Shown here: piece after piece, positions 1 through 64,000 of the stretch
Position numbering within the stretch: position 1 is the stretch's first letter
Layout: each line of letters begins with the position of its first letter
NCBI RefSeq assembly: GCF_008831285.2
Contig: NC_045149.1
Location: 7,094,417 to 7,158,416, forward strand
From: Nymphaea colorata
Taxonomy: Eukaryota > Streptophyta > Magnoliopsida > Nymphaeales > Nymphaeaceae
Direction of reading: 5' to 3'
DNA length: 64,000 nt
Notes under the pieces: model-generated
What the model was told of the DNA's origin: nothing
Database searches by the model: none
What the model saw: only the letters and a program-made list of their open reading frames with translations
Translations under genes and position numbers: made by a program

Positions 1-1789
1 AGTTTGGCATTATCATCCTTCTTTCTTTTATCTTTCTTTACACCCAAATTGATTTTGCTTTCCTGCTGTACTCGCCAGACACATGGATCCAGTTGCCTGT
101 TTTATTGTTGGTGTTGTTTTTGTGAGATGCTTGGACTGGCGGGCTTGCAGATTGCACTGAAATCAGGTCAGTTGGTTCAGTACTGCTCAGGCTAACCGTC
201 AAAGAGGTGTGAAGCCACATACGGGCTCCTCAAGGTTTCTTTACTTTCAAAATAATATCTTTAAATATTTGCTATGAGTGTCCCTTCGGATACAAAAATA
301 TGTGAACAGTACCTTTTCCATTTTTTTTTTCTGGCTCAGCCATTAGCTAACACACACCACCCATCTTCTCTAGTCCCCTCTTAAAAAACATGGATCCCCT
401 CTTAAAAAACATGGAGGAGCCTCTCTTCATTCTCACCACCCAGTAAATTTCTGAAGGAACAAAGTTTTTCTTTTCCTCGGGAAGGGAGAATGATTGCTGC
501 AATTATCTTTTTTGACGCAACAGTAAAAAAATTTCAGAACAGACCTCTTTGTGAGAGATGAGGACAGGATCATGTCAAAACGCTAGTACGTTTGTAATAG
601 TATGGATACATAGAAGTGAAATGAGTTTTTTCAAGATCAATTAAATTAAAACACTAGTACATGAAACCATACAAAATAACTTTTAAGAAAGTTATATGGC
701 ACTATTTTTTGGGACGGTATCTTGGTTGAAATGGGTAATTCATAGTTGAGATTTTTTTTTTCTCCTTGTGTTTGTGCATGTACAGTAGCACGTCACCCAA
801 TTCTTTAGTTTAATACAACTTTTCATTTGATCATATATATATATATATATATATATAGTAAATAACAACTCTATGTTTCTAGACTCATCCAACCATCTAA
901 CCTGAGCCGTCCGATTCAACATTATAAACAGTTAAAAAGTGAAAAAAGTAATGAGTATTTTTTCATCATATAATATTAGTTCATACTTTTTTTTTTTTTT
1001 TCAAATGGACAGCTCTGAGATTACTAGAGTCACCTTTCATTCACTCATATATATACCATAGGCAGGTTACAAAAATTTATAAGAGATCCAGTTAAGATGT
1101 ACAACAAAATCTCCATAAACCTTTTGATAGACATCAATGTTCCCAAACTGAAACTGAGATGATGCTATAAAAATAACAATCAAGACTTAGACATCTACAC
1201 ACATTGTACTACGACCAGAAATACACAAGTCTATACAATAATATGCTTACTGGAAAAAGTTGTACACCGCGCTTGCATGACAACCATGCAGAGGTTCATT
1301 CAATTCTCAAGCACCGATCTCCTGCTATGAAAATTCTTTAGCCACTGCAGAGGAAAAGAAACATGTTAAAACCATCAAAGGACGAGTTCAACAGGAAGAC
1401 AGAGAAAAACAATCGGCATACAAGGGTGATGTTTAAACTAAGGCAAATGCACTATTTTACAGTAATAGTTTAGTTAGCCTAATCAAACAAACGTATCAGT
1501 GGCAATATCAAGTAGTCCCACATATAGGTGGAGATCGGAGTGCTACCATCTAAGCCATAAAATGCTTCTAAACTGAAGACAATTTAAACAATATGTGCTA
1601 TAGCAGTTATATTTTTCCAACTCCTATTGGAAACCACGTTAAAGTGGTCTATGTCCAACAGAAAAGGGTACTAAAGAGTGTGGTCACTTCAGTACTCAGA
1701 AATGAATAAGCAACCGTCACATGGGTGCAAGATGCTAGGTGCGAGCATGGCAAGAGAGTCTGTGTGTGTGTGTGTGTACACACACATAT
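1..1789. other. Intergenic, no gene seen
   Basis: AT-rich DNA with poly-A/T runs. There is an AT microsatellite at 832-857, a small direct repeat of CCCCTCTTAAAAAACATGGA at 374-416, and a (TG)n(AC)n tract at 1761-1787 that can fold on itself. Short open frames here have no recognisable family. Confidence 0.7.
832..857. repeat. (AT)n microsatellite
   Basis: An uninterrupted AT dinucleotide run. Confidence 0.95.
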
Positions 1790-2640
1790 AAATCCTTTTT
1801 AGCCCAGCCACCTTGGCCGCATGCTGCCACTATGCCAAGGCCAATTGGCCTTAGGCGCAAGACCCTCTGCCACTGGCTAGGCTTTGCCTAGCTGCTGCCC
1901 AGGCCTCAGCCACACTCGGCCAGCCACAACTGAGCCTGCCAGCTCATGGCTTAGGCCCGTGGCCTAGCCATAGCCAGCAAGCCCCGAACACCGGCCCTTG
2001 CCTTCTGTGTCCTCCTAGCCCACACACTATCTCCTAGCCTTTGCGTTAGTTAAAACCTTAGAGCCACTCTCAACCACGGCGACCTTAGCCTCCACTAAAA
2101 GCTTCAACCTGGCCCTCATTCACGCCATGGAACAGGGGACAGCTCTAGGCTGCTTGCATACACAGTTACACACCCTGTACAAGATGTACAAGGTCACCCA
2201 CGGCCACTGCCACAGCCTTGCTGGCATAGCTGAACAATCTTAGCCCGACCAAGCACCTTTGGTGCCTAGCACTGCTTGGCCACTGCCTGAGCTTGCGCAC
2301 ACCCTAGCTGATCCACAGGCTGCAACATCTTCCTTCTCATCCCACTTATCTCGTGCTTGGTTTAGCCGGGCTGCAACATCTTCCTCCTCATTCCCCTTGT
2401 CTCATGCTTGGAAACAGCACACATTTGCATCCGAAATTGGGAACTTGTAAATCGCTACTGTTTGGTCCATGCTTGTCTAGATGACACAATTGTGAACATC
2501 TACACGAGTGCTCGCTCAATCCTAGGATTCTTGGGCATAAAGAGTCAAGGCCCTACCACGTAGGCAACCAAGGTGCTTAAACATCACACCCTTGGGGCTA
2601 CACTCCCCAGAAATGGCTGCCACAATGGCCCACAGTTTTA
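1790..2640. other. GC-rich island of unknown origin
   Basis: About 850 bp much richer in GC than its flanks, with many GGCC, GCCA and CCTAG words. A perfect 16-bp palindrome AAGGCCAATTGGCCTT lies at 1837-1852. Open frames are short and without known domains. It may be part of a transposable element; no termini or target duplication were found. Confidence 0.5.
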
Positions 2641-4539
2641 TATGAAAAAATTAGTTTCAAGTTTTCAACATCACGGACACGAGTCACATTAGCAGTTAGC
2701 AACAAATACTAGCTATCTATTGTAAGAGATTAAGGAAAGACCTAATTTTAACTTAAACATATGATAAAGCACTAAGAAATCAAGCATAAAAATGATGATG
2801 GTCATCTTTTTCATTCATGCCAGCCAAACTTCTTCATTTGCCAAGTGTTTCTAAGATGTAGCCAAAAAAATTGAACACCCATTGGTCAGGCATGGATAAC
2901 AAAGGATAAACGCTCATCCTCAACATGCATAAGCCACAAAATAGAACTCACGAACACAAACTGTAAGCAAAGACAAACATGGTCCTGTAAAAATTAAAAG
3001 AAAAAAATTCCATCAAACCTCAAAGAATAATTGAAGAATAATATGTTCATGGATAACAGAAAATGAAAGTAAAGGTCATGAAAGGGATATCACCATGTAA
3101 AGCACATATTTGACATTGACAAACAACCAGCTGCCTCTCCAGTAATCAGATGGCCCTACTAGGGAAAACCTATAGTGAGAACCCTCAATCTATGAGAACA
3201 AAAAAGTTTTTGAGCAACAAATAGCTTTCTTGTATTCTGGTTCATCCTACACCAAGATAAATACTCACATCCAAAACGTTAGCAGTTAGGAGTCTTATTC
3301 TCTTTTTTTGCTCCTATGGGTGCCGAAGAATCTCCAAGTCTAGGATGACTTCTATAGATGTAGAGCGTACCATATTTGACTATGGAAAAGGTACCCAACG
3401 GTGGATGGATGAAGTAAGGGCATGACCGCATGACTCTTTTTGAAGAGGTTAATCAAATTGATGAAGTTTAAGATGAAAAGAAATTCTGGAAAGGAAAAGC
3501 AAAATGGCAATTGTATATCCATAGATCTTCATGCGTGCTCGATATCGAGGTTGTGAGGAAAGCTACTAAATGGAAGGCTTCGCCTGCTACATGCACAGGC
3601 TTTCCATCCAAAGCTACAGACCGAGACTCAGGTTAAGCTTCGTCTTGGAACGTTTTGGGGTTAGGGACGCCTTCCTTTTACTTGTAGATGAAAGCGATCC
3701 CATATTGCACGAGCAAACATACAATACACCCTTCTGGTTCTGGAAATTCTTTCACTGTACTTTCTGTCATATGATCTTTTATCAACACCACGCTTCTGGC
3801 GACTCGCTTCTACGCCTGGCCCGCCGCCTATCATTGGAAGCCCAACATTGCTATAAGAGAAAGCCAACGACTCATAGCTCTGCGCATCAGGGAGATTATC
3901 CTAGCATTCAAAACATTAATCTTGGGAAATAAAGCACATCTCTATCATTATTCCTTCATCTCCAAACCAGAACATATAATTTACAACCCCAATATACCAC
4001 CTATCCATTTGTAATGGATCAACAAATTCCTTCATGATTTAGCTTAAAGCCTTAACCAGATGATCTAATTCAGTCGCCCCATGAGAAACCAAATTAATAA
4101 ACCCAAATTAATATAGTTATGACCATAACCCACACCACACTTGTCATTATAGGACATCACTTTCTTTAACAGCATTCTCAGCTCCTTTTTGTGAGCTTCA
4201 TTTAGTAACTTCGGCAAAATGAATACCACGACAATGACGACTTATGCAACTATCATGTTCGCCTATTTTTTGCAACAGACATATTCATAGGAAGGAGGAA
4301 GATGTGGCCACAAGAGAGCTTTCATTGCAAGTCTATTAAATAACTGATGAGTTTAGTGAAAAGTTTCAAGGTTTCCATTTACATATAAGCTTGGAAGAGC
4401 AAATCAAATGTCTATGCTTGCAAGGCTGACGAGTACATGGCTAGTACAAGTACAATACAAAAGAAACTAGAAAATTAAAGTTTTTAGCAAAATAAAGGAA
4501 GACAAAAAAATAGAAAAATATTTGATCATCCTATTATGA
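2641..4539. other. Intergenic with one unassigned open frame
   Basis: The stretch 3570-3932 is open on the plus strand for 120 codons, and its reverse strand is also partly open. It is less AT-rich than its surroundings. No domain was recognised and no splice context supports a gene. The part nearest 4540 is probably the 3' untranslated region of the DUF569 gene. Confidence 0.5.
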
Positions 4540-5886
4540 CTATGAAAACACTTGATCTGCCTCAGCTGAAAGAGCACTTCATTCTCAGAAGCATAAGAGG
4601 AGACACCAAAGAATAATGGACACTTGCAACACAGTGCCATAAACAATAGCACCAACAAAATTAACTATTTGAAAAGACGAAAAAGGTAAGTAAAAAAGCT
4701 CACATCTAGATGATGGCTCAACCAAGACAATACGCATGGCTGCATTGTTGGGGGGGAGCTGAAGCCGCAAAGGATAAAGCTTCCCGTTCAGAGGATTACG
4801 TGAACAGATTATAACATTTTGAAGTTCAGTATCTTCTTCCACCTTCTCCAATAGCTGATCCAAGTTGGTTCCTTTGAACAAGAATGAATTCCATTCAATA
4901 GTATCATCTACATCACCATTTTCATCCGCAAAAGCATAATATATGAGCCGGCCATCGGACTTTGGTGGCGAATTCTTCAACGAATCAATAGACTGAAAGT
5001 TCGAAAATATGACTAAATCAATGTCAAAAAGTGTATGAGGGATCCACCAAAATCAATCACCCAATCGTTCCAAATGAAAAATTTTAGAAAAACTAATGCT
5101 CCATAAACCAAAACAAACCTCTAATCTACTCAAATTTCCTGCCGGTTCAGAAGCTTCACTTCCATCTACCTAAGCAATCAGAAAAAACAACCACTCATCA
5201 TTCTACGTAAATGTATAAGGAAAGAAAACAAGCCTCACAGCGAAAAGGAAAATCAGGTGGCATTATTTCTACCAAATTACAAACAAGAACCAGCGTCAAG
5301 GAATGAGATCAATGGAAAAAATTGTAAAAAATGATGAAATAAGGGATGAATTGTTCACCACATGGGCTTCTTGTCGTGATGGATCCTGTTGGGGGAGGAA
5401 ATTCTGTGTCGGCGACGGTGACGGCGATGGTTCCAACAAACGAATCTCAACCACATCAACCTCCCACAAAACCCAATCCTGAGTGGACGTCCGATGGGGA
5501 ATATCATGAGTCACTGAGTTTCTCCATGGTGGTAGTCCGCCATTACCACGCAGGAAGTTGCCATAATGCGTCTTTAACTTCACATTGAATCCCTCTCTAA
5601 TGGGTTCCCACTCCACCGATGAGTCCAGCCTTCTGGGCAGCGTCTGTAGGACTTTCCTCCCCGTAACACCAAGAAGGAAGGGCTCATTGGATGCCGTCAG
5701 GTAGCGGCCATAGCAGCTCTTGAGGCGAATGAAATTCCTTTGCTCCACCAACTCAACAGTCCATCGGGCATTGCGGGATGCACCACTTCGATCTTGGCAC
5801 ACTGATTCCTCGTCTTGCTCAGCATAGAGGTACTTGTCATGGTGGCTCCGTAGCCGGACAGCCTTCGCCTTGTTGAACAGGTCCAT
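4540..5886 (-). CDS. DUF569 domain protein (actin cross-linking-like), 4 exons
   Basis: Exons read on the minus strand are 5886-5359, 5169-5119, 4992-4704 and 4565-4540, giving about 297 residues. The N-terminal 150 residues form a DUF569/fascin-like beta-trefoil: MDLFNKAKAVRLRSHHDKYL, then RLKSCYGRYLTASNEPFLLG and VKLKTHYGNFLR. A Pro/Ser-rich linker follows, with a 17-codon mini-exon inside it. A second DUF569 module has GRLIYYAFADENGDVDD and GKLYPLRLQLPPNNAAM. The last exon is only 26 nt and supplies the end SEADQVFS, as is usual for the family. I start at 5886 because the longer frame opens upstream with TTG, not ATG. Plants have many DUF569 proteins; their biochemical role is poorly known and actin bundling is assumed from the fold. 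A YAG acceptor near 5908 suggests a leader intron. The exon 1 donor (GTGAAC) is the least certain junction. Confidence 0.88.
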
Positions 5887-7150
5887 ATCAAAGAACTTCA
5901 ATCAACCTACAAACGCTCTCTTGCAATCTACAAAAATAGGCAAAAAAGAAAAACCTTGATATGTGCATAGAATCAGAACAAATCAGAAGATTCAGAACAC
6001 AAACCTGGCTGAGAAATTAAATAATCTTGGGACATATTTCTATTTGTCTCCAGCATAACTTCATGCAGAAACCCGTAGAAAACTCTGAACCTTTTGAGAG
6101 CAAAACTCCCTGTCATTGACTGCTTTATTATCTTGCACCCTTGTGGACCTTTTTATGTTCATTGTGTAAAACCTGGTCCTCTACGGTCTTTAAAAGCTGC
6201 TGCATTAAATTTTGTATTTATTACTGTTAATTTTTATTTATTGTAGTTAATGGGTAATTTTTTCCATAATCAGTCCTCAATTCAACTAGAGGAGTTTCAA
6301 AAATAATAATAATAACAGTGACAAATAAGTTATAAATGGATCGTCCAAAGAGGAGCAGGGCCTGCACTTTTATCCATTAGCTTCTTTTTCTTCTTCATAG
6401 TTGTGTGCGTCGAGGGTCGTATCTGCAGAGGTATGTTGACTCCCTGGTTTCTTTCCAGCCTTCTCCACAATCATACATATGATGGTATCTGCATGGCTTG
6501 TATGACAATGAATGCCAAGAACATGTATGTAGATGTTTTTAATCAAGATTTGGGTTATATTTCTTATAAGCAATGTGTTGATTTATGTCGTGTACATCCC
6601 TCCTACATGTATATGCTTGTGTATCTTTGTACTACTAGTTTTATTGTGTCAATGCATGATACTCGATAGTTATTGACCTTGTATGCCATAATGCACATAC
6701 ACGTGCATGTAAATCTCTCAATATGTTAGCATGAAACATCCATAGCCTATGCATACAGACATCGAGAATAAATGCCCCCTTTCGTTACATAGTTATAAGA
6801 AAGGAAAAAGAGAAACAAAACAGATGAATGAAAGGGAATCAAAACCTGGGATGGGGAAACCCCTGATTTGTTTTTCTGCCTTATGGCTGCTTTCTCCTTT
6901 TCGATTGGAGCTGTTCTTGGTTAGGTCCTTTTGACCTGGAATGTGCAGAAAATTAGAAATAATAATAAGAAAATAATAACAAACATAATAATAATAACAA
7001 TAATAGAGGGAAAAGGCCACTTGGGGATTTTCAAGCGTTGTGCTGCCGGTGGCCTCGCTGGTCGGGGTGGCCGGAGACGGCCGCTGCAACGCTTGGCCAA
7101 ACCCCAAACCCTTGAAAACCTACAAGGAAAATGAAAGCGACAGGGAAGTG
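5887..7150. other. DUF569 upstream region
   Basis: Likely leader intron and promoter DNA of the DUF569 gene. On the minus strand a consensus acceptor (CGTTTGTAG) lies near 5908. An (AAT/ATA)-rich tract lies at 6957-7010. No other gene was seen. Confidence 0.5.
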
Positions 7151-7167
7151 AAATGAATAAAACCCAC

Positions 7168-7343
7168 CTTTGGTTCAGACGTCGTCACGCCTCCTTAAAG
7201 CCCGTGGTCGAAGGTCGCCGGACACTCCCCGGAGGCCGGCGGTGGGAACTTGGGTTGGGAGGAAAATGGGGAGACGAGAGAGACGTAACGCAAGGAGAAA
7301 ACTGTGAAAAAGCCGCGTCAAGCGCGTCTACGTGACTTTATAG
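7168..7343 (-). promoter_or_regulatory. Candidate minus-strand promoter with GC-rich leader
   Basis: Read on the minus strand, CTATAAAG (7343-7336) is followed 25-35 bases later by a GC-rich stretch resembling a transcribed leader. A donor-like AAAG|GTGGGT follows at 7168. It could be the distal first exon of the DUF569 transcript, 1.4 kb from its ATG, or an independent transcript. Confidence 0.35.
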
Positions 7344-7795
7344 GAAAATTTCCAATCTTCACCTCGAGTTTGTAAAACTTTTCTGAAATACTGTTATAAT
7401 GTGACAATTTTTATCACGCCCCATTTTACAGAAACATAATTTCGGAAAGAAGCTCGTTGACGTTCTACACTGTTTTGCAAATTGTAGACTTTAAGGTCTG
7501 AGCGATAAAATTACTGTGAAAAAAAAATCAATGGTACAAAGTTAGTCCTTTGTGCTACTTTTTTGTGCTACTTTTTTGAAAAGTAAAATTACATTGACAA
7601 AGTAATTTTTTATATATTTGATTTGAGTATGAAAAACCTTACAAAAAAAAAGTAAGTTTTCCCTGTATACGATACACAATAAAATCTTTGTGCCTCAAAT
7701 GAGGCCTAAAGATAGTTTGGCATACTTTTTAACGAATGTTTCATGAATCTTTATAAATTCATAGACACCTAATTCTACTGCTATACAAATTTTTA

Positions 7796-7841
7796 AAAGA
7801 TTGTTTGGGTCGTACAGTGTTCTCACTGCCAAACAATCTTT
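7796..7841. repeat. Hairpin, 13-bp perfect stem
   Basis: AAAGATTGTTTGG at 7796-7808 pairs with CCAAACAATCTTT at 7829-7841 across a 20-base loop. It probably belongs to a decayed fold-back element, since GATTGCTTGG repeats just after. Confidence 0.8.
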
Positions 7842-8949
7842 AAAAGATTGCTTGGCATTAGAAATATGTTTCATAAATTTGCATCAAATTAAATATATAT
7901 TTGTAATACAAATGTCCAAGTTTTCAATGAGTCTACCCCCAACATTAATAGTGTCAATCAGCATCTAAATGTTTACAAAGTAAAAAAAAAAACTGATTGT
8001 TAAGGTTTGAAAAATTCATTTCGCCTAATTTTTCAGTTTTCTAGATTTCCAAAAAGTGTTTCTACACTAGTTTTCTGCAAGTTGAAAATATATCTTTGAC
8101 CAAATTTGATTGGTGTGGAGTTCAAAAACATGAAATTTTCCATAAATCGTATGGTGGTCATGTGTACTAATTTATTTGCTTGGATTGATTGGCCACATGC
8201 ATTTATTCATTCACGATTAATCATTACAAAGAGACTTAGATCTGGATCTGACTTGGTAATGCGGATCCACTTCGGGTTGGCCAGCCCACGGTTCTTCTTC
8301 ACTTTTTTTTTTTTTCTAAATTTACATGTAATTTTTTTTTTAAATATTTATCTTATATAAAAAAAATTCAAAATGGTACTTGGCGGATTTCGTCCCAACC
8401 TAAGCTAAGAAGCAGGCGGTTCTAAGCTTATACATATACTGACCTTAACTTGTCTTAGATCCAAAATCCTAATTCAGTGGTGGAGATCCAAAACCTTTTT
8501 ATGTTAATGGATCAGGTTTTGTATTGGTTCCAAAAAGCAAATGAGAAGAGGAGAAGGTAGGAATGACAAGAAACGGGGAGAGAGAAGGTCGAAAAGTCCA
8601 GATTTGATGGCTGCAGCGAAATGACAAGAAAGCCATCATTTGAGACTTAGTTGGCGTAGAAAGTCAAATACAACGAAAAGGAGGATATGACTAGAAATTA
8701 TTAAATTAAATCCGTATTTAGAACCCCATTGATTTCAAATATGTATTTTAATTTCGAAAGAAATAAATTTTCAAATATCAAAAATCAGAAAAGTGATTTT
8801 TTTTTTTAACTTTAACACTTAAAATGGGAAATGATCAAATAATGGAATCAATAAACTATTGTTTTAATATAAAATTAAAGAGAGATATCCCCATTACTTG
8901 AGAAGAGAAAAGTGAAAATCATTCACCATGAAAAAGTAAGAAAGATAGG

Positions 8950-9180
8950 CTGTGGCGGAGCTAGACATATTTGGTGGCGGAGCTAGACATATTTGGCTGA
9001 GGGTACTCGCTATATATTTAAGAAGTATATCGTATGAACATATCTAAAAATTTAGAGTAAAAATTTATTGTTGCACAACATATAATTAAGAGTTTTTTAT
9101 TGAATTGTATGGTCAATTGCCCACACATGCCCCCCGCCCCCTGTCACTGTCGGTAGGTGAGTGCAAGTGGCGAACCGCCA
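8950..9180. mobile_element. Truncated hAT-type MITE of the GGCGGAGC family
   Basis: TGGCGGAGCTAGACATATTTGG occurs twice back to back from about 8955, matching the terminal motif of the better preserved copies at 9495 and 53738. No clear far terminus or target duplication is visible. Confidence 0.5.
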
Positions 9181-9494
9181 TGCAGTAGCCTTCATTGATA
9201 GTGGGAGCCACCTGCACCTCAATGATAAGCGACACCGTTTTGATTTGTTTTGTTTTTTTCGAGTGGGCAAATCAAGTGATTGGAGTTGCATTGCTCAAGA
9301 AGTCCAACAAATTTTCATGGATAAAAAGTCCATGCATCCATCAAAATTTATCGGACCTCCTGATGTCTGACTTTTTTTTTGTAGACAAAAATCCAATGTT
9401 GTGTGCCCATAACGATGCATGCGACTCAATCTCATATTATTGGGGTAAGTACATCCTTAAACATGTTCAATCTGTCGAATTGACGACTCTTATC

Positions 9495-9676
9495 CAGTGG
9501 CGAAGCCAAGATTTTTCATTCGTAGGGCACTTGCATTGATGACACAACTTTGGTGTGGGCACTGCATATAATTTTATTGTTATAACAATGTAAAATTAAC
9601 ACATTATAATGAAATTTGGATGGATTGGCGTGGGCGGGCAGTGGTCCACCCCAACCAACAAGTAGCTCCACTACTG
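9495..9676. mobile_element. hAT-type MITE with terminal inverted repeats and target duplication
   Basis: The element runs from CAGTGGCGAAGCCA to TAGCTCCACTACTG (10 of 14 bases match as inverted repeat). It is flanked by CTCTTATC at 9487-9494 and CTCTTATA at 9677-9684, an 8-bp target duplication with one mismatch. CAG-type ends with an 8-bp duplication are typical of hAT elements. It has no coding capacity. Confidence 0.8.
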
Positions 9677-9855
9677 CTCTTATATCTCAAAATGAGAATT
9701 TGTGGTTCTTTGCTTTTAGTTTAGTTAGTCTATGGAACCTCAAAGAAAAATATATTCTACCCTAAGTTCCTTTTGATATACTGCCCCACATTAAGAAGCT
9801 TATTCTTACTAAAAATTTTGATAGATTTTTAATAGTTTGTAAAGGAGGTTGTTAA

Positions 9856-9970
9856 GTGGTTGGTTATCCTAATTCCTGGTTGAGTTGGAAAAAAAGCTAC
9901 TAATGTGTAGATAGGTTATCCTAATTCCTGGTCTTTTTGAGTTGGAAAAAAAGCTACTAATGTGTGGATA
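9856..9970. repeat. Tandem duplication, about 55 bp
   Basis: GGTTATCCTAATTCCTGGT followed by GAGTTGGAAAAAAAGCTACT appears twice in a row. The second copy has five extra bases between the two parts. Confidence 0.9.
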
Positions 9971-9983
9971 GGGCCTTGTCTAA

Positions 9984-10345
9984 CCAGGGTCCAAAACCCG
10001 AGCTCGGCCCAACTTGGTTAAAATAAAAAATTTATATATTTTTAACATAAAATATAAACATAATTGATTGTAATAAAATATTATGAGTATATATAAATAT
10101 AATAAAAAATATTAAAAAACTTATCAGGCCGAACTGGGTTTAGTCAGGCCCACACCGGTGCCTTTTTTTCGGGCTCGAGTTACCCGGCCTGATGCGTAGG
10201 TTTATATATTAGTTCACAAGTTTGTGAGCGGAACCAGGCTTAGTTGGGCCCACCCAAGCGGGTGCCTGTTTTTGGGCCCGAGTCAGGTCCGATACCCGGC
10301 ATGATGTTAGGCTTAGATACTAGTTCACAAGTTTGTGCAGTGATA
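9984..10345. mobile_element. GC-armed, AT-cored repeat, copy 1
   Basis: Arms made of GGCCC/CCCGG words flank an AT-only core of about 110 bp. The right arm is itself partly duplicated, with AGTTCACAAGTTTGTG at about 10210 and 10321. It resembles the copies at 14534, 50231, 51475 and 57860. Confidence 0.6.
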
Positions 10346-11370
10346 TACGGAGTAAAACTGAAAGGGAACTTCTCAGTTCACATGAGAACTAGTGGAAGTT
10401 GTGGGAAACTAATATGGATGTCCATGCCTATGTGAACCAAATGCAAGGGTCATGAGGTTCAAGATTTAAATGTACCCAATAAATGCACATTGGAGTTTGG
10501 ATTTTTTTTTAACCCATTTTGCTTCTAAACCAACTTAGAAGGTCCAAATCTTGCATTAAAAAAGCGAGAAACAGAAAGGAAACTGGTTGGAAAATGCTTA
10601 AAGAAGAAACAATTTTTTGAGAGAGAAAAAAGAACTAGATTTGCACAATGTTGTCCATGAAATTAGGAGGTGAAATGACTTCAGGTGCTACTGTTAATGG
10701 ACACATTATCTGTGATAGATAAAAAAAAAAAAGCATTTTCCAACACAATCATATACCATGGACTATATTTCTGGCAAGTTCCCTTAATTCTCCATGGAGT
10801 TAGAAATCTGAAAAAGGAATTTCCAATAAGAATACATGTCGAACGAATAAGGATGTTGTTAGATGGCTAAAAATTAAAAGTCAGTAGCTAAAAGGCGATC
10901 GTGTCAAGAGCATTAGTGACGACTTATAGTGCAGTGATAGTTCATCGTACTTTTATCGAAGTTCATATTGCTTTGAACAATGGTTTTTAAAATTTTAATG
11001 ATTCACCTACCATTTGCATGCAACTACCATATTTGAATGATTGTATCCTCCTATATGCATGTGAGTGCTTTATTTTTTTAATTTTTTTGCTACGACAACT
11101 ACCACTTCTATCAGTTAATAAAAGGAAGGGAGCCTATCCCTTAGCAGGCCTTTTCTTGAACTACCACTTCCAACAACTAAATGTGTGTGCCTCTATCCGC
11201 TCTCTTCACAATAATTGAAGATTTGGTGAGAAAACAAGTAAGCATTTGTTGGTTAGCGATATGCATGTGTATGCATAGAGAGAGAACCCTCATATTATGT
11301 CTCTCCAAAATATGCTTCTTTTGTATGCCACCTAAAGGTTTTTTAGTTGTTTCTAATTATTTTAACTGGC
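10346..11370. other. Intergenic, nothing recognised
   Basis: AT-rich DNA with short open frames lacking any known domain. Confidence 0.6.
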
Positions 11371-11650
11371 TATCGCCAAGGAGGTTGGCGCAATGGTCGG
11401 GGCGGGGTCCAGTAAGTGGTTGGACTTCATTTCGAATTCCCGTACCCTCTGTGCTCCACAGGGGCGCGTTATTGACGTGCAAGTTGAAACACGGTGAGAC
11501 AGCACCTCGAGACGCCGAAAGCAAACCTTGTACCATAAGAAGATGGGTGAAGGCTTTGGCTTGGACTGAGCTCAAGCTAGTCGTGCAAGCACAAAGCACA
11601 TAGCCCAAACCAAGTCGTTAAGGAATAATAATTCTTCTTGCACTTAATAA
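11371..11650 (+). mobile_element. tRNA-derived SINE, copy 1
   Basis: A box A-like TGGCGCAATGGT and a box B-like TTCGAATTCC lie about 55 bases apart, the layout of a pol III promoter. The body includes GACAGCACCTCGAGACGCC. A diverged copy with the same layout is at 56960-57190. Confidence 0.7.
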
Positions 11651-13739
11651 AAGAAAAAATTTGCCTTCAAATTTGGCTATGTCCTCATTGAGTTATATTA
11701 TGAAAGGCTGGAAACATCAAAAAGACCAAACTTGATATGGATGGTATTATCCTTGCATTATTTTCTTTCAAATTTTAATAAGTTTATGTTCGCGAAGCTT
11801 AATGGATTTCATTTGGAAATTCAGGTCAAGAACAAAGAACATAACTAACCTGGGTTAGCCCAAGCCCTAGGTTCAGAATCTTATAAATTCGAGTAATGTT
11901 TACTGTCCAACTCCAAAGTTTACCAACAAAACATTTAGGCTGTGTTTGATTGCAAGGAAGAATTTAACATGGTAAATTTTTTTGAAAAAAAAAACAAGAT
12001 GAAATTTAACCCTATTCCGATTTGAGGCCATGTTTAATTGCAGGGTAAAATTAACTCTGTTTGATGCACATTGTAGTTTTTTGTTGGAAAAATTTAATTA
12101 TGTTTAGTGCACATGGTAAAAAATAGGAGAGACTTTTTTCCTGACCGTTAGAACTTGTTGTTTTATTGGTTCTCATCAAATCAAAAGAGGGTACAAAATG
12201 TTGAAGGGATGTAAACAAATACCATTAACACAATTCTAAAAACTCAAAACCCCACAACATTCATGCATCCAAGCAAGCGACATATCAGACCTTACAAAAA
12301 CTAGACCAAACAATAAACAACCCATTCATGGTCATCATGTTCTGATCATTCAGAAACACAATGATATTACAACAAACAGAAATTAACACGCATCCACGAT
12401 GGCGATTATCAAGGTAGGGAACAATCTTGCATAACAGGGATTATCAGCATTCAAAAAGAGCAAATCAAAAAGAAGAAGAAAAGAGAGGCATCCATGATGG
12501 CATAATTAACACGCATCCACGATGGTGAAAGCAAAACAGGTGAAGCAAAAAAAGAAGCAGCAATTTCCTACATTTCTAAGCTCATTTAGTGCCAATCTGT
12601 AAGGCATCCTGTAACAACTTATACCATCCATTCTGGTATTCTATATTCCATAATGTTCATATTATATGTTACATCAGTTTGACCATAAAGAGCACTTAAC
12701 ATTGTCCATGATTGAGTAAAAAAGCTACATCAGTTTATTTCCTTCAAACTGATGTGGTAATTAACCACTTCACAATCTAAGAAAGATCTAAAAAGCAGTG
12801 ATCAAGTTAACCAGACCATTGAAAAAGCACCTGAAGTTATGATAACTTTTTCAAAGATGCACCTCAAATTTTCAAAAGAAAACTAGCTAGCATAGCTGGC
12901 AACAAGAGTTCCATCAAGTTATATCAACCTCACTTATAAGAGATTATGCAGATACATTAAATGATCTCAACTGATCATTTACTGAGTCACTAACTAATTT
13001 ACTAATACGCGTTATTCTTAATCTTCGCATGCTGAATAATGCTCTTCCTTGTCTTGAAAATGTCGCGAGAGAAGCGGTTTTGAAATGCAAGCCTCACATA
13101 AGTATTACAGCATATCACGCTAATGTCAAGCATCCAGAGTTCAATGTGGATTTCTTCAAGCAGTTTATGTAGTTTTGAATGGTCTAGACAACTTAGATGC
13201 TTGTCGACATGTTAACTGACTCTGTTTGGCTGCTGATGTCCCTTTGGTTGAAAGTGGAACGACGGGGTTTCTAGGACAGGTGATGGACTGTTTATCTAGT
13301 CTCTTGGTTTGAAGTTCCTACATCTGTAACTGAGATTATGGTTTTCATTGACACATGTTTTTTAATCTTCATTCTTCTCTGGGACTTGTGTTGATCTGTT
13401 CCCTCAGTTGCACATGCTGGCGCTCAACAAAAACTCTTGATACATTTCAAATGAAAACATGATTAGAAATTAATCTATACCCAAGGGCAAGCATCCATGT
13501 GTAGTAATACCCACAATGTTTTAGGCACTTCCAGCTAGCAGAGAGGTCAACATAACTACATACGGAGGGCCCTGTGTTTCATCGTAGGTTGAGGGTGTCG
13601 GTATTGGTCTAAAAACTGAGGAGCTGAGTTACTCAGTATGTGGCTAAAACCTCAAATTTGAGGTCCCATGGGAGGGAGGTCTTACATTGGATCTGAAGGC
13701 CCCCTTAGGCCTCATATCATCATCTTCTCAGCTCTGACG
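11651..13739. other. Intergenic with decayed repeats
   Basis: Phrases such as GGCTGTGTTTGATTGCAAGG (11939) and GAGGCCATGTTTAATTGCAGGG (12023) look like MITE ends. AATTAACACGCATCCACGATGG recurs near 12380 and 12506. No gene was seen. Confidence 0.5.
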
Positions 13740-13769
13740 TAAACAAATACCCCCATCGGTATTTGTTTA
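13740..13769. repeat. Hairpin, 11-bp perfect stem
   Basis: TAAACAAATAC and GTATTTGTTTA flank an 8-base loop. Confidence 0.85.
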
Positions 13770-13899
13770 GGCAGGAAAAAAAAAGGAGACAACAAAAAGA
13801 ATTGAAGCATATCACCATTCACAGTAGAACAAGTTGTTGTATACATGCAGGGAAGTCGATTGGGACATCTTTCCTCCTAGGACCTCAAGAACCGTAGGG

Positions 13900-14410
13900 G
13901 AGAAGGAGCAAACGACTTCAGATGGAGAGCAAAGAGACCGCAAGGCTGCAGAGGGAGAGAGGAGAAAGGGATGAGAGCACCTATAACAGAAACAGAAGGG
14001 GGGGGGGGGGGGGGGGGAAGGCAACCTTACCAACAAAGAGGGGATCTTCCGCTTCGACAAAGACGAAGACGCAGGGGATGAGGAGCTTTGATTGTCAGCT
14101 ATATGAGGCAGCGACAGATGCCTTTGACTTAGAGCAAGAGGCAGCGACGGAGAGCAGGAGACGTCGATGCCTTCAGGCAGCTTCGGCAAAGAGGAAGATG
14201 CAGTGATGAAGAGCAAAAGGCAGTGAAAGAGAAGCAGCGCAAAGGAGGAAGAGGAATACAGAGGCCTTTGATGGAGAGCAGGAGAACAAGAGGCAGCAAC
14301 GGAGAAGAAGGGAGCTTCGGAGAAGAAGGGACCTGGAGAAGGGGGCTTCAGGCGAAAGGGGAAACCAGAGAGAAAAGGCTGCGGAAAAAAGTTGGAGGTC
14401 CGTACCCCCG
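13900..14410. repeat. Purine-rich block with a 20-base G run
   Basis: The plus strand is almost all A and G, with repeated GCAGCGACGGAGAGCAGGAG and GAGAAGAAGGGA phrases. An uninterrupted run of 20 G lies at 13998-14017. The minus strand is open for 228 codons, but the product is low-complexity Ser/Pro/Leu and is best explained by composition, not by a gene. Confidence 0.8.
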
Positions 14411-14533
14411 TCGTACGAAGAATTCGCGTGAATTTTTCATGCATTTGATGCATGCATGGTACGGCGGTTGAAGTTTCAATCGATAGTACACTTTTCAAGC
14501 GCTGAGTGACTGTTCAATGAATCTAAGCTGAGC

Positions 14534-14862
14534 ATCGGGCCAGCCCGACCTGATAAGAAGTTGGGCTCGGGTCGACCCGACACCCGAAGCCCAGCCCTGG
14601 GTCTGTCCCGACTCCCGAAACCCAAGCCGGAGCCTGATTAAATTATCAAATGTATATTTTTAATACAAAATAATATATAAGTATTAAAAATCTTAATAAA
14701 ATATTATAATTATATATATAAAATAATAAAATTATTAAAAAACAGTTATCAGACCCACCCTTGCCAGCCCCATAACATTTTGGGTGGACACCGTGCCTTT
14801 TTTTTGGGCATGAGTCGGGTCGAGTACCGAGTACCTGTCGGGGGCGCAACCGGGTGCCTAAC
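14534..14862. mobile_element. GC-armed, AT-cored repeat, copy 2
   Basis: The left arm has CGGGCCAGCCCGACC and GGTCGACCCGACACCCG. The core of about 120 bp is AT-only, and the right arm has GAGTCGGGTCGAGTACC. The end GGGTGCCTAACC resembles other copies. Confidence 0.6.
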
Positions 14863-15397
14863 CTTAAATGAATTTGCTCAAAGTTTGAGGCGGGTATATA
14901 GAACATTAGTTCTACTGATTTATAAACCTGCTCCAATTTGGGTAGATTTACGAAACACTCGTAGAATGTTCCATCTGTCAAACAACCTCGAAACTCCAAA
15001 AGCCAGGTCGATAAAAACTTTGGTTACACTACTTTATTTTCTAACTGCAAAAAAAATAAAAATAAAGATCCAATTAAGAAAGGTCATTTGGTCAAACTAG
15101 TGTTGGGATTCGGGTTCAATTTTAAAATAAGCATGTGATTGGATAATAAACATCAATACCATAAGTTAAATTTTCCCATATAATCTTCATACATTTTGAA
15201 AATCGGTTCTTAACATATCATAAATATGGCTTTGGATTTAGATACAACTTTAACATCAATTTTGGATTGGATCCTGTTGTAAATTTAAAAGTTGGATATG
15301 GACATATGATATAGTTTTTTCGTTTCAAATTCAAATCTTAATACACCAACATCTAATGAATCAGATAGGGTAAAAAACCCATTTGGTTCCAATCCCA

Positions 15398-15455
<58 letters not shown>

Positions 15456-17399
15456 ACAGTTGGTAAAAACCATACTACTTGGGTAATAGACAAAAATAAA
15501 ACCTATTGAAATGAATTATTAAGATTTTTTTTTTAAAATCTAACCTTGTAGACATAATCTTAAGAGTGATTTTATGAGAAATATATCTTAAATTAGTTGT
15601 TTTCTTACTTAAATCATGTTGTTCTAATAGTAAAAAAATGAACGACCCTTATAACATCAAAATTTTGGTAGTATAAATTTTGGTAGTATAAAGATCAAAT
15701 TTTTACAAAAATGACACAAACTGGAGCAAAATTTATATTAAATTCGTGTTTATAAACACATTAGAAGGTTCATATTTTGTTTTAAACACTTTTTAACATG
15801 AATTTAAGAGGTCTTAGTTTTTATCACTTACACAGTCTCTTACCTACCAATCACTTTATATATATGTGTATGCTCAAAATTTTCAAAATTTTTTCTTTGT
15901 CAACCTCTCAACTGCTCAAACAACTTGAGCCGATACCCCATCAGAACATATAATCAGATTGAAAACAATAATTTCAAGTGGACAATTTGAATTTTTCAGT
16001 TTTCTCTTTTACTTAACTCGTATAGGATATAACAGTTCACGTAGAAATAAACTCTCATTCAATAATTCATAGAAATAAGAAGGCAACTTTTTGACGGCCG
16101 GCAAAAAGCAGCAAGATCCCCGGAGCTTCAAAAATGGCTTTTCATGGAAAAGTTGTAACAGCGCACACAGTTTTCATCTTCTCCAACAAACACTTTTCAA
16201 GTTTCGAAAAGGACTCGTCATTCTTTCATCCAAGCCGTCCCACATTTACATTAAGAAGAGAGAGAGAGAGAGAGGAATAGAATGTCTTAGTTCATATCAA
16301 TGTTATAAAAATCCGTTTGTGAATTGAATTGACGGAGCTCAATAAAAAATTTTAAAAACGTTTTGAAAAATAAATAAAAAATGCACAGAAATATCTAATG
16401 ATAAAAAATTTAATATATTTTATAAAATACTTTAGGTAAGTAGAAATAGATGGAGGAAAGCTAAAACTTCTACCCAACTCTCTTTTGATATATGGCTTTG
16501 TTTCAGTGTCTCGATGCGCCATCTTAATCGTGTTTCAACTTGCATATTAGTGGTTTTTAACATAGAGAGTTGACGTTTCAAGAATTCAAAACAAAAACTG
16601 GTCGCCTGCCTCGACTATAAATGTTACTTTTTTGGTATGCAAATAATGACATGTGTCATACTGAGCTGACAAACAAATTCACATGATCACTTGCAAAAGT
16701 TAGATGGCCTCACAAGGGCACAACTCCCCTTGGTTTTGAGAAAAAAGAATTATATGTTATAATTTAGGAAATTTTTTTTTTTGGCTTCTTTGAAAATTGT
16801 GAAAAACATATTTCAACTTACCAAAGATTTCGAACCTACTAGGACCACCCAGTGTCATGACACAATAAGTAGTGGAAAGAAAAAGAAAACTTAGCAATCT
16901 TGAATCTCACGAAGAGATCAGCTGCATGTTTGTTATTTTCAATTCTTTAAGGGTGTTTCCGAAAATTTCTCGAATTAAAATAAAAAGGAAGAAAGCACGA
17001 CGGGGAGGAGACGCCGCGGCAATTCGAAATCATTCAAAAAACTGACGCAATGTGACGGAAGTATCCCTAATCACTATAACCGCCGCAGTCTTAATTCCAC
17101 TAACTTAAGCGAGATCATCTGATCATGCGGGCTCCGGCTATGGGTATAATGGGTATTTCACCTCCAAGCGTGCGACCCGTTGGAGAGAAAGGATCAAAAG
17201 TGACGTAACCGAGGCTTTGCCTTGATCCTTTCACTGTGATTTGTTTAAAAGAAAATTTTAGAAAGAAACGTGCTTAAATTTGAATTTCAATTGACTGTCA
17301 GCGTGTTCCTCAAATTGTCCTTTTCTTTTTCACAATAATAAATGATTTTAGATACTTCACTGTTCTTCCCTTTTAAATCTCTGGAGATGGCGGAGAGTT
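14863..17399. other. Intergenic and distal cyclin promoter
   Basis: AT-rich DNA with an (AT)n tract and a GA microsatellite at 16256-16275. From about 16980 the sequence becomes richer in GC and probably belongs to the cyclin A2 promoter. No gene was seen. Confidence 0.5.
15401..15453. repeat. (AT)n microsatellite
   Basis: An uninterrupted AT run of about 26 units. Confidence 0.97.
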
Positions 17400-19495
17400 T
17401 CACAGTCCTTAGTTTTCTGCTCATTCTCTCTCCCTCCCGCAGTCTTCTGTCTCTGTCAAATTCAATTTTGGAGTCTTGATTGAAAACCAGAATATTAAAA
17501 GCAAAAAAAAGGGATGATAAGGGAAGAGAGAGAGAGAGAGTATGGTTTGAAGTGGGGCGATGGAGAGTTCTCGATTTGGATTTTTTTTGAATAGGAGCAT
17601 AGGGAGGGAAAAGGAGATAGGAGAGAGGGGCTGTCTCTTTACTTGGGTCGCCTCACTTCACTTTCAGTCTCTCTGTGGTGAACGCCAGAAGGGCTTTCTC
17701 TTCCCTCACTTCCTCCCTCTCTCTCTCTCTCCCTCTCCACGACACACAGTAGGTGGATAAGAGGGGGGAGGGAGTAAGGCCGTAACGGCGCACTCGTTCT
17801 GTTACTTCTTTCTCCACCTCTTTCGCTTCCCATTTACGTTTGGTTTCTTGAACTGAGGGTGAGGACTGAGAAGGGAGAGGAACGGGTTGTGGAGGGGCGT
17901 CATGCCGTGATGCAAATGTCCTCCTCCTTCTAGGCGATTTACCTCCACTCCGAGAGCAGCGGCAAGACTCTCTCCCTCTTTCTTTGACCTTTTCCCCCTT
18001 CCCTTTGTACTTCCTGAAAATTCTCAAGGTTTCCTCTTTGGGTGGGGGGAGGGTGTATATATCTTTCTTGCTTTTGGTTGTGCGCATGTCAGCGCTAGTA
18101 CGTGGGTACATTGGTGTGTACGTGTGTGTGCGCTTTCCAAATTCATCTGCATTTTCTTTTTCTTTGATTGATTTTCCTTCTTGGAGGAAATCTTTGCTTG
18201 AATGGTTGACTGTTGCGTTGCGGTGTTTTGGGTTTCTTTCTCTTCTTTGTGTTGGGTGTCATTGAGATGCATTTCTGAGTGTGCTATTCTCGATGGGTCA
18301 TTCGTGGTGGTGGTGCTTCTGCTCCATCTTCCTTGTCATCTCGGAGTTTAGAGTGTCAACTTGTCTCGGTTGAGTTTTAGGGTGGAAGAGTCGGACGCTG
18401 AACTCTGACAGGATAATTTTTTCGTGAAACTTCGGCTCCTTCTTGGTTCAAAGACGTGTGTTCGGCGTATGTCATTGTCAGGATGGTTATCAACATGGAT
18501 GGTCGATGGTGTCTGGTGCGTTTTGGTTTTCCTGCACAAGACTCGATCCTTTCAACTGATATTTGAATGTGGTGAGCTGGGTTCTGCCTCGATCTGGGTG
18601 ATCAGAATCTGCTTTCCAGATCCTGACATGATTGGATATTTCATCCTAAATGTGGCGTTGTGAATCTGTTCATTGCAGTTAGGATTTGAGACCCCAATAA
18701 TCGATCGAGTGGATCTGTAGTTTGATCCACTATTGGCAATTTAGAGTACAATGTAAATATAAAGGAATGAGGCCCATTCAAATTTTGTTTACAGTTTTTC
18801 CTTGAAACTGAAGACTGCACATATCAATGGTTCTCTAAACTAATTCTACTTCATTGCATCTGATTACTTGAGAAAAATGTGTACAAAAAAGTTTAACAGA
18901 TCATCATGTGATGATAAAGAGTGTGGAGTTTACCAAGTTCTACATCAGTGTATTGGGACCATGGCTGGGAATACATCCACAGCTCTTCTGGACGCATTTT
19001 CTCGTGGGACCGTAACTTATTCTGATTTAATAGGAGAAGAGTTGTTTCGGTAGTGAACTGATCAAAGATGCATATGGCCTTCACGCTGCCAAAAAGTTGA
19101 CCTATATATTGTAGACAGTGTAGATAGTTTTAGTAGTGTATGTGATATAGATAGGGTTTCTGTGATGGAAAAATCTGTCTGTATTATGCTATCAATACAG
19201 AAATTAGAGTTATTCACCTCTCTCTTGATAGGAAGCTGTCAGCAAAGCTTTTGAAAAGTAATTTACTTGAGATGATGGAGAAAATTAAAAACAATGGTTG
19301 TAAATCGGATACCATCATGAGATATCACCATGTTCTTTTTCCACAGCACTTGCATGCGAATCATGGCACAATTTATCTTACACATCCCTCTTTTTGGCGC
19401 CTAATTGCTCAAAAATCTTCTACGTACAGGTCTGTTTGAGGTGAAATTTGAAAACATTCAACATCTCCTTGATTTTCTCTATTGAGGATCCTCAG
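17400..19495 (+). promoter_or_regulatory. Probable cyclin A2 leader exon and leader intron
   Basis: From about 17400 to 18030 the plus strand is rich in CT and GA runs, typical of a plant 5' leader. A plausible donor (CAAG|GTTTCC) lies near 18027. A plausible acceptor (GATCCTCAG|AGGCA) ends at 19495, five bases before the cyclin ATG, so a leader intron of about 1.5 kb is likely. Small open frames in between have no family match. Exact transcript ends cannot be seen from sequence. An MSA-like motif (CCCGTTGGA, minus strand sense TCCAACGGGT) lies at 17176-17184, outside this leader. Confidence 0.4.
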
Positions 19496-19500
19496 AGGCA

Positions 19501-22500
19501 ATGGACAAGGAAAACGTATGTCATGGAGCTCCAAACCTCACAGGTCGAATCACTCGTGCAAGAGCAGCAGCCTTTCGCGCTTCTAGTATTGCCTTAGGAA
19601 CATCTTCAATGAAGCAAGAGAAGAAACACATAACCCGCAGATACCCTAAGCGAGTTGCGTTGGATGACAATCAACCTGCCGTAGGCATATCCAACTTTCA
19701 GAGCAAGCGGCAGGCGGTGCTAAGGGATGTTTCTTACCCTAAGCGAGTTGCGTTGGATGACAATCAACCTGCCGTAGGCATATCCAACTTTCAGAGCAAG
19801 CGGCAGGCGGTGCTAAGGGATGTTTCTAATATTATATGTGAAAGTTCATATGTTAACTGCATTAAAGCAGCCAAATTGAAGGTGAAGACCTGCCTTGCAG
19901 AGCCTTTTTCCCTCTGATTTAGCCACGTACTTGAGTACCCTTTGTCTGAATTTTTAAGAAGAAAAACCAAACAACCAGCAGAACTGAAAAACAATTAATT
20001 CTTTATGTTCTGTTATTCCCATGTTTTCTTCTCTCTTTTCTAATCTCAATTGTTATACCTCTGTATTAGTTCTTTTCTTGTTTTGGTTCTTTTTGGGGAA
20101 AACTAAATTTTGATCAAAATAAGCTTCAGACTAAAAGCTGCAAGAATGTTAAGTTGAAAACTGGCGTGAAGGACGCCACCTTTGGCCCCTCTGATGATGG
20201 ATCAACTGCAACAAATCAGGAGAATTCAGAAGTCATGACACAAAGAAGTATACTTGCTGATGCTCTGATTGACATTGAGCATGCGAAAGCAAATGAGGAG
20301 GTCCTAGAACTTTCTACAGAAAACATGGTCTTCACTGACAAAGGTCGGTTCCGCTCGTCTATTCTTTTCATGATATGTAAGAAAGAGTGGATATTTTCTA
20401 TTAAAAGCAGCATTTATTATCCATTCCCACTTCATGAGAAAATGCATTGACAATGTTAGCAGCTTCATGGTCTTCAATGTCTAAGGTGGTCATGCACATA
20501 CCTATATCTGTTTGAATTGCGATATACAATAACTGATGTTCTGTATTTCATTTCTCAAGAAACTTAATCAGGCAATCCAGGTTCATGAAGAGGCAACATG
20601 CTTCCTCTTTGCATATCCCTATTCTGTTCTTTCTTTCTTTAGTTTTGATCATCCATCTTTCCTTGTCCTAAATGAACTGTCTCATTGAAGGCAAAAATTT
20701 TGGTATCGGCAAAACTTGTGTCAAAATTTCGCCCCTTCTGATTTTGCCTAAAACTGTTAAGCATTGGAAAAGTTCTTGCCATGATAAAACTTTTATGACA
20801 ATATCTATTTTTGGTCAATGAAAATCAAATTGATGAGTTCCCTTCATGAAAAGTGAACAAGAAGGCTTTGATCTGACGTGACATGACCTTCAAGATCAGA
20901 TTGAAAGGAGTGCTTTCTGAAAATCTGATGAGTTAATGCCAACTATCAGATTGAATGAATCGCTGAAATTGTACGACCTTGTTCCAGGCATACAACCTGG
21001 AGACGTTTTTGTGTCTATCTGCTGGCCGTTAGAGAATCCATTGCTATTGTTAGCCAACATCTTCTACCACTTCGATAATGCCACACCGATAACTAGAATG
21101 AAAAAAAGGAATTTTTGGTCCCTCTGATTTTGCCTAAAACTATTAAGCATTGTCAAAATTCTTGTCATGATAATACTTTTATGACAATATCTATTTTTTG
21201 CTTTAAAAATGAGGCAAAACCTTTTGCCTTCAAAAAGTGGGAGAAGCTTTTGCTTAATTTTTTACCTGCAATTAGTGTTACATTAGCCAAATTTTGCATG
21301 TACAGTTTGGTAAAAAAAATTTCCTCTTTTTGAAGAGAAAAGCTTTGCCTCGTTTTTTTAAGGAAAAACCAATTATTATTGTAAAGCTTATGCCTTGGCA
21401 AAGCTTTTACATATTTTTAAGATTTAGGCAAGGGCGCACAAGTTTTTGGAAAAAGTTTTGCCAAGACTAAAACTTTTTCCCTCAATAAAACGGCCTCCTG
21501 ATTTGTTTTTGGTAGTCGATGCTAGTTTTTTGGATTATTGTGTTGTATTAGAATTAGATGGATTAGTGGATAATATTTTCTGTAATCATGATAATGAATG
21601 TTTCAGTGTTTTAATCAGGTGACACAGTCAATGATGTAGACATGGAACTCCAAAAATCAACTGCCATGCACGTTATAGATATTGATGTTGACCATAAGGA
21701 TCCTCAGATGTGTAGCCTTTATGCCTCAGAGATCTATGCTTATTTACGGGAGGCTGAGGTCAGTGTCGTGGCAAGACCTATATCTAATTGAATCCCTGAT
21801 CCTGTAATGTGCCTTTCAGAAAGTAATCTTTGCCTGGAGGATAGCCAGACCTTTTATCTTTTTCTGCATACTAAATAATAGAAGCATTTTAGTCCTGCAA
21901 GGATATATGCATATGTTAAAACATCATAATGGCATGCTGTATCATTTCAGTTATGCTATAAAGCACACGCTTCTTTATTATGTGGAATAAGTCAAGTATC
22001 TAATAAAAGGACTACTGAGACAGAGCAGCAGATTCTTTCCTAAATGAGATTTTCGTTTACAGGCTGAATGGGTGGCTGTTGCAGTATTCAAGCTGAACAT
22101 CCTCAGTTAAGGATATTGTAATTCTGCCAATCCTGCTGCCAAATCCTGTCAACAATGAGATCTTTGATGACTGAAGTAAACTGCAAGAATGTTAATGATG
22201 ATTTGTTTTTGTGTTTGAAATGAAGGATCCAAGGTATACTTTTCTAATTTTTGCTGCTTGACATGCAGCAAGATGAATAATCTATCATGTATCAATTTTC
22301 ATAGAATTTAAAAAACTAAAAGACTTCTAGATGGCTGAAAAGGAGAAAGAATGGAAAAGATGGGCTTCTAACGTTAAAAAGCTGTTGAAGGAAAAATTCA
22401 ATCTCTGCTTTGCATGTATTGGATCTTCCAAATAGGTTTTGTGAGGCTAATGCCGTAAATCCCACAAATGACATAAAAGGACGACCAGTGCTAAAATAGC

Positions 22501-25500
22501 TCAAAATAAGCTAGTCATCTATTTTGGAAAGGTGATTTTGGTTATTCGGATGCAGCTTTCCCTTTTAGCATGCGATAGACCATGATATCAGAACAAGATA
22601 TTTGAGAATATAGTCAAGGTTTTGGCTTTGACTCGTTTTTATACTGAGATGAAATAGTATAGATAACTACAAGCATGGATATATTGAATGGTCTTCTCAC
22701 GAGAAGCAAGATTTAGTGAGGCAATGTGGTAGTTCTAGAACAACTTTTTTTCAAGCACAACAGACCGCACCAAAGCTGTGCAGCTTGCACACACTCACAT
22801 GCACATGCACAAACAGAGTTAGAACTGATGCTCTCATTGATGAATTACATCTTGTTGTTACATTTGTTTTTCTTAGCTTTGATGCCATCTGGTTTCTTGC
22901 TCAGTGTTGACATATTGTTATATCTCTAGTTGAAGCGCAAGCCATCACATAATTACATGAGTATGGTTCAACAAGATATTTCTCCAGCTATGCGGGCAAT
23001 CCTTATAGACTGGCTTGTTGAGGTTGATCTCTCTCTCTCTCTCTCTCTCCCCATATGTGTCTCTGTGCGCGTGTGTAAAATCTCTTTTATCTGATTTTAT
23101 AAACTTTTCTACCTGTGAAGGGTATTTCTTCCACATCCAGACCTTCCGGGTCATGATCTTGCAAAAGATTAGTGTAGACATTATATGTTTTTTTTCCGCA
23201 GGTATGTGAGGAGTATAGACTGGTTCCAGATACTCTATATCTGACTGTCTTCTACATTGATCGGTTCCTTTCTGGCAATCCTGTTGAAAGAAAGATGCTA
23301 CAGCTAGTTGGCATTACGTGCATGTTTATTGCATCGTAAGCACTTTGCCACAGTATTTTATCCTTTTCTTGCTTAATTTCTTATCTATTTGGATGAGGTT
23401 TCTACCCACTGCATAAATGCTTAAATGTTGTTGTCTAGTGTGAGCCCTTTGTATTACAATGGAGGCTACTTTTGCAAGGTCTTTCATTAAGATATATTGC
23501 ATAACTCCAACATTTGAAACGTGGCCAATTTTTAACTCCTTGAAGAAAACATTACTTCAAAGACTTGTTTGACTGGCTTGTGTGGGTTTATTGGTTACAA
23601 GCCCTTCCTAGTTGGATCTAACTTTCACTTGCAGGCTGAGAGAGAGAGAAGGAAAAGTTGATGGGGTTTTAGCTCCTTTGCTTGATGCAGAAATAAACTT
23701 TACCCTTTCAAAGGCACCCCTATTTTTCCAAAAACAGGACCAAGGATAGGTACAATGTTGGTATCTAAGCGCAACAGGAGACGTTGTAGGGAAACTTGGT
23801 GGTTTGGCTACTTAGAACCATTAAGTTAGGTGCCCAAATTTGCCTAGGTTGCCCAAGAAGCCTTTGGCAAGCTTAAGCGCCATTTAACCATCTAATATCT
23901 AAGCGCACCAGGAGAGGGTGTAGGTCAACTAGGGGGTTTCGCTGCTTAGAACCATTAAGTTAGGTGCCTAAATTTGTCTAGGTTGCCCAAGGAGCCTTGG
24001 ACAAGCTTGAGCACCATTTAACCACAAACCATTGATTTTTCATATTGTCAGTGGCATTGACACCTCACCAATGCTTTGATTTGCTTGGTCTGCAGGAAGT
24101 ACGAAGAGATATGTGCACCTCGTGCAGAGGACTTTTGTTTGATTACAGACAATACATACAATAGGGAACAGGTATTTCTGAAGATCTTTACTTTGCACAT
24201 GTTTCTTTTGCTTTTCTCTTGCTTCCTAATTTTGCAAGTTATAGAAAGTGAACCATGAATGTTCTTGTATGTATGTTTGCATAACATACTTTCTTGAATA
24301 TCAAGTTGGAGTCTTGCCACTGAATACTCTTGTACAGAGAATTTCTCTCATTGATGACCAAAATTCATCATTTTAGAATGAGATTGGTTGAAGGTTCTTA
24401 TTGCTTCTTTGTTCCTTTTCTGTGATCCAAGCAGGATCTGGGCTGTCTACGCAAATTTGCAAATTTTTCCAAAAGTAACTGCTTTTATATGGTTGCTTTA
24501 TTTTAAAGCCTTCATGCTAATGAGGACCAGCTGCCTATCAACAAAAACCCTTTCAAATTGTGATCATGAAACATGGAAAATTAGCTTAGTAAAGGATAGT
24601 GAAGTCCCCTTTTAGGTTGATAATCTCCATAAGTAAATCATTAAATGGTGGATTGATGTAGGAAGCAGCTGTTTCTCAGGTTTCTGATAAATTTCCAAAT
24701 TGTTCAGCACAATCACCATTCTGCACTTGTTTGCAAGTTAGTCTTTGTTAGATATAAACAAGCTTCCACCAATCCTTACATCATCACAGCATGGCAGTTT
24801 TACTGGGTCACTCACTCTTAGAAAATGCTTTAGGTCCTAAAGATGGAGATTGATATCTTGAACCATTTGCGCTTTGAATTGACTGCACCTACTACAAAGA
24901 CATTTCTTAGGTAAAGACTCTTTTTCTGGTCTCAGCATCAATTGCTTTTCTTAGCTATTTGAGCAATGAACTTCTTGAATTGAGAAGAACCTCTTCTTTT
25001 TGGTGACTTCTGCAGGAGGTTTCTGCGAGCAGCCCAAGCTTCGTACAAGGTACTGTTGCATTTTCAGATTTGGAACTTCCCACCAAAGATTACTGCGGGT
25101 CTTATTTGTTGAAGTGTATTCCCTTGTTCAGATGGATCGAGACTTTTCATTGGAGTTCTTGGCAAATTATCTAGCAGAACTTACATTGCTTGATTATGGG
25201 TTCCTGAAATTCTTCCCTTCTCGTATAGCTGCATCTGCTGTATTTCTAGCCAAATGGACGCTGGACCAAATGTCACACCCTTGGGTCTCTTCTTTCTTCA
25301 ATCTTGTCTCTTTCCATAAATTTTGCCATGTCATCACTGATGCTTATTTTCCTCACCGTGGGGTTTGTTCTACAGAATCCAACCCTGGAGCATTACACCA
25401 ATTACAAGGCTTTGGAGCTAAAAAATGTTGTGTTTGAAATTCATCGTATACAAATGGACGCCAAGGAGGATGCCACTACAAATCTCTCACTGAAAGCAAT

Positions 25501-25758
25501 AAGGGAGAAGTACAGCCAACAAAAGGTATGTCTTGGAAGCTGCTAGATGCAACTAGAATTCTGAGTGCTATTGTGCCTATTCAACCCTTCACCTGGTACA
25601 ATGGGTAAATGAAATAGGTCTTCTAATTAGAAAAATTTGCTTGCATAGGTAAGAGTAGTCATGAATTTATCTTGAAATATTATCTCTTTTTATGGTGGCA
25701 GTTCAAGTCAGTGGCTGCTCTATCGTTCCCAAAACCAGTTGATACACTTTTTCTGTGA
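19501..25758 (+). CDS. CYCA2: A2-type cyclin, 11 coding exons
   Basis: Coding exons are 19501-19881, 20130-20343 (or from 20124), 21619-21758, 22930-23022, 23202-23335, 24096-24171, 24834-24910, 25016-25049, 25132-25284, 25376-25525 and 25702-25758. All phases agree and give about 502 residues. The N-terminus starts MDKENV, then TRARAAAFRA and KRVALDD and RDVSN motifs as in plant A2 cyclins. The cyclin box has the MRAIL substrate-docking patch at residues 266-270 within DISPAMRAILIDWLVEV, then DTLYLTVFYIDRFL, ITCMFIASKYEEICAPR and FLRAAQASYK. The C-terminal cyclin fold has LANYLAELTLLDY, IAASAVFLAKWTLDQ and HPWNPTLEHYT. The protein should bind and activate CDKA/CDKB in S to G2/M in the nucleus and be destroyed through the APC/C. 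Oddities are a perfect 31-residue tandem duplication (residues 48-78 and 79-109) and an altered destruction box. Subtype A2 rather than A1 or A3 rests on overall resemblance to Arabidopsis CYCA2;3. Confidence 0.93.
19642..19827 (+). repeat. Perfect 93-bp in-frame tandem duplication in cyclin exon 1
   Basis: Bases 19642-19734 and 19735-19827 are identical by eye. Each copy encodes 31 residues beginning YPKRVALDDNQ and ending QAVLRDVS. The duplication keeps the reading frame and sits in the disordered N-terminal region that carries degradation signals. Confidence 0.97.
20738..21199 (+). repeat. Direct repeats in cyclin intron 2
   Basis: A segment of about 78 bp containing CTGATTTTGCCTAAAACT and TTTATGACAATATCTATTTT occurs at 20738-20816 and again at 21123-21199 with few changes. 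After the second copy (21200-21480) come many short inverted runs of GGCAAAA/TTTTGCC, so this part of the intron looks like remains of a fold-back element. Confidence 0.75.
23027..23049 (+). repeat. (TC)n microsatellite
   Basis: A CT run lies just downstream of the exon 4 donor of the cyclin gene. Confidence 0.9.
23761..24024 (+). repeat. Tandem duplication (about 134 bp) in cyclin intron 5
   Basis: Two diverged copies start with ATCTAAGCGCA at 23763 and 23897. They share TTAGAACCATTAAGTTAGGT and end with CATTTAACCA. The array lies wholly inside the intron before the KYEEICAPR exon. Confidence 0.8.
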
Positions 25759-28700
25759 GATTATTTTGTTAAGCAACTGACCGGTAAGCTGTTGGATTCA
25801 GAGAGCAATTTGTCTCCTAATCTCTTCCGACCTTGTTCAATACCGCTTGTGTGCTCCAAGATCCAAACATAATCTGTTCTAACTTTCTGCAGTAATGCAT
25901 GCATGCAGCTGGTTCATTCGACGAAGATCCAGGAATACTGATATGAATGACAGTGTGCTACCTTTTCCTTTGCGTCTTGAAAATAGGTTGGTGCATCAAT
26001 TATGGACCATGAAGAAAGATGTGCAGGTGCAACCACTGTATTTCAAGCTAGAGTTACTAACATTATCATAGCTTTCTCGGTAGCGATTCTGTTGCTACTC
26101 TTCTCAGTAGCTCTGACTGCCCGTAATCATTTGTGTATGTTTAACTGTTAATTCTAATCTCTTCTGGTCACAAAAATTGTGTGACAATCCACTGAACAGT
26201 TGAGGTTTTGTTTTGGCGGTCCGGAAAAAATAATTTTGTATCATTGGATGCATATATGAGAAAAAGTTGTTCAAGAACTCTTCTTTTTCCCCTAGTTCAG
26301 AATGATCTCTACTGGACTATCTTTTATTCGTTGATGTACTAGTCCACCTTATTAACCATGTCGGTGCTCTTGGTTGACGTTGGTATAATATCAAAAGGCC
26401 AAAGTTAATCTCTGTACCACATTTAGTATGTCTGGGGACCCGTTGGTTGCTGGAAAAAAATTGTACTCCCAAAGCTTTGGCCATGGGTTCTAAAACCTTA
26501 GCTCCACTCCTTTTGCCCTCTATTTGCCCAAATGTGTAAATCAAAACTTCTCCACAAAAGGAAACATGATAAAGCTTTGCTTCTACTTCTCAAAAGCTTT
26601 TTGATCTTCTCTAACTTCTTCCAACGCCTCATTTTAACGTGCCCATTCAAAGTTTAACATTGATGTCATGTACTGGGCCTGGTTGTTTATTCTCCCGTTG
26701 ACTCAAATTGTACATGAGCATAAAATTTGCTTCTTTTCCAAACAACCTGAACTTGCAGTGGGGAGTTTCACAATGTGTCACATGAAAAAGGACCATCCAG
26801 TATTTCCTCAACCACTTGACTGGTATCCTGTTACTCATCCATAGTTCAAACTCTATTTGAGGGCCTTGTCATAGGACACATTTCTTATTAAACCTGCCAG
26901 CGACCCATCTCTACACGGCCTCAAAGTAACCACTTTGGAGAATAACATGAACCACACGACCCATGTCGCCATACTGACACTGCAAAATAGACACTTAGGC
27001 ACACATGGGTATTTTTTGGATTGAAATCGATTTTCAATTCCTATGTCTTTTGTGAAGGAAAAAAAAAACTGAAGAAAGTAATTGCGAATCAATCTTTGCA
27101 CATAAAACTTGCACTTAAGTTTAATGGGATCACGTTTGGGAACAAGAAAAACATTCAAATAGAAGCTCTGGATCCTTTTCTTCAACCACATGAGATGGCA
27201 CACCAGTCATGAGTGACCCAAACGACGTGCTTAAAAGAAACTGCCATAAAAGGCAGGACTCTTTTATGGTTCGTATCCACCTACAGGCGCGCACACCCAC
27301 TGTTTTATGTAGTTGAATGTTACAAAACTTAAAGGTCTGATAAGTGATATCATGATTGAATTACGTAAATCGACAATTTTGATATTATTGATTTAATTTA
27401 GACATTTTATTTCATGGTTTTTTACTATAAAACATGAACATTTTGCATCCAGAATTAGAAATGTGAAAAGAGAATGCTGGTAATTCAAACAAGAAAGAGA
27501 GAGAGGTGCTTAAAAAATATTACGATATCAAGCATAGACGATTGCCAAGACAAGAACTTCTCTTGGCCTTCTGCTCATTTTCATCATTGCTCATGGCACC
27601 AAGTCATGAAAACGAACACCCGCGTTCCCGTTTTCTGGACAGCACAGATTTAGCTAGCTCACGAGGAACTTTGCTTTTACAGTTTAGATGACCATGGACG
27701 TCATCTCCCTGGGCCCTCCACTGAGGGAGGGATAGCGAGCCTATATAACCTATGGACGAGCCCTCCTTTCAATCACCAGTGAGGAGGGTCCGAAGAAAGA
27801 GTACTGAACTACCATCCTCTTGCTTCATCATATGGAGATGTAGATGTCATCAACATATGCTCCAAAATTTTGTAACACAGACTCTGTAAAAGAACATTGT
27901 CGGGTGTTTGCTGAGATGCTATGGAGTTTCTTCTGTCTCCAAACCACGTTACTAACGTCTGCTCCAGCTTGCCGGATTATAGCGAAGGTGGGACTGGTTA
28001 TACAGTATTAATTTGCATTATGATAACGAAAGGAAGCTGCAGGATGTGTGCTGCCCTCTAATTCCTGACCGGATTACTGGCGGCCGGGAAACTGCCAAAG
28101 TGAATCGTTCTTTAAAATCCTAACCTCTTCTGAGTCCAGCCCATCTCTGTTAGCAGGCTGAATTACTTATGTAAATGATCTCTGTAAGCTCATTCTCTTG
28201 TTCGTTATTTTTAATCACAAATGTGGTCCGTGAGCCGCAGGACTTTGGTCAGCATTTTCTCACTTCAAGCTTGCTTCTAAAATGAAAATTATTTGAGTCT
28301 ACAAATTGGGTGAATCCAGTTTTAGTTAACACTGGTATGAATCCAACATTGGTATGTATTCCTTAGTTTTCAATTTCTCAAAAAACGGGTATCATCCATG
28401 GTCGGACATATGAGGCCATCTTACCTCAATTTCATGAAAATTACCACAAAATCTTGATTCAAGTTAGATGGGTGATGAAGACACAACTAAACTTTTGGGT
28501 GGGCAACTAGATGGCCTGGAGCCTCCACCTTTCCTCTTTCCTCCGAGGTCCTTTCTTGAGATCTCGGAACTGGCAACGGGTTGCAAGACCTAAGGGGCTG
28601 TTTGGAAGTTGGAACACCATGTAAGCATCTGCCCTAATCTTCTTCAAAAATTAGGACAGAACACTAAAATTAAGTGTTCATAAATCTACCCCAAATTTTG

Positions 28701-29330
28701 AGATAGGTTCATATAATGCCGACAAAATGTTCCATTTGCCATACGACCACTAAAAAGTACACCCACAAGAATCAAATACATCTATGCCCTTTAGTGATTT
28801 TAGACTAAATTGAAATGGTGTGCCAATTTTCCCACCCTTGCTGGGTTTTCGTTACCGTTATTACATTTGAGAACAAGCCTTTTCCTCATATTTCATAAAC
28901 CTCGCCTGGCTAGGTGAATAAGCTTATTAAGATTTTTTTTGTATAGGGCAGCCCAAAAGTGAATTCGACACCCCAGACTACTATGATTCTAACAGATTTT
29001 GCAATTGAAATTGCCCTCGATTGTTATGATTCTGATTGCTCATACTTTGGGTGCTAGGCCGGGCCAGAGGCCCAAACAATTTCTACTTAATTTGGTGGAA
29101 CCTTTGAACAATTCTGGCATCTTTTATTGAAGCTCAAATGGAGCTCAAAAAAGCAATGCTGTTTGGGAGGGGGCTGGCCCAATTATTTTCTGGTGGTTTT
29201 CAAATTTCTATCCAATAATTTTCTAACTTTTTTATGCAAGTTGCCAGAAATAAAGAGCTGAAAATATCTAAGGTGCATCCGCTAATTTGAACACATGAAA
29301 TTTTCTGGTTCACATAGTCTTGCAGGTCTT
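25759..29330. other. Cyclin A2 3' flank and intergenic
   Basis: The first few hundred bases are probably the cyclin 3' untranslated region. Between 28597 and 28750 a MITE-like segment begins GGGGCTGTTTGGAAGTTGGAAC and ends GTTCCATTTGCCATACGACC. No protein gene was seen; the short open frames lack domains. Confidence 0.5.
27697..27790 (+). promoter_or_regulatory. Candidate orphan promoter
   Basis: GACGTCAT (27697-27704) is an ACGT-core bZIP-type site. It lies about 40 bases upstream of CTATATAACC (27741-27750), a good plant TATA box. A short hairpin CCCTCCT/AGGAGGG follows. No open frame beyond about 30 codons lies immediately downstream, so any transcript would be non-coding or very short. 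Confidence 0.3.
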
Positions 29331-29334
29331 GCTC

Positions 29335-29480
29335 GTCACACACACACACACACACACAGATAGTCTGACACAATTTTTACGTGGTTCACCACACAATTTG
29401 TGTGGCTACATCCACGGAGTAATAAGAGAAGATTCATTATGATTATGTAGTACAAATATAGTCGTAACTTCAAGTGCAAC
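29335..29480. mobile_element. CA microsatellite next to LTR-like fragment
   Basis: A (CA)n run at about 29336-29358 is followed by ACACAATTTTTACGTGGTTC and GTGGCTACATCCACGGAG, wording common in plant LTR retrotransposon repeats. There is no coding part. Confidence 0.4.
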
Positions 29481-29579
29481 GAACAGAAAAAACTAAACTG
29501 CAGGCTTCCATACTGGGGCTGTTGTCAACAGACTTCCATACTGAGGTTGTCAGATGTTGGAGAAAAGCAGTCCGCCACT

Positions 29580-29808
29580 AGCAACAACAGACTTGCATAC
29601 TGAATCACGCAAAGAGGTTAGTGGTAACAAGAAAAGAAACAGCTGACAACCAACAACCTGAATAACGGACATGCATGCTGAGCAGGCGGTCTGCTCAACT
29701 AGCAACAACAGACTTGCATACTGAATCACACAAAGAGGAGATTAGTGGTAACAAGAAAAGAAACAGCTAAACCAACAACCTGAATAACGGACATGCATGC
29801 TGAGGCTG
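29580..29808. repeat. Tandem duplication, 121-bp period
   Basis: AGCAACAACAGACTTGCATA starts at 29580 and 29701. Both copies continue through AACCTGAATAACGGACATGC with small indels. Confidence 0.9.
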
Positions 29809-30194
29809 TCCCGCTGCTGTGAGAAACCATGGCCACCATTGAGAATCACACTTTCAGTTAAAAAAATTTTGCAGATTACGAAGGCCACTCGAGCAATAAA
29901 AGGAACAACAGGGCAAGCATGAAATATAAGATTAACTATCAGAAAGAACCAACAACAAGCTGTTAACCTAAAAGACAGTAAATAAATAGGAATACATTTT
30001 CTAGGGGAATTGAATAAGATCTTTACCTTTTCAAAACAAACAACAGAAAACCAAAAGCATGAAATTGATTTCCTTAAAAAAAAAAGGGAAAAAAGAGAAA
30101 GAAACACACAACCATTTTGCAGACGCCTAACTTGCATTCTAACAAGTATCCACAATAAATTTTTAAGCTAAAGAATAATGTAGGAGCTAAGAAC

Positions 30195-30537
30195 TTTAAT
30201 GTATCAACATAGTGTTGTCAACCAAAGGAACTCCAATTCAATATGGGATACCAAAAACATTGGCCAGGTAATATATATATAAGTTAAAGAGCAAACCAAA
30301 ACTGCAAATCAAATTTGTAGGACAAGGTCCAAATCTTTGTGACATTGCAGAGCCAATATCACCCAGTTCAAAAATCTGATCATCCAGATAAGTTTAATGT
30401 ATCAAAATAGTGTTGTCAACCAAAGAACTTCAATTCAATATGGGGATATCGAAAAAAACATAATATAGATAAGTTAAAGAGCGAACCAGAATTGCAAATC
30501 AAATTTGTAGGACAAAGTCCAAATCTTTGTGACATTC
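30195..30537. repeat. Duplicated segment near the CDC20 3' end
   Basis: A unit of about 150 bp starting TTTAATGTATCAA occurs at 30195-30349 and 30393-30537 with roughly a tenth of positions changed. Both copies share AAATTTGTAGGACAA and GTCCAAATCTTTGTGACATT. Confidence 0.85.
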
Positions 30538-30748
30538 CGCAGGGGCCCAAGTGGTCTGTTCCTATCTATATTCTGTTGACACATATGCAAGGAATAAAAC
30601 CAAGTCAGATTGCAACTTGCTAGGTACTAGACCTACACACTCAATAGTCATAAAAGAATAGGTATCTATACCTGAACCCTTGGAATTTAACTAAGCTGAA
30701 TATCCCTTCTAGCGCCTGCCATCTTAATCATGTTCCCTTTTTCTGTTT

Positions 30749-33681
30749 TCACCTTATGCTATTGACACTTGCAAATGGCCCAAGTGGCTTGCTGACTGGC
30801 TTTTTGTTTGTTTCAGGATTCCCAAACACATTCCAGAATCGCAATGTTTCATCTCCTGCAGAGGCAGATGCCACTGTGCACCCATCTGGACTCTGAAAAA
30901 TTTAAGAAACAAAAAGAAGCATGTCAGCATTAGATATAAAATTATCCTCTTGTATAGTGTATTATCATAGAAAACATAGTTTCTTACCATAGCCATGAAC
31001 AAAACCCTTGAAGTATGACCGGTTAGCTCTGCCATCCTAACCATCGATGGATATTTCCACAATGTCAACTGGTTCTGATCAAACCCATGCGAACTGAGAA
31101 GTTCCCTTTCAGTTTTACTCCATAAGAGTGCACAAACTTGTGAACCCGTATCTACAGAGTTCAGGCAGGACCCAGTATGAGTGTTCCAGAACTTAATGCA
31201 GCGGTCGCTGCCACCACCCCCAGATGCAAGTAGATTTCCCTGGAATGGGCACCAGGCCAATGCTTTCACTGCAGCCCTATGGTCATCCAGCCTGTGTAGC
31301 CATTGATTCTGTCTAGCATTTTGCTCTGATGCCATTGTCCGATCCCAGATGTGCAGAAGGTTGTCATTCCCTCCGCTGGCTAATTGTTGGCCTGAGCTTG
31401 ACCACTTTAATCCACAAACTTCTTGTTCATGTCCTTTGTATTCTTCAACTATATGAGATCGAATGCGCACATCATTATTAAATATTAAACCATCCATTCC
31501 ACCAGTCGTAAGAATGTGAGAATTCCATGCAAGAGAACCAACTCTTGATTGATGACCACCTCGTAGAGTTCTCAACTGTAATGATTCATGAAGTAGTACT
31601 GTCATATACCAGAAGGTTAACCAAAGTGGCTTAAGGTTCCACTACTGAACGGGGAGAGGTATACCTGCTTACTTGCCACTGTGTCCCACAACTGAACTGC
31701 TGAACTCTTCAAACCAACGGCTATATGCTTACCATCAGGAGCCCAGCTAACGCTTGTAATTGGGCCACTGTCCTCATCAACTGACATGAGCTCCGAAGCA
31801 GTACCTTCTGATGCATCCCAGAGATAGAGAGAGCGCCCAAGAGCAATTGCCAAAACATTTCTGCTGCTCCAATCAAGCAAATTCAAGTAGTAGTCATCCT
31901 CTAGGTCAGGTGCATCCAGAGTTCTCTCTGCAGACTGAGATATCCAAAACAGAAAAAGAAAAAGAAAAGAGAACCTCTCACAATTAGAACCCCTGAAGTC
32001 AAGGAGCCAAGAATTAGGCCTGCAAAAGACAACCAATATTTTAAAGACCCACCTGAGGAATGTATCTGCGAGGCTTCACGGTCCTAGAATGCTGCGGTGA
32101 TGAAGAAACTTCCCATGGAATAGTCTCAGTAGGCTCCGGAGGTTTGCTTCTGAAAGCAAGGATCCTGGTCCTGTTCTTCAGGCAGACCTCCGCTAACCGC
32201 TTCCTATATGCTTCCTGTGATGGTGATAGAATGCCTACTGGCTTCTCTTTCTTCGAATCCACCATCAAATACTGAGCAACATCAAGATCCATAGCCCCTC
32301 TGTTGGGAATAAACCTGTCGTACTGGAAAACAACAGTACAATAATAACGTGTTCAGATTTGGTTTACTTGAATAGACAGGGCAAACAAGCCACCATGCAG
32401 TCTTGTAGCAATTCATCAGACAAATTTATGTCTGTCAAAAACAGATTTAATACTGCAAGTACTGAAAGAGTGCTACCAAAACTGATTTCAACTCTTCCTG
32501 CTGCACATTTAATGCTTACCAACTCGTAAATGCACATAAATATGCATTATACGACTACAACATCAAGTAACATAAAACGTGCCATTCTAATAATATGCTG
32601 ATTTAATGATAAAAACACCAACTGGTAGCCAATAAAAGGAGTCCCTAATGTCAATCAATAACAGATATAGCCGAAAATTGGGCCACACCAAATTTATGTG
32701 GAAAAATCCTCGATACTAGGTTAAAAAAACCACGGGCAAGAAGGATTTATACTTCTAAGAAGAGCTGTTACACCGGTGACCTGAGTCCTTCAATGTCTTC
32801 AATATAAAAAAAAACAGCAATGGCAGCTCACAAAAGATAGATCCGTTACCTCTATTTGATTAAGAAGAAAGAAAAATTAAGGAAAAGCCAAAGGAAGCAA
32901 CGAATATACACAAAGCGGTGCTGTTCCCAACCTGAACCTCTTGCATTTCTCCTCTTTCTCTGTTCCCCACGCAACGACCCTCTGATCTTGGGTTCCTCCT
33001 CTCTTCTCTCTGCATTCACAATGGCACACACCACCACAGCACACACTACCCCTCCTGTGCCCTAGTTTTCTTTCCTGTCGGGGCCTCCCATCCCCCCACC
33101 GTGAGGTACCCGCCTCACTTGAAAGAAGAAAATCTCATATAATGATAAGAAAACACATGAAACTCATCAATGAGGATGCCCATGAACATGAATTTCATAT
33201 AATGATAAGAAAACACAGGAAACTCATCGATGAGGATACCCATGAACATGCAAACCCACGAAGGAATTGATTTACTTCCATTAGATGGATCTAATAATTC
33301 GCACACGAATCCACTGAAAAACTCTGCGTCCCAAAAACCCGCTAGCGGAAGGCAAACTGAAAAAACTCATCCGGATATTGAAGAAAGCATGCGAAGCTCA
33401 AGACCCATCATCATATCGAGAAAACCACAAAGGGACTAAGTTCTTGCAGTAATAAACTCACAAAAGAAAAATCCGGAAAAACCAAATACCAGAATCTACA
33501 AAGAAAAACAGAAAAAACAAAAATCTCATGCCATAAAATAATCGCAAAAGCTTGTTGAAAATCCAGATGATACCTGCGGCCGGCAGGGTGCGTTTCTGGG
33601 GACGATGCACTCGTGAAGAAGAGTGCGTGGGCGAATCTTGGTAGATGACAACGGTGATGCGGCTTCCGCACCATTGGCCAT
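30749..33681 (-). CDS. CDC20: CDC20 APC/C co-activator, WD40 protein, 5 exons
   Basis: Exons on the minus strand are 33681-33574, 32322-32053, 31934-31665, 31575-30988 and 30892-30749. All are in phase 0 and give 459 residues, normal for the family. The C-box DRFIPNR is at residues 38-44, the Mad2-binding-type motif RILAF at 89-93, then seven WD40 repeats from about 127 ([122 protein letters not shown]). The chain ends in the Ile-Arg tail (SVNSIR) that docks on APC/C. The order and wording fit CDC20 rather than CDH1/FZR/CCS52. It recruits cyclins and securin for ubiquitylation in mitosis. No KEN box precedes the C-box, unlike Arabidopsis CDC20.1. The two intron 1 splice sites leave RPQ directly before YDRFIPNR. 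Confidence 0.95.
32640..32790. mobile_element. Possible retroelement-derived fragment in CDC20 intron 1
   Basis: The segment has phrases such as AATTTATGTGGAAAAATCC and CCACGGGCAAGAAGGATTTA that resemble LTR-type repeat sequence common in plant genomes. There is no coding capacity. Assignment to a family is a guess from wording only. Confidence 0.3.
33135..33254. repeat. 60-bp direct duplication in CDC20 intron 1
   Basis: Two copies of a unit beginning TCATATAATGATAAGAAAAC start at 33135 and 33195, exactly 60 bp apart, with a few mismatches. Confidence 0.85.
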
Positions 33682-33914
33682 CTTTCTCAGATGAACTCCT
33701 GAAAAATCAAAGAAAAACGCAAAAAAGAAAAAGAAAAAGAGAACAACAACAACAAATATGCAAGAAATGAAAGAAACAGAATTGATAATAGCAAGAGAGA
33801 GTGAACAAGTGAGCGAGAGGGAATCTTTGCACAGCTAATCAATCTTTGCACTTAGCCTCGCGCGAGAGCGAGAGAGACAGAGGGGGAGAGATGTTAGGTT
33901 TTGGCTATTAATAG
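33682..33914 (-). promoter_or_regulatory. CDC20 leader and TATA-like box
   Basis: Read on the minus strand, the palindrome CTATTAATAG at 33905-33914 contains a TATA-like TATTAATA. A GA/CT-rich leader follows down to the ATG at 33681. The transcription start would lie near 33875-33880; this is inferred from spacing only. Confidence 0.5.
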
Positions 33915-33968
33915 GTCGACGGAAAGACTGAAGATTTGAAATTTTCTTTTTTTTTTTTTTCATTTTCT

Positions 33969-34035
33969 CTCAACGGCTATTAAACTTGCTGCCTAGCCGT
34001 TGGGTAACTTGGGTGGTAGCCGTTGGGTAACTTGG
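33969..34035 (-). promoter_or_regulatory. Cluster of MSA (MYB3R) elements upstream of CDC20
   Basis: In gene sense, CCCAACGGCT occurs at 34004-33995 and 34027-34018, both perfect to the mitosis-specific activator consensus YCYAACGGYY. They sit in a 19-bp direct repeat (33994-34012 and 34017-34035). A third near-match, CTCAACGGCT, lies on the plus strand at 33969-33978. In plants MSA sites bind three-repeat MYBs and drive G2/M transcription, which fits CDC20. They lie about 80-120 bp upstream of the TATA-like box. Confidence 0.85.
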
Positions 34036-35904
34036 AACTATGAAGAAAACACCAAGAAGTTTTAAAAATAAATATTACAAATCTAACGACCTTTTTCTTT
34101 GGCTGTCTCGTTTCAAAAAATTACAATTATTGATCATCACAGACCAAGTCACAAAACTAAAAGATCAGGGAAATAAAATATATAAAATGAATATAAATCT
34201 AATTTAAGAAAGTTTTCTTTAATACTTTTCAAAATTTAAATTTACATGATTCAATGTGAACATCATATTTTCATGATTTCTTATTTTTATATTTTTTGCA
34301 TTAATTTAAAGGTTCAGATTTATAGAAGTTCAACACATACCTTCATCTTATTTGTTTTTTTTCATATTTTTGCCCCCAGAGAATGATGGCTAAGCCTCAA
34401 CGCGAGAATCACTTTAGCCAAATCGGTTGAGGTTGCTGATTCGGTGAATTGGCCGATTCACTGAATTAGTTGGGAATGTGTGGAAAACAATGAAAGAATC
34501 ATTTACTATAAAAGTACATGAAATATTTTAGAAATACAATAAATATATTTTTCTTGAGATATTAGATAAAATATATAAAAAATGGACGGATCTCACTCAG
34601 TCACAAACTCAAACCAGCCTATTCTAAGCCATCTCCTAAAAAGAAGGATGATTTTGTATTCATATATGATTTTTTTTCATTCGTATTCAAATCCCAATTC
34701 AAATTTGAACTTGTGAATATCCGAAAAAATGAAGACCGTTAAGAATAATAAAAAAAAATACCCCTCTTCCCTTTTCAAAATCTCTCAACCTAGGGGTCCT
34801 AGGTTGCATTTGGAACCTAGGTGGAGTACAGTATACCCATCAACTAAAGTGTTGAGATCTCACTATTTACGGTCTATAAGAGTAGCACCCATATGAATCG
34901 AACAGCCGACACACATTCTATCTGCCCACCTGCTTGACCAGCTATACCATACTTGCACTTATTTCCTAGAAAGAGAATTTTCCCTTCCCTCCTTAGTATA
35001 ACCAAGTTGTCGTAGGTAAAGTAGAACTCTAGTTGCCATACATTTAGCTTTGCATCTATAGTCCATAGTCACAAGTAACGTTTCAGAGTTTTAAACGACG
35101 AAGTTTTTCTTAAGTATAGTGTGCGGAGTTCGAAAAAAATACGGTAAATTTTTAAAATTTTAAAAAACTAAAAATAAAGAGAAAATAAAATAAATGAGAA
35201 ACTAATAATACAAACATCAAAACATAAGCAGATTTGCAACAAACAAAAATAAAAAATAAAAAAAACTGTTTGACATTAAAAAAAACTGAAAAAAGGAAAA
35301 AGGGGAAAAAACGTGTTTTTTTTTTCATTTTTAACATTAAAAAAACATGTTTTTTAAAGTTTCAAACGAGTAGTTAATTTATCACGTTTTTTTCACAGTT
35401 TTTTTCGAAAAAAATGTGTTTTCTGTTACCCAAACATCATAGTGCATGAGATTCGTACCACCATACTTTACAGATTTGTATGAGAAAGAAGTTGTAGATT
35501 AGCAGGGCTTCTTGCCATGATAAATTTAACTAGTTCTGTACCATCTAATAAACTACATAGAAATAAAACCATATTTTTTGAATTACAATTCAAGCATTTA
35601 GGTTAGGCTTATAAAAATTTAGTAATATTGATATATTTTAGAAAATTTCATGCCAAATCTGAATCTGACCCAAGCTTAGTATCCAGAAATTTTCATAACA
35701 AAGAAAGGATAATAGCGTTCTCCCAACGATAGACCAGATTCAACATCCATTTTTTCTCGAATTTGTGCACGCAGAACTCAAATCTGCAATGAAATGAAAA
35801 CACTGCCTTTTAAGAAACGGCTGATGGCAGACCGGTCTAATACAATCCATCACAAAACTGATTAAATGTGGCGCTGGAGGGCCTCCAAGAATCTCAAACC
35901 CTGA

Positions 35905-35940
<36 letters not shown>

Positions 35941-37336
35941 GTGAAGTTCAACTAAGGTTTCTGACAAAACTCTCGATTAATTGTCATCTCATTGTCTGTC
36001 TCTTTCCTCTCGCCAAAACGTGTGTTACTTGACTGGTCGGACTGGACCTGTGGCTCATGAACATCATGTTTCAGGTTTGATTTTTATGGCTGTCATTAGA
36101 TGGTAAGGGGCTGAGGGCTTAGTTGTCATGGCATTGCCTACGATACGCCTAGGCATGGACTGGTCGTCAGTCTACATCTCATGCCTAAGCCCATCACTTA
36201 GACATGAAGTGTGGGTTTGGTGCTTAGGCTGTCGCCTACGCATGCTTGGCACCTAGTCCATTTAGGTGTGTTTGAGTGACTTTAGCCTTTGATGCTTGAT
36301 TTATATTTTGCTTCTCAATACTTGTTATCCCTTCAGTTTAACTTAATTTTATTGATTTGACCTAATGGTTGCAAAATTTATGTTGAAAACAAATAATTTT
36401 GTCTATAAGTTTTTAAGAAAATCACCATTGTGCAGAAATTAAATTGCTTGCAAACTCCATCTTTTACTTGAATTGATTGAGTTAAGAGTGTAGGTGTGAT
36501 TAAGTTACTCCTAATGTATAAATTAGATAGTTTTAGTCAAAGTTGTGTAGGCATCTTTCACAGTCTTTCAAAGTTTGTTCATATTCACATGCCCTCTACC
36601 ATAGGACTAGTTTAGAGAGCACAGATCTCAAAGTAGGTATTATTTTAGTTATTTTCTATTTCACGTATTAAAGATCAATTTCAGTTCTACAACTAGAAGT
36701 CTATCATCTGGTTCATTCTTCACTACCTTTTCTTCAGCTGTTTTACAAGTTAATTTTGAATAATCCTAACTTGCTCACTTAACACGTAAAGCTAACATTT
36801 TAGAATTAAAAACAACTAAGCAAAATTGCAACTTTTGGATGCCTCCTTAAGTGATAACTAAGGCTGAGGGTGAAATCATACGGGCTTTCCCGCCCAGGAT
36901 TGTGATTTACGACTCCACAATTAATAAGGTTTAAGCTGAAAAATCACAAGCATGATTCACATGTTACACGTCAGTCCGCGAATGGATGAACGGACAATTT
37001 TCACCAAGCTCACATTTGCGGCACAAGAAACGCGAAGCTGAATACTCATTTGCACAACTTACATTGATCTCAATTTGATTAGTTATCACTCATCTGACTG
37101 GCAAAAAAATAGAGCCTCCACACCACCAACTTAATCCAGTCAGTTCAAAACAGAACATAATCAAGCAATTCAGCATTTCCTGACCTTATCATACCAAGCG
37201 CAACTTGCTTCTAGTCCAACCAGAGTAAGGTGTAACGAACTTGCGCCTCTTGAAAGATGAGTCTTGCTTGCTTTTTCAGTTCCTCTCTTCTCCAGGTTCT
37301 CAAGTCCTTTAAATGGTAAAACTGCTAAATGTGCTT
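34036..37336. other. Intergenic between CDC20 promoter and CobW 3' end
   Basis: Very AT-rich with no gene. It includes a SINE, a TC microsatellite at 35908-35940, a perfect AAAAAACATGTTTTTT palindrome near 35340 and a GC-richer stretch with repeated CCTAGGC/GCCTAAG words at 36110-36290. Confidence 0.6.
34780..34965 (-). mobile_element. tRNA-derived SINE, minus strand
   Basis: Read on the minus strand, GGTATAGCTGGTCAAGCAGG is a box A with a tRNA-like D-arm region (about 34930-34949). GCTGTTCGATTCATATGGG is box B (about 34890-34908). Spacing is typical of pol III genes. The tRNA fold is degenerate, so it is not a tRNA gene. Confidence 0.7.
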
Positions 37337-40300
37337 TCAGGCTATGCAACCATTGAAGCCTTTTCTCAAGGCAGTTTCATCCAAATTCTTGCCAATGAAA
37401 ACCAGCTTGCTTTCCCTCTTTTCATCAGGGCCCCATGGCTTGGCTGGGCAACCGTCCAACATTGAATGTACACCCTGAAGGATCAGAAATTGATCAGCAC
37501 TTAGCTTGAACCCTTAGAAAGCCTCTAAATCCAACCACAAATGACAAAATGTAGTTGTCTTCATAAAAAAAATCATTTATGTACATGCATAGTCATCCTA
37601 AATAAATAAAAAACACTTAACTCATTTTCTAGAAAATACTAAAAAATTTGCTGAACCTCACCAAAATTTTATTCTTTTCAGGTAATCCAAAAATCTGTCT
37701 CTTCACTCCTTTAAACATGGTTTTTAGTTTATTAAATAACTTGGGTAAGAACCATATCCTGCAGATAAGAACATACCTGAACGACATATCTACCACAAGC
37801 ATCATTTACTGAAAGCACACCTTTCAAACGGTACAAATCATCCCCTTTTTCTTCCACCACCATCTCAAGCCAATCATTAACCTATATAGTAGGAGTGAAC
37901 AAGTGGTTGAACCACCAAAAGAACAAGAAAGGAGAGAAGAAGATGAGAGGCAGACAGCCGTTGAAAAAGCCAAAGCTACTAAAAGTGCAGAATAGGTAAA
38001 CGAAAGAACGACCATAATGACCATCTTCTTACTGTAAAAAATGATGAGTTTCTATACTAGTATTTCATCTAAACCAAATTACAGAAAGATATAATACTAA
38101 ACTACAAAAGGTAAGTGCCACATATACATTCAGGCCCTACGTACAGACAGTAGGTTCAAGATAACCATCACACAGTAAGTTCCGAAATTCAGCAGAAGGT
38201 TTTATAAATTTAAGATGAATGAAGAATAGTGTCAAGTAAATAAATAAAATAAGAACTTAGATAGTAAAACAGCATCTAGTTTTCATTTTCAATCAACTTT
38301 AGCCAGGACATAGAAAGATGAAAGCATCCGCTGGAATCCTTGAAACCACAAACTTGGGAGTAAATAGCTTGGCCAACGACAATCATGATGAGGACCAGTT
38401 CCTTGTGTTCACGAGAGTCAGGGATGCCTTAAATTGACAATCAGATTCATCACAATTTGGCAACTATTTGCATGTCTATTGACAAAATGAATTTAGTTGC
38501 AAGCACATTATCTTCTTACTAGAATAGTCTGAGATAGTTCCCAAAAATTGTGTTGGACTGCACAGCATCATGAGAAAACCCTAACAAGCACAGTTCAAAA
38601 CTCAACCATATCTTGGCAGTACTGCACAGAAGGAACATGCATTTTTTCAATGTTGAAGGGCATGACATTCATATTTATCAAGACCTACTAACAGAATAAC
38701 TTATGCAACACCACTGGCAGGAAAATCTTACAACATTGAGCATATGCTTCTAAGTTGCAACATCCAAAATCTGGGACCATCACTAGCCATTTTAAAAAAG
38801 CTGGGCCAACTACATGTAGGAAGAGTTGCCGCTTCATCTTGGATGAAGAGATGACTAATGAAACAGAACTCCTAGAACTCATGGTAGTGCATGAACATGA
38901 GCAAGATTTACCTCATCAAGATCCAGAGTCTTGTCAGAAACAATACTCACAGAAGAGACAGCATCATCATGAACATGGTCATGATGATGCCCATGATCAT
39001 CATCTGGAAAGGAAAATTGGAAAAAATAATTCAGAATAAAATGAGATTAAACTTGATCAACCAGATGCATTAGTTGGTGTATATGCAATTATCAACAAAA
39101 ATTGGTTTACAAATTACAAAATTAGTCCAACTTAACTTTGAGCGTAAAATCATTTAAAGATTACAAGAACAAGAGTTAAGTACTTCAACACCCAAGCATG
39201 ATATGTTCACATAACATAAAGAATTACCATGACAATGCTTATCATGCTTACTGGACTCTTCAGTTACATCCCCTTCAATTTCACGTTCAATCCTGCAGAG
39301 AAAAACCATAAAGTTGAAGGAAATAAAAAAAAAGCTGAGCATAACAAAAAACGATATATCTAGAAATATGTGCCCAAAAAACCTGTCAAGTTCGTATCCA
39401 CCAATTCCCAAAACAAAATCCATATCAACAGCACCAAATTTTGCTTCTTTGGTTTGAGCCATCCCATTGATGAGCTACAATGACAAAATCAGACATATAA
39501 GAACATCTCAACAACTAGTAACGGTAATACTAGAAAATCCAATTAAACAAAAATCTGCAAATCCAACTTCTGAGAATAACAATGACAAACCAGACCTTAA
39601 TTCTCTTTCTCAATGCCTTCAGTTCTGCTTCAGTAACCAAATCTATCTGCCAAATAACAAAAGAAATACAAAAATCAAACTTTTGAAATCCAAAACATGA
39701 ATATGCAATCTGCATGAAAACTTGTACTGGCAACTCACCTTGTTCAAAATAATCCTATCAGCGTATGCAACTTGTTCAACAGCTTCATTAACCACCCACC
39801 TTGGTTTGACCTCATCCAAATGTCGTGTGGCATGCTTACTATCAACTAGTGTAACAACACCATCAAGTTTTATATGTCGTGAGACTAAATCATCTGTACA
39901 AAATGTTTCAATAACAGGGCCTGGTTTTGCAAGACCTGTAAAGTACGTAATCTTGAAGTTATATATATATATATATAAAAAGGAAATCTGTTCACTCAGA
40001 TATCCTCAAGTGAGGTCTTTGATAAGAATAAATTTATAAGTATCCAACACAAAAAGATAAGATTTTTCACATTTAAATATGTTTTTTTATCTTTTTATTA
40101 TCTTGAAAGACAATTATCCACTTTACCTGTCGTCTCTATGATAATATGGTCAAACATGCCCTTCTTCTTTGTGACTAGCTTCAACAACATTTTAACAAGA
40201 TCCCCTCGTACAGTACAGCAAAGGCAGCCATTATTAACCATAATAATGTCCTCTGCCACTCTATTATGGCTAGCCACCAATGAGCCATCTATGTCCACTT

Positions 40301-42286
40301 CTCCATACTGTGAGACAAAAAGGCATACATGAACATCAACATACCTCAACCGGATGGACCAAGGGAGGATGCACAGACATAGAGACATACAATGAAGTGT
40401 GCACATCCAATGGAAGGAAAATCCAACAGAGGATGTTTCACAAGAGAAGTGAAGGACGCTTTGTGCAACTGAATGCTGAAATTTCCACATGTTCCATAGA
40501 CTTTTCATTCTGGAAATCATTGTTGCATGCTGACATGCAAAAAAAATGGAAGACCATCACCGTGCAAGGACCAGGACATAATCAGATGCCAATGATACTT
40601 GTGTAAGTGCAGATTAGTAATATATAACTGAATGACCTTTCTGAACAAAAGCCTCGCAAGAAATTACTCTATATCATAGCAGTATTCTCTTTAAAGATTC
40701 TCAATCATCAAAGGTTGATACTTTTCTTCCATGGTGGTCAGAACCTGGCATAGGAAGTGCGATGAATACATGAAGTAAAAGTACCTGCTAGCGTCAGAAC
40801 TGTAAATCAGTACCATAGGAAGCAGCATGAGTACCGTATTGCTTTGCTCACTGATATGGCATATCGGCTAGTATTGTCCTATTTTTTGCTTTCATGAATT
40901 TAAATATTATTTTAAAATGTTTCGAATTGATTTTAAAAATGAAAACCTGTATCAGCCTTGTAGATATCGGCTAACAGGCCCAATATGTTGCACCGATATG
41001 GAGTGATATTGATATATGGATTTAAAGTGTTATAGTCTAAGGAAGAAACACTGCAAATGGTCGAAGGAATAAATCCAGATAATACTAGCCTCGGTACAAA
41101 GCACTTAGCAGAACACTCTAGTTTGCCCCGATCTATAATCAAAGGTCACTTTGCTAGAGTGACGTTTTGTATTGTCCATTGAATGTTTTTCACTTCTTCC
41201 ACAAACGTTGACATGTTGAACTGGATGTATCGGAAACTGAGAGGAAGGATATGAGAAAAAGAAAACCACCCTAACCGCTCGTTCAGCAATTCTATGAGTT
41301 AAGACAACTATGGAACTTTTCTATATGCAATATAAATCCAGTCTTGTTATCATAAGGTTTCATCAAAAGACAGAAGAAGCAATAAAACATCAACTGCCGA
41401 ATTCGGATTACACACCACAATAAAAAGGCAGAAGCACGTTACCTCGTTCTCTATAACAGCAATTCTCTTTCCGTGTTGAGAAGTTAAGATGTGGTTCAAC
41501 AGTGTAGTCTGCCATCAACAACTCCGAACAAGAAAAAAAAACGACTCAAGTCAAGTGTTTGATACCAAACAATAATAAAATAAGGCCTAGCCTAGGCAAA
41601 AAGAAAAATTCATTATGGAAAATAAAAACATGGGTAGTCTAGAAGATGATAAGCTCCATAAGTTAGAGAATCACTTTCTAAGAACGAAAATAAGAACTTC
41701 AAACAAGAAGTTCAACAACTCAAAGCTGGGGCCGTCTTTCTGGTCTGGCCACGTAAACAGCCTCAAATTTTCCTCGATGCATCATGGTCACTCTAATTCT
41801 CGCTAAAATGTTAACTAGCTTAATTTTCCTTCAAAGACACGGATGGTTCGACCATTCTCAACAATTCGAACCAATCAGACAAGAAAACTACAACTGACGA
41901 CCACAAAAATCCGGAACTCAAAAAGGAATATCGAAAACAATTCCATTTTTGTTGATTCTTCTAACTACTGAAAGGAGGCAGCAAGGGAATACCTTTCCGG
42001 AGCCGAGAAAACCAGTGATCACGGTGGCGGGAACGCGAGAGTCGGGCTCAAGGGCGGCGGAGACGGCTTCGGCAACGTCGTAGCGAGGATGGGACGATGT
42101 CACCATGGACCTAAGTGGGTGAACTTGGGGATGATTCCAAGGGCTGCTCGATCGAGAAGAGAAGGAACAGATAACTCCAAAGAACGAGGAGAAGGGTGGG
42201 AAGAAGGTCGATGAAGGAGACTGAAGGAAAAACTGGTTCAAGGATTTCGATGCTGACTTGCAGCAGAGGAAGACCTTGAAGGCCAT
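37337..42286 (-). CDS. CobW/P47K-family GTPase, probable plastid metal chaperone, 10 exons
   Basis: Exons on the minus strand are 42286-41993, 41508-41443, 40307-40127, 39935-39739, 39646-39596, 39474-39383, 39292-39228, 39003-38912, 37881-37777 and 37474-37337, giving 426 residues. The first 70 residues are rich in Ser, Phe and Pro, like a transit peptide. The GTPase core has Walker A GFLGSGKTT at 92-100 (split by intron 1), the metal site CLCC at 148-151, IIIETTG, and NKID at 245-248. A His-rich linker lies at about 310-330 (HDKHCH, HGHHHDHVHDD). The C-terminal CobW domain has GVLSVNDACGRYVVQGVHSM and ends LRKGFNGCIA. COG0523 proteins hand zinc or other metals to client enzymes using GTP. 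The layout resembles Arabidopsis At1g26520 and PTAC17 (At1g80480). I start at the ATG at 42286; an in-frame GTG just upstream is not used. Confidence 0.92.
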
Positions 42287-42420
42287 GGCCACAATCAGGA
42301 GAGAGAGAGAGTAAAGCCCTAGGGTTTAGGCCCAGTTCAGCAGAGCCCGAGGAACACGCTTCGGGGTGACGAAGAGAAGTACAAAAATCTCGAATTAAAA
42401 GTTTCGGGAAGAACATTTTT
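42287..42420 (-). promoter_or_regulatory. CobW gene leader
   Basis: A GA-rich stretch directly upstream of the ATG in gene sense probably forms the short 5' leader. No clear TATA box was identified. Confidence 0.35.
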
Positions 42421-44394
42421 GTTTTGCTTTGAAATATAAAAAATAAGATTTTTTTTTTTTAAATTAAGCAGGTTATGTACTTATCCATGACAAATATTTC
42501 ATAAGAAAAAGTTTAGTTCTTGCGAGTAAAAACTTTCCGCAACAATTCTTTTATGTTACACAAAAAAAAAAAAATCTTTCTTGTTAGAAAGTTCGTGAAA
42601 ATTTTGCTAGCAAAAAAATGATTGGCTGCACTTTTCATTATGAAAATTTTTATTAAAAAATGGAAAATTTTATGCATGTGAACAGGCTGGGAGTCGGGCT
42701 TTACCAAACCCAGGCTAATTGAATATGATTTTCCCAAATCTGGATTTGGATTCCTACCTGAGTTTGATTTCCAAATCCAAACCTGGATTTGGCCAGCTGA
42801 ATAAGACTAGCTTAATATCTAAAGTTTGAGTTCTGAGTTTGGTTCAAATGCCAAACTATACTCTAAAATCTGAAACCAGTTAGTGGTTAGATCTCTTTCG
42901 CTATACTAAACCTATACTCTTTAACTCTGAAGTCACCCGGTCAGTAATTAGATCTAATTTGCTTTACCAAACTTCTGGAATTGAGTTCAACTTGAGAATT
43001 GGCTAAATCCACTAGACAGGCAACATCTTGAAAGCACATTGTCGGTTCAAATTCTTGTGGGTGCTCCCTTGACACTACAAACAGTGGGATCGCGACACCC
43101 CTTCCCCTTGAAAGGCATACCATTCCCAACCTAACTCCACGATGCAGCTCAGAACGGGGAGGTAGGGGGAATGGAGGGCCTTCCAGCCTCTTTTTCGGCC
43201 TCTTCTTCAGGCGGCCTCTTTTCCGGTCTCTTTCAGGCAATAGGTTGTTAACCCCGTGCTTACCCAAAAAATGTTGAGCTGAAAACCTGAATTAGGTTAT
43301 AAAACTGTCATCCTGGCAAGATTGGTGGTCTTGGTTAAGGCTCACTTGGCACTTGGCAAACCCATTAGTAGGCTGGAGTGGAGAAGGATCTTAATCATAA
43401 AAAAAATGTGATTTGATACAGAACATGTAATAAAGGTCCTTGGTATAGAATCAACCGAATGGGAAAAAAATGCCTATTCACTTCTTCAAAGATGTCACAA
43501 GCTTTTCTTTATGACTAGGAACATTTTCAAGGCCCAAAACTCAATGAGGGCTTAGTTCTTTGAAAGAAAAGATCTTGCAATGAGACCAAATATCAAATCT
43601 GCAGATGATGGTGCCGTAATACTTGACAAAACTCACAGGAACGTTGCACGTTCTTCTACCGCTAGTAATGAAGAGGGAACCAAGCATACTTAGTCCGACT
43701 AGTGTAACCTCTATTTTAAAGAAAACCTTGTGATGAGACCCATCTACTGATGTGCCCAATTTTCAAACTGCACAATGCTTTTCACAGTTGCTTCATGAAT
43801 CACTCACCAATATTTTGTCAACTTTTCTCTAGTTTCCTAACTTTCCTTCTTTCGGGTTTGAATGACAACCTGGATCCGCATCTCTACCTCCCCAACCTCA
43901 GATTGTTCAGTTCTTTGTGGAACCATTTTCTGAAATGATTTTAAACAACAGCAATAGCAAATATTCTTCTTCGTATTGAGACTTCCTTGTGAGCGTTGGA
44001 GAACGTAAGGCAGACGAGAAAAAACCCATCACAGGCCAAACAAGAAGATCATTTCATGCATGTAACTGAAATAATTTAGTTCCCCAGCAAGAAAAATAAC
44101 CTACCATCTACAAGCCAATGTAAAGAAGTTAACTAAGGTCGCCAGCCAAAATAACACGACAATCATGGCCAACAATGTTCTGATACAAAGCCCAGCAAGA
44201 AGAAATCCATTCCTCGTCGAACAAAAACGAAATCCAACTTACAAACTGTGTTTTTCCTTTTCACGTATTTCATATATGATCAGATTACTCCAGCGCATCT
44301 TTGCATCTTTGCACAAACAATGCGATTGTACTCCCAAGTTTCACAATGTACAGAAGTAGAGGCAATCGCCCTGAGGGTCTCTGCAGCACGTGCT
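42421..44394. other. Intergenic and DUF1218 3' flank
   Basis: AT-rich at first, then a SINE-like element (43000-43265), then DNA with short meaningless open frames. Bases next to 44394 are probably the DUF1218 3' untranslated region. Confidence 0.55.
43000..43265 (+). mobile_element. tRNA-derived SINE-like element
   Basis: TGGCTAAATCCACTAGACAGG resembles box A. GGTTCAAATTCTTG, 43 bases later, resembles box B. The body is GC-rich and ends near TTGTTAACCCCGTGC. Its reverse strand is open for 108 codons by chance. Confidence 0.55.
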
Positions 44395-47300
44395 TCAAGG
44401 ATACCGCAACCTGTTATACGTATCCTCTGGCACAAAAGCAGGTTGAGTGCTTTGAGGGGGAACTTGTGGTGTCGCCAATGCAATTCCTTGATTTTGATGA
44501 CCTCCCCAGGTGGCAGAAATTTTTGAAGAAGACAAAGCAATATAGTATATAATACCAAGGGAGACGCTAGCAACAGAAAGGACCGCACCACCTGAAAACA
44601 CGCCAGACTTCACCACGAAGCAGTAGTAGCCGTAGTACATATTTTCCTCCCCATGTTGATCATTCAAGGCTGCTCCAGCCAGAAACAAGAGAAAAGCGAT
44701 GATAAAAGTAATCCTGGATTAAAAACAAGGGCATTAGAAAAACCAGCATCTAGATACAAATGCATTCAGTTTTAGCTAAAACTGCATGGCATCAACTCAG
44801 ACTACTCAGTGAACATAAGCCAACATGTAACGAAACAAACTACTATGACAATAACGGAAAGGACTAAATGGATTCATCAGAACCAAGATTCAGACAAGAA
44901 ATCCCACACCCAGCCAGAGCCCAAATTGATAATACCTGCAACTAGCAAGCAGAGCTGCACAGCACAGCATCAAATGCTTAAACTGAAGATTATGTTACTA
45001 TGAGCCAAGTCAAAGAACGGGATTATGATTTCTTCATAAATAAAAATCAAGATGCTGTCAATAATTTTTTGAGATGACAATCAGAAATCCATAAACAGCA
45101 CGTAAAAGTGCTTTTCTTTGTCACTCACATGCCTGCAGTAAAGCATGAATTACACTTGAATAAAAGTTTCTCTAACAAGAAATACTATAAATAAAAGAAT
45201 CAGTTCCCCATTGTACATCAGATTATCACGTTAGAATGTTAATGTAAGCTGCATATGCCAAAACTAATGCTTGAAATCCACAGAACCTCCAAAAAAAAAC
45301 CATTGGCTTTTGTTTAATGATTCTAAGAATAGATCTTCAAGCAAGACCAGGAAGCACTTGTCTTTCTACATGATTTATTTCCTAACTTGAGGAACCATTA
45401 GTTGAATTAGAGCAAATTTAGCAAATCGGCTCTCAGGCTTATCTACAGTGACTAAGCAGACGTTTTAGTCAGATTCTGGAATATAAAACAAGGGTTCAAA
45501 TGTAAGGTGGACAAGTTCTCAAGTATAAGCAAAAAAGAACAAAGCAGAAAATTCTTGCCAGCAACTTATTCGTCAAGGCAGTAAGGACCCATTTGTCTTG
45601 TCCAGCTTTTTCTGAGTCCAACTTAAAATTTCTTATAATCATATGTAATAATCTATCGAGCAATATCAAAAGGCCTTTCATCTTCGCATGCATTTGGTTG
45701 TCTGACTCTTAAACCAATCTCCAAGGTAAAGTATACAAGTCATGGATTACAGGTTTCTATAATGGAAAACTATTTGCTTTCTATTAAAATGTTAAGATAT
45801 CAACCAAAGTACGAAACAAAATTATTTTCCTAAGTACCAAGAAAGACATTGCTTTCCTGTTAAATCAGTTGAAGTAAAAGAGCTAATGCTGCCAAAATTT
45901 GTTATACCGTCAAAGAAAAACACAGAGATTGCCTACTCTAGCGAGATGTGAGAGTAGGACACAGCAAGAGCATTCCAATCTAACAATTTGCTTCTCGTAA
46001 GGTCATAACAGGATAAAATAATATTGTTGATACTATAAAAGATTTACATCACAAGAAGCTAGAGACAATTGGGGGATGACAGACAATGCTCTTATTCTTT
46101 TCAGAAAGATAGTAGAGGATTTGTCCAATGGAAAGACAATTCACGTGGATGATAAACAACCAGTAAGTCATGGATGAAAGTTTCTGGCTCTCCAGAGCAC
46201 ACTAAGCATTTAATAGCAGATAGATTTTATCTGCAAAGTAACACAGTCAAACACAAAATATTGCAGGCATTCAGCAAAGGTTTATATCACAGAAAAGGAC
46301 TTCCATGGTCAGATAAGCATGAAGCAAGTCCTGCCATCAAATGCACCTAAAATTTCGACAGGGAAAAAATATTAGAACTTTCAAAAAATTTACCATGAGA
46401 CAACAAAGCATACTAATGCAATCGTCCAGTTGGAACCAGACGCATGTGGACGCTTCTGGCAACAGATGCAACCAGCAGCAGTGTTAATAATTACTTGAGC
46501 AATCATAAGAGCAATCCCTGCAGCCAGACCAAGGCCTAGAGCTGGACTCCGTGGATATATGCAGGTTCCATTGTCAGTCAATGTAACATCACCTGGCTGT
46601 CAAGTCATATAGCATTACCAATTAAAGCAAAAGTGATTAACAATCATATGTGCCGAAGCTAGAAGAGTCATAGAATGACATTTCAGTTCAAAATGATCCA
46701 ACCAAAAACCTATACAAGAAACTTAAGGAACTTTAAGTTGACCACTTCATTAATCTCTAGTATTATACATCTAGAATATTTCCTGAACTGGGCAGATTTC
46801 CAATTAATCTCTAAATCCCAAAGCAAAATGTTACCAAAAGCATAAGCATGACATTCTAATTTGACACAAAAAAGTGAATTCAGAAGCCCATTTATTGCCC
46901 TTAATCCTAAACAAGCATCATGCCAGATTTTACTCGTACAAGAAAGAAGTTCTTGGCAACTGCCAACCAAGGACCTACCCTTACCATTATGCCTCAAGCA
47001 GGCTATAAACTTACGCAGAGGGCAATGGTATCCTTTTCTTTTCCGTTGGACTAACTAAGCACTTTTCAAATTTGAAAAAATAATATGGACAAAATTTAGC
47101 TTAAAGATGACGCACTTCAATCTGAATCTACTTGACAATCAGGTGCTAAGGTGAGCTGCTGTCCTGCTATTGTAAGTCATGACAAAATCATTTCATCGGA
47201 AGCAAGGGGTTGCATTTCCATCAGGCATTTTTCATCAAAAAATAGACAAAGAAGAAAGTATAGGACGCTACAGGAAATTCAGTGACACTACAGGGGTTTC

Positions 47301-48648
47301 CTTCAAGACGTCTCAGGGCTCCTCTGGTCTTCAGTACTGTTTTTCAAGTTAAAACTAAAAGCACTACTGGACCAAATTGGGCTACAACAGAAATTACGTT
47401 CCAAAGAGAATGCGAACATGGGATCGCTCAATTCTAGTCTTGGTAGCCTTGTAGGTAGAAAACCTCTTCCATGTTTAAGAAATTAAGGAACCTTCCCATA
47501 GTAAAGAAAGTTTTAATTGGTATCAAGCAGGGTCAGAACAGCTTAGCCAATAGCCATACAACATAAGGACTTCTATAAAGTAACATAGACATATTTATGT
47601 ATTTGCATGTGTGTCGACACGACCTCAGGGTAAATTTTACAAATTATCATCATTCTATTTCCATCAATGTCTGATACATAGGGAACATGTAGGAGACAAA
47701 ATAGAGCATCTGACGCCATCTCATACTAATTCTTACAAATTATCATCTTTCTTTTCCCATCAAAACTTGGAAGGAACTAAGAAAGGACCACAGGACGATG
47801 AGGGTGGAAAACGAATATAGATATTCCGACGGGCATTATGCTCCCTATGATAAATCCTTATTGTGTTTCTAATCTCTTCATTGAGAAACCACACTAAAAT
47901 GTGGCAGTATCTTGAGGAAAAAAAATAAAAGGAGAATATATAATGCTATTGGAATACAAACTCCAGCCTGACCATTTGACAAGTGAGAAAAGAGAACAAG
48001 AGGTGTAAGTCTGTACATGTTTATAGCACAGACACCAAGAAGCCATGACAGTAGAAAAGTAGCCCAGCAGAAATTCCACCAAAATATTGTCATCACCTAG
48101 GCATCAAGTTTATTCACATCACAAGCTCAACCAAGGAACGCTGTCATTAGCATAAAAATGTCGTCTCCCCCTAATTGTGCCCTACGATCAAGCTACAGAC
48201 CGTTGAATCTCTCAATAAACCCCCAAAGGGAAAAGACAACATGCGAGAAATGACCTAGACAACCGGAAGCATAAGAACTAAGAAGGGCACTCTTCTGAAC
48301 CACCTTAAAAGCTACTAGATGAAAGAAAATCCAAAGAATCGAAAAAAGGAAAAGAAGACTAAAGGGGTCATTAGAGACGAAACCAATTTTAAAAACAAAA
48401 AGCAAAACTACATCCAAGCAAAGGAAAACGCCAACCAAGAATCTCTAGGCAATCAGCCAACATAACAATAAGAACCAACTAAAAAAAGAAAAAAGCCACC
48501 AAATTGAACAGAGAAAGCAACAGTTAAAGAGACGGTTCTTGAGAAGGCATACCCTGATGTGTTTGGCTTCTGCCGCAAAACCGAGAATGGCAGCCAGTAC
48601 TCCGAGAAAGCCAGCCAAACCACACAGATACACCACCCTCCTCTCCAT
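44395..48648 (-). CDS. DUF1218 membrane protein, 3 exons
   Basis: Exons on the minus strand are 48648-48553, 46596-46394 and 44713-44395, giving 205 residues. Introns are long (about 1.96 and 1.68 kb). Four hydrophobic segments are visible: VVYLCGLAGFLGVLAAILGF, LGLGLAAGIALMIAQVIIN, IALVCFVVSWITFIIAFLLF and VLSVASVSLGIIYYIAL. Conserved cysteines occur in NGTCIYPRSP and GCICCQ. The C-terminus is a cytosol-like Gln/Pro tail. Plant DUF1218 proteins include MWL1/MWL2, which affect cell-wall lignin, and DESIGUAL proteins of leaf symmetry; which branch this belongs to cannot be told here. The promoter side holds a tandem array at 49030-49620. Confidence 0.88.
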
Positions 48649-49029
48649 CCCTGATCACCCACCCAACTCCTCTCCTATCTCAAGCCTCACCAACCCCTCC
48701 TTCCCCAACTGTACTCAGGGAAGAAAGAGCAGGCGACAAGGCTGCCACACCAGGATTCTCTCTCTCTCTCCCTCCCTCTTTCTGACCAAAGTTTTAGTGT
48801 ATGACGACAGGTGAGCAGCAGCTATCTTCCTTCTTCCCTCGGTTGTTCACTCGGCTTAGATTCAACACTTTTTTTTGTTCCTTTACCGTTCCTTATATTC
48901 CCTTCGAAATGACTAAATCGCCTTCCTCTCTACCTCTCTCCTCATCCCCGCCAACAACTTGACCAAATCCCAACGTTAAACTGCCGCCTCTCTCAATCGT
49001 TATCTAAATCGGTGGGTCAGATCAGATTA
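48649..49029 (-). promoter_or_regulatory. DUF1218 leader and proximal promoter
   Basis: In gene sense this is a GA-rich stretch directly upstream of the ATG, typical of a plant 5' leader. No clear TATA box was found. Confidence 0.35.
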
Positions 49030-49622
49030 GATTATGCAAATCAACAAACAAAATCTTTTTCACTTTTAACAAAAATTTTATTAATAGTTTTGATATTATA
49101 TGAGCATATTTTTAAAATAGACACTCCTTTTTAATCCTTTTACCAGTTTTTCAAACCGGTGTTTCTCTTTATGAATCTTTTTATAATAGATTATACAAAT
49201 GAAAAAACAAATCTTTTTCACCTTTTACGGGAATTTTATTAACAGTCCCCCCATATTATGGGCATAATTTCAAAATGAACACTCTTTTTTAGTCCTTTTA
49301 CTGTTTTTTGAAGCTGGTGCTTCTCTCTTCATAATGGATTATGCAAATGAAAAAAAAATATTTTTTGCCTTTTACGATAATTTTATTAATAGTCCCGATA
49401 TTATGGGCATATTTTTCAAATGGACACTCTTTTTTAGTTCTTTTACTATTTTCTCCAGCTGGTGCTTCTCTCTTCATAATGGATTATGCAAATGAAGAAA
49501 CAAATCTTTTTGGCCTTTTACGAGAATTTTATTAATAGTCCCGATATTATGGGCATATTTTCAAAATGGACACTCATTTTTAGTCCTTTTACTTGGTGCT
49601 CCTCTCTTCATAATGGATTATG
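49030..49622. repeat. Tandem repeat, about 145-bp unit, 4 copies
   Basis: Units start at GATTAT at 49030, 49189, 49337, 49482 and a partial one at 49616, so periods are 159, 148, 145 and 134. Shared words are AAATCTTTTT, TTTTATTAATAGT, GATATTATGGGCATA and TTTTAGTCCTTTTAC. The array lies 0.4-1 kb upstream of the DUF1218 ATG. Confidence 0.92.
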
Positions 49623-50230
49623 AAGAGTTCGGCTAAACGCTCAATTTGCTTCCCCATTGAGTTATACACGAGTCGATTAGAACTTGAGCTCAATCAGCTC
49701 AACTCCATTTGAATATATTGCTCAGCTCGAGCTCAACTAGATAAACATGCTTTCGGTTTGAGCTCAACTCGTTTAAGCTATTTTACCAACTTTTTATTTG
49801 ACTTGATCGCTTTCCATGGTTTTGGAAACTACCAAAAAGAAAAACTTGATTAAACAAGCTTACTAGAGTTTAATCAAGTTGAGTTCATGTAACTCAAATT
49901 TTACTCATTCATAATCTCGAGTTTCAAGGTCAATTACAGTTCGACAAGAGTCTAAATAAATTGAACTTAACCCAAAAAGTTCAAATCTAGCCCGAGTTGA
50001 CCCAACTCATTTCATAGCCCTAGTCCCTCCTCACACTCGACACTTGCTCATGTTTGGCCTTTGAATACAGAATCAGTTATAAATGAACTTTGTCGCCTTA
50101 AAGAAGAAAAAATATCAAATACATAAATTGTTTTGGAAAACCATAAAAATAAAGCCTTTAAAACTAGCTAGAAACGTTGGTTTTTAGAAAAATAGCAATA
50201 TCGCTATTTGCCCGAACACTCAACGCATAT
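49623..50230. mobile_element. Diffuse GAGCTCGAGCTCAACTCG-type repeat
   Basis: The segment is built from GAGCTC, CTCGAG and CAACTCG words in AT-rich spacers, like the segment at 57225-57440. It is probably an old fold-back element; no exact ends were found. Confidence 0.4.
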
Positions 50231-50555
50231 GTAGACCTGGGCTGGGCCGATAAAACCCGGCCCGATAAAACCCAGCCCAGGTCGGCCTGTCTGGCCCAAA
50301 ACCCTGCCCGGCCCGTTTAGTAATAAAAAACATTTTTTAATTATAAAATAAATTTTTAATAATATAAAATATATTTTTATTAATAAAATACATATTATTA
50401 AATTTTTAAAAAATTAAAAAAAATAATTATTAAACGGACCAACCCGGGCCGCACATCAGGCCCGGCCCGCCGGGCTGTTTTCTCGGCCCGAACCTGGACC
50501 GGATCGGGCTGAGTACTAGGTACCCGATGGGTACTCTGCTCATTGCCCAGGTTTA
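50231..50555. mobile_element. GC-armed, AT-cored repeat with short TIR, copy 3
   Basis: TAGACCTGGGC at 50231-50241 and GCCCAGGTTTA at 50545-50555 form inverted ends (10 of 11). Arms are full of CGGCCC words and flank an AT-only core of about 110 bp. No target duplication is clear. Confidence 0.65.
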
Positions 50556-50780
50556 CCAGGATAGTTCACTTATTTTTCAAAAAGTAAGGGGTACTTACTT
50601 TTTTTATTTAGCCCTTAAGAAGGGAGCTGTCTTCTTTTTAAAATAGAGGACCATTTTAGTAATTCCCGCCACACATATATACTTTTTCACTTGCCCCCAT
50701 GAACAAAAATATTAGAATGTTGAGAAGGACCAATTGACGATGATTGCAGGAAATCATATTTTGGCAAATGTTTTAAGTAG

Positions 50781-50971
50781 GGGCATTTGGATGTTGGTTT
50801 GTGAAAACTTGGTTTTGTAAAAAATCAATTTTGTTTTTTTTAAAGAGTTTTCAAAAACATAGTTTGTGTGGTTTGTATATTTGGCTGACATATCCAAAAC
50901 CAGCATTCCAAAACTATTGTTTTGAAGGCAAAACCACATTATTTTGAATTTGAAGTGTCATCCAAATGCAA
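50781..50971. mobile_element. MITE candidate
   Basis: GCATTTGGATG at 50783-50793 and CATCCAAATGC at 50959-50969 form a perfect 11-bp inverted repeat around about 165 bp of AT-rich DNA. No target duplication was confirmed. Confidence 0.6.
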
Positions 50972-51474
50972 ATAGTTTATTCCATGTAAATAAGAATCCT
51001 AGTTCATCTATCTATTTGTCTTTTTTTTTTCATGCATGTAACCCAAGATAACTTAGCTTTATGTAACCATAGTTGCAATTTGGTTTACATTTTAATCATC
51101 TCAAGTTCTGATTCAAGTTTGTTGTTTTGTGGAACTGTAAAATCTGACATCTAAAAACATAAAGGTTTTGAGGGGTCATTTGACATTAGGAACACTTTGT
51201 GGGTGTTTCATGAATATGCTTTTGATTAATGAAGGAGCACTTTGTGGGTGCTTCAATAATCTTCTTTTTATTCATGAAACATCCATATAGTAAAGAACCC
51301 TATATTATACTTTGAATTCATAGGCCGGAGTCACTGAGGAGGTTGGATGATGTTAGGGGTGGACCTCGCCGGAGGGGAGCGCGATCTTGGGCGTGCCGGC
51401 CTTCGAGGAGGAGAAGCTAAAGGAGGAGGGGTTGGAGAGGGAGACGGAGCGTGCCTGGCCGACCCGAGCTGCGT

Positions 51475-51562
51475 CATTTGACCAGAGACCCAATTTTTTC
51501 GGGCCCGGGTCGGGCCGAGTACTGGGTACCCGATGGCGGCCTGGCCGGATGCCCAGGCCTAG
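51475..51562. mobile_element. GC-armed repeat, right-arm fragment
   Basis: CGGGCCCGGGTCGGGCCGAG and the end GCCCAGGCCTA match the right arm of the copy at 50231. The left part is missing or replaced by unrelated GC-rich DNA (51350-51470). Confidence 0.5.
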
Positions 51563-52679
51563 ATGATGAGCATCCCACCTCAAGTCACTACAAAAACGTA
51601 AATTCAATGAAAAAAGAACCATTTTGCAGCAATATAAAAAAAAAAAGGAGGGTGGATTTGAGAAGTGGCAAAATCAATGTTTAACTTGGAAATAAGTGAA
51701 CAAAGAAGGGACTACGAAGGAAACCCTATTTCTTTCCCTTTTTCCTTTGTCCACCGCCGCTTTCTTTTATGGACGAAGCTTAACGACGAAGCAACGTGTG
51801 AGTGCAACAGCAAAGCTCGCCGTTGTTAAAGATCCTTTGATAAGCAAAAAGCAAAAGCAGATAAGCACAGAAGATCATAAACAAAGAAAAGAAAAAAAGT
51901 AACTGAAAGTTGGACTGATCACCGTTTACAAAGCGTATCTTTAGCGGCATATTGATTGATGGTCATTCCCCACTTTTCCCCTCAAATTTAATCATCTTAC
52001 CATCTTCCACGGTTGAACGATTATTCATTGTTGCTAATGCCAATGTACTGACTGGGTGATTATTTGTTTATATGTATAAGAATTTTATTCTATCGTGCGT
52101 CGAATATTGTTTGCTGGCTAAATATTAAAAGTCAGATTTTATCCAAAAGACATCATAAACTTTTGGTAATGTTCATCGGACTTGTTGCTAGTCACAATCT
52201 CTTTTACGTTTTAATAATTTGGCAACATCTAATATATATATATATAGAAAGAGAGAGCTACGAAGGCATGGTGGGTGTTCGAGCTCCTAACACTTGTCCA
52301 CTTCTAGTGTGAAGGGTATTTCAGTCCTTAGAAAATAAAGCTTTTTTTTTTCCTTGAAAGTGCCCTCTTATTCTACATGAGGGCTTCTAATGTGAAGGGT
52401 ATTGCAGTCTTTAACAAATAAAGCCTTCTCTTTCTTTTTTTTTCCCTTGAAAGTGCACTCATGTTATGCATGAGGGCATTTTGGCCATTTGAGCCCCGAA
52501 CATCCACTTCCAACATTTAACCTCTCCGGATAAAACTGCCGACTGATATCCAATCGTATTTATTAAAATTTTGACCCATTGACTCTTTATACATAGCATA
52601 CCGCCAAACTGGACAGTCCACGACTTGTTTGCCACAAAAGTCAATCATGTCCAACTCGAGCAAGCTGTTCACACTCACA

Positions 52680-52680
<1 letters not shown>
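51563..52680. other. Intergenic, nothing recognised
   Basis: AT-rich DNA. A phrase GTGAAGGGTATTTCAGTCCTTAGAAAATAAAG near 52310 recurs with changes at 52391, a local duplication of about 80 bp. No gene was seen. Confidence 0.55.
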
Positions 52681-52683
<3 letters not shown>

Positions 52684-52717
<34 letters not shown>

Positions 52718-52781
52718 GACAACATTGTTCCGTGTCAAATCCACTTATTTGATTTTTGTAAAGAGGAATGTGTGACATGTA

Positions 52782-52854
<73 letters not shown>

Positions 52855-52960
52855 TATCCACTTATTTCATTTTTGTAAAGAGGGATGTGTGACATGTATA
52901 TATATATATATATAACATGTCCCTATTTCATTTTTGTAAAAGGGAATGTGTGACATGTAA
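52684..52960. repeat. AT tracts interleaved with a 40-bp unit
   Basis: Long (AT)n runs at about 52684-52715, 52787-52852 and 52899-52913 alternate with three copies of a 40-bp unit at 52741-52780, 52858-52898 and 52921-52960 (core TTTTTGTAAA and TGTGTGACATGTA). The whole is a compound satellite. Confidence 0.93.
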
Positions 52961-53737
52961 GATTACTTGGCGGGCAATATTCGTTTGTCATCTCGTCATT
53001 TTCCCATCTTTACACGCCACCTTCCTTTGATCAAAGCGTTGAAAACCCACGTGGGATTTTCTTTTAATGGCTTTCCATTTTTTTACTAATAAATTATTGA
53101 AACTTCCATGCGCATATTCAGGGATACCGACGCAGGCCTAGAGGAAAACGAAGGTAAGTAGGAATATATCGTATTTGACTTAGATATTTGATGAAAAAAA
53201 CAAATATTAAAAAAATTAATATCTAATTAAGAGATTGAATGAGATTTGAATTTAAAAAATAACATTTGATCGGATTTCAGATACATGTATAATGGGATTC
53301 AGATCCGATTTATTTTTAAAATTTTAAAATAAATGACATATATAGCAATGAGCCACACATCCACCCTATGCCCCTTTTAGAGGGATTCATTTTCATGTAG
53401 TTTTCTTGGAGAACAAAACAAATAACCTGTTCCCCAAGTTTCTTGGTAAAAGAGAACCATATAAAATATTAAGGGCATCATTTTCTTCAGGCTTCTTGTT
53501 AGGGGAAAAGGGAAGCTCGCACTATACCACTTAAGTGTGAATCATCTTTGTCTTCAAAAAAGAGTTGAAGTGAGGAAAGCGTGAGTCTCACTCTTCAATG
53601 GTAGATAAGTCAAAGTTCCCTTCCCACTTGGCATTTCCCCCTCTAAGCTCAAACAAACAAGCCCTAAGCACACCATTTAAGCATACAAACCTTTTAGAGA
53701 TTTTGATTACCTTGTCGCGACATAATTAGGCCAAATC
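52961..53737. other. Intergenic, nothing recognised
   Basis: AT-rich DNA with no gene or clear element. Confidence 0.55.
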
Positions 53738-53899
53738 CAGAGGTAGAACTAGAATTTTTTCATTACAAAGAGCCACACTAGTTTTAAAATCTTCACAGGA
53801 GCCGAAAATATAATTTTTCAAAGTTTTTATATAGGCAAAATCAATACTTTTCTTTAAAAAGTTTGGGTTGACTGGTGGGGAAACCTTGGCTCCGCCCCT
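53738..53899. mobile_element. hAT-type MITE, second copy
   Basis: The element runs from CAGAGGTAGAACTAGAA to TTGGCTCCGCCCCTA, a degenerate inverted repeat. It is flanked by GCCAAATC (53730-53737) and ACCAAATG (53900-53907), an 8-bp duplication with a six-base CCAAAT core intact. It belongs to the same GGCGGAGC family as the copy at 9495. Confidence 0.7.
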
Positions 53900-54304
53900 A
53901 ACCAAATGTAATTCTGGTTATGAATTTTGGATATGTTTGATAGTTTTGGATTTCATATATGAGGTTGATGTGAAATCTCATTTACATGGGAGTATAGAAA
54001 AAACAAACACTATATTTCACTACTTAATATGTGAGAATGAACATTCGAGACCCTCATTATGTGTCTTAAACCTCATATTTGAGGTCAATTCGGGAAGGGA
54101 TTGAAATACGATATCCGAGTAGATCACTGAAGATGTAATATCTAAAGTAAACAAAAGCCCATAAGGGATAGTTTGACAATAGAAACACTCCTAAGATTGT
54201 CTAAATCTTACTCATTTACCCCCACATCATATTAGTTTGAGGCTCAAAGGAAATGACCTTTAAAATGAAGTAAATGATAGGCCTATATACTTTGAGGGTT
54301 TATA

Positions 54305-54515
54305 GCACATTGGACAGCAAGACAGTCCACTTCAAAGGGGGTCTAATGTTCAAATCCCTAATCGCAGTCACAACCCAGTGTGCTCATCCTCTGGGCTGTA
54401 ATAGGTCTTGACGCAAGCTCTGTGAACCCAGGGAGTGATGGACACATGGGGGAGGCACTTGCCTTTCTTTGGGGCATGGAGATGAACCACTCACCTTGAT
54501 TTTTTTTAAAAAAAG
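54305..54515 (+). mobile_element. tRNA-derived SINE
   Basis: TAGCACATTGGACAGC is a box A. GTTCAAATCCC, 43 bases later, is a box B. The 3' end is a T/A-rich tail at about 54500. The tRNA-like head does not fold as a full cloverleaf. Confidence 0.65.
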
Positions 54516-54644
54516 ACTGGCTTATATACTTCTTTTGAGGTGAAATATCATTTAGTTAAGAGATGTCTCTCCCAGTAGTATTGCGTAGGAAAGATCATTT
54601 AATTGGTTCTGATTTGTTGGATTGTCAACTTCAATCTGGCTATT

Positions 54645-56444
54645 GGTTTAGCAGGTAATCTTGGATTAGATCAACATAAAGGTTAGAACTCTTGACTTTC
54701 TTTAAGTTGGTAGTCTTAGAAGTATACCAATTTGACATATGCTCGGAAGTATCTCTTTCTTGTCAGGATTTAGTTAGATCCAAAGTTGGCCTCCAATTTG
54801 AAAATATCTAAACATATAACATAATAATGTTCAATTTTGATTCAAAATTGATTAAGCAAGTAATCTTGGATTAGATCAACACTTCGCTTTCTTGTCAGGA
54901 TTTAGCTAGATCCAAAGTTGGCCTCCAATTTGAAAATATCTAAACATAGAACATAATAATGTTCAATCTTGATTGAAAATTGATTAAGCAGGTAATCTTG
55001 GATTAGATCAACACAAAGGTTTGAACTCTTGACTTTCTTCAAGTTGGTAGTCTTATAAGTATACCAATTTGACATATGCTCTGAAGTATTTCTTTTTTGT
55101 CAGGATTTAGCTAGATCCAAAGTTGGCCTCCAATTTGAAAATATCTAAACATATAACATAATAATGTTCAATCTTGATTCAAAATTGATTAAGCAGGTAA
55201 TCTTGGATTAGATAAACACTTCGCTTTCTTGTCAGGATTTAGCTAGATCCAAAGTTGGCGAAAATATCTAAACATAGAACATAATAATGTTCAATCTTGA
55301 TTGAAAATTGATTAAGCAGGTAATCTTGGATTAGATCAACACAAAGGTTTGAACTCTTGACTTTCTTCAAGTTGATAGTCTTATAAGTATACCAATTTGA
55401 CATATGCTCCGAAGTATTGCTTTTTTGTCAAGATTTAGCTAGATCCAAAGTTGGCCTCCAATTTGAAAATATCTAAACATATAACATAATAATGTTCAAT
55501 TTTGATTGAAAATTGATTAAGCAAGTAATCTTTGATTAGATCAACACTTCGCTTTCTTGTCAGGATTTAGCTAGATCCAAAGTTGGTCTCCAATTTGAAA
55601 ATATCTAAACATAGAACATAATAATGTTCAATCTTGATTCAAAATTGATTAAGCAGGTAATCTTGGATTAGATCAACACAAAGGTTTGAACTCTTGACTT
55701 TCTTCAAGTTGATAGTCTTATAAGTATACCAATTTGACATATGCTCTGAAGTATTTCTTTTTTGTCAGGATTTAGCTGGATCCAAAGTTGGCCTCCAATT
55801 TGAAAATATCTAAACATATAACATAATAATGTTCAATCTTGATTCAAAATTGATTAAGCAGGTAATCTTGGATTAGATAAACACTTCGCTTTCTTGTCAG
55901 GATTTAGCTAGATCCAAAGTTGGCGAAAATATCTAAACATAGAACATAATAATGTTCAATCTTGATTCAAAATTGATTAAGCAGGTAATCTTGGATTAGA
56001 TCAACACAAAGGTTTGAACTCTTGACTTTCTTCAAGTTGATAGTCTTATAAGTATACCAATTTGACATATGCTCCGAAGTATTGCTTTTTTGTCAAGATT
56101 TAGCTAGATCCAAAGTTGGCCTCCAATTTGAAAATATCTAAACATATAACATAATAATGTTCAATTTTGATTGAAAATTGATTAAGCAAGTAATCTTTGA
56201 TTAGATCAACACTTCGCTTTCTTGTCAGGATTTAGCTAGATCCAAAGTTGGTCTCCAATTTGAAAATATCTAAACATAGAACATAATAATGTTCAATCTT
56301 GATTCAAAATTGATTAAGCAGGTAATCTTGGATTAGATCAACAATTCGCTTTCTTCTCAAGATTTAGTTAGATCCAAAGTTGGCCTCCAATTTAAAAATA
56401 TCAAAACATAGAACATAATAATGTTCAATCTAAATTCAAAATCG
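54645..56444. repeat. 1.8-kb tandem array with higher-order structure
   Basis: The phrase GATTAAGCAGGTAATCTTGG, or a close variant, starts at 54645, 54850, 54982, 55187, 55310, 55515, 55647, 55852, 55975, 56180 and 56312, and the array stops at 56444. Spacings are 205, 132, 205, 123, 205, 132, 205, 123, 205, 132 and 132. The short units are the long unit with about 73 bp removed, and the 123-bp form lacks a further CTCCAATTT. Four units make a 665-bp higher-order repeat present twice in nearly identical form (54982-55646 and 55647-56311). There is no coding capacity. Confidence 0.95.
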
Positions 56445-56949
56445 ACACATCTATTTACATTCTCAAAGCTAAATTTGGTCTTTTGATCTTGCAATCAGTA
56501 AAAAAGATGACCATTTTCATGTGAAAATGTAGAGCCTTTTTTTTTTTTTCTTAAAAGGTTTTCAAAAGAACGTACAATATACAAATCGTAAAATCTGTAA
56601 GAGACATTGAAAAAATATGGATGTAAAAACTATGGAAAACAATTTCAAGTTCCGCTCGAAAATAACGGCAATTTGCATAGTGGTAGTGATAAAAATTTCA
56701 CGTTCTTTTTTGTTTTCCTCTTCTTCATTTTGGAAACAACATTTGAAGGCTTTTTCACGTGGCTAAAAGTATTTACTTTGGGGACGAAAAATCCATACTC
56801 TTGGCATGGAGGTTAATATCGAGACCTTTAAATTAAACAAAATTAATAATCTCTAGATTTCAGCATAATCTGGTGAGAGAGCTAAGTTGTCTATTTGTTA
56901 GAGCAAATTAGAGGCTATGGCAGAGCAACAAAGTTTTGGTTGAGGTACT
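56445..56949. other. Intergenic, nothing recognised
   Basis: AT-rich DNA with a poly-T run. A 69-codon open frame at 56607 shows no domain. Confidence 0.55.
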
Positions 56950-56954
56950 TCTCA

Positions 56955-57190
56955 ACATCCTAATGGGGTGGCGCAACGTTCGGGGTGGGGGCAGGTAGGT
57001 GGTCAGTTTTCGTTTCAAATCTCTATAGCTTAAACTCTTTATACTGCAAAAGGAGGGCCACCGATGTGCAAGCTAAAACATGTGGAGACAGCATCTCGAC
57101 GCGTTGAAAGCAAGTCCTCTATCCTATGAAAATGAGAGGTTGGGTGGAGGTTTCGGTTGCTGTCATGTCTGGCTGTAAGAAATCTCGTTC
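56955..57190 (+). mobile_element. tRNA-derived SINE, second member of the 11.4-kb family
   Basis: GGTGGCGCAACGTTCGGGG is a box A and CGTTTCAAATC a box B. Body phrases GACAGCATCTCGACGCG and TTGAAAGCAAG mirror the copy at 11371-11650. Confidence 0.65.
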
Positions 57191-57224
57191 ACCCAAAAAG
57201 GTATCTCTCAAAATTAGGGGTCAA

Positions 57225-57440
57225 TAACGAGTCGAACCGAGTCATTTACTTAACGAGTCGACCTTGAGTTCATGAGTCAACTCGTTCAAATAATCGACTT
57301 GAGTTCGAATTCAACATGTAAGTACCAAGGCGAGCTCATGCCTTAATCGAGTTTGTCGAGTCTTAATGAAGTTGATATATTCAAACGAGTTTACGAGTTT
57401 GCCGAGACTTAATCAAATCGAGCTCGAGCTCAACACGTAA
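57225..57440. mobile_element. GAGTCGA/GAGCTCGAGCTC-type repeat
   Basis: It begins AGGGGTCAATAACGAGTCGA and ends in GAGCTCGAGCTCAACACG. The segment is made of repeated GAGTT/CGAGT words and resembles the one at 49623. No exact ends or target duplication were found. Confidence 0.4.
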
Positions 57441-57859
57441 CCATGAATATCAATTCTATTCTAACGAGTTTTGTGGATTTCATATCTATAGAAAATAAAT
57501 CTCTGGGATGCTCAGGCCAAAAAATCAGAGGGGGTCTGACTGCAATTCCTGGGACATGAGATCCTTGGTAGTAGATAATCTCTTTTGGTAAACAAGTGCC
57601 CTAATATTTTAAACATATATACTTTATTTTGGACTTCCGTAAAAGTAAAAGTTATTTTTATGATAAAAAACAGTTTAGCAATATGCTATCTTTCAAAATA
57701 TTGGCGACTATTTTGTCTGAACCTAAGTCTACAACTAAAAGACTTAATTGTAATTAAGTTCACCATGGTTGGCCTAAATATATTATAAATTAGTTTTAAA
57801 CTATCGGCAGCTTGGAAGAGGTTACATGTGATTCTTGCTTATATCATTCCGATTCTGAT

Positions 57860-58042
57860 CAGGGTCAGCCCGGCCCGGCCGTTTAAATTTAAAAAATATT
57901 AAAAAAATATTTTTTAGTTTTTTTTGTTTTAATAATATATATTTATTATTAATAAGTATATTTTATATTTAAAAAAGTTATTTTATAATTAAAAAATTAT
58001 TTTTTAATTTTAAATGTGCCGGGCTGGGCCCAGGCCGACCCT
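57860..58042. mobile_element. GC-armed, AT-cored repeat, copy 4
   Basis: CAGGGTCAGCCCGGCCCGGC on the left and GCCGGGCTGGGCCCAGGCCG on the right form an imperfect inverted repeat. They flank about 130 bp of pure A/T. Confidence 0.65.
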
Positions 58043-58090
58043 TACTCTGGGGTCTTAAATCTGAAGTTGCATTAAAAGATGTACTCTCCA

Positions 58091-58175
58091 AGATCCAAAC
58101 TGAGGATCTCTATAACGTGGATCTCAAATCCACGATCCAAACTGAGGATCTCTATAACGTGGATCTCAAATCCAC
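58091..58175. repeat. 42-bp tandem duplication
   Basis: GATCCAAACTGAGGATCTCT starts at 58092 and 58134, and the two copies are identical through CTCAAATCCAC. It lies upstream of the PPR gene. Confidence 0.9.
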
Positions 58176-58914
58176 GTTACATGTTAAAAACCAACGATTT
58201 AAAATCGGATGAGAGGAGGTTTAATTTTAACTCCATGGATTTGAGATCCCAAAGATCTGAGGTCACCATAAATCTTAAATCTACGATGAAACAAACACAT
58301 CATAAGTTTACAAATTTGAGATTCCCAATAATCTCAAATCACATTGAATATGAGTCCGAGGTTACCAAACACTCCCTGATGTGTATCAAATCCAAAAAAT
58401 TTGTGTTCAGATTCAAGAAAATTTCAGAACCAAATCTAAACAACGGACAGCGTTGGGAGCTTTTCCGCCTTAGTTTTGTTTAAAAATTAAGAACCTTCGA
58501 TGCATATTGCTTGAGTGTGTCAAAAAGGAAGACGAAAAGCATAAAAAAGTCAAAAAATTATGATTCACTTTCGAAACAATATAATCCAAAAACATAATCC
58601 GTGACAAGTGAGTTATGTTGAATACATCTATATCATTATATTAAGCGAACTTATTGTCTTTTAGCTTGAGACAACCAACAACCCACAAAATTTCGTGAAT
58701 ATAAGACCCTTAATTGAGGACTTGTAGCTAGCCACCCACTGTTTTCAAGAAAATTTGAAGGCTCTTCCATTCTTTTTATTTCAAAAGTTTTAGGCTGCAT
58801 CGTGACTTAGATGATGATTATGAAAAGCAATCGAGTTGATTCGGAGAAGAAGCTCTCTCTCTCTCTTTTTCACACAGATCCATGTTGATGCATGGTCGAT
58901 CTCATCCAAGGTGA

Positions 58915-60933
58915 ATGAGATCCTTTAAAGAGTGTGTGAGGCTTCAGACCTTCTTCATTAAAGCTGCGGTTGTGGCGCCTGTTCATGTTCTCAACCAGAT
59001 CATTGATGCATATTCGAAGAATTGGTTCATTCATGAAGCACGCCAATTGTTCGATGAAATGCCCGAGAGGAATGTTTTTACTTGGAACAATATGATCAAT
59101 GGTTACATAATAAACAACGACCTCTTCGAAGCCCGGGGTCTCTTCGAATTGGCCACTGAAAAAGACACAGTCAGCTACAATTCTATCATCTCTGGCTGCA
59201 CAAGAAACGGCTGCATGGAGGAGGCAGTCGACCTTTTCAGAGAAATGCAAGCAAATAGCATCAGAATGGATGAATTTACTCTTACTACCATGCTAAACTT
59301 GGCTGCAAAATTATCAGAGCTGTCTTATGGGAAACAAATTCAGTCGTTTTTGGTTAAAACAGCAACTTCCAGTGGTTTTTTGTGCAGTTCAATTATAGAT
59401 ATGTATTCCAAGTGCGGAAATCTGGATGATGCAGTCAGACTGTTTGGTGAAATGAGTGAGAAGGACTTGGTTTCCACTAATGCAATGGTTGGGGCGTATT
59501 TTCGGAATGGGCAATTGCAGCAGGGTCTCAAACTTTTCAAGGAAATGGACATTCATGACACAGTCTCGTGGAACACTGTACTATCAGGTTATGTTCTGAC
59601 GGGTGATCCTGAGAAGGCTCTGGAAGTTTTCATTGACATGGCTCAAAGTGGAGTGCCACAAAATGGTCACACTTACGGAAGCATTTTGACTTTGTCTGCA
59701 AGTCTGAAGAACGTTAGGCTAGCTAAGTCTGTTCATGCATGCGTTTTACGAAATGGCTTAGTTTCTAACTCATTCATTACCAGAGGTTTAATTGATGTCT
59801 ACTGTAAATGCGGCAATCTAAAGCATGCTGAATTTGTTGCCCATGAAATCCCTCACGAGAATGCCTATTCAATCACGTCTTTAATTGTGGGTCATGCAAA
59901 CAGGGGTAACCTCTATGAAGCTAGCCGGGTTTTTGATCTTTTGCCTGAGAAAAATACTGTTGCGTGGACTGCCTTGATCACTGGGCATTTGAGACTTCAG
60001 CAGTCTGACATAGCATTGAGCCTTTTCAGGGAATTTCAGAAGAAAGAAGCAACAAAGACAGATGAGCTGATCCTTATAAGTGGCCTTGGCGCATGTGCTC
60101 TTCAAGCAGCTTTTGAACATGGTAAACAAATTCACAGTTACATAATACGGAAACATATACAAGTGAATGAGAAAATTGGCAATGCATTGCTTGACATGTA
60201 TTCAAAATGTGGTAATATAAGATATGCTGAAGAAATTTTCCGAAAAGTTATGAACAGGGACTTGGTTCTGTATAATTCCATGATAGCTGGATATGCGAAT
60301 CATGGGAGAGAAATGGATGCAATCAACCTTTTTGAGGAAATGATCCAAGAAGGAAAAAAGCCCGACGAAATTAGCTTCATTGCAATTTTTTCAGCATGCC
60401 GTCATGCTGGGTTGGTAGTGGAAGGTGAGAATTTCTTCAATTGTATGGTAACTGATCATGGCATTAGTCCTGGACTGGATCACTATGCTTGCATGATTGA
60501 TTTGTTTGGACGATCAAATTGCATGGACAAGGCGGAGGACATGATCAAGAACATTCCACAGGAACCAGATGCAATAGTTTTGGGAGCATTCTTGAATGCC
60601 TGCAGGATCAATGGGAAAACAAAACTTGCAGGAGTTGTAGAAGAAAAATTATTAAGTTTGGAAGCTGATAATGGGGCAAGATACGTCCAGTTTGCTAACC
60701 TTTATGCAGCAGAAGGAATGTGGAGTGAAATGGGAAGGATAAGAGGGAAGATGAGAGGTAAGGAAGTTAAAAAATTTGCAGGGTGCAGTTGGATACATGT
60801 ACAAGACAAGCTTTTCACATTTACTGCTGGCGATAGCTCTTGCTCAGAAGCCCAGGCAGTTTATGCAACTCTAGAGAGTTTGAATGAAGAAATGAAAAGG
60901 GTACAGTTTTCATGCAAGGTTCTGGAACACTAG
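58915..60933 (+). CDS. PLS-class pentatricopeptide repeat protein with E/E+ domain
   Basis: A single uninterrupted exon encodes 672 residues, about the length of Arabidopsis At3g18840 (PCMP-E92), which it resembles along its whole length. Repeats of about 35 residues run from residue 24 (QIIDAYSKNWFIHEARQLFD, NVFTWNNMINGYI, IIDMYSKCGNLDDAVRLF, DTVSWNTVLSGYV, DVYCKCGNLKHAEFVAHE, LLDMYSKCGNIRYAEEIFR, DLVLYNSMIAGYANHGREMD). From about residue 540 an E/E+ module follows (AIVLGAFLNACRI, CSWIHVQDKLFTFTAGD). There is no C-terminal DYW deaminase. Such proteins bind organelle RNA and often select C-to-U editing sites, borrowing a DYW partner. The N-terminus goes almost straight into repeats, so a targeting peptide is not obvious. 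The ATG follows GGTGA and is the first in frame. Confidence 0.94.
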   Translation: MRSFKECVRLQTFFIKAAVVAPVHVLNQIIDAYSKNWFIHEARQLFDEMPERNVFTWNNMINGYIINNDLFEARGLFELATEKDTVSYNSIISGCTRNGCMEEAVDLFREMQANSIRMDEFTLTTMLNLAAKLSELSYGKQIQSFLVKTATSSGFLCSSIIDMYSKCGNLDDAVRLFGEMSEKDLVSTNAMVGAYFRNGQLQQGLKLFKEMDIHDTVSWNTVLSGYVLTGDPEKALEVFIDMAQSGVPQNGHTYGSILTLSASLKNVRLAKSVHACVLRNGLVSNSFITRGLIDVYCKCGNLKHAEFVAHEIPHENAYSITSLIVGHANRGNLYEASRVFDLLPEKNTVAWTALITGHLRLQQSDIALSLFREFQKKEATKTDELILISGLGACALQAAFEHGKQIHSYIIRKHIQVNEKIGNALLDMYSKCGNIRYAEEIFRKVMNRDLVLYNSMIAGYANHGREMDAINLFEEMIQEGKKPDEISFIAIFSACRHAGLVVEGENFFNCMVTDHGISPGLDHYACMIDLFGRSNCMDKAEDMIKNIPQEPDAIVLGAFLNACRINGKTKLAGVVEEKLLSLEADNGARYVQFANLYAAEGMWSEMGRIRGKMRGKEVKKFAGCSWIHVQDKLFTFTAGDSSCSEAQAVYATLESLNEEMKRVQFSCKVLEH

Positions 60934-63900
60934 AAAGAAAAGAGAGGCTTTACACCAGCATGCTTACCAGCATTGGGTTAACCTCATAAAATACGCAAGG
61001 TGCAGGGTTTCCCAAGTATCTGAAGAAAAACTAGGATTTTCTTTAAATGAATGACATCACTTGGGAGTAGGAACAAGAATTCAAATTCGCATGAAAAGCA
61101 ATCATTATCTCCAAGTATTAATGTTTTTCTTGAAGCATACAGATATTGCAAAGGTCCACTATCATCTGTCCTTTCCGTTTCATTATAGGTTCTCATTTGG
61201 TGGCCTTTCAAAGATGTCGGTTTGTTGAATGATGTTTGCATGGCATCTCATCTGGCTGTGTCAAAATTCGGGAGATAACTTTGGTCCTCAAGATTGCTGC
61301 CAGCCCCATTAGCAGACCACCATTTCCAGAACTTCGTCAATTTCCAACTCATAGTCACTGTTCATGTCTGATTGCAGAATTGTCCATCATGGTCAGAGAC
61401 AAAAATTCTGTTCTTTTCCCAAGTTGCTGATCTGCTAAGTTTGGTTATGGATGTGGAAGGAAAATTTTTTATACGCTACTGCAAAGCCTGGGAGGAACAG
61501 GAAGTTCGGACCTCGTAAAATGAGTACATTTAGATTGAATCACCTGATATTGAGGCAGTTTAAAAGTAGGAAGAGATCTCATATGAAATGAAGATCTTAG
61601 GACAGATACAGTTCTCATATATAAAATTTATACAAATTTTTGTTGTTTGCATATGCACAGAAATGTAATTGGAAGGAAAGAGAATGGAGGAACCAAGAAA
61701 CGGGGGCAAATCTCAAATGAAAAGTTTCACTTTCATCATCTCTCTATCGTTGAAATTTTCATATGATTTTTTTTTCTCATTCGAATACTCTCTTTTTCAT
61801 CCTTTTGCCTCATCGTTTCTCTATGCATACAAAGATAGAAAACTGTTTAAACTGCTTTTCTTATGTTGATTTTGCCATGCCATAAATAGAAAGCTAGACA
61901 TTTCATCCCAGTTTGGCTTGTTCTTGGAACTTCTTTCTCCAAGAGTAGATAAATTTGGTTGGACACATGGATTTGTAAAAGTCTGTATCAGCCGAAGGCC
62001 CTCCTTTGAATGAGATTGGCTGATTTCGATCTTGATTCTTTCCTTTTTGTTCTTTCAATTGAAGGAAATAAAAATAGAACAGGCTTAAACTGATTTAGAC
62101 TTTTAGTGTGCTACTGTTTTTCTGTAATTTGTTTAAATCTACTTCCTCCAAACAGATACCGATGGTGACCAATCATCGTTGGGTTGCCTTTATCCATCGA
62201 TGCAAATCTTGTGGGAGGTCAGACACCGAGGGGGTTTCTCTTGTCCTCACTGACTCTCTCTTTTTTTTTTTTAACTGATACTTTGTTTGCAGACATTTTT
62301 CTGTGCATCTTTATGGAGCACATCACACTAGTACTCTTATGTGAAGAGAGGAAGTGCACCACAACAGGTCTAGAGAAGGTAACAAGATGGAAATTGTGAA
62401 GGGGATGAAGTGCAAAACTCGAACCTCACCTGCTACTTTGCAAGTTTAGCTTTCTTACAATGTTGTCATGGTAAGGATCTGTGGCCAAGAATTAGGAGCA
62501 TTTTTCCGCAAAGTCTGATCTTTTATGGGACTTTCATTTTGGTTGGGCCGTGTTTGATGGGAGGGAAGAAGTTTTGTTATTTAAGAGGGGTTTATTTTCA
62601 CTGAACATCTTTGCATCAAAGAGAAATTCTATTTGAAACAAGAGAGTTTTTCCTGGGGGTGGTGTTCATTGCCGTCAGCCATTTGAGACTCTTCCTTTTT
62701 CTTTTGCCTTGTGTATGTCTCTTATAAAGCAAAAATTGCCTTCGCGAGGTACATGAAGAGCTTGTTTTGTGTGAATTTTTTTTTTTTTGGCAGGGAAAGT
62801 CAATCGACAGACCAAGAACTTTGGTCGTGTGGACTGTGAATATCAGAGTCTGCATTTAATTGGCTCTTTTGGTAGGGGGAATGGGTGACAAGTTTCATTT
62901 TAAGATTGGTTTTTCCACCTTCTCTTTACTCTACTTTCTTCTCTCTTCTGTTTTTTTCGTTTTTCTGTCGAACCATATGCTTTCACTGATGATTAGTAGC
63001 TCTTAGAAAGTGAAGGACTTGAAAAATTCAGTTCTATTTGAGGACTACTTTTACTAATTTTCACACACACACACACACACACACATACATATTATTCAAA
63101 ATAGGAATCCGTTAAGAAGCACTATGAAGTATAGGATGAATCCAGTCAGATGATTCAAAGCTTGTTACAGGAATAGGCAAAAGTTAGCCTTTCGCTTTAC
63201 TGTAGGAGGTTTGAGCTGTGTTGATGTCGATAAGTTGCAAGCAGCGGGACAGTTCTCATTCTTCAGAAATGTATGTATTAACTTATGATTACAATTATGC
63301 TGCAGCCTATGTTGGCGTCAAACATAAATTAGTTTGCTCAAATTGAGTTCATTATACATAAGCATGCAGTCTTGGCACATACAGTGCATATGATTTCGTG
63401 GGAGGGAAGAAATATATATTTTGGAGAATCAGGTTCTACATTGTACCATTAATGGAATCGCTGATTAAAACAACTGTCTATATGGCAAAATTCAACATTT
63501 CCTCGAGAGGGGAGGTCGCTCTTGATTTCCGGATATCTAAATGAGGACTGATAGCACTAGGAGCATCAAATCTTCTTGAAATTCACGTAAGAAGGTTACG
63601 CTTTTGATCAAATAAATCATTTCTTTCCTTCCTTATCACCACCTCCTCCTCTTCCTTCTCCTGTGTCTTCTTCTTCAATCAAATAAGTGGTTTCTTTTCC
63701 TCCACCACCTTCTTCTTCTTGTTCTTCTGCTCTCTCCCTCCCTCTCGATTTGTGGTATCGACCGCGTTGGCATTGAAGGAAAAAGCTGACTGGAACTGCA
63801 GCAGTTTTTGCTTTTGTGAGTTCTCTTATGTGCATATGATTTTAATTCTTTATTATTTGTATATGACAAATCCATGCAACAAAAGGCTGAATCTCACCGA

Positions 63901-64000
63901 AATATCTTTCAACTTCGGTTGTGTATGGGTGTGCCTATGTGTGACCAATTTTTTTCTCCAGAAATCTCATTTGTCCTATTTCATTAAATTCACACCACAT
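60934..64000. other. PPR 3' flank and intergenic
   Basis: The first few hundred bases are probably 3' untranslated. A CA microsatellite lies at about 63062-63086. A CT-rich stretch at 63620-63750 could be the leader of a gene that starts beyond the window, but nothing confirms it. No protein gene was recognised. Confidence 0.55.

Follow-up and report, generated by a model that had tools for sequence, protein, structure and literature searches.

In Nymphaea colorata, a mitotic-type cyclin gene carries a perfect tandem duplication of 93 bp in its first coding exon. This is probably a real, young and small duplication that arose by patch-type repair in exon 1 of a working gene, which we take to be of the CYCA2 type, with a nil-to-modest effect. 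In the 64-kb stretch of DNA analysed here, referred to as the window, the repeat covers positions 19642-19827, with copy 1 at 19642..19734 and copy 2 at 19735..19827, both on the plus strand. TRF reports a period of 93, 2.0 copies, 100% matches, 0 indels and a score of 372, and a direct comparison showed no difference between the two 93-mers, the match extending by 0 bases past the junctions on either side. An open reading frame with an ATG at 19501 contains the unit in frame and translates it twice as YPKRVALDDNQPAVGISNFQSKRQAVLRDVS, 31 codons each, which correspond to residues 48-78 and 79-109. The perfect in-frame tandem duplication of 31 codons described in a previous sequence-only reading is thus borne out by TRF and by the comparison of both copies. 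The same reading considered the duplication to be either recent or artefactual, which is supported by the identity of the copies, zero divergence being equally expected from an assembly error. The two copies are real in the sequence and are probably also real in the plant's DNA. We searched all six frames of the window for a diverged further copy of the 31-residue unit, and among the ten best scores the highest outside the gene was 35, as compared to 155 for a copy. With an assumed mutation rate and all sites taken as neutral, the bound on the age of the duplication comes to about 2.3 million years, a figure that is illustrative only.

The cyclin gene spans 19501-25758 on the plus strand and contains 11 coding exons, which were set by hand from the ATG to the stop codon at 25756-25758 and encode a product of 502 aa in a frame that is open throughout. 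All ten introns are GT..AG, the splice sites having been picked by hand to be so. Exon 1 (19501..19881) contains both 93-bp copies and the only KEN motif of the protein (residues 3-5), which is located in the N-terminal tail outside the repeat. It is followed by exon 2 (20130..20343; a manual reading with GT..AG sites), exon 3 (21619..21758), which runs into the cyclin box, exons 4 (22930..23022), 5 (23202..23335) and 6 (24096..24171) in the cyclin box, exon 7 (24834..24910) with the end of Cyclin_N and the start of Cyclin_C, exons 8 (25016..25049), 9 (25132..25284) and 10 (25376..25525) in Cyclin_C, and exon 11 (25702..25758), which holds the stop codon. The product matches the Pfam domains Cyclin_N (E 1.2e-50) and Cyclin_C (E 2.2e-33), as do A/B-type mitotic cyclins, and its closest solved structures are cyclin B1 and cyclin A2. 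These domains and relatives confirm the identification of the protein as a mitotic-type cyclin, and the gene model agrees with the proposed placement of the repeat in exon 1 and the N-terminal tail. Judging from the predicted model, the gene is apparently intact.

The tentative assignment to the CYCA2 (A2) type was made from features of the N-terminal tail and the C-terminus, among which we take the N-terminal RITRARA and CESSY-like stretches to be A2 features. The 31-residue stretch is presumably single in the A2-type cyclins of other plants, which would make the single-copy state ancestral. Intron 5 of the same gene holds a two-copy tandem repeat of 134 bp (23762-24024, 87%). A comparison of exon 1 with the PDB gave one match, to a bacterial-type chaperone at E 1.3, which was taken as chance. 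No relatives of exon 1 were found in viral contigs, where one stretch fit the pattern, or in bacterial and archaeal genomes, where 49 stretches did; given that the collections consist of viral contigs and of bacterial and archaeal genomes, nothing is inferred for plants.

We also scanned the window for other perfect tandem duplications, with units of 12 to 399 bp and with units of fewer than 8 different dinucleotides dropped. Five remained after this filter: the 93-bp duplication and those of 21 bp (374-415), 22 bp (8952-8996), 15 bp (15660-15692) and 42 bp (58092-58176). The extra match at their junctions ranges from 0 to 3 bases and is absent for the units of 21 and 93 bp. When applied to 20 first-order Markov resamples, the same scan came up empty in all 20, which excludes that the 93-bp duplication is a product of chance. 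TRF adds a perfect 13-bp duplication at 7549-7578 and dinucleotide runs, which were removed by the scan filter, as well as an older, diverged two-copy repeat of 60 bp (33131-33250, 93%). Since the duplications in the window are so varied, the genome of Nymphaea colorata seems to generate them at many lengths and ages. At 54642-56343, TRF identified about five units of 337 bp in an array that has an internal period of 132 bp.

The preferred explanation, repair of a break, would start from two nicks, staggered by about 93 bp, that give a break with complementary overhangs. Both overhangs would then be filled in and joined, so that the stretch is copied once. The length would be a multiple of three by chance, and the frame therefore survives. 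The repeat has the form expected of patch-type repair, being a perfect tandem copy whose junctions show no additional homology. When two rice assemblies were compared, tandem duplication proved the commonest source of insertions and dominated below about 125 bp; its share of events started at 70%, fell past 125 bp and had dropped to 5% at 200 bp (PMC7971508). Earlier work cited in the same source attributes tandem duplications to the repair of adjacent nicks, and for perfect tandem duplications the alignment ambiguity is described there as equal to the insert length; because the extension at the junctions is zero, this also holds for the 93-bp case. In mouse and human cells, small tandem duplications are explained by the fill-in of complementary break ends, while the duplications made by polymerase theta more frequently show microhomology (PMC8355091). 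By analogy, the size and junctions of the 93-bp repeat fit such a fill-in, although the overhangs in that study were shorter, about 50 bp. That the duplication is real is further supported by the four other perfect duplications of differing lengths in the same 64 kb, by the diverged repeats of 134 and 60 bp, which are unlikely to be inventions of an assembler, and by the open 11-exon model with both Pfam cyclin domains.

An unlikely but serious rival is that the ends of two contigs overlapping by 93 bp were abutted rather than merged during assembly, so that the overlap was written twice. Identical copies with zero extension at both junctions are exactly what unmerged contig ends would look like, and the odd length of 93 points in the same direction, as a de Bruijn k-mer could have an odd length. 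However, the window is without N, and the reading frame is preserved, which has a chance of one in three. Furthermore, the other four perfect duplications, at 15, 21, 22 and 42 bp, reveal no recurring k, and neither TRF nor the scan detected a second perfect 93-bp duplication in the window, so that these 64 kb, which are a small sample, show no sign of a k-mer fault that recurs.

If the duplication is real, as we favour, its consequences depend on the motifs that it carries. The sequence-only reading had placed degrons in each copy, and the motifs that it named, an RxxL (RVAL) and QAVLRDVS, are indeed present in both; that they are good degrons is not well supported, as they are off consensus. 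The D-box is given as RxxLxxxxN in PMC9289945 and as RxxLxxxxN/Q in PMC3110789, where the looser RxxLxxxN/Q is also printed. No match to RxxLxxxxN/Q was found anywhere in the 502-aa protein, and thus in neither copy. The stretch RVALDDNQ (residues 51 and 82) fits only the looser pattern, of which a third match, at residue 372, sits within the cyclin fold. In QAVLRDVS (residues 71 and 102), Gln replaces the P1 Arg in both copies; we assume that the A2-type cyclins of other plants have Arg at the first position of such a box. The following P9 residue is Tyr in copy 1 and Asn only in copy 2, where the box reads QAVLRDVSN (residues 102-110). The duplication thus left out the Asn context, and the Asn-bearing candidate is still single. 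There are two lysines per copy and 19 in the first 215 residues, so that ubiquitin acceptor sites are not short. Judged by its motifs, the duplication is predicted to double weak motifs only.

The protein would gain 31 residues in its N-terminal tail, with a second RVALDDN, a second QAVLRDVS and two extra lysines, and the KEN motif would be 31 residues further from the cyclin box. Altered recognition by the APC/C, as suggested in the sequence-only reading, is possible, and the doubled segment could matter; the default expectation is a neutral or mild effect, because the motifs are weak. The effect on APC/C-driven turnover is likely to range from nil to a modest shift.

A functional gain is very unlikely in our judgement. 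The two copies would then offer equivalent low-affinity sites for an APC/C activator (allovalency), and destruction of the cyclin would come sooner or proceed more quickly, which would affect endoreduplication or ploidy. The tail does combine KEN with two RVAL stretches, and PMC9289945, which proposes allovalency, regards it as unexplained that many APC/C substrates repeat degrons of the same type. It has also been proposed that divergence of the D-box tunes the choice of plant cyclins by CDC20 (PMC3110789), and the CYCA2;3 complex is, according to PMC3095333, under negative regulation by APC/C-CCS52. But with neither copy containing the full box, and with Tyr rather than Asn after QAVLRDVS in copy 1, the added sites are poor ones, and the identity of the copies is uninformative on selection. 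In yeast two-hybrid assays, Arabidopsis CDC20s bound three of nine cyclins (CYCA1;2, CYCB2;1 and CYCB2;2), none of them a CYCA2, and CCS52 was bound by none of the tested cyclins (PMC3110789), although the excerpt of that source does not state that the nine included a CYCA2. According to the same excerpt, all Arabidopsis mitotic cyclins have a D-box; the excerpts of PMC4036514 and PMC3747318 hold nothing on the sequence of a CYCA2 D-box. When the plant cyclin SDS was given a D-box, it persisted for a shorter time in meiosis (PMC3649987), and no title on a tandemly doubled plant cyclin degron was among the literature matches listed.

A CDC20-like gene, of the APC/C activator kind, is located downstream of the cyclin gene on the minus strand, tail to tail, with its stop codon (30751-30749) about 5 kb from that of the cyclin. 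Four exons were recognized between 32322 and 30752, and the first exon was not located. The product matches the Pfam family WD40_CDC20-Fz (E 1.9e-124), its best solved relative is human CDC20 (E 4.4e-116), and its DRFIPNR stretch fits the C-box DR(F/Y)IPxR given in PMC3095333. The linkage may be due to chance. There is a slim prospect that a very recent natural doubling of a degron-bearing cyclin segment, about 5 kb from the gene of a protein that may act in destroying this cyclin, provides a natural test of how repeated weak degrons affect the timing of destruction. Elsewhere in the window, a long ORF of 672 aa at 58915-60930 (+) encodes a PPR protein with an E motif, a DUF569 beta-trefoil ORF is found at 4588-5901 (-) with an associated ubiquitin-like domain in the adjoining ORF, and two ORFs at 39646-40556 (-), probably exons of one gene, match the CobW/HypB/UreG nucleotide-binding domain.

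The opposite outcome, in which the insertion weakens degradation and stabilises the cyclin by moving QAVLRDVSN 31 residues further from KEN, has the slimmest prospect of all: the positions of both motifs in the tail would allow it and the binding of KEN and D-box is cooperative (PMC9289945), but the tail is presumably flexible and the RxxL of copy 1 is still at its original distance. A pseudogene reading was dropped because the whole reading frame is open. As it stands, the repeat adds one to the small tandem duplications of plants and lies by chance at an interesting spot; if real and fixed, it would offer a clean natural pair, one copy versus two, for studying the repetition of weak APC/C motifs and cyclin turnover.

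Compared to the plant CYCA2 (A2-type) cyclins, the 502-aa protein is similar in having Cyclin_N and Cyclin_C and a KEN motif near the start, but differs in that a 31-residue stretch is present twice and an RxxLxxxxN/Q box is absent. The D1 and D2 sites of human cyclin A2 are presumably not a fresh tandem copy. Like the protein studied here, human cyclin A2 combines more than one D-box-like site with KEN in one tail, D1 and D2 being used alternatively (PMC9289945), whereas the motifs of the 502-aa protein are off consensus. Finally, the repeat resembles the small perfect tandem duplications attributed to patch repair in plants (PMC7971508) in being shorter than about 125 bp, with two perfect copies and no junction homology, but differs from them in that it lies within a coding exon, where it keeps the frame.
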